NCBI RefSeq assembly: GCF_900142825.1
Contig: NZ_FRCH01000002.1
Location: forward strand, 310,001-374,000
Origin: Rhodanobacter sp. OK091
Lineage (GTDB): Bacteria > Pseudomonadota > Gammaproteobacteria > Xanthomonadales > Rhodanobacteraceae
DNA length: 64,000 nt
Direction of reading: 5' to 3'
The stretch's first letter is position 1. Every line of letters begins with the position of its first letter. Shown here piece after piece: positions 1-64,000 of this stretch. A program made the translations under genes and the position numbers. The notes beneath the pieces were generated by a model. It saw only the letters and a program-made list of their open reading frames with translations, was not told the origin of the DNA and made no database searches.

Positions 1-163
1 CACCGGGCTCGATCGCGCGCAGCAGCAACTCGCGATCGTCCTGCGTACGTACCTGTTCGCCATGGGCCGACGGCGCCACGCGGGGGCGGGCAAAACGCTC
101 GCTGCTGCGCGGCGGCAACGGGGCGAATCGGGAAGGGGCGTAGAAGTCGATGGCGGGAATCAT
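1..163 (-). CDS. Partial unrecognised protein, N-terminal 54 residues
   Basis: An open frame runs from an ATG at 163 off the left edge of the window. The visible peptide is rich in proline and arginine near the N terminus, then becomes charged around 'QDDRELLLRAIEPG'. It has no signal peptide or membrane segment in the visible part. It is divergent from the YjbR-family gene at 349, and the 185-bp gap between them would hold both promoters. I do not recognise the family. The high GC3 and absence of stops support coding, but only the first 54 codons can be read. Confidence 0.45.
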   Translation of the reverse strand, partial: MIPAIDFYAPSRFAPLPPRSSERFARPRVAPSAHGEQVRTQDDRELLLRAIEPG

Positions 164-348
164 GGGACGTCCGTACTTTTGCGTATTGTGTGCAATGCAA
201 CATGAATTTGCAATAACGAACCGTATGACTAGCTGCGGCATGATGTCCCTACCGATGTAAATCGTGTTGCAGCACGGGATGCCGCCAAATCGGCGGACAG
301 CAGCGGCGGCACACCGCAGAATACGAGCCGAATCCCACGGAGCACGGC

Positions 349-750
349 ATGAGCCGCAAACAAGCCAGCGGCCTCACTGTCGCTCAACTGAACGCGCTGT
401 GCCGTCATTGGCCCGGCGTCACGCGTGATACCAAGTGGGGTATCGACGCGGTGTTCAGCGTCGGTGGCAAGATGTTCGCGGTGATGCCGTCGGACGGCAG
501 CGAGGGCGGCCGACTGTCGTTCAAGGTGGCCGACGACCGTTTCCTGGAACTCACCGATCAACCAGGCGTGATTCCGGCGCCGTACCTGGCACGCGCACAC
601 TGGATCTCGGTCATCGAGCCGTCGCGTTTCGCCACGGCCGAGCTGGCGGCGTTCATCCTCGACGCGTACACGCTGGTGCGCGCGAAACTGACCAGGAAAT
701 CGCAGGCGGAGCTCGGTCCGCTGCCGACACTTAAGACGGATAAAAAATGA
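349..750 (+). CDS. MmcQ/YjbR family protein
   Basis: A 133-residue protein of the MmcQ/YjbR fold (CyaY-like), a family of small proteins sometimes described as DNA-binding. The family pattern 'WPGVTRDTKWG' followed by 'FSVGGKMFAVM' is seen in the first 50 residues, and the usual 'PAPYLARAHWISV' strand lies near residues 80-95. Length is normal for the family. The stop overlaps the start of the VOC gene (ATGA at 747-750), so the two are probably co-translated. The biochemical role of the family is poorly defined and I infer none. Confidence 0.8.
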   Translation: MSRKQASGLTVAQLNALCRHWPGVTRDTKWGIDAVFSVGGKMFAVMPSDGSEGGRLSFKVADDRFLELTDQPGVIPAPYLARAHWISVIEPSRFATAELAAFILDAYTLVRAKLTRKSQAELGPLPTLKTDKK

Positions 751-1139
751 AACAGCATCTCGGCGCGCTGGCGTTGCTGGTGGCGGACTATGACGAGGCG
801 ATCGCCTGGTATACCCGCGCACTTGGCTTCGAATTGATCGAGGACACCGACATGGGCGACGGCAAGCGTTGGGTTTTGCTGGCGCCGCCCGGCTCGAGCG
901 AAACCCGCCTGCTGCTGGCCAAGGCGAAAGGCGACGAGCAGGCCTCGCGCATCGGCAACCAGACCGGCGGTCGTGTATTCCTGTTGCTCAATACCGACGA
1001 CTTCCAGCGCGACTGGCAGCGCATGCGCGCCCAGGGCGTGCACTTCCGCGAGGAACCGCGGTACGAGGCCTATGGCACGGTCGCCGTGTTCGATGATCTG
1101 TACGGCAATGGCTGGGACTTGCTGGAACTGAAGCGTTGA
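747..1139 (+). CDS. VOC family (glyoxalase/bleomycin-resistance fold) protein
   Basis: A 130-residue protein of the vicinal-oxygen-chelate superfamily. It begins with a typical first beta-alpha unit ('LVADYDEAIAWYTRALGFEL') and ends with the second-module pattern 'GTVAVFDDLYGNGWDLLEL'. The family binds a divalent metal through residues from both modules: the C-terminal Glu of 'LLEL' fits a ligand position, while the N-terminal ligand is less clear. Substrate cannot be told from sequence. It overlaps the upstream YjbR-family gene by 4 bp, suggesting a two-gene operon. Confidence 0.8.
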   Translation: MKQHLGALALLVADYDEAIAWYTRALGFELIEDTDMGDGKRWVLLAPPGSSETRLLLAKAKGDEQASRIGNQTGGRVFLLLNTDDFQRDWQRMRAQGVHFREEPRYEAYGTVAVFDDLYGNGWDLLELKR

Positions 1140-1143
1140 TGCG

Positions 1144-1683
1144 CTACCAGATCAGGTCGTCCGGCACTTCGAACTGCTTGTAGTACTCGTCGTCCGCGTC
1201 GTTGCCGCTGCCGGTTTTTGCGCGGCCGTGATCGAGCACGATCATGGCCGCGTCGCGTTCGTAGACCTTGTCGGCCGCGACGCGCGGCAACAGCTCATAG
1301 CCCTGGTCGTGACGCACGATCACCAGCGTGCCGCTGGCCAGTTGTGCGCGCAGCGCCTGGTTGACCAGTACGTCGCGGATCGTGTCGCCGTCGGTGAAGC
1401 GATAGGCAATCTCGCCCTCGCGCTTGACCTTGTGTGCTTCGACGATCTGCCGAACCTGCGCATGCTGCTCGTTTGCACGCAGCTGCGCGTTGCGCTCGGC
1501 GGCCAGCGCGCGATCCCGCTCCGCTTTCTCGGCCTGCAACCGCTGTGCATCCACCTGCTCGACACCCGGCGGCGCCGGTGCCTTGCCCTTGCGCTGTTTC
1601 GCCTGCTCGCGCACCACTTGCGCCGCCTTGGCCTTGTTGACCAGTCCGGCCTTGAGCAGTTGTTCTTGCAGAGGATTGCGCAT
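1144..1683 (-). CDS. DUF2058 family (YaiL-like) nucleoprotein
   Basis: A 179-residue soluble protein. I start it at the ATG at 1683 because the family typically begins 'MRNPLQEQLLKAGLVNK'; the frame is open further upstream, but that part overlaps xseA and does not look like the family. The protein has a charged, probably coiled N-terminal half (residues ~12-90, rich in K, E, R, Q and A), then a globular C-terminal half with 'IAYRFTDGDTIRDVLVN' and 'DDEYYKQFEVPDDLIW'. The homologue YaiL is described as nucleoid- or polynucleotide-associated, with unclear function. It is tail-to-tail with the VOC gene, 4 bp apart. Confidence 0.85.
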   Translation of the reverse strand: MRNPLQEQLLKAGLVNKAKAAQVVREQAKQRKGKAPAPPGVEQVDAQRLQAEKAERDRALAAERNAQLRANEQHAQVRQIVEAHKVKREGEIAYRFTDGDTIRDVLVNQALRAQLASGTLVIVRHDQGYELLPRVAADKVYERDAAMIVLDHGRAKTGSGNDADDEYYKQFEVPDDLIW

Positions 1684-1789
1684 GGTGATGAAAGAAAGAC
1701 AGGCAGGGTTGCTAGGGAGATTGTAACGCGCGGGTGTCGGCTCTCGGAGGCTGCCTGATTCGAAGCGCTGTTCCGCCCAGCCTGGTCTC

Positions 1790-3157
1790 TCAGTCTCGGG
1801 GTGACTCGCTTCCATTCGCGTCGACACGCAAGGCGAGTTCGCCATCGGCGAGACGCGCGCGCAGCTTCATGTCGATCGCTGCGTCCCTGACCGAGCGCAC
1901 GACCTTGCCCTCGACATCGAGCAGGATGGCGTAGCCGCGTTCCAGCGTGGCCAGCGGGCTTACCGCATGCAGCGCGTGACCGGCATGGCGCAGGCGGGTC
2001 TGCCGGCGTTCCAGGACGTGTGCGAGGGCGCGGCGCAGGCGCTGATCCTGTTCGGCCAGCCGGCGTGCCAGCAACGGCAGCCGGGCGCGCGGATGCTGTG
2101 CCATCAGGCGCGCGTGCAACCGCTCCAGTCGGACGTGACGAAGCTGACTCTGTTCGCGCAGCACTGCGGTGAGGCGGCGCTGCAGATGCAGCAGCCGCTC
2201 TCGGTCACGTTGCAAGCGCGCCTGCGGTCGCTGCGTCTGCAGGCGCGCCAGCAGATGATCGACGCGTTGCGCATGCGCCTGCAGCTGCCGCTGTTGCAAG
2301 GTCAGCATGCGCTGCTGCAACTGCTGCAGGTGACGGTCGACCGCTACCGCATCGGGCACCAGCAGTTCGGCTGCGGCGGATGGCGTCGGTGCACGCAGGT
2401 CGGCGACGAAGTCGGCAATGCTGAAGTCGATCTCGTGGCCGACCGCGGAGACCACCGGCACGGCGCTGGCGTGGATCGCCCGCGCCACCGCTTCGTCGTT
2501 GAACGCCCACAAGTCTTCCAGCGAGCCGCCGCCGCGGGTCAGCAGCAGCACGTCGTAGCGGCCGCTGATGGACGCCTTGTTGAGCATCGCGACGATCGCC
2601 GGCGGCGCCTCGCGGCCCTGCACTGGCACCGGCAGCACTTCGACATCGGCCAGCGGCCAGCGTCGTGCCAGTACGCTCAGCACGTCGCGCACGGCGGCCC
2701 CGGTGGCCGAGGTGATCACGCCGATGCGACGCGCGTAACGGGGCAGGGTGCGCTTGCGGCCGGGCTCGAACAGGCCTTCGGCATTGAGCCGTGCCTTGAG
2801 CTGCTCGAACTCGCGTTGCAGCGCGCCCTCGCCGGCGGGCTCCATGTATTCGGCGACCAGCTGGAATTCGCCGCGCGGCTCGTACAGGCCGACCTTGGCG
2901 CGCAACAGAACCTGCATGCCGTCGATCGGACGGAAGCGCAGCGCGGATGCCTTCAGCTTGAACATCGCACAGCGCACCTGGGCGCTGCTGTCCTTCAAGG
3001 TGAAGTACAGATGGCCGGAGGCGGGCTTCGCCACGTTCGACAGCTCGCCTTCGATCCATACCTGCGGCAGCGCGTCGCCCAGCAGATCGCGCACCAGCCG
3101 GTTGAGCGAGCTGGGGGTCAGAACGTGGCGTGGCGTGTCGTCGAACGGCGCATGCAT
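1790..3157 (-). CDS. xseA: Exodeoxyribonuclease VII large subunit
   Basis: A 455-residue large subunit of exonuclease VII, which degrades single-stranded DNA in both directions to oligonucleotides together with the XseB small subunit. The N-terminal OB domain is recognisable ('LPQVWIEGELSNVAKPASGHLYFTLKD', residues ~31-57 region) and is followed by the catalytic core with 'GVITSATGAAVRDVL' and 'LLTRGGGSLEDLWAFND'. The central and C-terminal part (about 260-400) is an R/Q/L-rich coiled coil that in the family carries XseB subunits. Length is normal. No xseB is seen nearby. The gene lies 106 bp upstream of the DUF2058 start on the same strand. Confidence 0.95.
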   Translation of the reverse strand: MHAPFDDTPRHVLTPSSLNRLVRDLLGDALPQVWIEGELSNVAKPASGHLYFTLKDSSAQVRCAMFKLKASALRFRPIDGMQVLLRAKVGLYEPRGEFQLVAEYMEPAGEGALQREFEQLKARLNAEGLFEPGRKRTLPRYARRIGVITSATGAAVRDVLSVLARRWPLADVEVLPVPVQGREAPPAIVAMLNKASISGRYDVLLLTRGGGSLEDLWAFNDEAVARAIHASAVPVVSAVGHEIDFSIADFVADLRAPTPSAAAELLVPDAVAVDRHLQQLQQRMLTLQQRQLQAHAQRVDHLLARLQTQRPQARLQRDRERLLHLQRRLTAVLREQSQLRHVRLERLHARLMAQHPRARLPLLARRLAEQDQRLRRALAHVLERRQTRLRHAGHALHAVSPLATLERGYAILLDVEGKVVRSVRDAAIDMKLRARLADGELALRVDANGSESPRD

Positions 3158-3256
3158 AAGGGGAGCGAGCCTAGCATGGCGAACGTATCAAGTCGTGAAA
3201 AAACATCTGCTTGAGGTAGGGAATGCAAGAAGCACTTCAAGCAAAGTTGGCGACGT

Positions 3257-4696
3257 TCAATCGCCATCGTTTGCGCGTTGCCCGCGCAGACGCCAGGCAC
3301 GGATGCCGAGATTGAGTGCGAACCAGCCGCACATCACCCCCAGCGGCCAACCCACCCAGGCCGGCCACAGGATCGCGACGACCGCCAGCGTGAGCAGCGC
3401 CAGCGTGCCGACGAGCAGCGGGCCGCTGGAGCTGTCGCCCAGCACGCGACGATTGGTCAATGCGGCGCCGACACTGTTGGCGATGCGCAAGGCACCGGCG
3501 GCGGCGCGGCCGGAACTGCCGCCGCCGTGCGGTATCCGCGGTCGGGTTTCGCTGCTGCGTACGCGCTCGCTGCTGCCACGGCGGCGAGGCGCCGCCAGCA
3601 CGATTTCAGTGGCGTTGCCCAGATCGCGTTCGTACTGCGCGGCGAGCTGGTCGGCGAAGTCGGCGTCTTCGACCGCCACATCGAGCTCGCGATTGCTCAA
3701 CCAGCTGGCGATGTTGAGGTTGGACGAACCGACCCGTGCCCATTGCCCGTCAGCGACGGCGGTCTTGGCGTGCAGCATCGAGCCATTCCACTCGAACACC
3801 CGGATGCCAGCTTTCAGCAACGGCCGGTAGCCCGAACGCGACATGCTGGCCACCGCGGGGATGTCGCTGCTGCCGGGCACCAGCAGGCGCACGTCCACGC
3901 CATCGCGCGCGGCCGCTACCAGTGCCTGCACGTAGGGCGTGAGGCCCACGAAATAAGCGTCGGTCAGCCACAACGTCTTGCGCGCCATCGACGCGATCAA
4001 CTGATCGAGCCGGTACATGCCGGCCGTAGCCGGCTGGGTGGCAATCAATCGCAGGGAGATATCGCCGACGGCCGCGGCGGGTTCCGGCAGGGGCACAAAC
4101 TGCCGCAGCGCGGCACCGGTTTCACGCCAGCTTTGCGCGAATGTCGCCTCCAGCTCCGCCACGACGGGACCGCGCAGCGCCACACCGGTGTCGCGCCACG
4201 GCGGCACATTGCGCGCCGGATCACCCAGCCATTTCGCACTGATGCATACGCCTGACAGGAAGCCGTGCACGCCGTCGACCACCAAAAGCTTGCGATGATC
4301 GCGGCTGATCCAGCCGAACGGTTGCCCCAGCTGCGGCGGATTGAACACGCGCACCTCGCCGCCGGCCGCGCGCAATGGCGCCCAGAAGGAATGGCGCGAC
4401 TGGCCCAGACAACCGACCCAATCCACCACTACAGCGACAAACACGCCGTTTCGCGCACGCTCGACCAGGGCATCGCGGAACGCAACGCCGACCTCGTCGT
4501 TGCGGATGATGTAGTTCTCCAGCAGCACTCGCTGTCGTGCACCCCGGATCGCCGCCAGCCAGGCGTCGTAGTGCGCGGAGGCGTCGATCAGCAGTTCCAC
4601 CGCATTACCGTTGAGCAAGGGCGCGCCGGCGGTGCGGCTCAGCGCCTGTTCCGCCAGCAGGCGGATCGGCGTGGCATGGATCGGTGGCATGGGCAT
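3257..4696 (-). CDS. Phospholipase D / cardiolipin synthase-like protein with C-terminal membrane segments
   Basis: A 479-residue protein with two PLD half-sites: 'HRKLLVVDG' at about residue 130 and 'HAKTAVADGQWARVGSSN' at about 310. These are the HKD motifs that form the phosphohistidine active site. Such proteins make cardiolipin from phosphatidylglycerol or transfer phosphatidyl groups; ClsB is the closest well-known relative. After the catalytic part comes an Arg/Ser/Gly-rich linker (~360-400) and then two hydrophobic segments (~415-460), so the anchor is C-terminal rather than N-terminal as in ClsA. Exact substrate is not shown by the sequence. Confidence 0.85.
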   Translation of the reverse strand: MPMPPIHATPIRLLAEQALSRTAGAPLLNGNAVELLIDASAHYDAWLAAIRGARQRVLLENYIIRNDEVGVAFRDALVERARNGVFVAVVVDWVGCLGQSRHSFWAPLRAAGGEVRVFNPPQLGQPFGWISRDHRKLLVVDGVHGFLSGVCISAKWLGDPARNVPPWRDTGVALRGPVVAELEATFAQSWRETGAALRQFVPLPEPAAAVGDISLRLIATQPATAGMYRLDQLIASMARKTLWLTDAYFVGLTPYVQALVAAARDGVDVRLLVPGSSDIPAVASMSRSGYRPLLKAGIRVFEWNGSMLHAKTAVADGQWARVGSSNLNIASWLSNRELDVAVEDADFADQLAAQYERDLGNATEIVLAAPRRRGSSERVRSSETRPRIPHGGGSSGRAAAGALRIANSVGAALTNRRVLGDSSSGPLLVGTLALLTLAVVAILWPAWVGWPLGVMCGWFALNLGIRAWRLRGQRANDGD

Positions 4697-4750
4697 GCGT
4701 CGAGTTTAGGCGATGACCCGTATCGGCGTTGTCGTTGGCAAGCTTCTGGC

Positions 4751-6709
4751 ATGATCCAGTGCATGCAGATCGAGCACCGCTACACCGATACCGATGCATG
4801 CGCGCGCTACCTCGCCGACGAACTGGGGGCGGATCTGCGCATTGCCGCGCCGCTGGGCCTGGGCAAGCCGCATGGACTGCTCAACGCGCTGTACCGGAAC
4901 ACCGCGGCCGATCCGATCCGGTCCATGCGTCTGTACACCGCGCTGTCGCTGACCCGGCCGCAGCCGGCGCCGGGACTGGAGCAAAGATTTCTCGGGCCGT
5001 TCCTGGAGCGCCACTTCGGTGCCGATCAGGTCGATCCGCAGTACGCGCTGGATCAGGCGCGCGGAGCGTTGCCCTCGAACGTCGAAGTGCATGAGTTCTA
5101 CCTGCAGTCCGGCGCGCTGCTGCATTCGGGCTGTGCGCAGCGCAGCTATATCAGCCAGAACTACACCCACGTCGCCCGCGATCTGGTGGTGCAGGACATC
5201 AACCTGCTGGTGCAACTGGTGGCGCGTCGCGAGGGGCCGGACGGGGCGCGCTACAGCTTGTCGTGCAATCCGGACCTGACTCTGGATTTCATGCGCCAGG
5301 TACAGGACGCCGGCAAGCCGCGGCCGCTGTGCGTGGCGGTGGTGCATCCGGACCTGCCGTATCTGAGCGGCGAAGCCGAAGTGGCCGAAGACTATTTCGA
5401 CGTGGAGCTGCGCCCGGAAACTTCGCCGCTACTGTTCGCATTGCCGCGGCAGCCGGTCGACCTGGCCGAGTACGCGCTGGGCTTGCATGCCAGTGCGCTG
5501 GTCAGGGATGGCGGCTGCCTGCAGATCGGCATCGGCGCGTTGTCCGACGCGCTGGTCAAGGCGCTGCTGCTGCGCCAGCAGGACAACACCGTATGGCGAC
5601 GCGCGCTGGTGGCGCTGGACCGGCGCGGCGCCACGCATGCGCTGGCCGGATGGCTGGGCGGCCTGGCTGCGTTCCAGGCCGGCTTGTATGGCGCCAGCGA
5701 GATGGTGATGGACGGCTTCATGCACTTGCAGCGCGCCGGCATCCTGAAGCGGCGCAGCTGGGACAATCTCGCGCTGGAGCGTGCTTCGGCCGCCGGTCGG
5801 CTGGCCGCCGACGTGCCGGGCGGACATTATCTGCGTGGCGCGTTCTTTCTCGGTTCGCGCGAACTGTACGCATGGCTCGACGCCACCGAAGCGGTCGATC
5901 CGGATGCGATCGACATGGGTCCGGTCTCCAACGTCAACCATCTGTACGGCGATCACCAGGTGCTGGCGACGCTGCAGCGGCGCGGCGCGCGCTTCTTCAA
6001 CACATGCATGATGGCGACCCTGCTCGGCGCCGCGGTGTCCGACACGCTGGACGATGGCGGCGTGGTCAGCGGTGTCGGCGGCCAGTACAACTTCGTGGCT
6101 ATGGCGCACGAACTGCCGGAAGGCCGCTCGGTGCTGCTGCTGCGCGCGACGCGGCAGGTGCGTGGCGGGATCGAAAGCAACATTCGCTGGAATTACGGCC
6201 AGACCACCATCCCGCGCCACCTGCGCGACATCTACGTGACGGAATACGGCGTGGCCGACCTGCGCGGCAAGAGCGACAGCGAGTGTGTCGAGGCGATGCT
6301 GTCGATCAGCGACGCGCGTTTTCTCGATGCGCTGTGCGCGGAGGCGAAGGCACACCGCAAGCTGGCCGCGGACTTCGTGATACTGGAAGCCTGGCGTCGG
6401 CATTCTCCGCGCTACCTGCACGAGGCGCTGGCGCCGTTCCAGCAGAAAGGCTTGCTGCCGCAGTTTCCGTTCGGCAGCGACTTCACCGAAGTCGAGCAGC
6501 GCCTGCTGCCGGCGCTGAACTGGTTGAAAGCCTGCAGCAGCCACTGGCGCGGCCGATGGCGGTTGCTGCGTGCCGTCTGTCGACATGGTGCGGTGGCCGC
6601 TGATGAGGCCGAGGCGCTGGCGCGGATGGGGCTGGCTCATCCGGTCAAGCTGGCCGATCGTCTGCAGCGCCGCTTGTTGCAGGCAGCGCTGCGCCGCAAG
6701 CAAATGTAG
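4751..6709 (+). CDS. Acetyl-CoA hydrolase/transferase family protein
   Basis: A 652-residue protein of the acetyl-CoA hydrolase/CoA-transferase superfamily. The C-terminal domain is clear, with 'NYGQTTIPRHLRDIYVTEYG' and 'VADLRGKSD' (residues ~475-510). A glycine-rich segment, 'SGVGGQYNFVAMAHEL', precedes it. The protein is longer than the ~430-residue hydrolases; a 640-residue form with an N-terminal extension and a C-terminal helical tail is also known in proteobacteria. I chose the ATG at 4751; another at 4763 is possible, and the open frame upstream is antisense to the PLD gene. The TAG stop at 6707-6709 lies inside the first bases of the palindromic element that follows. Confidence 0.8.
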   Translation: MIQCMQIEHRYTDTDACARYLADELGADLRIAAPLGLGKPHGLLNALYRNTAADPIRSMRLYTALSLTRPQPAPGLEQRFLGPFLERHFGADQVDPQYALDQARGALPSNVEVHEFYLQSGALLHSGCAQRSYISQNYTHVARDLVVQDINLLVQLVARREGPDGARYSLSCNPDLTLDFMRQVQDAGKPRPLCVAVVHPDLPYLSGEAEVAEDYFDVELRPETSPLLFALPRQPVDLAEYALGLHASALVRDGGCLQIGIGALSDALVKALLLRQQDNTVWRRALVALDRRGATHALAGWLGGLAAFQAGLYGASEMVMDGFMHLQRAGILKRRSWDNLALERASAAGRLAADVPGGHYLRGAFFLGSRELYAWLDATEAVDPDAIDMGPVSNVNHLYGDHQVLATLQRRGARFFNTCMMATLLGAAVSDTLDDGGVVSGVGGQYNFVAMAHELPEGRSVLLLRATRQVRGGIESNIRWNYGQTTIPRHLRDIYVTEYGVADLRGKSDSECVEAMLSISDARFLDALCAEAKAHRKLAADFVILEAWRRHSPRYLHEALAPFQQKGLLPQFPFGSDFTEVEQRLLPALNWLKACSSHWRGRWRLLRAVCRHGAVAADEAEALARMGLAHPVKLADRLQRRLLQAALRRKQM

Positions 6710-7412
6710 GGGGCCGCTTGTGGGCGATGCTCTTGGCTCTTGGGTTGATTGATTTGAAGCGAAGAGCTTTCGTGCGCCTCTGGCGCCCGAGTCACTTTTC
6801 TCTTGTGTGGCCAAGAGAAAAGTAACCAAAAGAGAAGGCCACCCCGCTTGGCGCTTGCCGCCCATCCGTGGGCGGCAAGTCCGTGAGCCGGGGTCGGGCT
6901 TTTCGACAGGGCATCCTGCCCTGGCGAAAAGGCATCGGCATCCTTGCCGATGCCCCTGCGGGCCTGTCGACCCCGTCTCACCGCCGCACAGGGGCCCCGG
7001 GTAGAGCAGCGGGCCATCGTGGCCCGCACTCGGTGAAAAGCCGAAGCAAAGCGTCGCTCTGCTGTTGCTCTGGCTCTTCTGAAAAGTGCGGGCCACGATG
7101 GCCCGCTGCTCTACCCGGGGCCCCTCTGAAGCGGCGGGTGGGTGGAGGAAAAGCCCGAAGGGTGGTCGGCAGGGATGCCGACCAGTTTGGCGTCAGCACA
7201 GGATGTGCTGTCGACAAACCCCGTAACCCACCCGCGGACTTGCCGGGCAGGAGGCCCGGCAAGCGCGTAAGCGGGGTGTCGTTTTCTCTTGGTTACTTCT
7301 CTTTTGGACAAGCAAAAGAGAAGTAACTCGCCCTCCGCAGGAGGGTGAAAGCTCTCTGCTTCAAATCAATCAACCCAAGAGCCAAGAGCATCGCCCGCAA
7401 GCGGGCTCCTAC
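6706..7412. repeat. 707-bp modular multi-hairpin palindrome
   Basis: The whole interval between the acetyl-CoA hydrolase gene and ccoS is an imperfect inverted repeat. The outer arms (6706-~6765 and ~7350-7412) match almost base for base (GTAGG..GCCCGCTTG..GGGCGATGC, then CTCTTGGCTCTTGGG). The inner arms (6988-7030 and 7086-7128) match again around a ~55-bp unpaired centre. Between these, each arm holds a series of small hairpins at equivalent positions: 6854-6879, 6907-6923 and 6931-6954 on the left; 7163-7184, 7194-7210 and 7239-7263 on the right. Stem sequences differ between arms but loops around ATCC/GGAT are kept. Short ORFs inside it are by-products of the palindrome. It may also act as a transcription barrier between the convergent genes on either side. 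Confidence 0.9.
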
Positions 7413-7424
7413 GTACGCGACGAC

Positions 7425-7628
7425 CTACACGATGTCCTGCGTGGGTGGGGCGGTTTCTTCGGGGGGCTTCGGGGCGGACTCTTCCGCCGGTGGATCATCC
7501 ATCAGCGGCAGGATCGCGGGGCTGTCCAGGTCGTCGAACTGCTGGTGGTTGACGGCCCAGAAGAACAGCGCCACCGCGACCAGCAACAGCAGCACAGTGA
7601 CTGGAATCAGCATCAGCAGAATGTTCAT
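7425..7628 (-). CDS. ccoS: cbb3-type cytochrome oxidase assembly protein CcoS
   Basis: A 67-residue single-span membrane protein. The N terminus 'MNILLMLIPVTVLLLLVAVA' followed by 'FFWAVNHQQFDDLDSP' is the standard CcoS signature, a transmembrane helix then the conserved 'QFDDL' tail. CcoS is needed to insert haem b and CuB into CcoN during cbb3 oxidase maturation. The proline/glutamate-rich C-terminal tail is variable in the family. Its start overlaps the ccoI stop by 4 bp, and it is the last gene of the ccoN operon. Confidence 0.95.
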   Translation of the reverse strand: MNILLMLIPVTVLLLLVAVALFFWAVNHQQFDDLDSPAILPLMDDPPAEESAPKPPEETAPPTQDIV

Positions 7629-9931
7629 GCGCGCAGCTCGCGCGTACGTTCCGCAGGGCCGGCCGGATCTGACCGTTCGGATGCCTCATCGCGACCGACC
7701 CGCAGCGCGTTCAGCACCACTACCAGCGAGCTCAGCGACATGCCGATGCCGGCCAGCCATGGCGGCACGAAACCAAACGCGGCAAACGGCACGGCGCACA
7801 GGTTGTACAGCAACGACCAGCGTCGGCTCTGCGCCATCACCCGCTGTACCTGGCGGGCGATCGCGCGGGCATCGATCAGACCGTCCAGACGTCCATCGAG
7901 CAACAACAGGTCGGCGTGCGCCTGCGCCAGTTCGGTGCCGGAGGTCAGCGCCGCGGAGACGTCGGCGCCGGCCAGCAGTGGCGCGTCGTTGCTGCCGTCG
8001 CCGACAGCCAGCGTGAGGTGGCCGTCGCGACGCGCAGCCTGCAGCCGTTGGAGCTTGTCGGCTGGCGACTGACGAGCATGCCAGTCGTCGATGCCGAGGC
8101 GGCTGGATAGAGCAGCTACGCGAGCCTCATCGTCGCCGCTGGCGATAGTCGGCATGATGCCGTCGGCGCGCAGCGCGTCGAGTACGCGGCGAGCATCGGC
8201 GCGAGGTTGTTCGTCCAGATGGAACGCTGCGATGGCGCCTTGCGCGTCGGCCAGCAGCAGCGCGCCTGCCGTGTTGTCCGGCAGGGACTGGCCACTGGGA
8301 GCGAGTGCGAAATCGGCACGACCCAGGCGCAGCGAGCGACCATCGACTTCGCCGCTGATGCCGGCACCGGCGCTGACCTGCACCGACTGCGCACGCAACG
8401 GCAGTGCATGCTGGCGGGCGGCATCGGCGAGGGCGCGGGCCAGCGGATGCGAGCTTTCGTGGGCCAGTGCGGCAGCCAGCTGCAGCACGCGGTCGGGCGT
8501 GTCGCCGCGCAGGGGTTCGACGGCGCGTCGGTCCAGCTGCGGCACGCTGAGCGTGCCGGTCTTGTCGAACAGCGCGTAGTCGACCTGCGCCAGCGTGGCC
8601 AGTGCGGCACCGTCGGTGACCAGCACGCCGCGACCGGCCAGCACGCCGAGCGCGCGGGTCAGCGTGGCCGGACGGGTCAGCGCGAACGCGCAGGGGCAGG
8701 CCACCACCAGCACCGCCACCGCCGCCTCGAACGCGCGCGCGGGATCGACCAGCAGCCAGCCCAAGGCGGTGAGCGCCGTCAGCAGCAATACGCGACCGAC
8801 GAATCGGCCGATTTCGCGATCGCTGCCGCCGAGCAGGTTGCGGGCCTGTCGGGCACGCGTGGCCAGCGCGCCCAGGCGCGCCACGGTGGTGGATGCGCCG
8901 CCATGCTCCACGCGCAGCTCGGCCGGACCGGACAGCAGCACGCTGCCGGCGATCAGCCGCTCACCACGTACGCGGCTTAGCGGGCGGGATTCGCCAGACA
9001 GCAGCGCCTCGTCCACTTGCACGCGCGCGCTTTCCAGCACGCCGTCCGCAGGCACGGTGCCGCCCTCGGCGATATGCACCAGGTCGCCGGGCAGCAAGCC
9101 GATCGCGGCGACCGTTTCCAGCTCGCCGTCGGCGCGTCGGCGTTCGGCCAGCAGGGGCGACGCATCGATCACCGCGTCGCCCAGCGCACCGCTGCGATGG
9201 CGCGAGCGCAGTTCCAGATAGCGACCGCCGAGCAACAGGAACACGAACATGCTCACCGAATCGAAATAGATCTCGCCGCTGCCGCGCAGCGTGTTGAACA
9301 CGCTGGCGAGAAACACCAGCGCCACCGCCAGCGCCACCGGCAGGTTGATCCCAAGCCGGCGTTCGCGCAGTTCGCGCACGGCGCCGGCGAAAAATGGCTG
9401 TGCCGAGTAGAACACCACGGGCACGGTGGTGATCAAGCCGAGCCAGCGGAACAGGTTGCGCGTGCTGAAGTCGACGAAATCGACCACGCCGATATAGATC
9501 ACGAACGCGTACGTCATCACCTGCATCGCGCACATGCCGGCGACCAGCAGCCGCTTCAGCGCGTCGTGTTGTTCGTGCGAGCGGGCATCGTCGATGCTGT
9601 CGTGCTGCAGTGGCTGCGCCGGGCAGTGCGCGGCGGCGAAGTTGTCCAGCAGGCTCGGCAGCGACGTGCGCTGCGTATCCCACACCACCCGCACGCGCCG
9701 GGCCGGGCGATCGATGGCGACACGCCTCACGCCGGGCAGGGCGCGAATCCGCTGCTCCAGCCACAGCAGCTGACGCGGGTCATGCAGCGATTCGACGCGC
9801 AAGGCGATCTCGCTGCATCCGTCGCGGCGGCTGCGCAATACCTGCGCCGCGAGTTGTGGATGGCCCCATGCCGCATAGGTGCCGGCCGCATAGGTGCCAG
9901 CGGCATAGGTGCTGGCCGCGTAGATGCTCAT
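7625..9931 (-). CDS. ccoI: Copper-transporting P1B-type ATPase for cbb3 oxidase assembly (CcoI/FixI)
   Basis: A 768-residue P-type ATPase that moves copper for CuB insertion into cbb3 oxidase. Diagnostic motifs are present: the membrane site 'ACPCAFALTRPATL', the phosphorylation site 'DKTGTL' and the hinge 'GDGSNDAPLL'. I start at the ATG at 9931, which overlaps the preceding stop (ATGA). The N terminus is odd. It is a short tandem repeat of Ala-Ala-Gly/Ser-Thr-Tyr (residues 3-20), and the region where CcoI normally has a CxxC and a metal-binding HMA site reads 'ESLHDPRQLLWLEQRI', with no CxxC. The ATPase core looks intact, so function is likely retained. Confidence 0.9.
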   Translation of the reverse strand: MSIYAASTYAAGTYAAGTYAAWGHPQLAAQVLRSRRDGCSEIALRVESLHDPRQLLWLEQRIRALPGVRRVAIDRPARRVRVVWDTQRTSLPSLLDNFAAAHCPAQPLQHDSIDDARSHEQHDALKRLLVAGMCAMQVMTYAFVIYIGVVDFVDFSTRNLFRWLGLITTVPVVFYSAQPFFAGAVRELRERRLGINLPVALAVALVFLASVFNTLRGSGEIYFDSVSMFVFLLLGGRYLELRSRHRSGALGDAVIDASPLLAERRRADGELETVAAIGLLPGDLVHIAEGGTVPADGVLESARVQVDEALLSGESRPLSRVRGERLIAGSVLLSGPAELRVEHGGASTTVARLGALATRARQARNLLGGSDREIGRFVGRVLLLTALTALGWLLVDPARAFEAAVAVLVVACPCAFALTRPATLTRALGVLAGRGVLVTDGAALATLAQVDYALFDKTGTLSVPQLDRRAVEPLRGDTPDRVLQLAAALAHESSHPLARALADAARQHALPLRAQSVQVSAGAGISGEVDGRSLRLGRADFALAPSGQSLPDNTAGALLLADAQGAIAAFHLDEQPRADARRVLDALRADGIMPTIASGDDEARVAALSSRLGIDDWHARQSPADKLQRLQAARRDGHLTLAVGDGSNDAPLLAGADVSAALTSGTELAQAHADLLLLDGRLDGLIDARAIARQVQRVMAQSRRWSLLYNLCAVPFAAFGFVPPWLAGIGMSLSSLVVVLNALRVGRDEASERSDPAGPAERTRELRA
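9871..9930. repeat. 15-bp tandem repeat, four copies, at the 5' end of ccoI
   Basis: Four in-phase 15-bp units lie at 9871-9885, 9886-9900, 9901-9915 and 9916-9930, differing by one to four bases. The last unit contains the ccoI start codon. They encode a repeating Tyr-Ala-Ala-Gly/Ser-Thr peptide. Copy-number change would lengthen or shorten the ATPase N terminus in steps of five residues without changing frame. Confidence 0.85.
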
Positions 9932-10158
9932 CGTGGCGGGTCGGCTGGAGGGCGCTGCGGACTGCTGTGTGCGCCGACCGGAACGCCGAAGACCGTATGC
10001 GAGGTATCCAGCGGCGTGTCGGCGTGGCGCACACCGAGCACGATCAACCACACGCAACCGGCCATCGACGCGAAGAAGACCGCGATGCCCAGCCACAGCA
10101 CCGGCTGGCGATACCAGGCCGATGCGGTGCGGGCGGCGATGTCATTGGCTGCTGGCAT
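9928..10158 (-). CDS. Short FixH-like membrane protein
   Basis: A 76-residue protein with one membrane helix after 'WYRQPVLWLGI', matching the N-terminal anchor of FixH/CcoH, which associates with cbb3 oxidase during assembly. FixH is usually about 150-170 residues with a periplasmic domain; here only ~35 residues follow the helix, ending in a proline-rich tail. I start at the ATG at 10158, which overlaps the end of ccoP by 17 bp; an in-frame ATG at 10194 is also possible. Its position between ccoP and ccoI is the classic fixH position. It may be a truncated or lineage-specific compact form. Confidence 0.6.
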   Translation of the reverse strand: MPAANDIAARTASAWYRQPVLWLGIAVFFASMAGCVWLIVLGVRHADTPLDTSHTVFGVPVGAHSSPQRPPADPPR

Positions 10159-11050
10159 CGGCCGGATGCGACAGGTGATAGACATAAGCGGCAACGATGC
10201 GGATCTGGTCTTCGGTCAGCCGCGGGCTCCACACCGGCATATGGCCTTGGCGACCGTCGTGAATGGTCTTGCGGATATCCGCCACGGTGCCGCCATGCAA
10301 CCAGATGTGATCGGTGAGGTTCGGCGCGCCGACCGCTTGGTTGCCCTTGCCGTCGGCGCCGTGGCAGGCCGCGCAGGTGGCGAACAATGGCTTGCCGGCA
10401 GCGGCCTTGGCCTCGTCGTGCGGCGAGCCGGACAGGCTCAGCACGTACTGCACAAGGTTGTCGACGTTGTCTTCGCCCAGGCTGGCCCACGGGGGCATCA
10501 CGCCGGCACGGCCGTCGTGGATCGACGTGACGATGTCCTTGCCGCTGCCGCCATATAGCCAGTCGTTGTCGGTGAGATCGGGTGCGCCGAGCACCATATT
10601 GCCCTTGCCGCTGCGCTGATGGCAGGCGGCACAGCTGTCCTGGAACAGGACCTTGCCCATCTGCAGGGCTTGCGGATCGGCGGCCAGTTGCTCGACCGGA
10701 TACAGCCGAAAGCGCGCCATCAACGGATCGAGCTTCTCCTCGTTCGCGGCGACCGCCTTGGCCAGTTCGCCGTGCGAAGTCCAGCCCAGCGCACCTTTGT
10801 GATTGCCGAAGCCGGGAAACAGATACAGATAGAAGAACGCGATCACGAACATGCTGGCCGAGAACAGCAGCCACCAGAGCGGCAGCTTGCGCACACCCTC
10901 CCGCAGCACGCCGTGGGCCCACACGTGGCCGCTGGTACCGTCGGGCAAGGTGGGGATTTTCGCGCGCGGTCCCCACAGGAACAGGAACAACGTGATGCCC
11001 ATATTGAGCACCACCAGGAACATCACCCATAACGACCACCCGCTGCTCAT
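10142..11050 (-). CDS. ccoP: cbb3-type cytochrome c oxidase subunit III (dihaem)
   Basis: A 302-residue dihaem c-type subunit that passes electrons to CcoO/CcoN. There are two membrane helices near residues 5-27 and 57-80 (the second in 'LWWLLFSASMFVIAFFYLYL', followed by 'FPGFGN'). Two cytochrome c domains follow, each with a 'CAACH' haem site and a distal Met region ('VMPPW' and 'HMPVW'). The two-helix N terminus is the long CcoP form. The start at 11050 is four bases inside the end of ccoQ (ATGA), indicating translational coupling. Confidence 0.95.
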   Translation of the reverse strand: MSSGWSLWVMFLVVLNMGITLFLFLWGPRAKIPTLPDGTSGHVWAHGVLREGVRKLPLWWLLFSASMFVIAFFYLYLFPGFGNHKGALGWTSHGELAKAVAANEEKLDPLMARFRLYPVEQLAADPQALQMGKVLFQDSCAACHQRSGKGNMVLGAPDLTDNDWLYGGSGKDIVTSIHDGRAGVMPPWASLGEDNVDNLVQYVLSLSGSPHDEAKAAAGKPLFATCAACHGADGKGNQAVGAPNLTDHIWLHGGTVADIRKTIHDGRQGHMPVWSPRLTEDQIRIVAAYVYHLSHPADASSQ

Positions 11051-11235
11051 GGGCGATTCTCCTTCGTGTCTACTTCCGTATCGAACTCGTCTTCCAGCGG
11101 CAGCCGCGCCATGCGGTTGAAGGCGGGCTTGTGCCGTTTGCGCCACGCCCAGATCCAGATACCGATGAAGCTGAACATCATCAGCAGGATGAATCCACCG
11201 GCGATGTAACCCCAGATCGGATTCATCGGCGTCAT
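11047..11235 (-). CDS. ccoQ: cbb3-type oxidase subunit IV (CcoQ)
   Basis: A 62-residue small membrane protein with one helix ('IAGGFILLMMFSFIGIWIWA') followed by the basic 'WRKRHKPAFNRMARLPLEDE' segment typical of CcoQ. CcoQ stabilises the interaction of CcoP with the core of the oxidase. The ATG at 11235 overlaps the ccoO stop (ATGA), which favours it over the internal ATG at 11226. It lies between ccoO and ccoP in the standard gene order. Confidence 0.9.
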   Translation of the reverse strand: MTPMNPIWGYIAGGFILLMMFSFIGIWIWAWRKRHKPAFNRMARLPLEDEFDTEVDTKENRP

Positions 11236-11906
11236 GGCGCGCCTCCGGTGCCGGCCGGGGCATCGTCCGGAGTGGTAGGCGTGCCGGCTGTCGCAGTGGG
11301 TTCGTTGCGGATGCCCAGGCCTTGCAGGTAGGCGATCAGTGCGTCCATTTCCGTCTTGCCTGCCAACGCGGCGGGCGCTGCGGCGATATCGGCGTCTGTA
11401 TACGGATCGCCCAGCCGGCGCAGCGTGCGCATGCGCGCCTGCACATCGGCGGCGTCGATCGTGTCGTGCGCCAGCCAGGGATAGCCGGGCATGTTCGATT
11501 GCGGCGCGACCTGGCGCGGATTCATCAGATGCATGCGATGCCAGTCGTCGGAGTACTTGCCGCCGACGCGGGCAAGATCCGGCCCGGTGCGCTTGGAGCC
11601 CCACTGGAACGGGCGGTCGTAGACCGATTCGGCGGTGGTCGAGAAGTGACCGTAGCGCTGGGTCTCGAAACGCAGTGCGCGAATCATCTGCGAGTGGCAC
11701 AGGTAGCAGCCCTCGCGCACATAGACGTCCTTGCCGATCAGCCGCAACGGATCGTAGGGATGCACGCCTGGCGGCGCCTTCAGCGAATGCGCTTCCATGA
11801 ACAGCGGGGTGATCTCGGCCAGCCCGCCCAGCGAGACCATGACCGCGATCAGGATGCCGAGCAGGCCGGCGTGTTTCTCGATCGCTTCGAAATGCTTGTA
11901 GGCCAT
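11232..11906 (-). CDS. ccoO: cbb3-type cytochrome c oxidase subunit II (monohaem)
   Basis: A 224-residue membrane-anchored monohaem cytochrome c. An N-terminal anchor ('GLLGILIAVMVSLGGLAE') is followed by the family core with the haem site 'CYLCH' at about residue 67 and 'SKRTGPDLARVGGKYSD'; a distal Met lies in 'SNMPGYPWL'. It relays electrons from CcoP to the CcoN binuclear centre. The final ~25 residues are a Pro/Thr/Ala/Gly-rich tail. It lies 10 bp downstream of ccoN. Confidence 0.95.
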   Translation of the reverse strand: MAYKHFEAIEKHAGLLGILIAVMVSLGGLAEITPLFMEAHSLKAPPGVHPYDPLRLIGKDVYVREGCYLCHSQMIRALRFETQRYGHFSTTAESVYDRPFQWGSKRTGPDLARVGGKYSDDWHRMHLMNPRQVAPQSNMPGYPWLAHDTIDAADVQARMRTLRRLGDPYTDADIAAAPAALAGKTEMDALIAYLQGLGIRNEPTATAGTPTTPDDAPAGTGGAP

Positions 11907-11916
11907 GATGTCGTCC

Positions 11917-13383
11917 TTAACCGGCGGCGGGCAGCGGAGCGGGTACCTGATGCGGTACCGGTTCCGGGATCGGCACGGGAATCGGCTTGATCAGCCGCGC
12001 CCGCGCATCCGCCGCGGTGTACCAGAGGTTCCACGCCATCACCCACATGCCCGAGAGGATGCACACGCCGCCCAGCCAGCGGATCAGGTACATCGGCTTG
12101 ATCGCGATCAGGCTGTCGAGGAAGCCGTAGGTGAGCGCGCCGTCGGGCTGGGTGGCGCGCCACATCAGACCCTCGGTGACGCCGGCGGTCCACATCGAAC
12201 CCACATAGAGCAGGGTGCCCGCCATGTGCAGCCAGAAATGCCACTCCATCGCCATGCGCGAGTACATTTCCGGGCGGCCCAGCGCGCGCGGCGCCATGGC
12301 GTACAGCGAGCCGATGGTGATCATCGCGACCCAGCCTAGCGAGCCGGAATGCACGTGGGCGATCGTCCAGTCGGTGTAGTGCGACAGTGAGTTCACCGTC
12401 TTCACCGCCATCATCGAGCCTTCGAAGGTGGCTGCCGCGTAGAACACCAGCGACATCACCATGAACTTGGCGGCCGGATCGATCTTGAGCCGCCACCACG
12501 AGCCGTTGAAGGTGAGCAGACCGTTCGCCGCCGAGCCCAGGCTGGGCATCAGCAACACCAGCGAGAAGGCCATGCCGACCGACTGCACCCAGTCCGGCAG
12601 TGCGGTGTACATCAGGTGGTGCGCGCCGGCCCACATGTAGACCGAAATCAGCGCCCAGAAATTGACTATCGAGAAGCGGTAGCTCCACAGCGGCTGCTGC
12701 GCCTGCCGCGGCACGAAGTAATACATCATGCCGAGGAAGCCGGCGGTGAGAAAGAACGCCACCGCGTTGTGGCCGTACCACCATTCCACCATCGCATCGA
12801 CCACACCCGAATAAATCGGGTACGACTTCGTCCACGACACTGGCAGCGACAAGTGATTGACGATGTGCAGCAGGCCCACGGCGATGATGAATGCGCCGTA
12901 GTACCAGTTCGCCACGTAGATGTGCTTGATGCGCCGCCGCGCGAGGCTGGCGAAGAACACCGTGCCGAAGCTCACCCACACCACGGCGGTCAACAGGGCG
13001 ATCCACCATTCCGGCTCGGCGTATTCCTTGCTGGTAGTCAGGCCCAGCGGCATCGACACCATGGCCAGCACGCAGATCAGCTGCCAGCCCCAGAACGTGA
13101 AGCCGGCCAGCTTGCCCAGCGCCAGCCGCGCGTGGCCGGTGCGCTGCACGACGTAATAGCAGGTGCCCATCAGCGCCGAGCCGCCGAACGCGAAGATCAC
13201 GCCGAACGTGTGATCGGGGCGCAGCCGGCTGAAGGTGATCCACGGCAGGTCGAAGTTGAGCGCGGGCCACATCAGCTCGGCGGCGATGTACACGCCGACC
13301 GACATGCCGATGATGCCCCAGACGGCCGCAGCCAGCAGGAACTGGCGGACGACCTTGTCGTTGTAGTACTCGGTATTCGGCAT
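11917..13383 (-). CDS. ccoN: cbb3-type cytochrome c oxidase subunit I
   Basis: A 488-residue catalytic subunit of the high-affinity haem-copper oxidase, with about twelve membrane helices. It holds the expected metal-site segments: '[19 protein letters not shown]' for a low-spin haem ligand, '[19 protein letters not shown]' with the cross-linked Tyr/His region of the CuB site, and '[18 protein letters not shown]' with the haem ligands. It reduces oxygen to water and pumps protons under low oxygen. It heads the ccoNOQP-fixH-ccoI-ccoS operon and has an ANR/FNR-type site 53-66 bp upstream of the start. Confidence 0.97.
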
Positions 13384-13435
13384 GCGGTTTTCCCAATCAA
13401 TCCCAGCATTATTGGTTCAAGCATGATGCGCCGCC

Positions 13436-13449
13436 TTGACTACGATCAA
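13436..13449 (-). promoter_or_regulatory. ANR/FNR box and class II promoter of ccoN
   Basis: On the minus strand the sequence reads TTGATCGTAGTCAA, one base off the TTGAT-N4-ATCAA consensus. Exactly 22 bases downstream is AATAAT (minus strand, 13413-13408), the position expected for a -10 box when the activator is centred near -41.5. A start of transcription near 13400 would leave a short leader before the ATG at 13383. This predicts induction of the oxidase at low oxygen by an ANR/FNR/FixK-type regulator. Confidence 0.8.
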
Positions 13450-13676
13450 TTCGCTGCGGCAATTCGCCCGGTCAGTGTCGCGTGCCCCGTCGCGTCACCG
13501 GGCATCGATGCTACCCCTCGCCGCCGCCCTGGCGCTGGTGGGGCAGGTCGGCGACGGTCGCTTCTCATCGGCTTTTGGACTGGAGCTGCGCCGATTTGCC
13601 ACAGGCGTGTAAGCTCGATCGGGTATCCTTGGCGGTGTCGTCGCGCACCGTCGCGACCTGTTTTCCGGTTGATTCC

Positions 13677-14936
13677 ATGAGTGAGCTTGCTTCGCAGAAA
13701 CCGCGCCCGGCCGAACCGGCGCTACGCCGGCCCAGCGTAGCCGTGCAGATCGGCAAGATACGCGTGGGCGGTGGTGCGCCGGTGGTGGTGCAGTCGATGA
13801 CCAACACCGACACCGAAGACCCGGCCAGCACCGCCAGGCAGATCGCCGAGCTGGCCCGTGCCGGCTCCGAACTGGTGCGCATCACGGTAAACACCCCGGC
13901 AGCAGCCGCCGCCGTGCCGCGCATTGCCGAGCGACTGGCGATGATGGGCGTGGACGTGCCGATCATCGGCGACTTCCATTACAACGGCCACCAGCTGCTG
14001 GAGCGCGAGCCGGCCTGCGCCGAGGCGCTGGCGAAGTACCGCATCAATCCCGGCAACGTGGGTTTCGGCAAGAAGAAAGACAGCCAGTTCGGCGCGATCA
14101 TCGAGATGGCGTTGCGCTACGGCAAGCCGGTACGCATAGGCGCGAACTGGGGATCGCTGGACCAGAGCATGGTCACCGCGCTGATGGACCAGAATGCGCA
14201 GCGCGCCGATCCCTGGGATGCCTCGCACGTGGCGCGCGAGGCGCTGATCCGCTCGGCGCTGGATTCGGCTGCGCTGGCCGAGAAGATCGGGCTGGCGCGC
14301 GATCGCATCATCCTGTCGTGCAAAGTCTCCGGTGTGCAGGAGCTGATCGCGGTATATCGCGACCTCGCCGCGCGCTGCGACTACGCCTTGCATCTGGGTC
14401 TCACCGAGGCGGGCATGGGTTCCAAGGGCATCACCGCATCCAGTGCCGCACTGGCGGTGCTGTTGCAGGAGGGCATCGGCGACACCATCCGCATCTCGCT
14501 CACGCCAGAGCCGGGCGCCTCGCGCACCGGCGAAGTGATCGTGGCGCAGGAACTGCTGCAGACCATGGGCCTGCGCTCGTTCACGCCGCTGGTCACCGCA
14601 TGCCCCGGTTGCGGCCGCACCACCAGCGAGTTCTTCCAGGAACTGGCGAAGACCGTGCAGGAACACGTGCGCGAGCAGATGCCCGTCTGGCGCATCAAGT
14701 ACGACGGCGTGGAGAACCTCACGCTGGCGGTGATGGGCTGCATCGTCAACGGGCCGGGCGAATCCAAACACGCCAATATCGGTATTTCGCTGCCCGGCAA
14801 TGGCGAGGCGCCGGCGGCGCCGGTATTCATCGACGGCGAGAAGGCGATGACCTTGCGTGGCGACAATATTGCCAATGAGTTTGTCGGCATCCTGGACGAT
14901 TACGTGGCGCGCAAGTACGCGGCGCGGGCCGGCTGA
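13677..14936 (+). CDS. ispG: 4-hydroxy-3-methylbut-2-en-1-yl diphosphate synthase (flavodoxin)
   Basis: A 419-residue [4Fe-4S] enzyme of the MEP isoprenoid pathway that converts MEcPP to HMBPP. The N-terminal barrel shows '[17 protein letters not shown]' and '[10 protein letters not shown]', and the C-terminal cluster domain has '[11 protein letters not shown]' and '[19 protein letters not shown]', giving the three cluster cysteines and the conserved Glu. I chose the ATG at 13677; the frame is open further upstream, but those residues are not conserved family sequence. Length is typical of the proteobacterial form. Confidence 0.97.
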
Positions 14937-15041
14937 GGTTTCTGTCACACAGTCACGCCGGTCCGTGCTTCACACTGCCCCTTGCACGCAGGATGCCAGG
15001 CGCGCATGTCGTGCACGGGACGTTCCCGCCGGAGTCTTGTC

Positions 15042-15854
15042 TTGACGATCAGCCCCCAATTCCGCACGGCCTCTTCCTATGTGTTGCTGTCTGCGCTGTG
15101 GATCTGGTTTTCCGATCGCGCACTGAACGCGATGGCGCGTGGCCAGGCCCAGCTTACATTCCTGCAGAGCATCAAGGGCGGGCTGTTCGTGCTGGTCACC
15201 GGGGCGCTGCTGTATTGGATGATCGGCCGCGACCTGCGCCGCTTGCAGATGGCCAACCACACCTTGCGCGAAGGCCACAGTCAGGCGCTGCGCGTGCTGG
15301 TGTCGGCGATGGACATCCGCCACCGGGAAACCGGTGACCATTCCGACCGGGTGATGCGTATGTCCGCAGGCCTGGCCCAGCGGGCAGGCGTGCATGGCGA
15401 GGCGCTGCGTCATCTCACGTTCGGTGCCTTGTTGCATGACATCGGCAAGCTGGCGTTGCCGGATTCGATACTGATCAAGCCCGGCAAACTGGACGACGAA
15501 GAGATGGCGGTGATGCGCCAGCATCCGAAACTCGGCTACGAACTGTTGCAGCGTGTCGATTTTCTGCGCGAGGCCGGTGATATTCCGCACGCTCATCATG
15601 AGCGCTGGGATGGCGCCGGCTATCCGCAAGGTCTGCGCGGTGAAGAAATTCCGTTGGCGGCGCGGATCTTCAGCGTAGTCGATGTATGGGATGCGCTGAT
15701 CTCGGCGCGGGTCTACAAGCCGGCTTGGCCGGAACCCGACGTGCTGGATTATTTGCGCCAGGTCGCGGGCAGCCAGCTCGATCCGGATCTGGTGGCGCTG
15801 TTCCTGGATCACTACGACGACATCAAGGCGCTAGGCCGCGCTGCGGCCGACTGA
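15042..15854 (+). CDS. Membrane-anchored HD-GYP domain phosphodiesterase
   Basis: A ~270-residue protein with two N-terminal membrane helices (about residues 10-30 and 45-65) and an HD-GYP domain. The domain shows 'HSDRVMRMS', 'LLHDIGKLALPD', 'HHERWDGAGYPQGLRGEEIP' and 'ARIFSVVDVWDAL', so the metal-binding residues and the GYP loop are intact. HD-GYP proteins hydrolyse cyclic di-GMP; activity here is inferred from motifs. The start is uncertain. TTG at 15042 has GGAG seven bases upstream and gives a clean N terminus; ATG at 15006 is the alternative. There is no receiver domain, so input would come through the membrane segment. Confidence 0.8.
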   Translation: MTISPQFRTASSYVLLSALWIWFSDRALNAMARGQAQLTFLQSIKGGLFVLVTGALLYWMIGRDLRRLQMANHTLREGHSQALRVLVSAMDIRHRETGDHSDRVMRMSAGLAQRAGVHGEALRHLTFGALLHDIGKLALPDSILIKPGKLDDEEMAVMRQHPKLGYELLQRVDFLREAGDIPHAHHERWDGAGYPQGLRGEEIPLAARIFSVVDVWDALISARVYKPAWPEPDVLDYLRQVAGSQLDPDLVALFLDHYDDIKALGRAAAD

Positions 15855-15866
15855 AGCCGACGGCCG

Positions 15867-16595
15867 TCAATCGGACGCGCAAGGCTGAATCAAGCGTGGC
15901 GTGAACACGCTCCAGCTGCCGACGAGTCCGGCGCGCTGGCCGAGCTCGGCGACTTGTTGCAGAAACTGCACGCGCGGTATCTCGATCGCGCCAAGGCCCA
16001 GCGTATGTGCGTTGCTGACCTGCGCATCGATCAGCGGAAAATCCATGTCGTGCAGCAGCCGGGCAAGCGCGGCCAGCGCAAGCTTGGAGCCGCCGCTTTC
16101 GGCGCTGAACATCGATTCGCCGCAGAACAGCCGGCCGACCGCGACGCCGTAGATGCCGCCCACCAGCCGCTCGCCATCCCAGACTTCCACGCTGTGCGCG
16201 TGACCTTGCCGATGCAATTGCACATAGGCATCGATCATCGCCGGCACCAGCCAGGTGCCCGACTCGTTGGTGCGCGGCGCGGCGCAGGCGCGGATGACTG
16301 CGTCGAAAGAGTGATCGACGGTCAGCCGCCAATGCCGGCCGGCCAGCTGGCGGCGCAGGCTGCGGTTGATCCGCACCGCTTCGGTACGAAACACGCAACG
16401 CGGATCGGGCGACCACCACAGGATGGGTTCGCCCTCGCCGAACCATGGAAAGATGCCGTGGGTATAAGCGGCGAGCAGACGCTGTGGCGACAGATCGCCG
16501 CCGAACGCCAGCAAGCCGTTCGGCTCGGTCAGCGCGCCGCGAGGGTCGGGAAAGCGATCCCATGCGTCGGGACCCAGTAGCGGCAGGCGGATCAT
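15867..16595 (-). CDS. aat: Leucyl/phenylalanyl-tRNA--protein transferase
   Basis: A 242-residue enzyme that adds Leu or Phe to N-terminal Arg or Lys of proteins, marking them for ClpS/ClpAP degradation. The family signature 'PNGLLAFGGDLSPQRLLAAY' followed by 'HGIFPW' and 'PILWWSPDPRCVF' is present at residues 25-70, and 'GGIYGVAVGRLFCGESMFS' lies further on. Length is typical. The start overlaps the stop of the upstream acyltransferase-like gene (ATGA at 16592-16595), so they form an operon. Confidence 0.97.
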   Translation of the reverse strand: MIRLPLLGPDAWDRFPDPRGALTEPNGLLAFGGDLSPQRLLAAYTHGIFPWFGEGEPILWWSPDPRCVFRTEAVRINRSLRRQLAGRHWRLTVDHSFDAVIRACAAPRTNESGTWLVPAMIDAYVQLHRQGHAHSVEVWDGERLVGGIYGVAVGRLFCGESMFSAESGGSKLALAALARLLHDMDFPLIDAQVSNAHTLGLGAIEIPRVQFLQQVAELGQRAGLVGSWSVFTPRLIQPCASD

Positions 16596-17782
16596 GGACC
16601 GGTGCGGCTGTGATCAGCGTGGCTGTGCTCGGTCCGGCCCTGATTGGCGTACGGGCTGTGGCTCTGCAGCTCGTCGACATAAGCGTCGACCGCTTGCGCT
16701 TCGCTGGCCAGCGCCGCTGCCACGGCGGCGCGGAAATCCGGGTTCGCCAGGTAGTGCCGCGAGTGCGTGCGCACCGGCAGGAAGCCGCGCGCCAGCTTGT
16801 GCTCGCCTTGCGCGCCGGGTTCGAAGCGGGTCAATTGGTGGGCGATCGCATGCTCGATGCCGCGGTAATAGCACAACTCGAAATGCAGGCCGGGTAGGTC
16901 CACAGACGCGCCCCAGTAGCGTCCGTACAGCACCTTGTTGCTCTGGATGAACAACGCCATCGCGACGATGGTTTCGTCCTGGCGCGCCAGTGCGAGCTGG
17001 GCGGTCCCACCCAGCTCGCCGAGTTGACGGAAGAACGCCGCGGTCAACGCCGCATGGTTGCCCTTCATGTCGAACGTGGTTTCGTACAGCGCGTGCACCT
17101 GCCGCCATTCGTCGCTGCTCAGTGTGTCGCCGCTGCGCCATTCGATGGTCACGCCGCTGGCGGCAACCTGGCTGCGTTCGCGCAGGATGTTCTTGCGCTT
17201 CTTGTGATTGAGCGTGGCGAGAAAAGCAGGAAAGTGGCGGTAACCGTGGTTGTGCCAGTGGAACTGCACATCCGAGCGCGCAAGCCAGTGCGGGTTCGAA
17301 TGACCTTGGCCGAACGCGGCGAGTTCGGTTTCCTGCAGGAAATTCACGTGCACCGACGACAACCCCATCCGGTCGGCTTCGCTGCGCATCGCCTCGACCA
17401 GCGCCCGCTGCAGCATCGGCGTGCGCTCGTCATGGCCGGCCAGCAATCGCGGGCCGGGCACCGGCGAGTAGGGCACGCCGCAGAGCAGCTTGGGATAGTA
17501 CTCGCCGCCGGCGCGTTCCCAGGCGCTGGCCCAGCTCCAGTCGAACACGAACTCGCCGTGCGAATTGCCCTTCAGATATAGCGGCGCGGCCGCGAGCAGC
17601 CGGCCGTTTTCATGAAGGCTCAGATGGTGCGCCTGCCAGCCCCAGTCGGGGCGGATGCAGCCGCCGCGTTCCAGTGCGGCCAGGAAAGCGTGCGACACGA
17701 ACGGGTTCGCGTCGGCGCATAGTGCGTCCCACTCCGCGGCGGGCAGTTCGGTGATCGCGGCGTGGAAGCGGATGTCATGCAT
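16592..17782 (-). CDS. GNAT/FemAB-like family protein (DUF482)
   Basis: A 396-residue protein of the DUF482 family, built of two GNAT-like folds related to peptidoglycan FemAB transferases. Recognisable features are 'NPFVSHAFLAALERGGC' near the N terminus, 'HVNFLQE' and 'ATLNHKKRKNILRERSQV' in the middle, and 'LYGRYWGASVDLPGLHFELC' with 'GAQGEHKLARGF' in the C-terminal part. The acyl acceptor is unknown. It is translationally coupled to aat, an arrangement I would expect to be conserved in this group, but I cannot verify that here. Confidence 0.8.
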   Translation of the reverse strand: MHDIRFHAAITELPAAEWDALCADANPFVSHAFLAALERGGCIRPDWGWQAHHLSLHENGRLLAAAPLYLKGNSHGEFVFDWSWASAWERAGGEYYPKLLCGVPYSPVPGPRLLAGHDERTPMLQRALVEAMRSEADRMGLSSVHVNFLQETELAAFGQGHSNPHWLARSDVQFHWHNHGYRHFPAFLATLNHKKRKNILRERSQVAASGVTIEWRSGDTLSSDEWRQVHALYETTFDMKGNHAALTAAFFRQLGELGGTAQLALARQDETIVAMALFIQSNKVLYGRYWGASVDLPGLHFELCYYRGIEHAIAHQLTRFEPGAQGEHKLARGFLPVRTHSRHYLANPDFRAAVAAALASEAQAVDAYVDELQSHSPYANQGRTEHSHADHSRTGP

Positions 17783-17806
17783 GGCGGAATCGGCCCAACC
17801 GTTGTT

Positions 17807-17898
17807 GTAGGAGTCCGCTCGCGGGCGATGCTTTTGCTTTGATGTCTGATTGGGTAGGGAGATCAGAGCAAAAGCATCGCCCGCGAGCGGGCTCCTAC
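17807..17898. repeat. 92-bp palindromic repeat
   Basis: Arms 17807-17843 and 17862-17898 are inverted copies with about two mismatches in 37 bases, around an ~18-bp loop. The outer 25 bases of each arm match the outer end of the large palindrome at 6706-7412 (GTAGGAGCCCGCT.GCGGGCGATGC). It lies just 3' of trxB and 5' of the next minus-strand gene, so it could form the trxB transcript end or stabilise it. Confidence 0.9.
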
Positions 17899-17906
17899 AA
17901 ACAATA

Positions 17907-18908
<1,002 letters not shown>

Positions 18909-19099
18909 TTATTCGCTGCCACTGCGCCGATGGTTTCCTCATCCGGGGAAAGTCGGCGACAAAGTGGGCGAGCAAGAGGCCACGAATCCGCAAGGATGGG
19001 GAATACACCCGGCCGATTCAAGGTAGGCGACAGATTCAATGACCCACCGCGGCGTCAATGCGATGGATTTACAACGTGCTCCCACAGGATTCTTTCTCC

Positions 19100-20164
19100 A
19101 TGCGTATCGGTATCCCCTCCGAAACCAAGACCCTCGAAGGTCGTGTTGCCCTCGTTCCCGCCGCCGCCGCCGATCTGGTGCGCCGTGGCCATGAAGTGTT
19201 CATCCAGGCTGGTGCGGGTCTGAAGAGCGGCTTTGCCGACGAGGCCTATATCAAGGAAGGCATCAAGATCGTGCCCGATGCTGCGGCCCTGTACGAGGCT
19301 GGCGAGCTGATCGTCAAGGTGAAAGAGCCGGTGGCCGGCGACCTGGCGCTGCTGAAGAAGCATCACCTGCTGTTCTGCTACCTGCATCTGGCCGCCGAAC
19401 CGGCACTGACCCGGAGTCTGCTCGACATCGGCCTGACCGGCATCGCGTTCGAGTCGGTGGAAGAGAACGGTGTGCTGCCGCTACTGTTGCCGATGTCGGT
19501 GATCGCCGGCCGTATCGCGACCCAGATCGGCACCACCTTGCTGCATCGCCCGCAGGGCGGCAAAGGCAAGCTGCTGGGCGGCATGGCCTCCACTCCGCGC
19601 GGCAAGGTCGTCGTGCTCGGTGCCGGCGCCGCCGGTGGTGCCGCCGCCTCGCTGGCCGCCGCTGCGGGCGCCAACGTGGTGGTGTTCGACAAGCGCCAGG
19701 ATCGCCTCGCCGAGATGATGGCGATGGGCCCGAACGTCACCGCGCTTTACGCCTACGAGTCGTCCGTGGCCGAAGAAGTGCGTGACGCCGATATCGTGGT
19801 CGGCGCGGTGCTGGTGCCCAGCGCCAAGGCGCCACGGGTGGTCACCGAAGCCATGGTCAAGACGATGGAGCCGGGCAGCGTGCTGGTGGACATCGCGATC
19901 GACCAGGGCGGCTGCTTCGAGACCTCGAAGCCGACCACCTGGAAGGAGCCGACCTACGACGTGCATGGCGTCACCCACTTCTGCGTCACCAACATGCCCG
20001 GCGCCGTGCCGCAGACCTCGTCGGTGGCGATATCCGCCGCGATCCTGCCGTACGTGCAGCGTCTGGCCGCCGGTAACGAGTGGCGCGAGTTCGCTCCGTT
20101 GAGCGGCGGCATCAATATCGACGGCGGCAAGCTGGTACATCCGGCGTTGCAAGGTATGCTCTGA
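19100..20164 (+). CDS. ald: Alanine dehydrogenase
   Basis: A 354-residue NAD-dependent enzyme that interconverts L-alanine with pyruvate and ammonium. It opens with the family signature '[18 protein letters not shown]' and has the NAD-binding '[21 protein letters not shown]' near residue 170 and '[16 protein letters not shown]' near 260. I start at the ATG at 19100, which matches the family N terminus. It is about fifteen residues shorter than many homologues, but all core motifs are visible. It precedes ftsK by about 45 bp. Confidence 0.95.
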
Positions 20165-20208
20165 CCCTGTCTGGAACTAACCAGTCCAAAAAAGGGAAGC
20201 CCTCCAAG

Positions 20209-22536
20209 GTGGCGCGAAGCGCGAACGTCAAACCACAACCGAAGGAAGGCCTCAGCGAGGAGCTGAAGCGCCGGCTGCGTGAAGCCGGCGCTCTGCTATT
20301 GCTGCCGCTGGCGTTGTATCTGCTGGTGTGCCTGTTCAGTTACAACGCCCATGACCCCAGCTGGACGAACGCCGGCCAGCTGGAGCATGCGCGCAATTTC
20401 GGCGGCACGGTGGGCGCCTACGTCGCCGACCTGCTGCGCTGGATCTTCGGCCTGGTGGCCTACTGTTTCCCGCTGCTGCTGCTGTTGCTCGGCGTGCAGG
20501 TGCTGCGCCAGCGCGGCGAGCAGTCGGTGCATCCGTGGGAGCCGGCGCTGCGCCTGATTGGCTTCGTGTTTTTCTTCATCACCGGCCCCGCGCTGCTGTA
20601 CCTCAATTTCCATGACGATCCGGTGCTGCCGCAAGGCGTCGGCGGCATCATCGGTGTCTGGGTCGGCGATGCCTTGCTCAGTGCGTTCGGCGCCAAGGGT
20701 GCGCCGCTGCTGTTGCTTGCGCTGTTTCTGATCGCGGTGACGCTGGCGACCGGGCTGTCATGGTTCAAGGTGATGGACTGGACCGGGCAGGGCGTATTGC
20801 AACTGGTGGGCTGGGCCCGCGGCAAGCTGCGCCAGGCGCCGCAGGCGATGGCCGCGCGGCAGGCTCGCAACGAGCGCGAGGTGGTCAAGAAGGCCGATGC
20901 GGTGAAGCAGGCCAAGCGCGAACCGGTACGCATCGAGCCCGCGCCCGCGCCGGTGACCAAGAGCGAGCGGGCCAAACTCGAAACGCAGATTCCGCTGTTC
21001 GTCGGTGCCTCCACGCCGGGCGAGCTGCCGCCGCTGTCGCTGCTGGACGAGGCGCCGCTCCAGGGGCCGGGCTATTCCGAGGAAACCCTCGAAGTGCTCT
21101 CGCGCCAGGTCGAGTTCAAGCTGAAGGATTTCAAGATCGACGCCAAGGTGGTCGGCGCCTATCCGGGCCCGGTGATCACCCGCTTCGAGATGGAACCGGC
21201 GGCCGGTGTGCGCGGTTCGCAGGTGTCGAGCCTGGACAAGGACATCGCCCGCGGCCTGTCGGTGGTCAGTGTGCGCGTGGTCGACGTGATCCCCGGCAAA
21301 AACGTGATCGGACTGGAAATTCCGAATACCCACAAGCAGATCGTGTACCTGTCGGAGATTCTGCGCTCGGACAAGTACGACCAGCTGAAGTCGCCGCTGG
21401 CGCTGGCGCTGGGCAAGGACATCGGCGGCAGGCCGGTGGTGGTCGACCTGGCCAAGATGCCGCATCTGCTGGTGGCCGGCACTACCGGTTCAGGCAAGTC
21501 GGTGGCGGTCAACGCGATGGTGCTGAGCCTGCTGTACAAGGCCAGCGCGAAAGACGTGCGGATGATCATGATCGATCCGAAGATGCTGGAGCTTTCGGTC
21601 TACGAAGGCATCCCGCACCTGCTGGCGCCGGTGGTCACCGACATGAAGGAAGCCGCCAACGCGCTGCGCTGGTGCGTGGCCGAGATGGAGCGCCGCTACA
21701 AGCTGATGGCCGCGGTCGGCGTGCGCAATCTGGGCGGCTTCAACAAGAAGGTGAAGGACGCCGAGAACGCCGGACAGCCCTTGCTCGATCCGCTGTTCCG
21801 GCCGAATCCGGAGATGCCGAACCTGGCGGCCGAGCCGCTGGAGCCGCTGCCGTACATCGTGATCATCATCGACGAATTCGCCGACATGATGATGATCGTG
21901 GGCAAGAAAGTGGAGGAGCTGATCGCCCGGCTCGCGCAGAAGGCGCGTGCCGCCGGCGTGCATCTGATCCTGGCCACGCAGCGCCCGTCGGTCGACGTGA
22001 TCACCGGCCTGATCAAGGCGAATATCCCGACCCGCATCGCGTTCCAGGTGTCCAGCAAGATCGATTCGCGCACGATTCTCGATCAATCCGGCGCCGAGGC
22101 GTTGCTCGGCCATGGCGACATGCTCTATCTGCCGCCTGGCACCGCCACGCCGGAGCGCGTGCATGGCGCCTTCGTCGACGATCACGAGGTACATCACGTG
22201 GTCGCCTGGCTGAAATCGCAGGGCGCGCCGCAATACATCGAGGGCGTGCTCGAGGAAGTGCAGGCCACCAGCGACGGCAAGTACATCAACGACTCCGGCC
22301 TGCCGCAGGATGGCGAGGAAGGTGGCGGCGATGCCGACACCCAGTTGTACGACAAGGCGGTAGCGATCGTCACACAGACGCGCCGCGCCTCGATCTCCGG
22401 CGTGCAGCGCCACCTGCGCATCGGCTACAACCGCGCCGCGCGGCTGGTCGAGCAGATGGAACAGGACGGCGTCGTCAGTGCCCCGCAGCACAACGGCAAC
22501 CGCGAAGTGCTGGCGCCACCGCCGCCCAAAAATTGA
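20209..22536 (+). CDS. ftsK: DNA translocase FtsK
   Basis: A 775-residue septal DNA translocase that moves the terminus region and activates XerCD. There are about four to five membrane helices (residues ~25-190), a short linker with a Lys/Ala/Pro-rich part (~215-260), then the motor domain with Walker A '[16 protein letters not shown]', Walker B '[15 protein letters not shown]' and '[19 protein letters not shown]'. A C-terminal winged-helix gamma domain follows ('[20 protein letters not shown]'). The linker is short compared with E. coli FtsK, as in many Xanthomonadales. The GTG at 20209 is my best start; no in-frame ATG lies close by. Confidence 0.95.
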
Positions 22537-22614
22537 CGGTAAATGGTTCGGTTAAGCCAGCGCGGGCCACACTTCGTACCCATCGCCACGCCATCTCCAT
22601 CTACAGGGAATCCG

Positions 22615-23280
22615 ATGAAACGCTTCGTGCTTGCCGTCACCGCAGTTGTGCTGATGTTGTCGCTAGGCACCGTGGCGCAGGCCGCCAACGGTGCGGCGCG
22701 CACGCGGCTGGATGCCTTCGCCGCCGGCCTGCATTCGCTCACCGGGCAGTTCACCCAGTCGCTGACCGACATCAACGGCCACAGCACCAAGTCCAGTTCC
22801 GGCACGCTGGCGCTGGAAGCTCCGCGCCAATTCCGCTGGGATACGCTGGCGCCGTACAAACAGACCATCGTGGCCGACGGCAGCCGGGTATGGATGTACG
22901 ACCCGGAGCTGGAGCAGGTCACCGTACGCGTGCAGAGCACCGAAGAGGCGCACAGCCCGCTCACCGTGCTGACCGACGTCAAGCAGCTGGACAGGAACTT
23001 CAAGGTCGCCGAGCAGGGCGAGCACGACGGGCTGGTCTGGTTGCGGCTCACCTCCACCGCCAAGGATCCGCAGTTCGACTATGCCGATCTCGGATTCGAC
23101 GCGAACGGCCTGGCGCGCATGACGTTCCGCGACCAGCTCGGCTCCACCACCGACATCCGTTTCTCCGGCTGGCAGCGCAATGCGCCGATTCCGGCGTCCG
23201 CCTTCAATTTCGTGCCGCCGAAGGGCGCCGACGTGATCGGCGACGTGCCGGTAATCACCACTCAGCCGCTGAAGGACTGA
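22615..23280 (+). CDS. lolA: Outer-membrane lipoprotein carrier protein LolA
   Basis: A 221-residue periplasmic chaperone that carries lipoproteins from LolCDE to LolB. A signal peptide is present ('MKRFVLAVTAVVLMLSLGT', cleavage after AQA). The core shows 'GQFTQSLTDINGHSTKSSSG', 'APRQFRWDTLAPYKQTIVAD' and 'VWMYDPELEQVTVRV', the usual LolA pattern with the conserved Arg. The ATG at 22615 begins the signal peptide; the frame is open 24 codons further upstream. It follows ftsK by 78 bp, in the order common in gammaproteobacteria. Confidence 0.95.
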   Translation: MKRFVLAVTAVVLMLSLGTVAQAANGAARTRLDAFAAGLHSLTGQFTQSLTDINGHSTKSSSGTLALEAPRQFRWDTLAPYKQTIVADGSRVWMYDPELEQVTVRVQSTEEAHSPLTVLTDVKQLDRNFKVAEQGEHDGLVWLRLTSTAKDPQFDYADLGFDANGLARMTFRDQLGSTTDIRFSGWQRNAPIPASAFNFVPPKGADVIGDVPVITTQPLKD

Positions 23281-23321
23281 TCCCGCAAGACGGTGTCGCT
23301 ACGAGCTGACGGCGGCGTGCT

Positions 23322-26300
23322 TCAGACCGCCGTGGCGCAACGGTTGCGACCATTGTTCTTGGCCTCGTACAGCGCCTTGTCGGCACGCGACAGCCATTGT
23401 TCGATCGATTCACCCGGACGCAGCGCGGCGATGCCGATGCTGACGGTCACCGGAATCGGGCGCCCGTCGTGGATTACCGTGGTGCCGGCCAGCGCCGCGC
23501 AGATGCGCTCGGTGGTTTCCTGGGCATGTTGCAGGCTGGTGTCGGGCAGGCACAGCACGAATTCCTCGCCGCCGTAGCGCCCGACCAAGTCGCCTTGCCG
23601 GCAGTGCCGCTTTATGACCTCGATCGCGCAGCGGATCACCGTATCGCCGGCCAGGTGACCGTGAGTGTCATTGATACGCTTGAAGCGATCGAGGTCGAAC
23701 AGCGCGATGCACACCGGGCGTCCCTGCGCCTGTTCGCGCACGACCCCGGCCAGCTCCAGAAAACGGCGCCGGTTGTAGACGCCGGTCAGTCCATCGGTGC
23801 TGGCCAGTTCATCGAGACGCTGGTTGGCGGCGAGCAGGTCGCGCGTGTGTTCGTCGATCTGCCGCTGCAGCTGCGCGGCCTGGCGGCGGAGATAGAGCGT
23901 GCGCAGATTGACCAGCATGACCATCAGCCCGATCAGCAGCAGTACGGCAATCAGCCGGCTGATCGCGGTTTCGTACCAGCGTGGTTTGACCGTGATGCCG
24001 ACACGGGTTTCGACGGTCTGGGGCTGCATGCCATGGGTCGCCGCGCGCAGATGCAGACGATAGTCGCCGTGGGGCAGGTTGGTGTAGATGGCGCTGGGCA
24101 GGCTGCCCCTGGGGATCTCGGTCCAGTCGTCGTCGAGGCCTTCCATGCGGTAGCTGTAGGAGGTTTCCAGCGGCGCCTGGTAGTCGAGCAGGGCAAAGTC
24201 CAGTCGCAGGTTCCGGCTGCGCGAATCCAGCTCGAGGGTCTGCCCATCACGGGGAATTTCCCCAAACGGCATCTCGCTGCCGTTGACGATGGCATGGGTG
24301 ATCGTCAGCGGCGCCGCAGCGGTCGCCGGCGCCTGCCATTGCGGCCGGATCACGGTCAATCCGCCCAGGCCCCCGAACAGCAGTTCGCCATCTGGCGCCC
24401 GCGCGGCAGCCGCATAGATGTAACTGCGGATGTGCAGGCCATCGCGCGGGCCGAGGTTGTGCACGCTCCGCATGTCGCTGTCGATCATCGATACGCCGAT
24501 GGAAGTGCTGATCCACAGGTTGCCGCGATCGTCGTCCTGCATGCCGCTGATCTTGTCGTCTGCCAAGCCTTGCGCGACGCCGAGGGTGCGGAAGCGATAA
24601 GGCCCTCCGGGCGAATAGTGATCGATCACTCCCAGCCCGCCGAAGGTACTGACCCACAATCGCTGCTGCGGGTCCAGCATGATCGAGCTGACATAGTTCT
24701 GCGGCAGACTGGACGGGTCGTCGCGATGGTGGGTGAGGTTCTCGAAGCCGTGAGGGTCCAGCGTGCTGTGGTCCGGCGTGCTGTCCGCAATGCTGATGCC
24801 GCGGGTGGTGCCATACCACCAGCTGTCGCCCACGCGGGCGATCGCGCGTACCGTGTCGCTGCTGAGGCTGTTCGGATCACCCGCTTCGTGACCGACATGA
24901 TCGAGCGCCCCGCTGCGCGTGTCGTAGCGATACAAGCCGTCATAGGTGCCGATAAGGATGCGCGAACCGTCCCGTTGCAGACTGAGCACCGGCTTGTTTT
25001 CCAGCGCCGGCAGCGCCAGCGGCCGGATCGCCAGCGCATCGGGCTCGATCCGGGCCAGCCCTTGCGTACCGACCAGGATCGAACCGTCCGCTGCTTCGAC
25101 GAAGGTCTGCACGTCGCGGTGGATCTGGTTGCCGTCCAGCTGCAGATGGCTCATGCGGCCGGCCTTGAGATCGATCATGTCGATCCGGCCCGAGCCCAGG
25201 CCAAGCCAGATGCGGTCGCGTGTGTCGACGTAGATGCCGCGCACGCTGGTGTCGCTGAGCGTGTTCTGTTCCAGCGGTGAAGGCAGCAGCGAGAAGGCCA
25301 GGCGCGCGTTGGGATGGGTGCGGGCGAGGCCGAGATCGGTGGCGACCCAGATGTTGCCCGAACGGTCCAGCAGCAGCGCGCGCACCGAGTCGCCCGGCAG
25401 GGTGGAGGCGATCGCCGCATCGTGCTTGATCTGGCGCAGTTGGGTGTCGCCCACGGTGTACGCGAGCACGCCGCTGCCATCGGTGGCGATCCATATCGTG
25501 TCCGGCGCGACCTGAAGAAAGCCGCGCACCGTGGATTGCTGGGCGCCGTTCCTATAGCCGCTGAAGCCCGGCACCGCGTGCCACTGGCCGTCGGTATCGC
25601 GATAGGCCGCACCGGCTTGTCCGCTGCCTGCCCACAGCCTGCCGGCACGATCCTCGTGGATGGTCCAGATCTGATTGCCCAGCACGCTGGCCACGGCACC
25701 GGCCGGATGCTTCGGCTGCTCGAATGTCGTCGAACCGGCGCGGCGCACGAACAGTCCCTTGTTGTTGCCCAGCCACAGATTGCCGGCGCGATCCTGCATT
25801 ACGCTGAAATTGCGTCGCTCGGTGCCGCCGCCGGTATGCAGCTGAGTAATCGTGTCGGTGCGCAGATCGAGGTGATCCAGTCCCGAATCGGTGGCGATCC
25901 ACACGCCACCGGCATGATCATCGGCGAGGTCGTAGATCTTTCTGTCCGAGGTGCCGCTCGCGCCTATCGGGTAGTTGCGGAACCGATTGGTTGCCGGGTC
26001 GAAGCGTGCCAGTCCGCCCGCGTTGGTGCCTATCAGCAGGCCGCCGTCGGGCAGGGCGAGCAGGCTGCGCACATAGGCGTCGGGCAACCCCGGGTTGTTG
26101 CCGTTGCGGGTGTCGAATGCCTGCGTGCGATAGCCGTCGTAGCGCGCCAGGCCCACCATGCTGCCGACCCAGATCAGGCCGCCCCGATCTTGCGCAACCG
26201 AGGTGATGATCGATTGCGGCAGCCCTTCGGCGGTGCCGGGCCGGTCGAACCAGGGCGCATCGAATGGCGCCCACGGGTCGCTGCCCGCACTGGCGGAACC

Positions 26301-26366
26301 ACACAGGAAAAACAGCAGAACCAACCCGACGAGCCTCAGGAGACTACGGCGGCCCCGGTAACGCAA
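23322..26366 (-). CDS. Diguanylate cyclase with periplasmic beta-propeller sensor
   Basis: A protein of about 1,014 residues: a signal peptide ('RSLLRLVGLVLLFFLCGSAS'), about fourteen two-component-regulator propeller repeats (patterns such as 'DRAGRLWAGS', 'DRSGNIWVATDLGLAR', 'DDRGNLWISTSIGVS'), a Y_Y_Y domain ending near residue 800, one membrane helix ('LIAVLLLIGLMVMLVNLRT'), a short coiled linker and a GGDEF domain. The active loop is GGEEF and an inhibitory RxxD site ('RQGD') lies five residues before it, so it should make cyclic di-GMP with product inhibition. The start is uncertain: TTG at 26366 gives a standard signal peptide, but the frame is open to 26507. The ligand is unknown. Confidence 0.85.
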   Translation of the reverse strand: MRYRGRRSLLRLVGLVLLFFLCGSASAGSDPWAPFDAPWFDRPGTAEGLPQSIITSVAQDRGGLIWVGSMVGLARYDGYRTQAFDTRNGNNPGLPDAYVRSLLALPDGGLLIGTNAGGLARFDPATNRFRNYPIGASGTSDRKIYDLADDHAGGVWIATDSGLDHLDLRTDTITQLHTGGGTERRNFSVMQDRAGNLWLGNNKGLFVRRAGSTTFEQPKHPAGAVASVLGNQIWTIHEDRAGRLWAGSGQAGAAYRDTDGQWHAVPGFSGYRNGAQQSTVRGFLQVAPDTIWIATDGSGVLAYTVGDTQLRQIKHDAAIASTLPGDSVRALLLDRSGNIWVATDLGLARTHPNARLAFSLLPSPLEQNTLSDTSVRGIYVDTRDRIWLGLGSGRIDMIDLKAGRMSHLQLDGNQIHRDVQTFVEAADGSILVGTQGLARIEPDALAIRPLALPALENKPVLSLQRDGSRILIGTYDGLYRYDTRSGALDHVGHEAGDPNSLSSDTVRAIARVGDSWWYGTTRGISIADSTPDHSTLDPHGFENLTHHRDDPSSLPQNYVSSIMLDPQQRLWVSTFGGLGVIDHYSPGGPYRFRTLGVAQGLADDKISGMQDDDRGNLWISTSIGVSMIDSDMRSVHNLGPRDGLHIRSYIYAAAARAPDGELLFGGLGGLTVIRPQWQAPATAAAPLTITHAIVNGSEMPFGEIPRDGQTLELDSRSRNLRLDFALLDYQAPLETSYSYRMEGLDDDWTEIPRGSLPSAIYTNLPHGDYRLHLRAATHGMQPQTVETRVGITVKPRWYETAISRLIAVLLLIGLMVMLVNLRTLYLRRQAAQLQRQIDEHTRDLLAANQRLDELASTDGLTGVYNRRRFLELAGVVREQAQGRPVCIALFDLDRFKRINDTHGHLAGDTVIRCAIEVIKRHCRQGDLVGRYGGEEFVLCLPDTSLQHAQETTERICAALAGTTVIHDGRPIPVTVSIGIAALRPGESIEQWLSRADKALYEAKNNGRNRCATAV

Positions 26367-26599
26367 CGAATTAATGCGTTGTCCGACATGCCGGGTTGAC
26401 GTGTGCAGGTGCGACCTGTCACCACCATCCTTCCTTCTTCCGGAAGGAATCTGCGTCCTCACCTTCACTTGCGTTCTGGCCCCCCCCAGCGGTGCGCTAC
26501 GGATCAAAGCCGCAGCGTGGGGCCATCATAGCGGCAATCCGCGTCATCCCGATGTCAGGGCGGCTAGGGCGTCCCCGGGCATGCCGTATCATGCCCGTC

Positions 26600-27937
26600 A
26601 TGCCACGTTCCATCCCGACGTCCATGCCCGGCCTGTTCGCCGAACCCGACGCGCTCAAGCCGCTGGCCGAACGCATGCGCCCGCGCAGCCTCGACGAGAT
26701 CGTGGGCCAGCAGCGGCTGGTCGGCCCGGACAAGGCGCTGCGCCGCGCGCTGGAGGCCGGCAAGATCCACTCGATGGTGCTGTGGGGGCCGCCCGGTTGC
26801 GGCAAGACCACGCTGGCGCTGCTGGTGGCGCGTTATGCCGACGCGGATTTCCGAGCGATCTCCGCGGTGCTGTCCGGGTTGCCGGATGTGCGCAAGGCGC
26901 TGGCCGAAGCCGAGGTGAACTTCGCCCAGGGACGGCGCACCGTGCTGTTTGTCGACGAGGTGCACCGCTTCAACAAGACCCAGCAGGATGCGTTCCTGCC
27001 GCACATCGAACGCGGTGTGATCATCTTCATCGGCGCCACCACCGAGAACCCGTCGTTCGAACTGAATTCCGCGCTGCTGTCGCGCTGCCGCGTACACGTG
27101 CTGGAGCCGATCTCGACCGACGACATCATTGCCGCGCTCAAGCGCGCGCTGACCGACAGCGAGCGCGGCCTCGGCGAGTTGCAACTGCAGGTGGGTGACG
27201 AATCGCTGGAGTCGATCGCCCAGGCCGCCGACGGCGACGTGCGCCGTGCGCTGACCTTGCTGGAAATCGCCGCCGAGCTGGCCGAAGACCGGCGTATCGA
27301 CGAGGTCACGTTGGCCCAGGTGCTGGCCGACCGAACGCGCCGTTTCGACAAGCAGGGCGAGCAGTTCTACGACCAGATCTCGGCGCTGCATAAATCCGTG
27401 CGCTCGTCCGATCCCGATGCCGCCGTGTACTGGCTGTGCCGCATGCTCGACGGCGGCGTCGATCCGCTGTACCTGGCGCGGCGGATGACCCGCATGGCGG
27501 TGGAGGACGTCGGCCTCGCCGAGCCCCGCGCCTGGCGCATGGCGCTGGACGCGTGGGATACCTATGAACGCCTGGGCAGCCCGGAAGGCGAGTTGGGCCT
27601 GGCCCAGCTGGCGATCTGGCTGGCGATCTCGCCCAAGAGCAACGCCGCGTACATGGCCTACAACAAGGCCCGCGCCGCGGTGCGCGACGGCGGCACGCTG
27701 GAAGTGCCGATGCACTTGCGCAACGCACCGACGACATTGATGAAAGGCCTCGGTTACGGTAAGGGCTATCAATACGACCACGATGCCGAAGGCGGCATCG
27801 CGCTGGACCAGCAATGCCTGCCCGACGCACTTGCCGGCAGCGTGTTCTACGAACCGGTCGAGCGTGGCCTTGAATTGCAGTTGCGCGAGAAGCTGCTGGC
27901 ACTGCGCGCCGCTCGCGAGAAGGCGCGCGGCAAATAA
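26600..27937 (+). CDS. rarA: Replication-associated recombination protein A (MgsA/RarA AAA+ ATPase)
   Basis: A 445-residue AAA+ ATPase related to clamp loaders and RuvB that acts at stalled forks. It shows 'LAERMRPRSLDEIVGQQRLV', Walker A 'WGPPGCGKTTLA', Walker B 'TVLFVDEVHRFNKTQQDAFL', sensor 1 'FIGATTENPSFELNSALLSR' and the family-specific C-terminal region ('GLGYGKGYQYDHDAEGG'). I start at the ATG at 26600; ATGs at 26591 and 26624 are alternatives. Length is typical. In Xanthomonadales rarA usually follows lolA directly; here the diguanylate cyclase gene is interposed. Confidence 0.95.
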   Translation: MPRSIPTSMPGLFAEPDALKPLAERMRPRSLDEIVGQQRLVGPDKALRRALEAGKIHSMVLWGPPGCGKTTLALLVARYADADFRAISAVLSGLPDVRKALAEAEVNFAQGRRTVLFVDEVHRFNKTQQDAFLPHIERGVIIFIGATTENPSFELNSALLSRCRVHVLEPISTDDIIAALKRALTDSERGLGELQLQVGDESLESIAQAADGDVRRALTLLEIAAELAEDRRIDEVTLAQVLADRTRRFDKQGEQFYDQISALHKSVRSSDPDAAVYWLCRMLDGGVDPLYLARRMTRMAVEDVGLAEPRAWRMALDAWDTYERLGSPEGELGLAQLAIWLAISPKSNAAYMAYNKARAAVRDGGTLEVPMHLRNAPTTLMKGLGYGKGYQYDHDAEGGIALDQQCLPDALAGSVFYEPVERGLELQLREKLLALRAAREKARGK

Positions 27938-27956
27938 TCATGGCGCGTTTGCCGTG

Positions 27957-29486
27957 CTACCCGTGCGAGGCGGTTTGGGTGGCCTGCGGTGTGGTCGTCT
28001 TGCGCGCCGGTCGGACAGCACTGCTTCGCGACTGTGCGAGCGCACGCGCCATGCGCCGCACCGCCTCGTCCAGTTCGGCTTCATCGTGATAGCTGAAGCC
28101 CAGTCGCATGAACGGTTGCTCGCGCTGGAAGAATTCATAGCGTCCGGCACCGAAGAACTGCACACCTTCGAGGTCACCGGCAACGGACCAGGCAGCCACG
28201 TCGATCGCATCGTCGACACGCAGCCATAGCCCCGTGCCGCCGGCGGGGGTGCGGAACGTGACGGCGCTGCCGAGGTGGCGCACCAGCGATGCCGCCAGGG
28301 CATCGCGCCGGGCAGCGTAGATGCGCCGCATCCGTCTTACATGGCGCAGCAATTCACCATCTTCGAAAAGTTCGGCAATCGCACATTCCATCGCCGCATC
28401 GCCCTGGGCATCGCTCGCTGCGCGCAGACTTGCCAGCCGTTCGAACACCGGTGCTGGCGCAATCACGAAGCCGGAACTTATTCCTGGTGCCAGCAGGTTG
28501 GACAGCGAGCCGATATAGATCACGTTGGCGCGGCCCGCGCCCGAGGCAATCGGCAGGACAGGCTTGCCGGCGTAATGGAATTCGTGGTCGTAATCGTCCT
28601 CGATGATCGCAAAGCCGTGCCGCAAGGCGAGCTCAGCCAACCGCAACCGTTTCGCATGTGACATGACGACGGTGGTCGGGAACTGGTGATGCGGCGTCAG
28701 GAACACGGCGCGCACCTGCTGCTGCGCCAGCAAGGCCTCCAGCGCGCTGATGTCGAGCCCGTCATCGTCCAGCGGCAAAGGCATCAGTCGCGCACCGGCG
28801 AGCTTCAGCACGCTCCACGCCGGCGGATAGCCGAAAGCCTCGACGACCACCACATCGCCCGGCTGCAACAGCATGCGCGCGACCAGGTCGATGGCCTGTT
28901 CGATGCTGCGCGTGATCATGAGATTGTTTGGCGTCACCGGTAGCGCGCGCGTGCTCGCCAACATGGCCGCCAGTTCCTTGCGCAGGCGCGGGTGGCCGCA
29001 GGGATCGGCATAGGTCAACAAGGCACGACCACGCTGGCCGATGGCGCGGCGGAACGCACGCGCCATTGCCGCTGCTGGAAACAGACGCACATCGGGCATG
29101 CCGTTGCAGATGTTCAATGCACCTGGCGCCGGCGCGCCGATGGGCGGCAACTGATACACGGGTGGCATGAGCCGGTATGTCGGGCGTGCCGGGTATTCCG
29201 CCGACGGCGCATGCGGAGCGAACGGTACGTTCACCGAATCGGCGACGAAGGTGCCTCCGCCGATACGTGTATGGATCAACCCTTCGGCCGCCAACTCGCC
29301 ATAACCGGCGACCACGGTGTTGCGATTGATGCCCAGGCATTCGGCCAGTTCGCGCGAACCCGGCAGTGCATCGCCGGGCTTGAGCCGGCCGCGCCGGATG
29401 TCGTCGGCGATGGCGCCAGCAAGCTGCAGGAACAGTGGCTGTTCCCGCGTGGGGTCCAACACGATAGGCAGCTCCCATCGGCGCAT
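27957..29486 (-). CDS. MocR/PdxR-type regulator lacking the PLP lysine
   Basis: A 509-residue GntR-aminotransferase fusion. The N-terminal winged helix (residues ~10-80) shows 'QLAGAIADDIRRGRLKPGDA' and 'LPGSRELAECLGINRNTVVA'. The fold-type I aminotransferase domain follows ('TPHHQFPTTVVMS', 'IIEDDYDHEFHY'). Where the PLP-binding lysine normally sits (SxSK), this protein reads 'IGSLSNLLAPG', with Asn at residue 330 (codon 28499-28497). Schiff-base formation is therefore not expected, although phosphate-cup residues look preserved. Targets are unknown. The divergent neighbour is the HAF-repeat gene, 123 bp away, a plausible target by position only. Confidence 0.85.
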   Translation of the reverse strand: MRRWELPIVLDPTREQPLFLQLAGAIADDIRRGRLKPGDALPGSRELAECLGINRNTVVAGYGELAAEGLIHTRIGGGTFVADSVNVPFAPHAPSAEYPARPTYRLMPPVYQLPPIGAPAPGALNICNGMPDVRLFPAAAMARAFRRAIGQRGRALLTYADPCGHPRLRKELAAMLASTRALPVTPNNLMITRSIEQAIDLVARMLLQPGDVVVVEAFGYPPAWSVLKLAGARLMPLPLDDDGLDISALEALLAQQQVRAVFLTPHHQFPTTVVMSHAKRLRLAELALRHGFAIIEDDYDHEFHYAGKPVLPIASGAGRANVIYIGSLSNLLAPGISSGFVIAPAPVFERLASLRAASDAQGDAAMECAIAELFEDGELLRHVRRMRRIYAARRDALAASLVRHLGSAVTFRTPAGGTGLWLRVDDAIDVAAWSVAGDLEGVQFFGAGRYEFFQREQPFMRLGFSYHDEAELDEAVRRMARALAQSRSSAVRPARKTTTPQATQTASHG

Positions 29487-29609
29487 GGCGCGATTGTAAC
29501 GACTATCCGCGGCGGCGACCGACCGGACTAGCTCCCATCGCAAAAGTGGCGCTTTCGATGCGTTCCAGGCGAGCTCAATCTCGAAGTCCACATCACGAGG
29601 GAGTACGTC

Positions 29610-30929
29610 ATGCGCAAGATTCCGTATGCAATCCTGATCGCCACGCTGGCCGGCAGCGGCGCAGTCGCGCAAGCCCTGGCGGCATCGGGCGGTCCCGGTT
29701 ATTCCGTCTACAACCTGCCGTCGGCGGGTGGAACTTTCAGTTCCGGCAACAGCATCGACAACCTCGGCATCATCGGCGGCAATGCCAATCAACCCGGCGA
29801 CAAAACCACGCACGCCACGGTGTGGCTGTTCGGGTCGCGGTTCGACCTGGGCACTCTGGGCGGCGCCAACAGCAGCATTCAATGGCCGGTGAAGAACAGC
29901 CTTGGCGTGATCTCCGGCATGGCGGAAACCGCCGACGTGAACCCTTTGGGCGAGGCCTGGAGCTGTTCGGCTTTTTTCCCCGGGGCAGCGACCTTGCATA
30001 ACTGCGCCGGCTTCGTTTCCGACTGGGGCAAATTGCGCGCGCTGCCCACGCTGGGTGGCTACAACAGTTTCGCCACCGGAACGAACAACCTGGGCCAGAC
30101 AGTCGGTTGGGCCGAGAACACCGTACACGATTCGACCTGCAATCCGCCGCAGGTGCTGCAGTTCCGCGCGGTGGTCTGGGGGCCGGGCAAAGACCAGATA
30201 GAGGAACTGCCGCCGCTGCCGCCACTCCCTGGCGAAACCACGGTGGACACGGTTTCAGCGGCCACCGCCATCAACGATCAAGGCCAGGTCGTCGGCATTT
30301 CGGGCATCTGCTCGAACGCGGTCGGCGGGTTGAGCGCCATCCACGCGGTGATCTGGCAACACGGCCAGCCGACGTATATGGGCAATATTGGCGGGGCGGC
30401 CTGGAACACTCCGATGGCGATCAACCGCAACGGCGCGGTGGTCGGGTTCGCCAATGTGCAGACTGGCCGCGGGCTTCTGGCGCATGCGTTTCTGTGGACC
30501 CAGAGCGGCGGTATGCAAGATCTGGGCACGCTGCCAGGACAAGGTGCCGGTGCGCAGAGCCAGGCGCTTGGCATCAACAAGCTAGGTCAGGTGGTCGGCT
30601 TGTCCTGCATGGCCGGGTTCGCGAGTTGCCAGGCATTCCTGTGGCAGAACGGCGTGATGGCCAATCTCAACGAGCTGGTTGCAACGGGTTATCGCGATCA
30701 GCTCATCCAGGCCAGCGACATCAATGACGAAGGAGTGATCACCGGCGAGGCAGTCGACGCTTCCGGTGAGGTTCTCAGTTTCGTGGCGACCCCCGGCTAT
30801 GGCCTGAGCAGGAATGTTGCAGCAAGTACTAATGCTGCCATCCAGGGCGTTCCGTTGCCGGCGAAGCTGCGGACGAAACTCCTGCAGCGCATAGGCCTGA
30901 AGGCGTCCGATTTCGGCGCCGTCAAATAA
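29610..30929 (+). CDS. Exported HAF-repeat protein
   Basis: A 439-residue exported protein with a signal peptide ('MRKIPYAILIATLAGSGAVA', cleavage around ALA). The mature part is built of HAF repeats, ~50-residue units with patterns such as 'DLGTLGGANSS', 'ALPTLGGYNSFATGTNNLGQ', 'ATAINDQGQVVG' and 'LGTLPGQGAGAQSQALGINK'. HAF-repeat proteins are predicted to be beta-propeller or beta-rich surface proteins without a known activity. About six units are visible, with Cys pairs in loops. There is no autotransporter or sorting domain at the C terminus. The gene is divergent from the MocR-like gene. Confidence 0.8.
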   Translation: MRKIPYAILIATLAGSGAVAQALAASGGPGYSVYNLPSAGGTFSSGNSIDNLGIIGGNANQPGDKTTHATVWLFGSRFDLGTLGGANSSIQWPVKNSLGVISGMAETADVNPLGEAWSCSAFFPGAATLHNCAGFVSDWGKLRALPTLGGYNSFATGTNNLGQTVGWAENTVHDSTCNPPQVLQFRAVVWGPGKDQIEELPPLPPLPGETTVDTVSAATAINDQGQVVGISGICSNAVGGLSAIHAVIWQHGQPTYMGNIGGAAWNTPMAINRNGAVVGFANVQTGRGLLAHAFLWTQSGGMQDLGTLPGQGAGAQSQALGINKLGQVVGLSCMAGFASCQAFLWQNGVMANLNELVATGYRDQLIQASDINDEGVITGEAVDASGEVLSFVATPGYGLSRNVAASTNAAIQGVPLPAKLRTKLLQRIGLKASDFGAVK

Positions 30930-30941
30930 TCGCGGCAGTGC

Positions 30942-30974
30942 GGCGATGCCTATCCGCAACGGATGGGCATCGCC
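30942..30974. repeat. Perfectly positioned 15-bp hairpin between two genes
   Basis: Arms 30942-30956 and 30960-30974 pair in 14 of 15 positions around a CAA loop. There is no T-run on either side, so it does not look like a standard intrinsic terminator. It lies 13 bp past the HAF-repeat stop and 22 bp before the next start, and could be a processing or attenuation site. Confidence 0.6.
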
Positions 30975-30996
30975 ATCAGCGCCAGCGGGGAAAGCC

Positions 30997-31395
30997 ATGG
31001 CCATGCATCACGAACAACACTTGCAACGAATGAACGAGAAATACGTGGCAGCCTCGCTGGCTGGCGACGTCGACTGGTATCGGATGCATCTCGCCGATGA
31101 GTTCGTCTGCATCGAATCGGATGCCTCGATGCTCGACAAGAATGCGTTCCTGCGGCTGACCGCCCGAGGCTGCTCGGACCTTGAGGAGTACAAGCTGGTC
31201 GATGTCGACGTGAAGTTCTACGGAGACGTCGCACTGGTACGCGCACTGGGTTCGTGGACGAAGAAGACCGGCATGCGCGGCATCAGTCGCTACATCGACG
31301 TCTATGTCCGCAGCGACGATGAGTGGAAGGTGGTTTCCGCACAGATCACCCGCGCACCAATCGCGCGTGCTGGGAATGACCATGAGTCCGGCTAG
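30997..31395 (+). CDS. NTF2/SnoaL-like DUF4440-type protein
   Basis: A 132-residue cytoplasmic protein with the NTF2-like cone fold, judged from 'LQRMNEKYVAASLAGDVDWY', 'HLADEFVCIESDASM' and the terminal 'RYIDVYVRSDDEWKVVSAQI'. These proteins are often annotated as DUF4440 or SnoaL-like and can be enzymes or ligand-binding domains. There is no clear catalytic residue set to choose between them. GGGGAAAG stands upstream of the ATG at 30997; a second ATG at 31003 is possible. It is separated from the HAF gene by a strong hairpin. Confidence 0.75.
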   Translation: MAMHHEQHLQRMNEKYVAASLAGDVDWYRMHLADEFVCIESDASMLDKNAFLRLTARGCSDLEEYKLVDVDVKFYGDVALVRALGSWTKKTGMRGISRYIDVYVRSDDEWKVVSAQITRAPIARAGNDHESG

Positions 31396-31550
31396 CCTCG
31401 TGCTCCTTTGGCTCGCCTCTGCCGTCATCCTCGCGACGGCCGTGAGTCGGCACAGACAAGGTGTCGGGTGACATCGCGCTGCTGCGCATAACCTTGCCGA
31501 GGCCGGCGCATCGGGCATAGATTCGGGTCACCAACCGGGGAGGGCGAATC

Positions 31551-32129
31551 ATGCGCGTACTGGTAGCGGGTCTCATCGGCGGCATCCTGATGTTCGTGTG
31601 GGGTGTCCTGGCCCATATGGCGCTGGGACTGGGCAATGTCGGCATCAAGCCGCCGGCCAATGAAAATGTGGTGCTCAGCAGCCTGCATGAGGGTCTGGGC
31701 GAACAGCCGGGCGTCTACATCCTGCCGTCGCTGGATCCGAAGAAAATGGGCGATGCGGCAGAGGTCATCGCCTACCGGCAAAAAGCCATACGGTCGCCTT
31801 ACGCCTGGGTGGTCTACCTGCCGCAGGGCGAGGACATGACCAGGATGGGACCGCAGATCGGACGTCAATGGGCGTCGGATACCTTGAGCGGGCTGGCGCT
31901 GGCCTTTGTGATGGGGCTGGCCGGGCTGGGCTTCCGGCGCCGCCTCGCCGTGGCGGCCGCGGCCGTGGCATTCGCCTGGCTGGGCACCATGGTGCCGTAC
32001 TGGAACTGGTACCGCTTTCCGCTCGACTTCACCTGGGCTGCGCTGATCGAGCAACTGATCGGCTGGCTGATCGCCGGCGCCGCGATGGCCTGGTGGTTGG
32101 GCCGCAGCGAGCGCAAGCTGGCGAGCTGA
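31551..32129 (+). CDS. Conserved membrane protein of unknown function
   Basis: A 192-residue protein with an N-terminal helix ('VLVAGLIGGILMFVWGVLAH'), a soluble middle part (~25-110) with 'GEQPGVYILPSLDPKKMG' and 'SPYAWVVYLPQGEDM', and then three hydrophobic segments (~112-185, including 'MVPYWNWYRFPLDFTWAALI'). The predicted topology puts the middle part outside the cytoplasm. I recognise the type as a conserved hypothetical membrane protein seen in proteobacteria but know no function. It is followed by a REP-like hairpin and then serS. Confidence 0.75.
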   Translation: MRVLVAGLIGGILMFVWGVLAHMALGLGNVGIKPPANENVVLSSLHEGLGEQPGVYILPSLDPKKMGDAAEVIAYRQKAIRSPYAWVVYLPQGEDMTRMGPQIGRQWASDTLSGLALAFVMGLAGLGFRRRLAVAAAAVAFAWLGTMVPYWNWYRFPLDFTWAALIEQLIGWLIAGAAMAWWLGRSERKLAS

Positions 32130-32138
32130 TGCTTCATG

Positions 32139-32192
32139 CTCCCTCTCCTGCGTACAGCAGGAGAGGGCTGGGGATGGGCGAAGTCCCCATGC
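32139..32192. repeat. REP-like hairpin pair upstream of serS
   Basis: An 11-bp stem (CCCTCTCCTGC at 32141-32151 with its complement at 32157-32167, loop GTACA) is followed by a smaller hairpin around GGGGA...TCCCC (32171-32188). The CCCTCTCC...GGAGAGGG core is common as an intergenic repeat in Xanthomonadales. It lies between the membrane protein gene and serS. Confidence 0.7.
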
Positions 32193-32201
32193 GAAATGTG
32201 A

Positions 32202-33928
<1,727 letters not shown>

Positions 33929-33971
33929 CCGACGGACCCGCTGCGCCGTCAGCGCAAATGGGCGGACGAAC

Positions 33972-34766
33972 TCACCATTTTATGCGCCCGATCTCATGAT
34001 CGATTCCGCGGCGAAGCTGTTTCGCCAGCGCCGGGTTTCCGATGCGGCGGATGCTTGAGCGAAGCACCTGCAAATCCTGTCGCCAGCCGAGTTTGTCCCC
34101 CAGACGACGCAGCGAACGCGTTGACTTCACTTTGCGCTTGACGGCTTCGAGACTTTTCCAGCCAGCCGACGCCTCAACCCCATTCAACGTTTCCAGTTGT
34201 AGCCGAAGACGGCGTACGCGCTTGCGCCAACGATGAAGGCGAGCTGACGAACCTTCTGCCTGCGCCGCCGCTTTCGCCTTCTCCAGGCGCTTCAAGCTGC
34301 TCAGGACGGAGTGGTGCACCACCTTCTTCGTCAGGTCCGCCCACGGAAGGTCTGTTATCGCCAATGTCATCCGGCTCATCCTGGCGCGCCGTTTCGAAAA
34401 ATCCGGATCGCGGGACAACGCAGCGTCAAGCAAAAGGTCGCGGCGATGCCTCAGCTGATCGGCTACTTTTTTCCAGTACGGCTGGTGGTCGTTAGCCAGC
34501 TTGGACGCCGTCTCCGCCACCACCTGAGCGTCACGAAGCGGAGACAGGCCGTCGGCCAATCGATCCAGCGATCTATCGATCGCGTCGAACTTCGCGCCGA
34601 AAACCTCCCGGCCCAAATCCAGCGTACCCCGAAGCCTTCGTATCGCCTTGCGGGCCTCGTGCACGGCCACGTGACGATCCCGCTTCTTTTCCAGCGCCCG
34701 ACGCACTTCGTGCGCCTGCCTGGACGCCACCTCAGCAAGTTCCAGCCCCAACAATGTCGACGCCAT
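33972..34766 (-). CDS. CHAD domain protein
   Basis: A 264-residue all-alpha CHAD domain protein. The family pattern of paired helices with conserved His, Lys and Arg is seen in 'RHVAVHEARKAIRRLRGTLD' and 'RLHRWRKRVRRLRLQLETL', residues ~30-50 and ~175-195. CHAD domains bind inorganic polyphosphate through basic surfaces, and the protein is strongly basic, consistent with that. There is no CYTH/triphosphatase domain, so it is a stand-alone CHAD protein that may bind polyphosphate granules. Confidence 0.85.
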   Translation of the reverse strand: MASTLLGLELAEVASRQAHEVRRALEKKRDRHVAVHEARKAIRRLRGTLDLGREVFGAKFDAIDRSLDRLADGLSPLRDAQVVAETASKLANDHQPYWKKVADQLRHRRDLLLDAALSRDPDFSKRRARMSRMTLAITDLPWADLTKKVVHHSVLSSLKRLEKAKAAAQAEGSSARLHRWRKRVRRLRLQLETLNGVEASAGWKSLEAVKRKVKSTRSLRRLGDKLGWRQDLQVLRSSIRRIGNPALAKQLRRGIDHEIGRIKW

Positions 34767-34921
34767 AGGCCGCAGGCTTCATTCGAAGACGGGCAACTAG
34801 TCTAGTCCGTGGTCCTTTCCTGGTGCATCACTCGTTGTAGTACAGCAGTGATCGCTGGGGGCCAGGTCGTTCCTTAAACAGGGGGGACGAACTGGCTGGA
34901 CCGCACTGTTCGTAGGGAAGG

Positions 34922-35011
34922 TGGCGGAGGGAGTGGGATTCGAACCCACGGTACGCGTTAACGTACGACAGTTTTCAAGACTGTTGCCTTAAACCGCTCG
35001 GCCATCCCTCC
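34922..35011 (-). tRNA. tRNA-Ser (anticodon UGA)
   Basis: A 90-base class II tRNA gene read on the minus strand. The acceptor stem GGAGGGA pairs with TCCCTCC, a discriminator G and an encoded CCA follow, the T-loop GTTCGAATC is intact, and a long variable arm (CGTACGTTAACGCGTACCG region) marks tRNA-Ser. The anticodon loop reads CTTGAAA, giving UGA, which decodes UCA and UCG/UCU by wobble. No integrase gene or second copy of its 3' end is seen nearby. Confidence 0.96.
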
Positions 35012-35100
35012 GCGGGAAACGCATTGTAAGGCCAGTTGCATCGCTAGCCAACGCGGTGCGATCCGGTTGTAATCCGAATCCAGCCCATGGGACCCCTGCC

Positions 35101-36246
35101 TTGATCCGACGACTCGCCATACCCGCCTTCTGCGTTGCCCTCCTGATGATCGGTAGTTCATATGCCAGGGAGGCTCCGGCTCGCCACGATTTCGCCATCG
35201 ATGCACCGGTCCAGCCGATGGCCGTGCGCGTTGATGGCCGCTGGCAGGTCAGCTACGAGCTGCACTTCACCAACACGTCCCGTAGCGAGCTCAGGCTCAC
35301 GCGTGCCACGGTGCTTGGCGGACCGAACGAGACCCCACTTGCCGATCTCTCCGGAGCGGTGCTGGCCGCCGATCTGGCCCCGGTGAATACCATCGGGCAC
35401 ACCAAAGCCGATCCCGTCTTGATCGCGCCGGGTCAGCAAGCGGTGCTGTTTCTGGACATCGTCGTGCCTGAGCCGCAGGTTCCGCACGAGTTCCGGCATC
35501 GCTTCAGTTACACAACCGCAGGCAACAACAAGGCGCTGACGCAGTGGAGCGATGAGCTCGCGGTGGACAGCACGAAGCCCTCGCTGATCGCGCCGCCGTT
35601 GCGCGGTGGACCGTGGGTGGCCATACATAGCCCTGCCTGGCCGCGCGGACACCGACGTGTGTTCTACACCCGGTCAGGTCATGCCAGATTGCCGGGCCGG
35701 TTTGCCATCGACTTCGTCAAGGTGGACGACAAGGGCCGCATGACCGCGGGCGACCCCGACCTTGTCGGCGATGCTTTCGGCTATGGGGATGATGTGCTGG
35801 CGGTGGCCGACGCGACCGTCGCGGCGGTACATGACGGCATGGACGAGGCTTCGCGCATCTCGGCGCGAACGACGCCTCCAGCGGACGAGGATGCCGGCAA
35901 CTACGTCGCCCTGCGGCTTCCCGACGGCCGCTATGCCTTCTACGAACACCTGAAGAAAGGCAGCGTGCGTGTGGCTGCGGGCGACAAGGTCAGGACGGGC
36001 GAGGTCATCGGCGCGCTGGGTTTCTCCGGCGAATCCACCGGGCCTCACCTGCATTTTCATGTGGCCGACGGCAGTACGCCGCTAGGCGCAGAGGGCCGGC
36101 CGTTCGAGATTCGCAGCTATCGGAAGCTGGGCCATTACGACGACATCTCGAAACTCGGCTCCCCATGGGTGCCTATGGTCGATGGCAAGGGCGCGACACG
36201 CGTGGGCGAGTGGCCAGACGGGAATGATGTGGTGAGTTTCCCTTAA
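35101..36246 (+). CDS. Exported M23 family peptidase-like protein
   Basis: A 381-residue protein with a signal peptide ('LIRRLAIPAFCVALLMIGSS', cleavage near SYA), an N-terminal beta-rich domain (~25-180) and a C-terminal M23 domain. The M23 part shows 'GRFAIDFVKVDDKGR', 'GNYVALRLPDGRYAFYEHLK' and the metal-binding 'GPHLHFHVADG'. In lysostaphin-type enzymes the first zinc ligand is the His of HxxxD; here that place reads 'RFAIDF', so zinc binding may be altered or the His may lie further upstream. The TTG at 35101 is chosen because it starts the signal peptide; the frame is open to 35056. The likely role is peptidoglycan trimming, or a non-catalytic regulator. Confidence 0.75.
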   Translation: MIRRLAIPAFCVALLMIGSSYAREAPARHDFAIDAPVQPMAVRVDGRWQVSYELHFTNTSRSELRLTRATVLGGPNETPLADLSGAVLAADLAPVNTIGHTKADPVLIAPGQQAVLFLDIVVPEPQVPHEFRHRFSYTTAGNNKALTQWSDELAVDSTKPSLIAPPLRGGPWVAIHSPAWPRGHRRVFYTRSGHARLPGRFAIDFVKVDDKGRMTAGDPDLVGDAFGYGDDVLAVADATVAAVHDGMDEASRISARTTPPADEDAGNYVALRLPDGRYAFYEHLKKGSVRVAAGDKVRTGEVIGALGFSGESTGPHLHFHVADGSTPLGAEGRPFEIRSYRKLGHYDDISKLGSPWVPMVDGKGATRVGEWPDGNDVVSFP

Positions 36247-36249
36247 GGG

Positions 36250-36390
36250 GGGGGCTCGAAAAACCGGTGATTTTGGACCGTCATCCCAGCGAAAGCTGGG
36301 ACCCAGTGACTCTAATTCCTTGAAACCCCAAGGACGCTGGATCCCAGCTTTCGCTGGGATGACGAGTAATAGCCAGTTTTTCGAGGCCCC
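36250..36390. repeat. 141-bp palindromic repeat with GTCATCCCAGCGAAAGCTGGGA core
   Basis: Two inverted arms share the outer GGGGC(C)TCGAAAAAC and the inner CGTCATCCCAGCGAAAGCTGGG core, the latter itself a hairpin in each arm (36290-36301 side and 36341-36362 side). It lies between the M23 gene and the convergent sigma factor gene. The core type is widespread in proteobacterial genomes as an intergenic repeat. Confidence 0.85.
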
Positions 36391-36472
36391 TTGGCCCCTT
36401 GAGGGCGCGCGGACCAGCACGCAGGTTTCCTCCGCTGATCGAAGCTCGGCGACGTGGAAGCGGTGGTCGTCG

Positions 36473-37408
36473 TCAGTGCGTGGCGTCGTCGACCGAAAGC
36501 GTGACGTCCGGCGTCAGCAGCAGCTCAGCCTCGCCGGTGACGTAGCGGACATAACGGTAATCGCGGATGAAGCTGATCCGGCCGTCGCGCCACTCGAGCC
36601 ACATCACGTAGCTGGGCTTGGTATCGGCGCGGTCTTCGAAGACCGCGATCACTTCCCGCCCTTCGAGCCAGGCTGGGGCCAGCCATACGCCATCCATCGT
36701 GGCATAGAGGGTGAAGAACAAACCGACGTCCGCGGAGCCGGTGCGAAGCGGGTAATTGGACTGAACGAGTTTCACGTCGTCAGCGAGTAGCGCCCGCAGG
36801 CCATCCCAGTTTCGCTGGTTGAAGAGCGCGACATAACGCGCCACCGCGGCGGATGCCGGCCGCGCGTCAGGGAGTGGGCCGGCTTGCGCATTGATATCCC
36901 GAAGACGTGCGCGGCCACGCGCCAGGTGACCTTTCACGGCATCGACGGTGAGGTCGAGCAGGGTGCCGATCTCGATCAGCGATTCGTCGAGCACGTCTTT
37001 CAGGATGACGACGCTGCGCTGGAGGACGGGGAGCTCCACAAAGCGCGACACCGCGGTGTTCACCGCTTGTTGGCGCATCAGCATCTCCGCGGGGTCGGGG
37101 TTTGCTGGGTCGCCGGCGTCCGGCACAGCGTCGATCGGTTCGGCCATGCGCACCGCCCGGTTGCGCAGCAGATCGAGGGCGCGGTTGTGGGCGATGCGGA
37201 ACAGCCAGGGGCGCAGCGGCGGCGTCTCCTCCATATCTTGCAAGGCCATGAGAGCCCGGACCAGCGTGTCCTGCACGACGTCCTCGCCCTCGATGACCGA
37301 TCCCATGAGACGCGCGCAATAGCGGTGCAGCTCGGGCCGCAGCTGATCGGCCACGGCGAGGAGTGCTGCCCGGCGATCGCTTTCCGGCGTGGGGTGCCCG
37401 GTGCTCAA
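36473..37408 (-). CDS. ECF sigma factor with C-terminal SnoaL-like domain
   Basis: A 311-residue ECF-type RNA polymerase sigma factor. Region 2 is seen in 'LHRYCARLMGSVIEGEDVVQ' through 'LRPWLFRIAHNRALDLLRNR', and region 4 in 'LPVLQRSVVILKDVLDESLI' to 'AVKGHLARGRARLRDI'. After residue ~185 a NTF2/SnoaL-like domain follows ('RYVALFNQRNWDGLRALLAD'), as in ECF41/ECF56-like groups, where the extension controls activity instead of an anti-sigma factor. It overlaps the SDR gene upstream (ATGA at 37405-37408). No anti-sigma factor gene is adjacent. The two SDR promoters share a candidate recognition motif. Confidence 0.88.
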   Translation of the reverse strand: MSTGHPTPESDRRAALLAVADQLRPELHRYCARLMGSVIEGEDVVQDTLVRALMALQDMEETPPLRPWLFRIAHNRALDLLRNRAVRMAEPIDAVPDAGDPANPDPAEMLMRQQAVNTAVSRFVELPVLQRSVVILKDVLDESLIEIGTLLDLTVDAVKGHLARGRARLRDINAQAGPLPDARPASAAVARYVALFNQRNWDGLRALLADDVKLVQSNYPLRTGSADVGLFFTLYATMDGVWLAPAWLEGREVIAVFEDRADTKPSYVMWLEWRDGRISFIRDYRYVRYVTGEAELLLTPDVTLSVDDATH

Positions 37409-38163
37409 GCCGCTGCTTCCTCCAGGATGGTGACGCCTGCGTCGCCATTGAGTCCGAAGGCGAGGCCGTCGGCATATGTCGGATCGTCCAGCACGGAAAC
37501 CACCTTCTCGCCGAACTCCCGAGGCGGCATCGGTGTGCCGAAGCGGGTCAGGAACGCTTCGGGCGTGATGCCCATGGCGCTCGCGTAGGCGCTGGAGGCC
37601 ATGTCACCGATCCCGGTGCCGGCGACCATCTGCAGCGGTGCGACCGCCTGGAAGCTGATCCCGAGGTTCTTCTGTGCGGCAATGCCGTTGGCATACTTGG
37701 CCATGAACCAGAGCATACGCTTGGCGCCGCCATAACCGCCCGACATGGGCGATCCGCTGACGGCCGCGCCGCTCGATACCACGAGCACGCGGCTTCCCGG
37801 CTTGAGCGGCAGATTGAGCGCGGCCTGCAACCAATACAACCCGGCCTTGACGTCGTGCTCCCAGGGCACAGTGAAGTCCGCCCAGCTCACTTGGTCCAAT
37901 CGGCCCATCGGCGGTTTTGCGCCGGCATTGAGCACCAGGATGTCCGGGTGGACCTGGGTCAAGATGCGGTGGGCGGCGCTCTCGTCGGTGACGTCGGCGG
38001 ATATCGTGGCGACGCCCAGCCGGGCGCGGACGGACTCGAGCGCATCGGCGCCGCGGGCGACGACTGTCACCTTGGCGCCATGCGCCACCAGCGCCTCGAC
38101 CAGTCCCAGGCCAAGGCCGCGGCTTCCGCCGGTAACGACGACATGCTTATCTTTGAGGCTCAT
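37405..38163 (-). CDS. Short-chain dehydrogenase/reductase, operon partner of the ECF sigma factor
   Basis: A 252-residue NAD(P)-dependent SDR. The cofactor motif 'VVTGGSRGLGLGLVEALVA' is N-terminal and 'LVLNAGAKPPMG' (NAG motif) is near residue 85. The catalytic region reads 'SGAAVSGSPMSGGYGGAKRM', giving Ser, Tyr and Lys in YxxxK form. The substrate is unknown. It is the first gene of the operon with the sigma factor, which starts within its stop codon. A TGACTCC-N16-CGTC motif lies 36-62 bp upstream. Confidence 0.85.
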   Translation of the reverse strand: MSLKDKHVVVTGGSRGLGLGLVEALVAHGAKVTVVARGADALESVRARLGVATISADVTDESAAHRILTQVHPDILVLNAGAKPPMGRLDQVSWADFTVPWEHDVKAGLYWLQAALNLPLKPGSRVLVVSSGAAVSGSPMSGGYGGAKRMLWFMAKYANGIAAQKNLGISFQAVAPLQMVAGTGIGDMASSAYASAMGITPEAFLTRFGTPMPPREFGEKVVSVLDDPTYADGLAFGLNGDAGVTILEEAAA

Positions 38164-38198
38164 CGGTGCTTCTCCGGTGTCTTTAAGGTTATAGCCAA

Positions 38199-38225
38199 GA
38201 CGATTGGGGCGCGGGAAAGGAGTCA
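38199..38225 (-). promoter_or_regulatory. Candidate ECF sigma promoter of the SDR-sigma operon
   Basis: On the minus strand: TGACTCC (38225-38219), a 16-base spacer, then CGTC (38202-38199), followed by TTGGCT. The same two boxes with the same spacer precede the second SDR gene at 39051-39025. ECF promoters often combine a conserved -35 with a CGTC -10. By position, the ECF gene it drives may recognise it, making the operon autoregulated. Confidence 0.65.
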
Positions 38226-38273
38226 GTTCATGGTGCGACCTGACACTTATCTGCCGCGCCTCGGGCTTTTCGC

Positions 38274-38993
38274 TCAGGCCTCGGCAGGCGCTGCCTGTAC
38301 GAGCATGGCGAACTGGCGTTCGAGTGCCTTGGCCGCGCCGCTGCGCCAGCTCTCCGCCATGGATTCCGACACGGGATCCGGAAAGATGTCCTCCTCCCCT
38401 TTGCCGACCCCGTCGAAGATGCCGCGCGCAACGGACTGCGGAGAGGCCTTCGGTATGTCGAGGTCTCGGGACATGTCCGTGTCCACCGGGCCCGCCAGGA
38501 CGGCATGGACTCTCACGCCGCGTCCGGCCAGAAGAGCGCGCAGCGATTGCGATAGAGAGAACGCGGCCGCCTTCGAGATCGAGTAGGACGGAATGATCGG
38601 CAAGGCGGCAAAAGTCGCTACCGAAAGAATGTTGACGATGGTTCCCCGGGAACGCGTCAGCAATGGCAGGAACGCCTGGGTCACGCCATACGTGCCGAAG
38701 AGATTGACGGCGAGGTGCTGCTCGAGCACGGCGCGATCGCTCAAGTCGTCATAAAGCGCCAAGCCGGCGTTATTGATGAGGATATCGAGAGATTCGACGC
38801 TCTCGACAGCGCGCTGGATATGTGCCGCATTGGTCACGTCCAGGATCAGGGGCGTGACGCGTTTATCTGCGTGGACCAAGGGCTGGCGCGTGCAGGCGTA
38901 GACCCGCTTCGCGCCTCTCTTCAGAGCTTCCTCGACCAGTGCCCGTCCTATGCCGCGATTGGCTCCTGTCACCAGTACATTCTTGTCTCTCAT
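38274..38993 (-). CDS. Short-chain dehydrogenase/reductase
   Basis: A 239-residue SDR with 'VLVTGANRGIGRALVEEALK' for NAD(P) binding, 'ILINNAGLALYDD' (NNAG) near residue 75 and the active-site region 'ILSVATFAALPIIPSYSISK', giving Ser and YxxxK. I start at the ATG at 38993; the frame is open further upstream, but that part lies upstream of the predicted promoter. It is a separate unit 110 bp upstream of the SDR-sigma operon on the same strand and has its own copy of the ECF-type motif. Substrate unknown. Confidence 0.85.
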   Translation of the reverse strand: MRDKNVLVTGANRGIGRALVEEALKRGAKRVYACTRQPLVHADKRVTPLILDVTNAAHIQRAVESVESLDILINNAGLALYDDLSDRAVLEQHLAVNLFGTYGVTQAFLPLLTRSRGTIVNILSVATFAALPIIPSYSISKAAAFSLSQSLRALLAGRGVRVHAVLAGPVDTDMSRDLDIPKASPQSVARGIFDGVGKGEEDIFPDPVSESMAESWRSGAAKALERQFAMLVQAAPAEA

Positions 38994-39024
38994 CCGGTTC
39001 GCTCCGTTGCTGTGTGAGAGCCAA

Positions 39025-39051
39025 GACGGATGAGGTGGCGAAAAGGAGTCA
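39025..39051 (-). promoter_or_regulatory. Candidate ECF sigma promoter of the second SDR gene
   Basis: On the minus strand: TGACTCC (39051-39045), a 16-base spacer, and CGTC (39028-39025), followed by TTGGCT, exactly as in the promoter at 38225-38199. The spacer sequence differs between copies, which argues for selection on the boxes. It lies 32-58 bp upstream of the ATG at 38993. Confidence 0.65.
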
Positions 39052-39111
39052 CCGGCGGCAGGCGCACGTCCTGGATTTTGCGCCCTCGGTGCGGCGGGAT
39101 CTGCCGCCGGA

Positions 39112-39125
39112 TTGATCGTGATCAA
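39112..39125 (+). promoter_or_regulatory. Perfect ANR/FNR box upstream of the cytochrome-porin gene
   Basis: TTGATCGTGATCAA is a full match to the TTGAT-N4-ATCAA consensus. It lies 182 bp upstream of the ATG at 39308. A possible -10, AAAGCT, is at 39148-39153, the class II distance. The rest of the 314-bp gap to the divergent SDR gene holds only the ECF-type motif on the other strand. Confidence 0.8.
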
Positions 39126-39307
39126 TTCGGCGCGGGGCGGTTGGCGCAAAGCTGACCACGTCGGCATCCAGTAGGGGAGTGGCAGATGAGAGCCTGGCAG
39201 GAAGTGGTCGCACGCGCGGATAGCGCTGCGGCGGTGCGACGGCCCGATGCGGCCGCGGGTGACACAGGGCAGGCCGGACCGTTGTCGTTACTCAAGGGGA
39301 CAAAAGA

Positions 39308-40693
39308 ATGAACATCAAATCCATGGGCGTCGGTCGCTTGCTGGTCTGCCTGGGCGTATTGGGCTGGTTCGGTCTGATCAACCCTGCGCGCGCCATCCCG
39401 GCGTTCGCCCGGCAGACCGGCCAGGCCTGCGTGGCTTGCCACGTGAGCTTTCCCGAACTGACACCGTACGGGCGCATGTTCAAGTTGAGCGGCTACACCA
39501 TCGGCACGCGGCAGGCGCTGCCGCTGGCTCTGATGGCGCAGTTCGGGGTTACCCACGTGCGCAACAACCGCGACGACCAGGGCCAGAAGATCGTGCCCAA
39601 GACCGACAAGCCGGTGCTCTCCGCCGCCAGCGTGTTTGCCGGCGGCAAGATCACCGACAACATCGGCGGCTGGATCCAGTGGACCTACAACAACCTGGCC
39701 GGCAACGGCGATGTCGGTCACAGCGGCATCGACAACACCGATCTGCGTGTGGTGGGCCGTTCGGAAAACACCGACAACACCGACATGCGCTGGCTGTATG
39801 GGCTCACCGTCAACAACAACCCGACCGTGCAGGACGTGTGGAACAGCACGCCGGCGTTCGGCTTCCCGTTTACTACGCCACCGAATGGCATTGGCGCCGC
39901 GGCAGCCACCATGCTCGACGGCCAGCTCGGCCAGCAAGTGGCAGGGGTGGGCGGCTATGTGTACTGGAATCGCACCGTCTACGTCGAGCTGTCCGGTTAC
40001 CAGACCGCCGACGGTTTCTTCGCACCGCTGCGCGCCGGCACCGACACCCAGACGCCCGGCGGTGTCCATCGGCTCAGCGGGGTCGATCCCTACTGGCGGG
40101 TGGCCTGGAACCGCGAGTGGGGCGCCGACTCGCTGATGGTGGGTGCCTATGGCGGCCACTTCCGGGTGTATCCGGACAACACGCTGCCGTATACCGATAC
40201 CGATCGCTTCACCGACATTGCGGTCGACGCGCAGTTCCAGCACATCAGCCAGGACCACACCTACACCTTCCAGTACACCCATATTCACGAGAATCAGGAC
40301 TATCGGGCGAGCTATCCAGCCACCTTGGCCGGAGCGCCGATCGGTGCGGGTCCCGCGCCGGCCAACGCGCACGACACGCTGATCACCGACAAGCTGAAGG
40401 GCACTTATTATTTCGACCGCAAGTACGGCGCCACCTTGTCGGTGGTCAGGACCCACGGCACCGCGGACGCGGGCCTCTACGCCCCCGGCTCGGTGGGTGG
40501 CAGTGTCAACGGCCGCCCGGACACCCAGGGCTACATCCTTGAGCTGGATTATCTGCCGCAACAGAACGTGCGCCTGATGCTGCAGTACTACGGCTACAGC
40601 AAGTTCAACGGATCGCGGCGCAACTACGATGGGTCGGGGCGCCCGGCGAGCGACAACAACACGCTGTTTGCCAACATCTGGCTGGTGTACTGA
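39308..40693 (+). CDS. Cyc2-like fused monohaem cytochrome-porin of the outer membrane
   Basis: A 461-residue exported protein. After a signal peptide (residues 1-29, cleavage after 'NPARA') comes 'IPAFARQTGQACVACHVSF', with one CxxCH haem site at 41-45, then 'PELTPYGRMFKLSGYTIG'. The remaining ~400 residues alternate as outer-membrane beta strands and end in Tyr ('FANIWLVY'). This N-terminal haem plus barrel is the layout of Cyc2 cytochrome-porins, known from Fe(II) oxidisers, and of related uncharacterised proteins. Electron transfer across the outer membrane is therefore plausible; the donor is not shown by the sequence. The downstream gene is a dihaem cytochrome c4, a plausible periplasmic partner. 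A perfect ANR/FNR box precedes it. Confidence 0.7.
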   Translation: MNIKSMGVGRLLVCLGVLGWFGLINPARAIPAFARQTGQACVACHVSFPELTPYGRMFKLSGYTIGTRQALPLALMAQFGVTHVRNNRDDQGQKIVPKTDKPVLSAASVFAGGKITDNIGGWIQWTYNNLAGNGDVGHSGIDNTDLRVVGRSENTDNTDMRWLYGLTVNNNPTVQDVWNSTPAFGFPFTTPPNGIGAAAATMLDGQLGQQVAGVGGYVYWNRTVYVELSGYQTADGFFAPLRAGTDTQTPGGVHRLSGVDPYWRVAWNREWGADSLMVGAYGGHFRVYPDNTLPYTDTDRFTDIAVDAQFQHISQDHTYTFQYTHIHENQDYRASYPATLAGAPIGAGPAPANAHDTLITDKLKGTYYFDRKYGATLSVVRTHGTADAGLYAPGSVGGSVNGRPDTQGYILELDYLPQQNVRLMLQYYGYSKFNGSRRNYDGSGRPASDNNTLFANIWLVY

Positions 40694-40736
40694 GATGTTC
40701 GTCACCGCACCATCACCGTCCTCGGGAGGACGCCAC

Positions 40737-41363
40737 ATGAAGCGCATCAGAGTCGGTCTTGCCACACTCGCCTGCCTGTTCGCCGCACTGGACGGCACGG
40801 CCTTCGCGGCCAGCGGCGCCACGTCCGCCAGCGACGACGCGGCGATCAAGCTGGCCACCCAGGTCTGTTCCAGTTGTCACGGACCTGGCGGCGACAGCCA
40901 GTCGCCTACCTTTCCGCGACTGGCCGGACAACAGCAAGCGTACGTGTCGGCTCAGATCAAGGCGTTCAAGAGCGGCGCGCGCAACGAACAGGAAGCGCAC
41001 GATTACATGCTGGGCATGACCACCCTGATCGATGACGCCACCGCCGAATCGCTGGCGCGATACTTTGCCAGTCAGCCACATCCCAAGGGCATTCCGGGCG
41101 ATCCGGCGGCGATGGCGGCCGGCAAGAAAATCTTCGAGCAGGGCATTCCCGGGCAAGTGGTGGCGTGTGCCACCTGCCATGGCGCGCATGCCGAGGGCAA
41201 CGGCATCTTTCCGCGGCTGGCCGATCAGCACGAAGCCTACATCGTGCGCCAGCTGACGGTGATCCAGCGCAACCTGCGCAATTCCCCGGTCATGCACGGC
41301 ATCATCAAGAACCTCACGCCGGAAGAGATGAAGAACGTGGCGACCTACCTGCAGTCCCTCTGA
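40737..41363 (+). CDS. Dihaem cytochrome c4
   Basis: A 208-residue periplasmic protein with a signal peptide (cleavage after 'TAFA') and two homologous cytochrome domains, each with a haem site: 'CSSCH' at 44-48 and 'CATCH' at 144-148. Repeated elements such as 'FPRLAGQQQAYVSAQ' and 'FPRLADQHEAYIVRQ' are typical of cytochrome c4. These proteins carry electrons to terminal oxidases. GGGAGGA stands eight bases upstream of the ATG at 40737. It follows the cytochrome-porin gene by 43 bp and is followed by a terminator, so the two form an operon. Confidence 0.9.
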   Translation: MKRIRVGLATLACLFAALDGTAFAASGATSASDDAAIKLATQVCSSCHGPGGDSQSPTFPRLAGQQQAYVSAQIKAFKSGARNEQEAHDYMLGMTTLIDDATAESLARYFASQPHPKGIPGDPAAMAAGKKIFEQGIPGQVVACATCHGAHAEGNGIFPRLADQHEAYIVRQLTVIQRNLRNSPVMHGIIKNLTPEEMKNVATYLQSL

Positions 41364-41398
41364 TAGCGGCTGAGCCCTCCCGTCGCGGGTGGCCAGAA

Positions 41399-41430
41399 AA
41401 GAAGAGCCCGCCGTTGCGGGCTCTTCTTTA
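41399..41430 (+). terminator. Intrinsic terminator after cytochrome c4
   Basis: A 12-bp stem (AAGAAGAGCCCG at 41399-41410 with CGGGCTCTTCTT at 41417-41428) with a six-base loop, ending in T-rich sequence. A-rich sequence on the other side lets it work for the convergent qNor gene too. It closes the cytochrome operon 35 bp past the stop. Confidence 0.85.
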
Positions 41431-41450
41431 TGCACCATTTTCCGACGGAA

Positions 41451-41594
41451 CTAGCGATGCTCTGATTTTGCTCGTCATCCCGGAATCGCGAAGCGATATC
41501 CGGGACCCAGTGCCTTTGTGTATCAACGTTACATGAAAGACACGGGGTTCCCGCTTTCGCGGGAATGACGAAAATAGAGGTTAATCAGAGCGTC
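41451..41594. repeat. ~144-bp palindromic repeat with GTCATCCC/GTCATTCCC core
   Basis: The outer arms match (CTAGCGATGCTCTGATT at 41451-41467 against its complement ending near 41594). Each arm holds a hairpin core, CGTCATCCCGGAATCGC... and CGTCATTCCCGCGAAAGCGGGA, with different stem sequences. It resembles the repeat at 36250-36390 in plan. It lies between the terminator and the convergent qNor gene. Confidence 0.8.
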
Positions 41595-41595
41595 C

Positions 41596-43920
41596 CTAGC
41601 GATGCCTTTTCGAGCCGCGTGCGGCGGCAGTCGTCGAAGTGATTCTTTGCATCCACATCTTGGCCACAAAATCCCAAGCCATCAACAGTGCGCCAAGCGC
41701 GAACACGACGTCACCCGGCATGCGCATCCACTGCCAGAACGTCGTGGTGTTGTAGAACTGCATGCTGCGCGCATAGGCGTAGCCGTGAGTGTAGACCGCC
41801 TCCAGCTGGGGCCAGCCGATCGGATAGAAGTTCAGCGCGATCCACATCACCACGCCGATGTTGTAGAGCCAGAACGCCCACACCCCGGCCCGATCGCTCC
41901 ACGGCCGGTCGCCGTTGAGGTAGCGCAGGACCATGTAAAGCAGGCCGATGGCCAGTAGCCCGAAAGCGCCGAACATCGAGGTATGCGCATGGTTGAGGGT
42001 GAGGAAAGTGCCATGCTCGTAATAGTTCACCAGTGGGGCATTCAACGTGCCGCCACCAAATACGCCGGCGCCGACGAAGTTCCAGAAGGCCGCACCCAGG
42101 ATGTAAAGGTAGGCGAGCTTGTACGGGAAGTCCTTTTTCTGCTGGATGTGACGTTGTTGATCGACCGCTTCCAGCACCAGCAGAACCAGTGGCAACACTT
42201 CGATGAAAGAGAACATGCTGCCCACGCCGACCCATAGCCCGGGTTCACCAGCCCAGTACAGATGATGACCGGTGCCGAGCACGCCGCCGACGACGATGAG
42301 TATCCATTCGAACAGCACCGCACGCTCCACCATCTGCCGCGACACCAGGCCCAGTGCCATCAGGAAGTAGCCGGTGACCGCAGCGGTGAACAGCTCGAAG
42401 GCGAGTTCAACCCACAAATGCACCACCCACCAGCGCCAGAAATCGGTGATCGAGAACGAGGGGTTGGGTGAGCCCAGCGGGATCATGCCGAATACATAGA
42501 ACAGCGCGACTGTCAGCGTGCTGATCCACAGCAGGTGTTCGATGCGGAACAGCCCGTATAGCGAGCCGCCGCTTTGCCTGGACAACGATTTCAGAGTGGG
42601 CAAGAAAGCGCGCAGCAATACGATGCACCACACGGCCAGGCCGACGAAGAACAGTATCTGCCAGAAACGGCCCAGCTCCAGGTAGGACAGGCCTTGATTG
42701 CCGAACCAGAACCAGTGCTCGTCCACCAGACCCATGATGCCGAGATAGTCGCCGACCAGCGCTCCTCCCACGATCGTTACCAGCACCCAGAAGATCAGGT
42801 TGACCAGAAGCCGCTGTCCCTTGGGCTCGCGCTTGCCGATCAGCGGCGCCAGAAACAATCCGGCGCCGATCCAGCTGACCCCGATCCAGATGATCGGGGC
42901 TTGCAGATGCACGCTGCGCAGGAACGCGTACGGCAGCCATTTGCCGACATTGAAGCCGTAGAAGCTGACGCGATCGGTGTAGTAGTGCGCCATGACCGAG
43001 CCGACCAGGATCTGTATCAACAACACGCCTGCGACGACCAGAAAGTATTTCCAAAGCGCCTTCTGGCTCGGCGTGGGTGCGGCGAAGTTGTGCAAGGTCG
43101 GTTCGAAGGTCTCGTTGGCTGCCTTGGGCTCGATCCATAGGCGAAAGATCACCAGCACCGCGCCGATGGCGAAGAACACCATCGTGAAGGAGGCCCATGT
43201 CCATACGAAAGTCGCCGAGGTGGGGGCATTGCCGACCAGTGGCTCGGCGGGCCAGTTGGTCGTCCATGAATAGTCTTTGCCAGGACGACGCGCGACCGTG
43301 GTCAACGATGAATAGAGCAGAAAACTCGCCGTCTGGCGGGCGCTGGCCGGGTTCAGCGCCCGCGCGCCCGTGTAGCCCTTGCTGAAGTCATCGGTGAGCA
43401 GCGATGCGGCGATGCGTGGACGCAGTGTACCGATGGCTTTGGCCACCGCATCCGGAAGGACGACCCGCTGCTGGCTCAGGTCGATGCCTTGCAACTGCCG
43501 GCGCATCTCCTGAGTGATGCCAGCCTGCTGATCGGCGTCGATGGCATCGAATGGTCTGCCATAGCGCGCGGTGGCGAGGTTGTTCTGCACCTCCTTCGCC
43601 AGCTGCACCAGGTACTCGGCGGTATAGTCTTCGCCGAAGGCGGAGCCCATGCCGTACAGGCTGCCGTAATCCATCAGGTCGGCTTTCTGGAAGCCCGACT
43701 TGCCTTCCACGATATCGGCGTATTCCATGACCGGCGCACCATCGCCGGTGGCCATCTGTCGAGGCAGCGGAGCGACTTGCTGGTAGGTGCTGCGGGTTGC
43801 TACGGCCATTCCCAGCAAGCAGGCTGCAGTAACGAAGAGAAGTACCCAGATAAGTACCTTGCTGGTTCGATCCTGCGGGCCAACCAGGCCTGTAGGGAGA
43901 GTGGTCGCACTCATGATCAT
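41596..43920 (-). CDS. norZ: Quinol-dependent nitric oxide reductase (qNor)
   Basis: A 774-residue membrane enzyme reducing NO to N2O with electrons from quinol. It is a fusion of a NorC-like N-terminal part (residues ~1-260, without haem c) and the NorB-like twelve-helix core. Key segments are 'SVHLQAPIIWIGVSWIG', 'WWVVHLWVELAFELFTAAVT', 'GVLGTGHHLYWAGEPG' and 'LTLNHAHTSMFGAFGLLA', which carry the haem and FeB histidines and nearby glutamates. The quinol-type N terminus shows no CxxCH. The start is ATG at 43920 or 43914. An ANR/DNR-type box lies 52-65 bp upstream. It detoxifies or respires NO. Confidence 0.96.
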   Translation of the reverse strand: MIMSATTLPTGLVGPQDRTSKVLIWVLLFVTAACLLGMAVATRSTYQQVAPLPRQMATGDGAPVMEYADIVEGKSGFQKADLMDYGSLYGMGSAFGEDYTAEYLVQLAKEVQNNLATARYGRPFDAIDADQQAGITQEMRRQLQGIDLSQQRVVLPDAVAKAIGTLRPRIAASLLTDDFSKGYTGARALNPASARQTASFLLYSSLTTVARRPGKDYSWTTNWPAEPLVGNAPTSATFVWTWASFTMVFFAIGAVLVIFRLWIEPKAANETFEPTLHNFAAPTPSQKALWKYFLVVAGVLLIQILVGSVMAHYYTDRVSFYGFNVGKWLPYAFLRSVHLQAPIIWIGVSWIGAGLFLAPLIGKREPKGQRLLVNLIFWVLVTIVGGALVGDYLGIMGLVDEHWFWFGNQGLSYLELGRFWQILFFVGLAVWCIVLLRAFLPTLKSLSRQSGGSLYGLFRIEHLLWISTLTVALFYVFGMIPLGSPNPSFSITDFWRWWVVHLWVELAFELFTAAVTGYFLMALGLVSRQMVERAVLFEWILIVVGGVLGTGHHLYWAGEPGLWVGVGSMFSFIEVLPLVLLVLEAVDQQRHIQQKKDFPYKLAYLYILGAAFWNFVGAGVFGGGTLNAPLVNYYEHGTFLTLNHAHTSMFGAFGLLAIGLLYMVLRYLNGDRPWSDRAGVWAFWLYNIGVVMWIALNFYPIGWPQLEAVYTHGYAYARSMQFYNTTTFWQWMRMPGDVVFALGALLMAWDFVAKMWMQRITSTTAAARGSKRHR

Positions 43921-43971
43921 TCCTGGTTAAAGGGGGCGCGGCAGATGCTAGGCACTTGTCGTGCGACCCGG

Positions 43972-43985
43972 CTGATCTGGATCAG
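43972..43985 (-). promoter_or_regulatory. ANR/DNR-type box of the qNor gene
   Basis: The palindrome CTGATCTGGATCAG keeps the TGAT-N4-ATCA core of CRP/FNR-family sites, with the outer T and A changed. Twenty-one bases downstream on the minus strand is TAGCAT (43950-43945), a fair -10 at the class II distance. The altered outer bases may favour an NO-sensing DNR/NnrR regulator over ANR. The rest of the 43921-44278 gap has no gene; its far end holds a Fur-like box. Confidence 0.7.
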
Positions 43986-44233
43986 GCGCGATGAAGTAAG
44001 CGGATGACACGTTGTCGCAGGGGGTATGGCTTCTGCACAGCTGAAGCCATCTGGATGAGCGCGTGCCGATGTGCCTTTTCGCGTGCAGCAGCGGTGTTGC
44101 CGGCGTACGGCAGCAAGATGTCGGATACCGTGAAGTGGGCGTTGCAGGAATTAGGGAGTCGCCGAGCGCGGACGAGAGTCTCTACTTGCCGCAGCGATCT
44201 GGCTCCCGGTCAAAGGCACGCTTTGACACGTCA

Positions 44234-44252
44234 AATGGTAATAGTTATCATT
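44234..44252 (+). promoter_or_regulatory. Fur-like box upstream of the iron-uptake genes
   Basis: AATGGTAATAGTTATCATT is a 19-bp dyad (nine bases each side of a central A, seven of nine paired) that matches about 11 of 19 positions of the Fur consensus. It ends 27 bp before the ATG of the cupredoxin gene and is AT-rich in a GC-rich setting, suggesting repression by Fur when iron is sufficient. Confidence 0.65.
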
Positions 44253-44278
44253 TACTCACTCTTTGCGAGATCCTTCCC

Positions 44279-44614
44279 ATGAAGAAGCCTTTCTTCGTCG
44301 CCGCCCCGATATTGCTGGCTCTCGCCGGCAGCCCTGCGATCGCCAATGATCTGCCGGAGTTCACGCTGGTCGTCAAGAATCACGTCTATCAGCCCAGCGA
44401 GCTCAAAGTGCCGGCGGGCACCAAGTTCAAGATCATCGTGCGCAACGAAGACGCCACGCCGGAAGAGTTTGAGAGCACGGATTTCAATCGCGAAAAAATC
44501 GTGCTGCCGAACAGCAGCATCACCGTTTACGTCGGCCCGTTGCGCGCCGGCAACTACGGATTTTTCGGCGACTTTCACCAAGCCACGGCCAAGGGCCGGC
44601 TGATCGTGGAGTGA
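44279..44614 (+). CDS. Periplasmic cupredoxin-domain protein of an FTR1 iron-uptake system
   Basis: A 111-residue exported cupredoxin. A signal peptide ('MKKPFFVAAPILLALAGSPA', cleavage near IAN) is followed by 'FTLVVKNHVYQPSELKVPAG' and 'IIVRNEDATPEEFESTDF', the EfeO/FtrB-like cupredoxin pattern. The C terminus 'GNYGFFGDFHQATAKGRLIV' carries a His, while the Cys and Met of blue-copper sites are absent. Such proteins bind Fe or Cu and deliver iron to FTR1 permeases. It lies 4 bp before the FTR1 gene and behind a Fur-like box. The frame is open back to 44063, but only this start gives a signal peptide. Confidence 0.85.
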   Translation: MKKPFFVAAPILLALAGSPAIANDLPEFTLVVKNHVYQPSELKVPAGTKFKIIVRNEDATPEEFESTDFNREKIVLPNSSITVYVGPLRAGNYGFFGDFHQATAKGRLIVE

Positions 44615-44618
44615 CGCG

Positions 44619-45482
44619 ATGCTTGGCGTAGCCTTGCTGGTGTTTCGTGAAGTGATGGAGGCGGCATTGATCGTCTCCATTGTCTGTGCTGCCACACGCG
44701 GTGTGACGCGACGGGGATGGTTCGTCACTGCCGGCATCGGACTCGGTATCGCCGGCGCCTTGCTGGTGGCGATGGGCGCCTCTCTTATCGCTCGCCTTGC
44801 CAGCGGCTCCGGCCAGGAGATCTTCAACGCCTGCGTACTGCTGTCCGCAGTCGTGATGATCGGTTGGCACGTGGTGTGGATGTCCAAACACGGTCGCGAA
44901 CTGGCGCAGCACATGGGCGCCGTCGGCAGTGCCGTCAGGACAGGCGCCAGTTCGCTGACGCTATTGCTGGCGGTAGTGGCGATCGCGGTGCTGCGCGAAG
45001 GTTCCGAGATCGTGTTGTTCCTCTATGGCATGGCCATCGGCGGTATCGGCGCGGTCGGGCTGGCGGGTGGTATCGCGCTGGGCGTCGGCAGCGGTGCACT
45101 GCTCGGCTTCGCGCTGTATTTCGGTCTGCTGCGCATCCCGATGAAACATTTCTTCACCGTCACCAACGGAATGCTGGTGTTGCTGGCATCGGGACTGGCT
45201 TCCACTGCCGCCCGTTTCCTGGTGCAGGGCGATCTGCTGCCTTCCTGGGGCGCTCAGCTTTGGGACACCTCCTGGCTATTGTCCAACGGCTCGCTGGCGG
45301 GCCAGACGCTGGGCATCCTCATCGGCTATGACGCCAGCCCGGCGGGCATCCAGTTGGTTTTCTACGCGACCACGTTGCTGCTGCTGATAGTCGGCATGCA
45401 GCGACTGGGCCGAACATCGCCATCACCGTCAGCAAGGACACGTTCGCTACCCACGGATCCAGCTTCCGAGTCGTTGCGCTAA
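44619..45482 (+). CDS. FTR1-family high-affinity iron permease
   Basis: A 287-residue inner-membrane permease with seven predicted helices. It carries two REXXE iron-binding motifs, 'REVMEA' at residue ~10 and 'REGSEIVLFLYG' at ~126, on separate helices, as in EfeU and yeast Ftr1p. It imports iron, probably delivered by the upstream cupredoxin protein. No DyP peroxidase (EfeB) gene is seen, so this is a FtrABCD-like or reduced form. The Ser/Arg-rich tail after ~265 is cytoplasmic. Confidence 0.9.
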   Translation: MLGVALLVFREVMEAALIVSIVCAATRGVTRRGWFVTAGIGLGIAGALLVAMGASLIARLASGSGQEIFNACVLLSAVVMIGWHVVWMSKHGRELAQHMGAVGSAVRTGASSLTLLLAVVAIAVLREGSEIVLFLYGMAIGGIGAVGLAGGIALGVGSGALLGFALYFGLLRIPMKHFFTVTNGMLVLLASGLASTAARFLVQGDLLPSWGAQLWDTSWLLSNGSLAGQTLGILIGYDASPAGIQLVFYATTLLLLIVGMQRLGRTSPSPSARTRSLPTDPASESLR

Positions 45483-45570
45483 CCCATCTCTGTTGTTGCT
45501 CGCGCGTATCCCCGACAGTCGCCGCGGGACGGGAGCGTGTGTGTTGAATCATCACCCCAGGAATCATCCG

Positions 45571-46311
45571 GTGTATCCATCCTCTCGAAAATTTCCTTCA
45601 CTCGCCCTGGGTGTGGGAGCGATCCTCCTGCTCGTCACGAGCATGGTCCATGCCGACGACTTCATCGTTTACTCGCCGCACGTTCTCGCCACCCAGTCGG
45701 AGATCGAACTGCGCGGTTACAGCTATGGCGATCCACGCGCCGACTTCAACGGCGGCAACGCAGCCGAACTATCGGTTTCCCACACATTCACCGATTGGTG
45801 GAAACCGGAGATATATCTCGCGCGGCACGAGAAGGAACCCGGAGGCAGCGGGCGCCTGCTGGGCTACGAATTCGAGAACACATTCCAATTCACCCAGCCG
45901 GGTGAATATTGGGCCGACTTCGGTTTTCTGGCCTCGTACGAGCACCAGATCGTCGCCGACAAACCCGACGCCGTCGAGTTTGGCCCACTGGTCGAGAAAA
46001 CAGCGGGACGGTTCACCCACCGCTTGAACGCCATCTGGGAAAAAGAGGTTGGCGCGGGTGCCGGCGGCAAGTACGAGTTTCGCTACAGCTACTCGGGCAC
46101 CTATGCGGTTTCCGCTGCTTTCCGCCCCGGCATCGAGGCCTACGCGCGGCCCGCCGATCGTGCGTATCAAGCCGGTCCCATTGTCGCCGGCGAATGGCAT
46201 GTCCCCGGCACCACCAGCAGCCTCGAATACCGTTTCGGCGTGGTGCTAGGCATCAATGCCGCGGCACCCCGGCGGACGTGGCTGGCCCAGGTGGAGTATG
46301 AGTTCTTCTGA
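45571..46311 (+). CDS. Exported protein of unknown function, iron-locus partner
   Basis: A ~246-residue exported protein: a signal peptide ('FPSLALGVGAILLLVTSMVH', cleavage near ADD) and a mature region rich in aromatic and alternating residues ('IYLARHEKEPGGSGRLLGYE', 'EYWADFGFLASYEHQ', 'GKYEFRYSYSGTY'), ending in Phe ('LAQVEYEFF'). This pattern suggests an outer-membrane beta barrel of about ten to twelve strands. I do not recognise a named family. The GTG at 45571 gives the signal peptide; the frame is open to 45493. It follows the FTR1 gene by 88 bp and may be in the same operon. Confidence 0.65.
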   Translation: MYPSSRKFPSLALGVGAILLLVTSMVHADDFIVYSPHVLATQSEIELRGYSYGDPRADFNGGNAAELSVSHTFTDWWKPEIYLARHEKEPGGSGRLLGYEFENTFQFTQPGEYWADFGFLASYEHQIVADKPDAVEFGPLVEKTAGRFTHRLNAIWEKEVGAGAGGKYEFRYSYSGTYAVSAAFRPGIEAYARPADRAYQAGPIVAGEWHVPGTTSSLEYRFGVVLGINAAAPRRTWLAQVEYEFF

Positions 46312-46512
46312 TTTACAACCTGTCGCGATACCTGCACCAGCTACCGCGCAAACGATGGTCCGTTTAGCTTCGAACATGAAAAGAATCGTCCGCGGCAGTT
46401 ATAGCAGCAGTGGCGACCCAAGCAGTGCAGCGTAGGGCGCATCATTCCCGCGCCGGGGTCAGCTTGAACCAAACTCGGTACAATCGACTTTCGCCACCGA
46501 ACACGACCCCTC

Positions 46513-47439
46513 ATGGATAGCGCCTCAGGTCTCAAGATCATCAATCCCGCGGTACTGGCCCATGCTGAGCAGTACCGCAATGAATTCACTACGACTCCAC
46601 CCTTCCCGCACATAGTTATCGAGGACTTCCTCGATAACACGTTCGCCCAGTCGTTATTCGACGCATTTCCATCCTTCGAGCGCGGCAACTTTATCGGCGA
46701 CGATGGTGAACCAGGTGGCAAATCCACTCTGGCTAAAATCCGTCAATGTGGTCCCGCTTACGAGCGCCTAGACGACGCGATCAAGAGCCCCGAATTCCTC
46801 AAGGCCGTTGGTGAGCTCACCGGCATCGAAGGCTTGATCTACGATCCGTGGTATCTGGGCGGCGGTACGCATGAAAACCGCAACGGCATGAGCCTGGATC
46901 CTCACGTCGACTTCAATTATCACCCCAGCGAAAAATGGCACCGGCGCCTCAACCTCATCATCTACCTGAATCCGACATGGGATGATTCGTGGGGCGGTTG
47001 TCTGGAAATCTTCCGGGATCCTTATGCCGACAATCGGCCGTCGCGCGCGGTGGGCCCGGCCTTCAATCGTTGTGTCATTTTCGAGACATCCGAAAAATCC
47101 TGGCATGGCTTCGATGCGATCCGGCTACCCGACGAACATGCAGATATCTCACGCCGCTCGATCGCGTTGTACTTCTATACGAAAGACCGTCCGGCCGATG
47201 ACACGGCACCACGCCACACCACGTACTACGTGAACCGACAACTTCCTGATTGCTACCAGGAAGGATTGACGCTGACTCGTAGCCACGTCGCTGAGCTCAA
47301 GCATCTCCTGGAGGTGCGAGACAGCCACATCAGAATGATGTACGCCGAAAATACCGCGATGCGCAAAGCACAGGACGGAGGTTTCTCTGGTCATCTGCTT
47401 TATCTCTTGAAGAGAGCCTACGTGCGCTACTGGAAGTAG
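46513..47439 (+). CDS. 2-oxoglutarate/Fe(II)-dependent oxygenase
   Basis: A 308-residue protein with a double-stranded beta-helix oxygenase core. Iron ligands fit 'DPHVDFNYH' (HxD, ~residue 135-140) and the distal His of '[11 protein letters not shown]', with the 2-oxoglutarate Arg in '[12 protein letters not shown]'. The N terminus '[20 protein letters not shown]' is usual for the prolyl-hydroxylase-like family. A ~40-residue C-terminal extension with Lys and Arg follows. Substrate unknown; relatives hydroxylate proteins or surface sugars. Its GC content is clearly lower than that of neighbouring genes by eye, suggesting later acquisition. Confidence 0.8.
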
Positions 47440-47663
47440 TGAGGATTTCCCTCACGTCGTACCGTCCTGAGCACACGAGTATTTCGGTGACACGGCTCCT
47501 TAGAAGCCAGCTGCCAGCACGGCGCAGCAAATTTGGCGGTATGAGTTTGCTGGCACTGCGGCTCTGGCAGCGCCGCGTGGTTGCCGTTGTTTGGCGCTCA
47601 GCCCGAAACTGCTGAAGCGTTACAGATCCAGCTAGATCAAGCCGCACCGCGGCCATCCAATCG

Positions 47664-47680
47664 TGCGCCGCAATGGTGCT
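47664..47680 (+). promoter_or_regulatory. NtrC-like enhancer site upstream of the nas operon
   Basis: TGCGCC-N5-GGTGCT matches the NtrC consensus TGCACC-N5-GGTGCA at ten of twelve defined positions. It lies 94 bp upstream of the -24 element of a sigma-54 promoter. The site at 54508-54524 differs from it by one base in the core and shares flanking bases. Confidence 0.75.
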
Positions 47681-47773
47681 AACGCGGTCGTGCTCGCTCT
47701 CTATTGGGGCAGGGAAGGCCTCGCAATAGGGGATTTTCCAGTTCAAGTGGCTGGTTGTGGCCGTTTCCTGCAG

Positions 47774-47789
47774 TGGCACAAGTATTGCT
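47774..47789 (+). promoter_or_regulatory. Sigma-54 promoter of the nas operon
   Basis: TGGCAC (47774-47779), a five-base spacer and TTGCT (47785-47789) match the -24/-12 consensus exactly. It would start transcription about 90 bp upstream of the relic nirB'-'nirD frame, which leads into the nasB-like and nasA genes. The 441-bp gap 47440-47880 otherwise holds no gene. Confidence 0.85.
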
Positions 47790-47880
47790 CCGCACCATAG
47801 CGAGGAGACCACAACCCAGGCTGCCTGTTGTCGGCAGACCTGGCTGCGCGTCTTGGCAATGTTGAAGCGTCGAGGTGGCT

Positions 47881-48045
47881 ATGAAGCTCGTTGTGATGGG
47901 CAACGGCATGGTGGGCCACAAGCTGCGGAAGGAGCTGATGGCCGCACGGCATGCGGATAGGGGGATCTTGTGCATCGGCGAATGCATCGAGATGCTCGGG
48001 CACTCTGCGCAGTGGGGCGATGGCGTCCAAGTGCCGGTTCGATGA
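47881..48045 (+). pseudogene. nirB'-'nirD fusion relic forming a 54-codon open frame
   Basis: The first 26 codons reproduce the 5' end of nirB at 56105 (start 'MKLVVMGNGMVGHKLRKELM'), including part of its ribosome-binding region. The last 24 codons and the TGA reproduce the 3' end of nirD at 58925-59015 ('IGECIEMLGHS...VQVPVR'). Everything between, about 2.8 kb in the intact pair, is missing. The junction lies at GATCT, shared by both parents. The frame is open from ATG to stop. The stop overlaps the next start (ATGA at 48042-48045), so it may serve as a leader ORF that couples translation to the reductase gene. Confidence 0.85.
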
Positions 48046-49313
48046 GCGTGGCCGGCGCACGCGCGGTGCCCCGCGGCAAGCCTAAGCTGGTGGTGATCGG
48101 CAATGGCATGGCGGGAATGCGCACGGTGGAAGAGCTGTTGCAGCTCACCCCGGATCTGTACGACATCGCGGTGTTCGGCGCCGAGCCCTACGGCAATTAC
48201 AACCGCATCCTGCTGTCGCAATTGCTCAGCGGCGAGAAGGGCGCCGACGAGATCATGCTCAACACGCCGGCGTGGTATGCCGAACATGGCATCGCGCTGC
48301 ACGCGGGCGATCCGGTGGTGGCGATCGATCGCCGCCGCAAGCGCGTACGTTCGCGGCACGGTATCGAGCTGCCTTACGACCGGCTGTTGATCGCCACCGG
48401 CTCGCAGCCGATCGTGCTGCCGCTGCCTGGGAAGGAGTTACCGGGCGTTGTCGGATTCCGTGGCATCGATGATGTCGAGCGGATGCTCGCCGCTGCCCGC
48501 TCGCATCACCGCGCTGTCGTGATCGGCGGCGGACTGCTGGGTATCGAAGCGGCCAACGGGCTGTCGCGGCAAGGCATGCAGGTGACCCTGATTCACCGCA
48601 GCCGTGTGCTGCTCAACCAGCAGGTCGACGCCGATGCCGCCGGGCTGCTTGAGCGCAACCTGCGCGCGCGCGGGCTGGCCTTGCGGCTGGATGCGGAAAC
48701 GGTCGCGCTGTATGGCAACGAGCGGGTCGAAGGTGTCGTGCTGGCCGATGGCGACCGCATCGATGCCGATCTGGTGGTGATGGCGGTAGGTGTTCACCCG
48801 GACACGGCGCTGGCCCGATCGGCCGGGCTGCACTGCGAACGCGGCATCGTGGTGGATGACACGCTGCAAACCTTCGATCCCCGCGTCTATGCGGTCGGCG
48901 AGTGCGTGCAACACCGTCGGGCCACGTTCGGCCTGGTCGCGCCGGTGTGGGAACAGGCGCGGGTGTGCGCATCGCATCTGGCCCGCTTCGGCCATCGTCG
49001 CTACCGCTCCACGCAGACTGCCACGAAGCTCAAGGTCACCGGCATCGATCTGTATTCGGCCGGCGATTTTCTGGGTGGCGCGGGTACCGAGGATCTGGTG
49101 TTGCGCGATCCGCGAAGCGGCGTCTACAAGCGGCTGGTGCTGAAGGACAACCGGGTGATCGGTGCAGTGCTGTACGGCGACGTGCAGGACGGCGCCTGGT
49201 ACTTCGAGCTGATCTGCGACGCCACCGACATCACGCTATTTCGCAGCCGCCTGCTGTTCGGCAAGAGCTATTGCCAGGCGCTGGACGAGCGGCGAACCCG
49301 GGCCGTGGCATGA
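48042..49313 (+). CDS. FAD-dependent NAD(P)H reductase component of assimilatory nitrate reductase
   Basis: A 423-residue protein related to the N-terminal FAD/NAD(P)H part of NirB and to NasB-type electron-transfer subunits. It shows the FAD motif 'LVVIGNGMAGMRTVEELLQL' (~residues 15-34), 'PYGNYNRILLSQLLSG', the NAD(P)-binding 'VVIGGGLLGIEAANGLS' and 'VYAVGECVQHR'. It lacks the BFD-like and sirohaem domains of NirB, so its role is to pass electrons to NasA. I start at 48042, overlapping the relic stop. Its stop overlaps the nasA start (ATGA at 49310-49313). Confidence 0.85.
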   Translation: MSVAGARAVPRGKPKLVVIGNGMAGMRTVEELLQLTPDLYDIAVFGAEPYGNYNRILLSQLLSGEKGADEIMLNTPAWYAEHGIALHAGDPVVAIDRRRKRVRSRHGIELPYDRLLIATGSQPIVLPLPGKELPGVVGFRGIDDVERMLAAARSHHRAVVIGGGLLGIEAANGLSRQGMQVTLIHRSRVLLNQQVDADAAGLLERNLRARGLALRLDAETVALYGNERVEGVVLADGDRIDADLVVMAVGVHPDTALARSAGLHCERGIVVDDTLQTFDPRVYAVGECVQHRRATFGLVAPVWEQARVCASHLARFGHRRYRSTQTATKLKVTGIDLYSAGDFLGGAGTEDLVLRDPRSGVYKRLVLKDNRVIGAVLYGDVQDGAWYFELICDATDITLFRSRLLFGKSYCQALDERRTRAVA

Positions 49314-52018
49314 GCGCGACGGCCACCACCTGCCCGTATTGCGGCGTAGGCTGCGGCGTGCTGGCACGCGTCGATGCGGCTGGTGCAACCCATGTGGAGG
49401 GCGATCCACAGCATGGCTCCAATCTGGGCCGGCTGTGCGTGAAAGGCGCCGCGCTGGGCGAAACCGTCGACCTGCATGGCCGCCTGCTGCATCCGCTGCT
49501 GCGCGAGTCCGGTGCCGCACCGCGTCGCGCGAGCTGGGACGAAGCGCTGAACCGTGTGGCTAAGGGCTTCCGTCGCGTGATCGATGCGCATGGCCCCGAT
49601 GCGGTGGCCTTCTATGTATCCGGCCAGTTGCTCACCGAGGACTACTACGTCGTCAACAAGCTCGCCAAAGGTTGGCTGGGCACGGCCAACATCGACACCA
49701 ATTCGCGCCTGTGCATGTCTTCGGCGGTAGCCGGGCACAAGCGTGCGTTCGGCGAGGATCTGGTACCCGGCTGTTACGAGGATCTGGAGCAGGCCGAACT
49801 GGTCGTGCTGATCGGCTCCAACACCGCGTGGTGCCATCCGATCGTGTACCAGCGCATCGCCAGGGCCAAGGAGGCGCGGCCTTCGCTGCAGGTCGTGGTG
49901 ATCGATCCACGCCACACTGCCACCTGCGAACTGGCCGACCTGCATCTGCCGCTGAAGTCTGGCACCGACGTGTGGTTGTTCAACGGCTTGCTGGCCTTCC
50001 TGTTCCGGCACGGCGCAATGCATGCCGGCTTCGTCGACGGGCATACCCAGGGTTTCGAAGCAGCGCTGGCGACGGCTGAATCGGATGCCGGCGATCCGGC
50101 CGAAGTGGCGCGCATCTGCGGCCTGCAGCTGGCGGATCTGCTGAGCTTCTATCGCTTGTTCGCCCGCCACGAGAAAACCGTCAGCGTGTTTTCGCAAGGC
50201 GTGAACCAGGCTTCCAGCGGCACCGACAAGGTCAACAGCATTATCAACTGCCACCTGCTCACCGGACGCATCGGCAGGCCCGGCATGGGACCGTTCTCGA
50301 TCACCGGCCAACCCAATGCGATGGGCGGGCGCGAGGTGGGCGGCATGGCCAACATGCTGGCGGCGCATATGGAACTGGACCATCCCGTGCATCGCGACAT
50401 CGTGCAGACGTTCTGGCAGTCGCCGCATATCGCCGCGCGTGCGGGGCTGAAAGCAGTGGATTTGTTCGAAGCGATCGAGCAGGGCAAGGTGAAGGCGGTA
50501 TGGATCATGGCCACCAATCCGGTGGTGAGCCTGCCCGATGCCGATCAGGTCAAACGCGCGCTGGCCCGCTGCGAGCTGGTGGTGAGCTCCGACATCGTCG
50601 CGCAAACCGACACCGGCGCTTTCGCCCACGTACTGCTGCCCGCGCTGGGCTGGGGCGAAAAGGACGGCATGGTCACCAATTCCGAACGGCGGCTTTCGCG
50701 CCAGCGCGCCTTTCTGCCGGCACCGGGCGAGGCGCGCGCCGACTGGCGCATCGTGTGCGACGTGGCGCAGCGCATGGGGTTCGACCGTGGCTTCGCGTTC
50801 GAGGCTCCGCACGAAATTTTCGACGAGCATGCGCGGCTCACCGCGTTCCGCAATCACGCTCCACGTGACGACACGCCGATGGCCGCCTGCCGCGTACTCG
50901 ATCTCGGTGGACTGGTCGGACTGGAGCGTCAGGCCTACGACGCGCTGGCACCCGTGCAATGGCCGGTGCACGCGGCAGGTGAGGGGACCGCCCGACTGTT
51001 CGCCGAAGCGCGCTTTGCGCATGCCGACGGACGCGCCCGTTTCGTCGCCACCGCCGCTCGCGCGCCCGTGCATGCGCCGGATCGCGAGTATCCGTTGATC
51101 CTCAATACCGGACGCGTGCGCGACCAATGGCACACCATGACGCGCACCGGCAAGTCGCCCCGGCTCGCTGTCCATACTCCTGAGCCGTTCATCGACATGC
51201 ACCCACGCGACGCCTTGCTGTGCGGCGTGCGCGACGGCGAACTGGCGCGGATAAGTTCGCGCTGGGGCACGATGGTGGCCCGCGTGCAGCACGGCGGAGG
51301 CATCCTGGCCGGCAACGCGTTCGTGCCAATTCACTGGAACGATCAGTTCGCGTCGGATGCACGGGTCGGCAGTGTGGTGAATCCTGTGGTTGATCCGATT
51401 TCCGGCGAACCCGAGTTCAAGCACACGCCGATACGGGTCGAACCGTTTCCGGTTCGCTGGCATGGCTTTGTGCTCAGTCGCCGGCCACTGGCGACGGATG
51501 ATCTGACCTACTGGACGTCTGTCCAGGGCCAATGCTTCCTGCGCTACGAGATCGCCGCTCGCGAGTTGCCGTCGGGGTGCGGCGCATGGGCGCGTGCCTG
51601 TCTCGGCGCCGGCGACGCCGACGCGGACTGGCTCGAATACGAAGATCCGTCGGCGAGGATTTATCGTGCGGCACACGTCGTGGATGGCCGCGTCGAAGCT
51701 TGCGTGTTTTTCTCGCCGCGTCCGGATCTGCCGTCGCGCGCGTGGTTGTCCGGGCTGTTCGTCAAGGAACGGCTGGAAGACATCGACCGCGTCGGCCTGC
51801 TGGTCGGCGAACCGCTGGAAGCGGGTGCCGATACCGGCCCTATCGTGTGTTCGTGCTTCGGCGTAGGACGCAACACCCTTTGCGAGGCGATCCGCACACA
51901 AGGTTTCACGACGCCGGCACAGATCACCGCAAGCCTGCACGCCGGTGGCAATTGCGGTTCCTGTGTGCCGGAGTTGAAGCAGTTGATCACCGAAGTGCAC
52001 GCGGCGGCCAACGCATGA
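49310..52018 (+). CDS. nasA: Assimilatory nitrate reductase catalytic subunit
   Basis: A 902-residue molybdopterin (bis-MGD) enzyme reducing nitrate to nitrite in the cytoplasm. The N-terminal [4Fe-4S] site is 'CPYCGVGCG' plus the Cys of 'LCVKGAA', and the Mo domain shows 'SRLCMSSAVAGHKRAFGED' with the molybdenum Cys. It has a C-terminal BFD-like [2Fe-2S] domain ('IVCSCFGVGRNTLCEAI' and 'GGNCGSCVPELKQLI', residues ~845-895) that would accept electrons from the reductase. No signal peptide is present, in line with an assimilatory role. It is co-transcribed with the upstream reductase. Confidence 0.95.
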   Translation: MSATATTCPYCGVGCGVLARVDAAGATHVEGDPQHGSNLGRLCVKGAALGETVDLHGRLLHPLLRESGAAPRRASWDEALNRVAKGFRRVIDAHGPDAVAFYVSGQLLTEDYYVVNKLAKGWLGTANIDTNSRLCMSSAVAGHKRAFGEDLVPGCYEDLEQAELVVLIGSNTAWCHPIVYQRIARAKEARPSLQVVVIDPRHTATCELADLHLPLKSGTDVWLFNGLLAFLFRHGAMHAGFVDGHTQGFEAALATAESDAGDPAEVARICGLQLADLLSFYRLFARHEKTVSVFSQGVNQASSGTDKVNSIINCHLLTGRIGRPGMGPFSITGQPNAMGGREVGGMANMLAAHMELDHPVHRDIVQTFWQSPHIAARAGLKAVDLFEAIEQGKVKAVWIMATNPVVSLPDADQVKRALARCELVVSSDIVAQTDTGAFAHVLLPALGWGEKDGMVTNSERRLSRQRAFLPAPGEARADWRIVCDVAQRMGFDRGFAFEAPHEIFDEHARLTAFRNHAPRDDTPMAACRVLDLGGLVGLERQAYDALAPVQWPVHAAGEGTARLFAEARFAHADGRARFVATAARAPVHAPDREYPLILNTGRVRDQWHTMTRTGKSPRLAVHTPEPFIDMHPRDALLCGVRDGELARISSRWGTMVARVQHGGGILAGNAFVPIHWNDQFASDARVGSVVNPVVDPISGEPEFKHTPIRVEPFPVRWHGFVLSRRPLATDDLTYWTSVQGQCFLRYEIAARELPSGCGAWARACLGAGDADADWLEYEDPSARIYRAAHVVDGRVEACVFFSPRPDLPSRAWLSGLFVKERLEDIDRVGLLVGEPLEAGADTGPIVCSCFGVGRNTLCEAIRTQGFTTPAQITASLHAGGNCGSCVPELKQLITEVHAAANA

Positions 52019-52041
52019 ACCGGCATCTTCCCCGGCGCCTC

Positions 52042-52917
52042 TCAGCGGAGTCGCTCATCCTGCGCGGCGCCAAGATGGCGGATCAGCGCCTGGGTGAGCG
52101 GCTTCAAGTAGTAGCTGACGCCCGGAATCACCTGCGGCTCGACGCCGTGCGCCACGAGAAGCTCGGCCACCAACGGGCCCACCACTGCCACCATGGTGCG
52201 CATCAATGCCTGGCGCAACTGGTCGTCCCGACCATGTTCGGTGGCCACGCGGAACAGCCGCGTCACCTGCTGCATGCTGGTGAAGGCGATCGCATCGATA
52301 TCGCCATGGAACATGCGTTCGATCAACCCCAGCACCTCGCCATCGGCTGCGCCATCGACGTAGACGTAGGGCGCCACCGGCAGCGGGTGCGCGCCGGCGG
52401 CGACGAGGAAATCCATCAGCGGCAGATTCGGTTCGCTGCCGTACAACTGCACACCGATGCGGCGGCCGCGCAGCGGGTATGTTCGCAGCAGGGCGATCAC
52501 GCCAGCGGTCGTCGCCGGCTCGGCGATCAGCTCCGGCTTCAGTCCCAGCTCGCGCAGCACGCGGCCCGGCTTGGGGCCGCGTGCGATCGTGCGCACTTCG
52601 CCGAGACGCTTCACGAATGCCGCGCGCAATTCGGGTGCATGCCGTTCGAGCGCATCGAGCAGGCGGCGCAAGCCTTCGCCGGTGAACAGGATCAGGTCGT
52701 CGCAGCCTTCCGTGCAGAAACGACGCAGCCAGTCCAGCACCGGCGCCGGATCCGGCGCATCGCGGATATCGATCAACGGGCAACGCAACACTTCGGCGCC
52801 GCGACGTTCGAGCAGCGTAGCGAACACATCGAGCTCGCGCGACTCGGGCACCGCAATGCGGCGGCCGCGGAGGCTGGAGCCGATCTCAGCAGGCATGACT
52901 TCAACAGGCTTGGGCAT
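52042..52917 (-). CDS. hemD: Uroporphyrinogen-III synthase
   Basis: A ~291-residue enzyme of the HemD fold (residues ~20-270) that closes the hydroxymethylbilane ring to uroporphyrinogen III, the precursor of sirohaem and haem. Features include 'GRRIAVPESRELDVFATLLE', 'DDLILFTGEGLRRLLDALE', 'DAIAFTSMQQVTRLFRVA' and 'VAVVGPLVAELLVAHGVEP'. It is a stand-alone gene beside cysG and the sirohaem-dependent nitrite reductase, so it probably feeds sirohaem synthesis. It is likely a second, pathway-specific copy of hemD. The ATG at 52917 is preferred; the frame is open to 52983. It is convergent with nasA. Confidence 0.85.
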   Translation of the reverse strand: MPKPVEVMPAEIGSSLRGRRIAVPESRELDVFATLLERRGAEVLRCPLIDIRDAPDPAPVLDWLRRFCTEGCDDLILFTGEGLRRLLDALERHAPELRAAFVKRLGEVRTIARGPKPGRVLRELGLKPELIAEPATTAGVIALLRTYPLRGRRIGVQLYGSEPNLPLMDFLVAAGAHPLPVAPYVYVDGAADGEVLGLIERMFHGDIDAIAFTSMQQVTRLFRVATEHGRDDQLRQALMRTMVAVVGPLVAELLVAHGVEPQVIPGVSYYLKPLTQALIRHLGAAQDERLR

Positions 52918-53078
52918 CGGAACGTTTCGGTCAAAGCGGGTATGCGCACGAAGGCTGTGCCGTGCTGGCATCGTAGCAAGCAAACCGTAATGGCAGGGTC
53001 GGCACGCGCGTTACGCAGCCGTGATGACCGCCTGATTTTCGCCGCTATCGTCGATGCATCGATGAAGGCGGCAAAGTC

Positions 53079-54467
53079 ATGAAGCTCTATCCGATGTTCG
53101 CCGATCTCGGGAGCCGTCGCATCCTGGTGGTCGGTGGCGGGGTGGTGGCCGAACGCAAGGTCGCCGCACTGCTGGCGGCTGGAGCACAGGTGATCGTGGC
53201 CGCGAATGCGTCGACGCCTGCGTTGCAGAGTCTGGCGGCGCAGGGAAGGATCGAGCTGCGGCAGGACGAGTTCGATGCGAGCTGGCTCGACACGATCTGG
53301 TTGCTGGTGGCTGCCACGTCCGATCAGGCGCTCAATCGGCGCCTGGCGATGCTGGCGGAACAGCGACGGATCTTCGTGAATGTCGTCGACGACGCGACGT
53401 TGTCGAGTTTCCACGTGCCGGCGGTGGTCGATCGTGCGCCGCTCACCATCGCGATTTCCAGCGGCGGCGCCGCGCCGATGCTGGCGCGCTTGATACGCGA
53501 ACGACTGGAAGCATTGCTCGACCCGTCGCTGGGCCCGCTGACCGCTCTCGCTGCACGCTGGCGTGAGCGTATTCGGGCACGCCATCCCGATCTGGGCCAG
53601 CGCCGGCGCTTCTACGAAACCCTGTTCACCGGACCGGTGGCCGCGCTCTTGCGTCGAGGCCGATCCGGGCAGGCCGAACAGGCGACGGCACGGGCGCTCG
53701 CCGAACCGTCGCAGATGGCCAGCGGCTCCGTGGTGCTGGTGGGTGCCGGCCCCGGCGATCCGGGGCTGCTCACGCTGCGGGGTTTGCGCGCCTTGAACGA
53801 AGCCGACGTGATCCTGCATGACCGCCTGGTCAGCGACGAGGTGCTCGAACTGGCGCGCCGCGATGCCGTACGCGTCGCGGTGGGCAAAGAGTCCGGTCGT
53901 CATCACACCGTGCAGGACGACATCCACCGGCTGATGCTCGAGTACGCGGGAAGCGGCAAGCGGGTCGTGCGCCTGAAAGGCGGCGACCCCTTCGTGTTCG
54001 GCCGCGGCGGTGAGGAACTGGAATTTCTTCGCCAGCACGGGATCGCCTACGAAGTGGTGCCGGGCATCACCGCGGCGCTCGCTTGCGCGGCCTATGCGGG
54101 CATCCCGCTGACGCATCGCCGGCACGCGCAGGCGGTGCGTTTGATGACGGCGCACTGCCGCGATTCACTGGATGCGCTGGATTGGGCTGCGATGGCACAG
54201 GAGCGTCAGACGCTGGCGGTCTACATGGGTGTGGGCGAACTGGGAACCTTGCAGGCCGGTTTGATCGAGCACGGTCGTGCGCCGGAAACGCCGTTTGCGC
54301 TGATCGAAAATGGCTCGCGCGCGGATCAGCGCGTCATCACTGGAACGCTGGCCAACCTGGTCGCGAGCGCCGCGCAGCATGCCGTGCGCTCGCCGGCCTT
54401 GTTGATCCTTGGCGACGTCGCTGCGCTCGCGCAGCGCTTGTCGTGGTTCGGTGCGGAGCCCGTATGA
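53079..54467 (+). CDS. cysG: Multifunctional sirohaem synthase (CysG)
   Basis: A 462-residue fusion. The N-terminal precorrin-2 dehydrogenase/ferrochelatase domain opens with '[20 protein letters not shown]' and has '[18 protein letters not shown]' (residues ~10-150). The C-terminal SAM-dependent uroporphyrinogen-III methyltransferase starts at ~215 with '[20 protein letters not shown]' and includes '[19 protein letters not shown]' and '[20 protein letters not shown]'. It makes sirohaem for NirB, and the placement beside narK, nirB and nirD fits. It is divergent from hemD with a 161-bp interval. Confidence 0.97.
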
Positions 54468-54507
54468 GTCGACGCCACCAGCTCCGCTACCTGCTCGATC
54501 CATTTTG

Positions 54508-54524
54508 TGCACCGCAATGGTGCT
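54508..54524 (+). promoter_or_regulatory. NtrC-like enhancer site upstream of narK-nirBD
   Basis: TGCACC-N5-GGTGCT matches eleven of the twelve defined positions of the NtrC consensus. It lies 95 bp upstream of the -24 box of a sigma-54 promoter, the same spacing as at the nas operon. The sequence GCCGCAATGGTGCTAA/GCACCGCAATGGTGCTAA is shared between the two loci. Confidence 0.8.
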
Positions 54525-54619
54525 AATGCGCGCGGGCTTGAGCGCTTGCGGAGCGTAAACGAGTGCGTCACGTGCGGGCTGCTTTCGCTGGATGCCCGAA
54601 ATCCATACGTTTGCCTTCG

Positions 54620-54635
54620 TGGCATGTGTTTTGCA
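54620..54635 (+). promoter_or_regulatory. Sigma-54 promoter of narK-nirBD
   Basis: TGGCAT, a five-base spacer, then TTGCA match the -24/-12 consensus. This places the transcription start near 54647, downstream of the open-frame ATG at 54592, so the transporter must start later, at the GTG at 54718. The 250-bp interval 54468-54717 holds this promoter and the NtrC site and no gene. Confidence 0.85.
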
Positions 54636-54717
54636 CTGCACAACATGTCGCGATACCGGCGTGCGCTACCTGCGGCCGGCATGCCCCGCGACCCATCGAA
54701 GCGTGTTGGAGGTGTGC

Positions 54718-56079
54718 GTGCAAGGCAAGGCCACCCGGATCGATCTGTTCAATCTCCGCACGCCGCAGATGCGTGCTTTCCACTTGAGCTGGATGGCCTT
54801 CTTTGTCTGCTTTTTTGGGTGGTTCGCGTTGGCGCCCTTGATGCCGATGGTCAAAGGCGAATTTGGCCTGAGCAAGGATCAGCTGGCCAACATCAATATC
54901 GCTGCGGTTGCCGTCACCGTGCTGGGGCGCCTGCTGATCGGCCCGATGTGCGACCGCTATGGTCCTCGCCGCACCTATACAGCGTTGTTGTTGGCGGGAT
55001 CGATTCCGGTGTTCGGTATCGCCTTCGCCCATAGCTACCAAGCCTTCCTGTTCTTTCGTCTGGCGATCGGCGTGATCGGCGCCAGCTTCGTGATTACCCA
55101 GTACCACACCTCGGTGATGTTCGCCCCCAACGTGGTTGGCACGGCCAACGCGGCCAGCGCCGGCTGGGGCAACGCGGGCGGCGGGGTTACCCAGTCGGTG
55201 ATGCCCTGGGTATGTGTGGCGGTGGTGGCGGTGGGAGTGTCGCAGGCTGCCAGTTGGCGGGTGGCGATGCTGGTGCCAGGGACGTTGATGGTGATCGTGG
55301 GTGGCTTGTACTGGAGGTTCACCCAGGACTGTCCGCAAGGCGACTATCGCGAACTGCGCGCGCGCGGCATCACTCCCGAGAACGGCAAGCGCGGCGGCTG
55401 GGCGGTGTTTCGCATGGCAATGCTCAACTACCGCGTGTGGTTGCTGTTCGTGACCTATGCCGGTTGTTTCGGCATCGAGCTCTTTGTGCATGGAGTGGCC
55501 GCCAGCTATTACGTGGATCGCTTCGGCCTGGACTTGCGCAGCGCGGGGCTGGCGGCCGGAAGCTTCGGCCTGCTGGCGTTGTTCGCGCGTGCGCTTGGCG
55601 GCATCGTGTCGGATCGTCTGGCGCGGCGGCGCGGGCTGATCGCCCGTACGCGGCTGCTGTGCATTCTGATGCTGGGCGAAGGACTGGGATTGCTGTGGTT
55701 CTCCGGCATGCAGAGTGCCGGGCTGGCGGTGGTCGCCATGCTCACCTTCGGCCTTTTCATCCACATGGCTTGCGGCGCCACCTATGCGCTGGTGCCGTTC
55801 ATCGATCGCCAGGCACTGGGCGGGGTGGCCGGCATCATCGGCGCGGGCGGCAATGTGGGTGCGGTGGCGGCCGGCTTCGTACTGAAGAGCACCGGCTCTG
55901 TGCAACACACCTTCATGCTGCTCGGCGGCTTCGTCATCGTCGGTTCGCTATGCGCACTGGCCGTGCGCTTCAGCAGCGAGCATATGGCGCGCGAAGAGCA
56001 GCTCTATCAGGAAGCCTTGCGGCAAAACCATGGCGCGCGCGGCATGCCCGTCGTGCCCGCCGTGCTGGCGGTCGATTGA
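54718..56079 (+). CDS. Nitrate/nitrite MFS transporter (NarK/NasA family)
   Basis: A 453-residue major facilitator with twelve helices. It shows the family's nitrate-signature regions 'GWGNAGGGVTQSVMPWVC' in helix 5 and 'GAGGNVGAVAAGFVLKSTG' in helix 11, plus 'GRLLIGPMCDRYGPRRTYT' in the loop 2-3 region. It imports nitrate for assimilation. I start at GTG 54718, with GGAGG five bases upstream, because the predicted sigma-54 start site lies downstream of the first in-frame ATG at 54592. nirB follows 25 bp after the stop. Confidence 0.92.
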   Translation: MQGKATRIDLFNLRTPQMRAFHLSWMAFFVCFFGWFALAPLMPMVKGEFGLSKDQLANINIAAVAVTVLGRLLIGPMCDRYGPRRTYTALLLAGSIPVFGIAFAHSYQAFLFFRLAIGVIGASFVITQYHTSVMFAPNVVGTANAASAGWGNAGGGVTQSVMPWVCVAVVAVGVSQAASWRVAMLVPGTLMVIVGGLYWRFTQDCPQGDYRELRARGITPENGKRGGWAVFRMAMLNYRVWLLFVTYAGCFGIELFVHGVAASYYVDRFGLDLRSAGLAAGSFGLLALFARALGGIVSDRLARRRGLIARTRLLCILMLGEGLGLLWFSGMQSAGLAVVAMLTFGLFIHMACGATYALVPFIDRQALGGVAGIIGAGGNVGAVAAGFVLKSTGSVQHTFMLLGGFVIVGSLCALAVRFSSEHMAREEQLYQEALRQNHGARGMPVVPAVLAVD

Positions 56080-56104
56080 ACCGGCGAACCTACGGGAGGC
56101 AGCT

Positions 56105-58669
56105 ATGAAGCTTGTTGTAATCGGCAACGGCATGGTGGGCCACAAGCTGCTGGAAGAGCTGATGGCCACCCGGCATGCAGACCTGGAGATCACCGTACTC
56201 TGCGAAGAACCGCGGCCGGCTTATGACCGCGTGCACTTGTCGGAATTCTTCGCCGGCAAGAGCGCGGAAGACCTCTCGCTGGCGACGCCCGGTTTCTTCG
56301 AGCAACCGGGCCTGCAGCTGCGACTCGATGTCCGTGCCACACGCATCGACCGCGTGCTCAAGCAGATAACCTGCGCTGACGGCGAAATCATCTCTTACGA
56401 CAAACTGGTGCTGGCTACCGGTTCCACGCCGTTCGTGCCGGCCATCCCCGGCAACGATCGGCCCGCTTGCCTGGTCTATCGGACGATCGAGGATCTGCAG
56501 GCGATGACCCGCTGGGGTAGGGAGTCCAGAATCGGCGTGGTGGTCGGCGGTGGCTTGCTGGGTCTGGAATGTGCCAAGGCGCTGCATGACCTGGGGCTGG
56601 AAACGCACGTGGTTGAATTTGCCCCGCGGTTGATGACAGTGCAGGTCGACGACGGCGGCGGACGCATGCTGCGGCGGAAGATCGAGGAACTCGGCGTCGT
56701 CGTGCACACACAGAAGAACACCCTGGAGATCGTCGACGGCGAGGCAGCGCGCCATCGCATGAAATTCGCCGATGGCGATCACCTGGAAGCGGATCTCATC
56801 GTGTTCTCCGCAGGCATCCGCCCGCGCGACGAACTGGCCCGGCAAAGCGAACTGGGTGTGGGCGAACGCGGCGGCATCCGCATCGACAATTACTGCCGCA
56901 CCCGCGACTGGGACGTCTACGCGATCGGCGAATGCGCATTGTGGCGCGGCAAGATTTTCGGCCTGGTAGCCCCAGGTTACGAAATGGCGCGCATCGTGGC
57001 GGCCCATCTCGGTGCGCTGCTCGAGCGCAAACAGACGTCCAGACTTTCCGAGTTCTCCGGCGCCGACATGTCCACCAAGCTCAAGCTGATGGGCGTGGAC
57101 GTGGCGAGCATCGGCGACGCCCACGGCGACACGCCGGGCAGCCGCGTCTACCAGTTCAGCGACGAGCGCCGGCAGGTCTACAAGAAGCTGGTGGTGTCCG
57201 GGGACGGCAAGCAGCTGCTGGGTGGCGTGCTGGTCGGCGACGCCGCCGAATACGGCACCTTGCTGCAGATGATGCTCAACGGCATCGAGTTGCCCGAGGC
57301 GCCGGAGTTCCTGATCCTGCCTTCTTCAGATGGCAAGCCCAAACCGGGCCTGGGCGTCGATGCCTTGCCCGCTTCGGCGCAGATCTGCTCCTGCAACAAT
57401 GTGTCCAAGAGCCAGCTGTGCGAGGCAGTAGGCGCCGGTGCCACCTCGATCGTAGCGCTGAAAACAGCCACCAGAGCCGGTACCAGTTGCGGCGGCTGCG
57501 TGCCGCTGGTCACGCAGATCATGAAGTCGGAGATGAAGCGCCAGGGCCTGGCAGTGAACAACCATCTGTGCGAGCACTTCGCCTATACGCGGCAGGAGCT
57601 CTATCACCTGGTCAGGGTAGGGCGTATCCGCCACTTCGGCGAACTGCTGGCGCGCCACGGTAGCGGTCTGGGCTGCGACATCTGCAAGCCTGTGGCGGCG
57701 AGCATCTTCGCTTCGTGCTGGAACGAGTTCGTGCTGCAGGCGGAGCATGCCTCGCTGCAGGATTCGAACGATTATTTCCTCGCGAACATCCAGAAGGACG
57801 GCAGCTATTCCGTGGTGCCACGCATGCCCGCTGGCGAAGTGACTCCGGAAGGCCTGATCGCGGTGGGCCAGATCGCCAGGAAGTACGGCTTGTATACCAA
57901 GATCACCGGCGGCCAGCGGGTGGACATGTTCGGCGCGCGGCTGGAACAGCTTCCGTCGATCTGGGAGGAATTGATCGCGGCCGGTTTCGAATCGGGTCAC
58001 GCCTACGGCAAATCGGTGCGCACCGTGAAATCCTGCGTGGGATCCACCTGGTGCCGCTATGGCGTGCAGGATTCGGTAGGCGCGGCGGTCGACCTGGATG
58101 ACCGCTACAAAGGCCTGCGCTCACCGCACAAGTTGAAGTTCGCGGTATCCGGCTGCACTCGCGAATGCGCGGAGGCGCAGAGCAAGGACGTCGGCGTGAT
58201 CGCCACCGAGAAGGGCTGGAACCTCTACGTGTGCGGCAACGGCGGCATGAAACCGCGCCACGCCGAGTTGCTGGCCGTCGATCTGGATACGCCCACCCTG
58301 ATCAGGTACATCGACCGCTTCCTGATGTTCTACATCCGCACGGCCGATCGTCTGCAACGCACCAGCGTATGGCGCGACAACCTCGAAGGAGGCATGGATT
58401 ACCTCAAGGACGTGATCGTGCACGACACGCTGGGGATCGCTGCCGAACTGGAAGCGGAGATGCAGCAGGTGGTGGACAGCTACGAATGCGAATGGAAAAA
58501 GGCGGTCGGCGACCCCCATACACGCCGCCGGTTCCATCACTTCATCAACAGCGATGCGGCCGACGGCAACGTCGCATTCGTACCCGAGCGCAAGCAGATC
58601 CGTCCGGCCACGATCGAGGAAAAACGCACTCGTCTGGGGCGGATTCCGATGACCGTCGAAATGGAGTGA
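56105..58669 (+). CDS. nirB: Assimilatory nitrite reductase [NAD(P)H] large subunit
   Basis: An 854-residue enzyme reducing nitrite to ammonium. Domains in order: FAD/NAD(P)-binding ('LVVIGNGMVGHKLLEELMA' at the N terminus, 'GVVVGGGLLGLECAKAL'), a BFD-like [2Fe-2S] domain ('ICSCNNVSKSQLCEAV' and 'TSCGGCVPLVTQIM', ~420-480), and the sirohaem [4Fe-4S] domain ('VKSCVGSTWCRYGVQD' and 'VSGCTRECAEAQSKDVG', ~640-700). All cluster cysteines are present. A second copy of its first 26 codons is found in the relic at 47881. It follows the transporter with GGGAGGC upstream. Confidence 0.97.
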   Translation: MKLVVIGNGMVGHKLLEELMATRHADLEITVLCEEPRPAYDRVHLSEFFAGKSAEDLSLATPGFFEQPGLQLRLDVRATRIDRVLKQITCADGEIISYDKLVLATGSTPFVPAIPGNDRPACLVYRTIEDLQAMTRWGRESRIGVVVGGGLLGLECAKALHDLGLETHVVEFAPRLMTVQVDDGGGRMLRRKIEELGVVVHTQKNTLEIVDGEAARHRMKFADGDHLEADLIVFSAGIRPRDELARQSELGVGERGGIRIDNYCRTRDWDVYAIGECALWRGKIFGLVAPGYEMARIVAAHLGALLERKQTSRLSEFSGADMSTKLKLMGVDVASIGDAHGDTPGSRVYQFSDERRQVYKKLVVSGDGKQLLGGVLVGDAAEYGTLLQMMLNGIELPEAPEFLILPSSDGKPKPGLGVDALPASAQICSCNNVSKSQLCEAVGAGATSIVALKTATRAGTSCGGCVPLVTQIMKSEMKRQGLAVNNHLCEHFAYTRQELYHLVRVGRIRHFGELLARHGSGLGCDICKPVAASIFASCWNEFVLQAEHASLQDSNDYFLANIQKDGSYSVVPRMPAGEVTPEGLIAVGQIARKYGLYTKITGGQRVDMFGARLEQLPSIWEELIAAGFESGHAYGKSVRTVKSCVGSTWCRYGVQDSVGAAVDLDDRYKGLRSPHKLKFAVSGCTRECAEAQSKDVGVIATEKGWNLYVCGNGGMKPRHAELLAVDLDTPTLIRYIDRFLMFYIRTADRLQRTSVWRDNLEGGMDYLKDVIVHDTLGIAAELEAEMQQVVDSYECEWKKAVGDPHTRRRFHHFINSDAADGNVAFVPERKQIRPATIEEKRTRLGRIPMTVEME

Positions 58670-58673
58670 TGCC

Positions 58674-59015
58674 ATGAGTTACCGCGCAGCGAAGCAAGGC
58701 TGGGTCCGGGTATGCTCACTCGCGGACATCGTGCCCGACACCGGAGTGTGTGCGCTTGTCCACGGCGAGCAAGTGGCGGTGTTCCGGATCGGCCAGCGCG
58801 ACCTCTACGCGATCGACAACTTCGATCCCATCGCAAGTGCAGCGGTACTTTCGCGCGGGCTGATCGGCAGCCTGGGCGAGCGCATCGTGGTCGCCTCGCC
58901 GATCCACAAGCAGCATTTCGATCTGCGCACCGGCGAATGCATCGAGGTGCCCGAGCACTCCGTGCGCGCCTGGTCGGTGCGGCTGGGCGACGAAGACCAG
59001 GTGCTGATTCGGTGA
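58674..59015 (+). CDS. nirD: Nitrite reductase small subunit
   Basis: A 113-residue Rieske-fold small subunit of the NADH nitrite reductase. It shows 'GWVRVCSLADIVPDTGVCAL', 'VAVFRIGQRDLYAIDNFDP' and 'HKQHFDLRTGECIEVPE'. As usual for NirD, the [2Fe-2S] Cys and His pairs of true Rieske proteins are not all present. It starts 4 bp after the nirB stop. Its last ~30 codons recur in the relic at 48000-48045. Confidence 0.95.
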   Translation: MSYRAAKQGWVRVCSLADIVPDTGVCALVHGEQVAVFRIGQRDLYAIDNFDPIASAAVLSRGLIGSLGERIVVASPIHKQHFDLRTGECIEVPEHSVRAWSVRLGDEDQVLIR

Positions 59016-59069
59016 ACGTGTCCCACCCGAATCTTGCAGTGGCGCAGATTGGGGCGGGTGCCGGCTAAA

Positions 59070-59312
59070 TCAGCGTGGACGGCTGCGGGTGATTCCCGGA
59101 GTCGCTGTTTCTTCGGGGTCGTCCTCCGGATGCCATGGACGTCCCTGTTTGCGTTCGATGTATTCCCGGATCAGCCGGCGTACGACTTGTGAGGACGTCG
59201 CGTCCTCTCCTGCGCACAAGCGTTCGAATACCGCCTTCTTCCGGGGGTCGATCAGGATGGTCAGGCGGGCGGTTCGATTCTCGATGGGCATGCGCTTGGA
59301 TTCGTTTTTCAC
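59070..59312 (-). CDS. Ribbon-helix-helix (CopG-like) DNA-binding protein
   Basis: An 80-residue protein whose residues ~12-52 form an RHH fold: a beta strand 'ARLTILIDPRKKAVFERLCA', then 'SSQVVRRLIREYIERKQG'. It may be a small repressor. The start is GTG at 59312; an internal ATG at 59291 would remove seven residues. There is no toxin-like gene directly next to it, so a toxin-antitoxin role is not supported. The C-terminal tail is Pro/Glu/Arg-rich. Confidence 0.75.
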   Translation of the reverse strand: MKNESKRMPIENRTARLTILIDPRKKAVFERLCAGEDATSSQVVRRLIREYIERKQGRPWHPEDDPEETATPGITRSRPR

Positions 59313-59450
59313 TGGAAGCGACTTCCGTGGTTAATAGGAAAGACTATTCATGTGCCGGTTTTCCTTCGCCGCTCCTGAACGCCTGATGCTGAAGGCCTGA
59401 TGCAGGTTCGACTCGAAGGAGGGAAATGTTCGGCAGCATATCCGTCACCC

Positions 59451-60317
59451 TCAGCGGCGCTTGCGCGGCTCCAGGCAGGAAGGCGGATTCACCAGTTTGG
59501 AGGCTACGGCGTCGAAGATGGGATTGGCCTGACTGGGCGCTTCCAGGTAGCGGCTGATTGCGGCCGCGGCCAGGTTGGCGATTTCCAGCGGCAGCGGAAG
59601 CACGTGCTCCGACCAAAGCCGCAACTCGAAGTTGGCGAGGCGGGAGTCATCGTCAAGACGGCCCCGCGTGTCCTTGAAGGCATCGAGCAGGTTTTTGCCT
59701 TGATCTTCCTTGCGGGAAGCCGCAATCAAGACGCCGCGTGCACGTTCATGGGCGTCCTTCAAAAACGCTTCATAGGCCGACAGGCAGCCGGAAAGGGATC
59801 GTCGATACAGGACAAGATCCGACGCCATGCTTTTTTCGCGATCGGGTTCCACGACTGCAGCGATGAAGCGCGCGGGCAGCCGCGTGATCAAGGTTGCCAG
59901 CGTGCTCTCTTCGGCGCTCGCGTCGCGGCTGAAAGGTAGGTTCAACTGGGGCGCCACATCGTGCACCCATGATCGGGCAACCGGTGCCGCTCCAGTCGAG
60001 AACATTTCCTTACGCAACGCGACCAGCGCCGTACAGCTGCTGGTGAGGCGTGACCACGCATCCGGGAGCGTCGGCCAGAACAGAACCTGCACAAATGCCT
60101 TCGCCGACGTGGCCTTGTGGTGAGCGGCATGCTCGCCAAGGAAAGCGATCTGTTCGGGTTTCAGGGCCGTCGCTGCCGCCGTGGCCGATGCAAGGGATTT
60201 TTTCACCGCGCGCTTGGCGACGTGGGATCCGCGAGGGCTGGTCGCGCCGGGCGCCGCCAGGCTGGCCTTCGCTGGTTGTTTCTTGCCAGCTTCCACGACC
60301 TTATCGAGTGTGGTCAT
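59451..60317 (-). CDS. Protein of unknown function
   Basis: A 288-residue soluble protein. The first ~55 residues are Lys/Ala-rich and disordered-looking, resembling a histone-H1-like tail ('VAKRAVKKSLASATAAATAL'). The rest is helical ('DAWSRLTSSCTALVALRKEM', 'CLSAYEAFLKDAHERARGVL', 'LEIANLAAAAISRYLEAPSQ') and ends in 'EPRKRR'. I recognise no family. It has no signal peptide or membrane helix. It lies between the RHH gene and the divergent hyf genes, and its lower GC and isolated position hint at acquisition. Confidence 0.6.
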   Translation of the reverse strand: MTTLDKVVEAGKKQPAKASLAAPGATSPRGSHVAKRAVKKSLASATAAATALKPEQIAFLGEHAAHHKATSAKAFVQVLFWPTLPDAWSRLTSSCTALVALRKEMFSTGAAPVARSWVHDVAPQLNLPFSRDASAEESTLATLITRLPARFIAAVVEPDREKSMASDLVLYRRSLSGCLSAYEAFLKDAHERARGVLIAASRKEDQGKNLLDAFKDTRGRLDDDSRLANFELRLWSEHVLPLPLEIANLAAAAISRYLEAPSQANPIFDAVASKLVNPPSCLEPRKRR

Positions 60318-60547
60318 GAGCTTTCGCCTCCGAAAGGCGCTCTTCTTTCATAGGGAGGCCCATCGGGCCACCACGGCTGGCCTGATCCGCAGTACGACTT
60401 TCTAGTGACATTCGAGTTCCATCAGTCTTACACTGAAGATGTTTCCAATGGTAATTACATTATCATGAATGACGCATCTCTCCGCCTTTCGTCGCCTCCC
60501 GCTATCCCTATCAGCGTGGTGGCGAGCGAGGTGGTGGAGAGCCGGGG

Positions 60548-62557
60548 GTGAATCCGTTTTTCGCTACGCACGTGCCGGTCCTGCTCGGTCTGGTGTTTGC
60601 CTGGCTGGTGCTGGGCCTCGCCGGATTGGTGCGCTCGCACCGCATCACCTGGGTGGCGTACACCTTGTTTCCGCTCGGTGCGCTTGTCGCCATGGGCATC
60701 GCCGCCGTGGGTTTTTCCGCACTCGCCGACGGGTTCGTGGCGGAACAGGTGATCCTTCCGCTCGGATTGCCGGACTTGCCGTTTCACATTCGCCTCGATG
60801 CGCTCTCCGGTTTTTTCCTGCTGCTGCTTGGCAGCGTCAGCGCCGGCATTTCGGTGTTCGCGGCCGGCTATTTCCGTGCGGGCGAAGGCGCCTCGCCGGG
60901 CCTGCTCTGCCTGCAGTACCACACGTTTCTGGCGAGCATGGCGATGGTCATCCTGGCCGACGATGCCTACCTGTTCATGGTGGCTTGGGAGACGATGGCG
61001 CTCAGCTCGTATTTCCTGGTGACCACGCAGCACCGCATCCCTGAGATCCAGCGCGCCGGCTTTCTGTATCTGTTGATGGCGCATGTGGGAGCGCTGGCGC
61101 TGTTGTTGTGTTTCGGCGTGTTGCAAGGCGGCAGCTGGCTGATGACGTTCGATGCGATGCGCGGCGCCACGCTCTCCCCGGTGTGGGCCGGCGTGGCCTT
61201 CGGGCTGGCGTTGTTCGGTTTCGGTGCCAAGGCGGGGCTGGTGCCCTTGCATGTGTGGCTGCCCGAAGCTCATCCGGCGGCGCCATCGCCGGTGTCCGCC
61301 ATGATGAGCGGCCTGATGCTGAAGGTGGCGATCTACGGCCTGCTGCGCGTCAGTTTCGATCTGCTCCATGGCGGCCCGTGGTGGTGGGGCATGCTGACCT
61401 TGGTGCTGGGGTTGGGCACGGCCTTGTTCGGCGCGGTGTTCGCCGCCGTGCAGACCGACATGAAGCGGCTGCTGGCTTATTCTTCCATCGAGAACATCGG
61501 CTTGATCGCCGCTGCCATCGGTCTGGCCTTGTTGAGCTATGCATTCGATATGCGTTTGCTGGCAGCGCTGGCGTTGACGGCGGCGTTGCTGCATGCGTTG
61601 AACCACGCGCTGTTCAAGAGCCTGCTCTTTCTCGCCACGGGATCCGTGCTCCACGCCACCCACGAGCGCAGTCTGGGCAAATTGGGCGGCCTGATCCGCC
61701 GGATGCCCTGGGTTGCCACCCTGGCCTTGATCGGCACCCTGGCCCTCGCCGGGTTGCCGCCACTCAACGGTTTCGTTTCCGAATGGCTGCTGCTGCAGGC
61801 CTTCCTGTCGACGCCATCTATTCCGCATGCGTTCGTCAACATGATCGTGCCGGTAGGGGCCGCCGTGGTGGCGTTGACCGCCGCGCTGGCCGGCTACGTG
61901 ATGGTCAAGTTCTACGGCGTGATCTTTCTGGGCCAGCCGCGCGAACCGTCATTGATGCAGGCTCATGATGCCGGCTGGCTCGAACGCGTGGGGCTGGGCT
62001 GGCTGGCTCTGGGCTGCATCCTCATCGGCGTATTTCCGCAAGTCGCGCTGAATGCCATTGCCGCCGTGACACGGGTGCTGGTGGGTACAGTGATCCAGCG
62101 CGGACCCGCTCCCTGGTGGATCGCCCCGGTGGCACGGGAGCAGGCTTCCTATAGCGGCTTGTGGCTGCTGCTTGGCATGGCCGGCACGATCGCGGTGATG
62201 TTCGTGCTGGTACGGCGGATGTATCACGGTCGTGTGCGCCGCACGCCGCCATGGAATTGCGGCTACCCCGCGCTGACTCCGCGCATGCAGGACACCGCCG
62301 AAGGGTTCGGCCAGCCGATCCGGCACATGTTCGGGCCGTTCTTCCGTATCGCGCGCGAACTGCCTGCGCCGGATGACCGCGCTCCCCGCTACCGCATCCA
62401 GATCGACGACCGATGCTGGCACGGGCTTTATCTGCCGCTGGCCCGTGCCGTCGGCTGGCTGGCCGATGCGGTTTCCGTGCTGCAGCGTGGCCGTCTGGCC
62501 GTCTATTTGATGTACAGCTTTCTTACCTTGCTGGTCTTGCTGGTATTCGTCCTGTGA
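60548..62557 (+). CDS. hyfB: Hydrogenase-4 component B-like proton-pumping subunit
   Basis: A 669-residue membrane protein of the NuoL/MrpA/HyfB family with about sixteen helices. The proton-channel pattern includes 'MVAWETMALSSYFLVTTQHR' and 'GFGAKAGLVPLHVWLPEAHP' (Lys in the half-channel), 'VSAMMSGLMLKVAIYGLLR' and 'LNHALFKSLLFLATGSVLHA'. It forms part of an energy-converting membrane arm. The GTG at 60548 is the start; the stop overlaps the next gene. HyfB, not NuoL, is chosen because HyfC and HyfE follow. The catalytic subunits lie past the right edge. Confidence 0.88.
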   Translation: MNPFFATHVPVLLGLVFAWLVLGLAGLVRSHRITWVAYTLFPLGALVAMGIAAVGFSALADGFVAEQVILPLGLPDLPFHIRLDALSGFFLLLLGSVSAGISVFAAGYFRAGEGASPGLLCLQYHTFLASMAMVILADDAYLFMVAWETMALSSYFLVTTQHRIPEIQRAGFLYLLMAHVGALALLLCFGVLQGGSWLMTFDAMRGATLSPVWAGVAFGLALFGFGAKAGLVPLHVWLPEAHPAAPSPVSAMMSGLMLKVAIYGLLRVSFDLLHGGPWWWGMLTLVLGLGTALFGAVFAAVQTDMKRLLAYSSIENIGLIAAAIGLALLSYAFDMRLLAALALTAALLHALNHALFKSLLFLATGSVLHATHERSLGKLGGLIRRMPWVATLALIGTLALAGLPPLNGFVSEWLLLQAFLSTPSIPHAFVNMIVPVGAAVVALTAALAGYVMVKFYGVIFLGQPREPSLMQAHDAGWLERVGLGWLALGCILIGVFPQVALNAIAAVTRVLVGTVIQRGPAPWWIAPVAREQASYSGLWLLLGMAGTIAVMFVLVRRMYHGRVRRTPPWNCGYPALTPRMQDTAEGFGQPIRHMFGPFFRIARELPAPDDRAPRYRIQIDDRCWHGLYLPLARAVGWLADAVSVLQRGRLAVYLMYSFLTLLVLLVFVL

Positions 62558-63507
62558 ACGCGCTCGCGCTACTCAGCCAGTTGGGTGGCGCGGTGCTTGC
62601 CGTTGCGCTGGCTCCCGTACTGGCGGGCTGGGTCGCGCAATGCCGGGCCTGGTTGCAGAATCGGTCGGCGCCCCCCTTGCTACAGCCCTACCGCAGCCTG
62701 CGCAAGCTGTTCCGCAAGGATGCGGCACTGGCCACGTATGCCTCGCCCTTGTTTCGCGCCACGCCTTACGTCGTGTTCGGCACGATGGCCATGGCGGCGG
62801 CGATCATTCCCTCGGTGACCACGGATCTGCCGATGGCGCGCGTGGCCGATGCGATCGCCCTGGTCGGCCTGTTTGCGACGGCGCGCGTGTTCATGGCGCT
62901 GGCGGCGATGGATATCGGCACGGTGTTCGGCAGCATGGGCGCGCGGCGCGAGATGATGATCGGCTTTCTCGCCGAGCCGGCGTTGCTGATGGTGCTTTTC
63001 AATGCCTTCCTGATGTTCGGCAGCACGGCGCTGCCGACGGTGGTGGAAGACATCTTGAACACCAAGGGGCTGATGCTGCAGCCGAGTCTGGCCTTCGCCG
63101 GGGTGGCTTTCGTGATGGTGCTGCTGGCGGAGAACGCCCGCATACCGATCGACAATCCGGCGACGCATCTCGAAGTGACGATGATCCACGAGGCGATGCT
63201 GCTCGAGTATTCGGCGCGCCACCTGGCGCTCATGGAATGGGCGTCCTGGCTGAAGCTGTTCAACTACGCCTGCATCGGTTTCGCGCTGTTTGTGCCGTGG
63301 GGCATCGCGTTGCATGCGAACGGGCCGCTGGCGTTGCTGTTCGCCGTTGCATGGCTGGCGGCCAAGCTGGTCGTCGCCGGCGCGGTACTGGCGGTGATCG
63401 AGACGGTTTCCGCCAAGTTGCGCATATTCCGCGCGCCGGAGTTCCTGAGCATGGCATTCCTGCTCGCCGTGCTGGGTCTGCTCGTCCATCTGCTGCTGCA
63501 GTCCTGA
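62554..63507 (+). CDS. hyfC: Hydrogenase-4 component C-like (NuoH-like) membrane subunit
   Basis: A 317-residue NuoH/HyfC-type subunit with eight helices. It has the family's cytosolic loop 'QPYRSLRKLFRKDAALATYA' and 'GARREMMIGFLAEPALLMVL', plus the conserved 'RIPIDNPATHLEVTMIHEAM' and 'EYSARHLALMEWASWLK', which face the quinone/redox partner in related complexes. It joins the membrane arm to the soluble arm. The GTG at 62554 overlaps the hyfB stop (GTGA). Confidence 0.9.
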   Translation: MNALALLSQLGGAVLAVALAPVLAGWVAQCRAWLQNRSAPPLLQPYRSLRKLFRKDAALATYASPLFRATPYVVFGTMAMAAAIIPSVTTDLPMARVADAIALVGLFATARVFMALAAMDIGTVFGSMGARREMMIGFLAEPALLMVLFNAFLMFGSTALPTVVEDILNTKGLMLQPSLAFAGVAFVMVLLAENARIPIDNPATHLEVTMIHEAMLLEYSARHLALMEWASWLKLFNYACIGFALFVPWGIALHANGPLALLFAVAWLAAKLVVAGAVLAVIETVSAKLRIFRAPEFLSMAFLLAVLGLLVHLLLQS

Positions 63508-63510
63508 ATC

Positions 63511-64000
63511 ATGCCTACGCTGACCCTCGCCACCCAGTTCCTGCATGTCCTCGCCGCCGGCCTGCTGATGATCTCGTTCGGCATGCTGGCGCAGCGGCGC
63601 ACGCGCAGCCTCATCGTGCTGCTGGCGTGGCAGGGCGCGGTGCTGACCGCATCGACGCTGCTGGTGGCGATCAGTGCGCACTTGCCGGACCTGTACTACT
63701 CCGCCGCGTTGACTCTGGTGGAAAAAGTCTGGCTGATGCCGTGGATCCTGATGCGGCTCATGCGTCGCCTGGGTATCGAGGGCGACAGCGATCCGCTGGT
63801 GAATATTCCGACCCTGATGCTGGTGGGGCTGGGGCTGGTGATCTTCGCGTTCGGGTTGGCCCAGCCGATCAGTTCGCTGGCCACCACGGTGACCCGGCAG
63901 ACCCTGGGCATCGCCATGGCCGTCATCCTGCTGGCCTTCCTGATGATGATCGCGCGGCACAAGGCGGTCACCCAGGTGATCGGCTTCCTGGCGATGGAAA
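63511..64000 (+). CDS. hyfE: Hydrogenase-4 component E-like protein, partial
   Basis: An open frame from the ATG at 63511 to the window edge (163 codons), cut off at 3'. It is a multi-helix membrane protein with 'LTLATQFLHVLAAGLLMISF', a positively charged loop 'LAQRRTRSLIVLLAW', 'VEKVWLMPWILMRLMRRLG' and 'VTQVIGFLAMEN', the HyfE pattern related to NuoK with an extension. It follows hyfC by 3 bp in the usual hyfB-C-E order. Later genes (hyfF to hyfI) should follow outside the window. Confidence 0.85.
   Translation, partial: MPTLTLATQFLHVLAAGLLMISFGMLAQRRTRSLIVLLAWQGAVLTASTLLVAISAHLPDLYYSAALTLVEKVWLMPWILMRLMRRLGIEGDSDPLVNIPTLMLVGLGLVIFAFGLAQPISSLATTVTRQTLGIAMAVILLAFLMMIARHKAVTQVIGFLAME

Follow-up and report, generated by a model that had tools for sequence, protein, structure and literature searches.

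A palindromic, REP-flanked repeat of Rhodanobacter with covarying hairpins and A(N)GGA loops: a candidate family of CsrA-binding RNAs in the Xanthomonadales

The window analysed here, 64,000 nucleotides of the genome of the soil bacterium Rhodanobacter sp. OK091, contains a 0.7-kb inverted repeat at positions 6706–7412 (707 bp). An inverted-repeat search recovered outer arms of 144 nt (6706–6849/7269–7412, 82% complementary) and inner arms of 50 nt (6981–7030/7085–7134, 94% complementary), so the palindrome described by a first-pass annotation of this DNA is real, and the hairpins it named are present at the coordinates it gave. The element begins with a GTAG-tagged REP on the plus strand (6706–6730) and ends with an inverted REP on the minus strand (7388–7412), both recognized from the sequence, from the alignment of copies, and from two loci of relatives (L294 and L306) in which this site is occupied by a plain REPIN. 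As the annotation had also noted, the left REP supplies the TAG stop codon (6707–6709) of the upstream open reading frame (4265–6709). Judged by eye, REP-like ends, some of them degenerate, flank both sides in 17 of 17 aligned copies, and some copies carry GTGG rather than GTAG ends. An ordinary REPIN, i.e., two inverted REPs with a short loop, is located outside the element at 17807–17898 and has the same ends; the resemblance seen earlier between the two lies in this common terminal REP. The core (6754–7366) is the part common to other species of the genus, long same-genus matches falling mostly within about query positions 55 to 666 of 721. The centre between the arms (7031–7084) varies in length, and some copies (L014, L016, and L017, by eye) have it turned round with respect to the arms.

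Arm A (6754–7030, minus strand) and arm B (7085–7365, plus strand) both have a structured sense strand that reads outward from the centre. A closing stem, P1, encloses the hairpins H2 and H3, and H4 comes after it. In arm A, the 5' strand of P1 (6968–6981) pairs with its 3' strand (6883–6896), enclosing H2 (6931–6954, loop AAGGAT) and H3 (6907–6923, loop AGGAT), and H4 (6854–6879) has the loop ACGGAT, which is not kept outside the genus, all read on the minus strand. In arm B, on the plus strand, P1 pairs 7134–7143 with 7226–7235 around H2 (7163–7184, loop AGGGAT) and H3 (7194–7210, CACAGGATGTG, loop AGGAT), and H4 (7239–7263) has the loop AGGAG. The inner hairpin H1 (7009–7027 in arm A, 7088–7106 in arm B) has the loop ACGAT in both arms and in about half of the Rhodanobacter copies, and GGA or CGA in other copies. 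H5 (6791–6826 in arm A, 7292–7327 in arm B) has no GGA loop, and its outer part contains wobble pairs on the outward strand. Arm B also has H6 (7331–7345, loop GCA), found as a strict hairpin in 18 of 57 copies. Folded singly as RNA, arm B gives a computed structure that matches the predicted one and falls 7.8 s.d. below the mean obtained with 200 shuffles. When the whole element is folded, the two arms pair with each other, which counts against the CsrA reading given below.

The arm model detected 39 arms in the OK091 genome, namely 18 outward-facing pairs and three single arms, and near full-length copies occur at 17 places, the present one included, at 84–100% identity; these copies and the fold of arm B place the element beyond chance. 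A search of the family, as the annotation had suggested, gave arm matches in 186 of 233 genomes, and at the level of the order 157 of 398 genomes matched; the number of matches per genome reaches 71. Across the order, the arm recurs in multiple copies in many genomes, either singly or as inverted pairs. The inverted repeat is genuine, and the unit is the arm of about 280 nt and not the whole palindrome. Six genomes of other orders were also matched by the arm model (about 48–64 bits); these matches may be real or convergent and were left out of the loop tallies. At gathering thresholds, Rfam returned a tRNA (34925–35011) as the only match in the window, nothing in the 17 of 30 other-genus loci that were searched, and nothing in 18 loci from other families of the order. 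A relaxed Rfam search of 6600–7500 gave 14 matches, all under their own gathering scores; the best, mir-3180 (47.3 bits vs 99) and VA RNA (32.2 vs 62), cover the inner palindrome, look like long-hairpin artefacts, and were rejected. No account of this element was among the papers listed by searches of open-access literature, and the folded element has apparently not been described before.

The core was absent from all 29 orthologous loci examined in sister species, and two relatives carry a plain short REPIN at the same site, which in L294 has a short loop only. These results strongly support mobility or turnover of the element. Searches of a plasmid collection and a phage collection gave no match to the core, and thus no sign there of a plasmid or phage vehicle. 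The genome has one Y1_Tnp match, a 239-codon open frame, and no GTAGGAGC/GTGGGAGC motif was present in the 3.3 kb around it. The first-pass annotation had proposed either a mobile hairpin element or a large structured RNA; both parts of this proposal have support, and we infer that the arm acts as RNA.

Pairing in the arms persists through changes in sequence. Among 64 Rhodanobacter arms (alignment A1, not fitted to the arm model), 97.6% of the cells were paired compared with 76.7% after shuffling, and 410 cells had changed on both sides, against 118 when shuffled and at most 70 in slid controls. Double-changed cells were likewise in excess in 48 arms from 30 loci of other genera (A2, 402 vs 107 shuffled) and in 22 arms from other families of the order (A5, 177 vs 49), both alignments being fitted to the arm model and therefore leaning towards structure. 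P1 is a long-range stem that covaries across about 90 nt, including two other hairpins, and both sides had changed in 7 of the 7 pairs tested in A2. Selection on the structure of the arms, which had been suspected from the differing stems of the two arms, is strongly supported by the covariation in A1, A2, and A5. The stem and loop pattern is clearest when the same hairpin is compared across copies and genera, beyond the comparison of one arm with the other.

The invariant GGAT/ATCC loop corresponds on the outward strand to A(N)GGA, a CsrA-type motif. In A2, after the two weakest of the 48 rows were dropped, A(N)GGA loops were present in 46/46 H2, 44/46 H3, and 20/45 H4 hairpins, and in A2, A3, and A5 pooled in 134/138, 130/138, and 65/136, respectively, on 53 distinct H2 stems and 32 distinct H3 stems. 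One genome (G115) has the motif in 24/24 H2, 24/24 H3, and 0/24 H4 loops. The drift of H4 outside Rhodanobacter, in the same arm, provides an internal control for the constancy of the H2 and H3 loops. The arm model was trained on GGA loops; H4 loops without GGA were still recovered, and the A2 rows used score 63.6–139 bits, by our estimate beyond what the loop columns of this model, which was not loop-masked, could decide. Of the strict hairpins in the A2 and A5 arms, 135 of 155 had GGA on the sense strand; in the sequence flanking these loci, the figure was 14 of 212. Against a CsrA-type signature stand the ACGAT loops of H1, a few H2 and H3 loops that have no GGA, and the strict H3 hairpins of arm A, 11 of 52 of which were read in an equally long register with the loop AGT and GGA paired. 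The constancy of the H2 and H3 loops already strains an explanation as a BIME/REP-type DNA mosaic with no RNA function, in which quasi-palindrome template switching and gene conversion between copies would produce the paired stem changes. Such an origin would suit the strict Watson–Crick stems, the recurrent stem alleles seen across copies, the invertible centre, and the REP ends, but we hold it to be improbable, considering that the H2 and H3 loops stay A(N)GGA while H4 drifts in the same arm, that P1 covaries over its long span, and that the arm is present through an order.

Wobble pairs point to the outward strand as the functional one. For P1, G-U pairs exceed A-C on this strand in four partly overlapping sets (6:3, 12:0, 8:2, and 14:0), and for the outer pairs of H5 together with H6 the counts are 35:1 and 41:1; the inner pairs of H5, outside that count, have no strand asymmetry (about 19 G-U and 18 A-C cells among the pair types listed). 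G-T is better tolerated than A-C in DNA as well, and the asymmetry therefore names the strand and not the molecule. A consensus scan found no sigma-70-like promoter in 6600–7520, which counts against an RNA, and two terminator-like sites compared with 1.5 expected. A model of the arm as the 3'-UTR of its upstream gene was rejected as a general rule, since the upstream gene is co-directional with the single arm in only 15 of 30 called (39 single arms, nine of them without a called upstream gene, after five more at contig ends had been dropped). Of 38 single arms of the family with a call, 33 meet a convergent gene 3' end to 3' end, and transcripts reading through from such a gene would be of the opposite (UCC) strand. 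Paired copies had no clear preference for convergent genes (6 convergent, 9 tandem, and 2 divergent of 17, with heuristic gene calls). Bacillaceae-1 RNA has RUCCU loops and sX13 has C-rich loops, and the UCC strand might function similarly, gene-sense transcripts carrying UCC-loop hairpins that pair with Shine-Dalgarno-like AGGA. In line with this, besides the orientation of the single arms, the Bacillaceae-1 model (RF01690) matches arm B on its UCC strand, though below threshold (26.7 bits vs a cut-off of 35, E 0.014). The orientation bias is, however, weaker in other families of the order (8/12) and absent in other orders (3/6), and the wobble asymmetry in P1, outer H5, and H6, not inner H5, favours the outward strand. 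Any base, or none, can stand between A and GGA, a freedom that suits CsrA but not base pairing to AGGA; on the opposite strand the insertion becomes UCC(N)U and breaks contiguous pairing. A function of the UCC strand appears improbable.

The molecule could also be single-stranded DNA, the hairpins acting when the outward strand is single-stranded during replication or transposition and the GGA loops being read by a DNA-binding protein or by a trans-acting, copy-spreading Y1/RAYT transposase. The element is palindromic, multi-copy, and here REP-flanked, it was not seen at the orthologous site in the 29 sister loci, the genome has its one Y1_Tnp gene, and the wobble asymmetry is compatible with DNA. 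The H2–H4 stems are almost strictly Watson–Crick (9 G-U and 7 A-C against 1496 Watson–Crick cells in A1), which is odd for RNA alone. In addition, c(GNA)g triloops are frequent among the H4 loops that have drifted (9/23 in A2 and 13/18 in A5, our own count), and GNA triloops stabilize DNA hairpins. On the other hand, known REP/RAYT recognition involves GTAG and the REP hairpin and not internal GGA loops, we are aware of nothing that might read GGA loops in DNA, and A(N)GGA is the rule of an RNA-binding protein that all genomes checked possess; we consider a single-stranded DNA element rather unlikely. Given the unusually strict pairing, the GNA triloops, the apparent lack of a promoter, and the way in which single arms are oriented, the element may nevertheless act as single-stranded DNA or through an RNA of the opposite strand.

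Overall, a multi-copy, REP-borne family of CsrA-binding RNAs is the best reading of these results, with a probability of about 0.5. A(N)GGA within a hairpin loop is the recognition rule of CsrA/RsmA, and csrA is present in the OK091 genome, as it is in each of the 36 genomes from other genera that were checked. The element carries, within a palindrome, two structured arms that read outward, and we infer that the paired A(N)GGA loops of an arm, as RNA, dock dimeric CsrA (RsmA). Each transcribed copy would titrate CsrA as CsrB, CsrC, or RsmZ do, or would bring the RNA of which it is part under the control of CsrA. The dose and the places would follow from copy number and REP/RAYT-type mobility, and with an inverted pair a transcript entering from either side would end in a sense arm; the element may be a spreading set of decoys for CsrA. 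The SELEX part of PMC7652899 gives the CsrA consensus RUACARGGAUGU, mostly in 6-nt loops, and suggests that very stable stems disfavour CsrA, which counts against CsrA binding by arm stems of 6–11 pairs.

CsrA/RsmA is a global regulator. In Xanthomonas, an RsmA-sequestering RNA, RsmU, lies outside the known antagonist families (PMC7694677). A repeat family spread through whole genomes and bearing A(N)GGA hairpins in pairs would offer direct candidates for missing antagonists of this kind and connect interspersed repeats with post-transcriptional control. Should the molecule prove to be single-stranded DNA, its hairpins would amount to a conserved ssDNA code of a new kind. We tentatively suggest, as a possibility somewhat short of even odds, an order-wide, previously undescribed CsrA/RsmA-binding RNA family of the Xanthomonadales, consisting of mobile repeats that are often palindromic and REP-associated and number up to tens in a genome, in which copy number and insertion sites, and not one or two dedicated sRNA genes, would set the CsrA/RsmA buffering capacity.

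REP and REPIN elements are linked to RAYT transposases, and REPINs and BIMEs are about 100 bp long. The element likewise has two inverted REPs with GTAG-type 5' ends but extends over 707 bp, so it is not short. It shares terminal REPs and inverted pairs with the GTAG-tagged palindromes of REP/REPIN/BIME type (PMC3733652) and the same insertion site, right at the stop codon, with REPINs, and differs in having a conserved structured core of about 613 bp instead of a short loop. Bacillaceae-1 RNA resembles the arm in its paired hairpins with short conserved loops, and differs in that its match is below threshold and on the opposite strand and that it was described from Bacillaceae (table in PMC2864571). 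RsmU of Xanthomonas campestris, a 3'-UTR-derived RsmA-binding sRNA with a 77-nt and a longer isoform, is similar to the arms in its Xanthomonas origin, its four predicted GGA motifs, the RsmA binding proposed for the arms, and its position at a gene 3' end; it is one locus, apparently not described as a repeat, and in that study (PMC7694677) RsmA binding persisted when all four GGA motifs had been replaced, the comparison being by description only. The CsrA/RsmA sponges CsrB/CsrC and RsmX/Y/Z/W have, like the arms, several hairpins with A(N)GGA loops. RNAs of the CsrB/Rsm type have their own promoter and are usually controlled by GacA/UvrY. The Rfam models of CsrB, RsmX, RsmY, and RsmZ had no match at gathering score in the window or in the other-genus and other-family loci searched, and none at E up to 5 on 6600–7500. 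CsrB repeats, which lie in hairpin loops or are single-stranded, have the form CAGGA(U/A/C)G (PMC7652899). Compared with these sRNAs, the arm has two nearly invariant sites (three or four in Rhodanobacter) on long covarying stems inside a closing stem and is matched up to 71 times per genome, and the element is palindromic and here REP-borne.

The element at 6706-7412 combines a constrained structure, a constraint on its loops, a wide distribution and a REP frame. The inverted repeat described there by the first-pass annotation is present in the window, and the stop codon (TAG) of the ORF upstream, attributed to the left end of the element, is indeed provided by a GTAG-tagged REP. The right end is an inverted REP, and the 92-bp repeat at 17807-17898, proposed to share the ends of the element, is an ordinary REPIN that does so. 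A whole-genome search (4.42 Mb, 11 contigs) yielded 83 pieces matching the element, of which the 17 longest places, including that of the window, are near full-length copies with 84-100% identity. By eye, all 17 are flanked on both sides by REP-like sequences, which fall into two types, some degenerate, and sometimes differ in type between the two sides. With R1, the covariance model of the arm, 39 arms were detected in this genome, 36 of them in 18 outward-facing pairs and the other 3 single. The centre (7031-7084) appears by eye to be inverted relative to the arms in three loci (L014, L016, L017), as if by recombination between the inner inverted repeats. Both strands of the element are crossed by open frames of 94-152 aa (6868-7326, 6978-7262 and 6637-7029), which might end up in annotations as spurious hypothetical proteins. 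One match to Y1_Tnp, the REP-associated transposase type, was found in the genome (L028, 1501-1827, contig C4; 239-codon open frame), and the GTAGGAGC/GTGGGAGC motif was not found in the 3.3 kb around it, though the genome has many REPs.

Arm A (left, 6754-7030, sense on the minus strand) and arm B (right, 7085-7365, sense on the plus strand) follow a common design from which they have diverged; among the 57 copies studied (17 from the genome of the window and 40 from relatives), at least L092 carries A-type arms on both sides. Each arm consists of an inner hairpin H1, a closing stem P1 around H2 and H3, and then H4, a pyrimidine-rich H5 and a small H6. The pairing-preserving stem changes noticed at first were borne out by compensatory changes in three arm alignments. 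For the 64 Rhodanobacter arms, aligned independently of the model, the 33 tested pairs were 97.6% paired (76.7% when shuffled), both sides had changed in 25 of them, and double-changed cells numbered 410, versus 118 in shuffled controls and no more than 70 in slid ones. The corresponding values, observed versus shuffled, were 402 versus 107 for 48 arms taken from the family outside Rhodanobacter and 177 versus 49 for 22 arms taken from the order outside the family, both sets being aligned to the model, so that their counts lean towards structure. The strands of P1 lie ~90 nt apart and covary in all seven tested pairs in both of these sets, a pattern not expected from local template switching. 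A single outward arm is predicted to adopt the covarying structure and to leave its loops open, and a whole-element transcript is predicted to pair arm with arm. In 7270-7327 and 6791-6845, the H5 pyrimidine tract recurs immediately upstream of H5 on the outward strand, and the purine strand could pair with one tract or the other, which may allow an alternative fold.

Of the two strands, the outward one more likely carries the structure, as suggested by the wobble asymmetry of P1 (G-U:A-C of 6:3, 12:0, 8:2 and 14:0 in four partly overlapping sets) and of the outer H5 pairs plus H6 (35:1 and 41:1), together with lower RNAalifold energies on that strand (-141.8 vs -104.2 for A; -112.6 vs -95.3 for B). 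This strand is favoured rather than settled: G-T is the better mismatch in DNA as well, and the inner H5 pairs, which lie outside that count, show no asymmetry (~19 G-U and ~18 A-C cells). Both kinds of cell are rare in H2-H4 of the Rhodanobacter arms (9 G-U and 7 A-C vs 1496 Watson-Crick cells), and such near-strict Watson-Crick pairing is unusual for RNA.

The loops of H2 and H3 are constrained in sequence while their stems vary. In the other genera of the family, A(N)GGA loops occur in 46/46 H2, 44/46 H3 and 20/45 H4, counted on 46 rows after two weak rows of 48 were left out. Pooled with a further arm set and the arms from other families, they occur in 134/138 H2, 130/138 H3 and 65/136 H4, carried by 53 distinct H2 stems and 32 distinct H3 stems. 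One genome with 24 arms (G115) has them in every H2 and H3 and in none of its H4; many of its arms (L159-L178) have additional hairpin repeats behind them, CTGGATCCC...GGGATGACG and CCCCTCACCCCAACCCTCTCCCC, arranged in much the same order in the direction of the next gene. Among strict perfect hairpins of the arms outside Rhodanobacter, 135/155 have loop GGA on the sense strand, versus 14/212 in control DNA more than 800 nt away at the same loci; in the window outside the repeats, the values are 0/85 on one strand and 3/85 on the other. Across the 57 Rhodanobacter copies, the strict H2 hairpins have GGA in 52/52 A arms and 47/49 B arms. The H1 loop is ACGA in about half of the Rhodanobacter copies, and strict arm-A H3 loops have CGA in 6/52, while 11 more of the 52 were read in an alternative register of equal length, in which the loop is AGT and the GGA is paired.

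R1 matches were found in 186 of 233 genomes of the Rhodanobacteraceae, where a search for copies had been proposed (23/26 genera; 44/45 same-genus genomes), and in 157/398 genomes and 33/98 genera of the order (E of 1e-5 or better, strict filters), with up to 71 arm matches per genome among 36 chosen genomes. Among the matches listed (at least 80 loci), the exact arm motif in named records occurs mainly in Dyella and Rhodanobacter. In a class sample, 8/369 genomes matched, namely that of the window, one of the order and six weak ones from other orders; the arm-like matches of these six (L324-L329, L332, L333; ~38-64 bits) have paired A(N)GGA hairpins and are either distant homologues or a result of convergence. 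A simple outward pair is present in 31/35 multi-arm loci of the family, and inward-facing pairs occur in some genera of other families of the order (e.g., L323, L331, L347). Based on heuristic ORF calls by codon-position GC, the gene past the 3' end of single arms is convergent in 33/38 called cases in the family, 8/12 in other families of the order and 3/6 in other orders (two of the six from one genome), and the gene past the 5' end is co-directional in 15/30 called cases in the family. This bias reflects either insertion polarity or transcription of the opposite strand by neighbouring genes. No clear gene-orientation preference was seen for the 17 paired copies in the genome of the window.

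The check for empty sites proposed for sister strains turned up loci without the core. The upstream gene was matched in 39/45 genomes of the genus (38 besides that of the window), and the 613-bp core (6754-7366) was absent from all 29 sister loci examined, although in L302, L318 and L319 the sequence reaches ~260-320 bases past the gene and a complete element would be visible only partly. The cco genes adjoin in 17 of the 29. Of 16 sites compared, two (L294, L306) carry a plain REPIN at the equivalent stop codon and one (L313) has a REPIN further on, the rest being REP remnants or other sequence. The core sits within a REPIN-like frame, and these loci indicate that it either arrived here recently or has disappeared from the other genomes.

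A hairpin loop of the form A(N)GGA, in which the base preceding GGA is free and optional, is the recognition rule of CsrA/RsmA. According to PMC7652899, the CAGGA(U/A/C)G motifs of CsrB lie in hairpin loops or single strands, and the SELEX consensus of CsrA is RUACARGGAUGU. Considering this rule, and the presence of csrA in the genome of the window and in 36/36 other-genus genomes with arms, we propose from sequence that the arms are candidate CsrA-binding RNAs: the arm would be transcribed, bound by CsrA and titrate it, and the element would be mobilised. The main evidence against this proposal is the strict pairing, the very stable stems, the drifted H4 loops, which by hand count are c(GNA)g triloops in 9/23 cases in other genera and 13/18 in other families, the lack of a visible promoter and the gene-orientation bias of single arms.

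Neither the element nor any of 35 related loci gave an Rfam match at threshold, and no description of the element was found in the open-access literature searched. A sub-threshold match to Bacillaceae-1 RNA covers 7166-7229 on the minus strand (26.7 bits; cut-off 35); the reverse complement of the Bacillaceae-1 loops would presumably read AGGA(Y), and the strand or function of that family may therefore deserve re-examination. Both REP ends and CsrA sponges belong to known kinds; as far as our searches reach, an order-wide family of repeats that combines the two is new.
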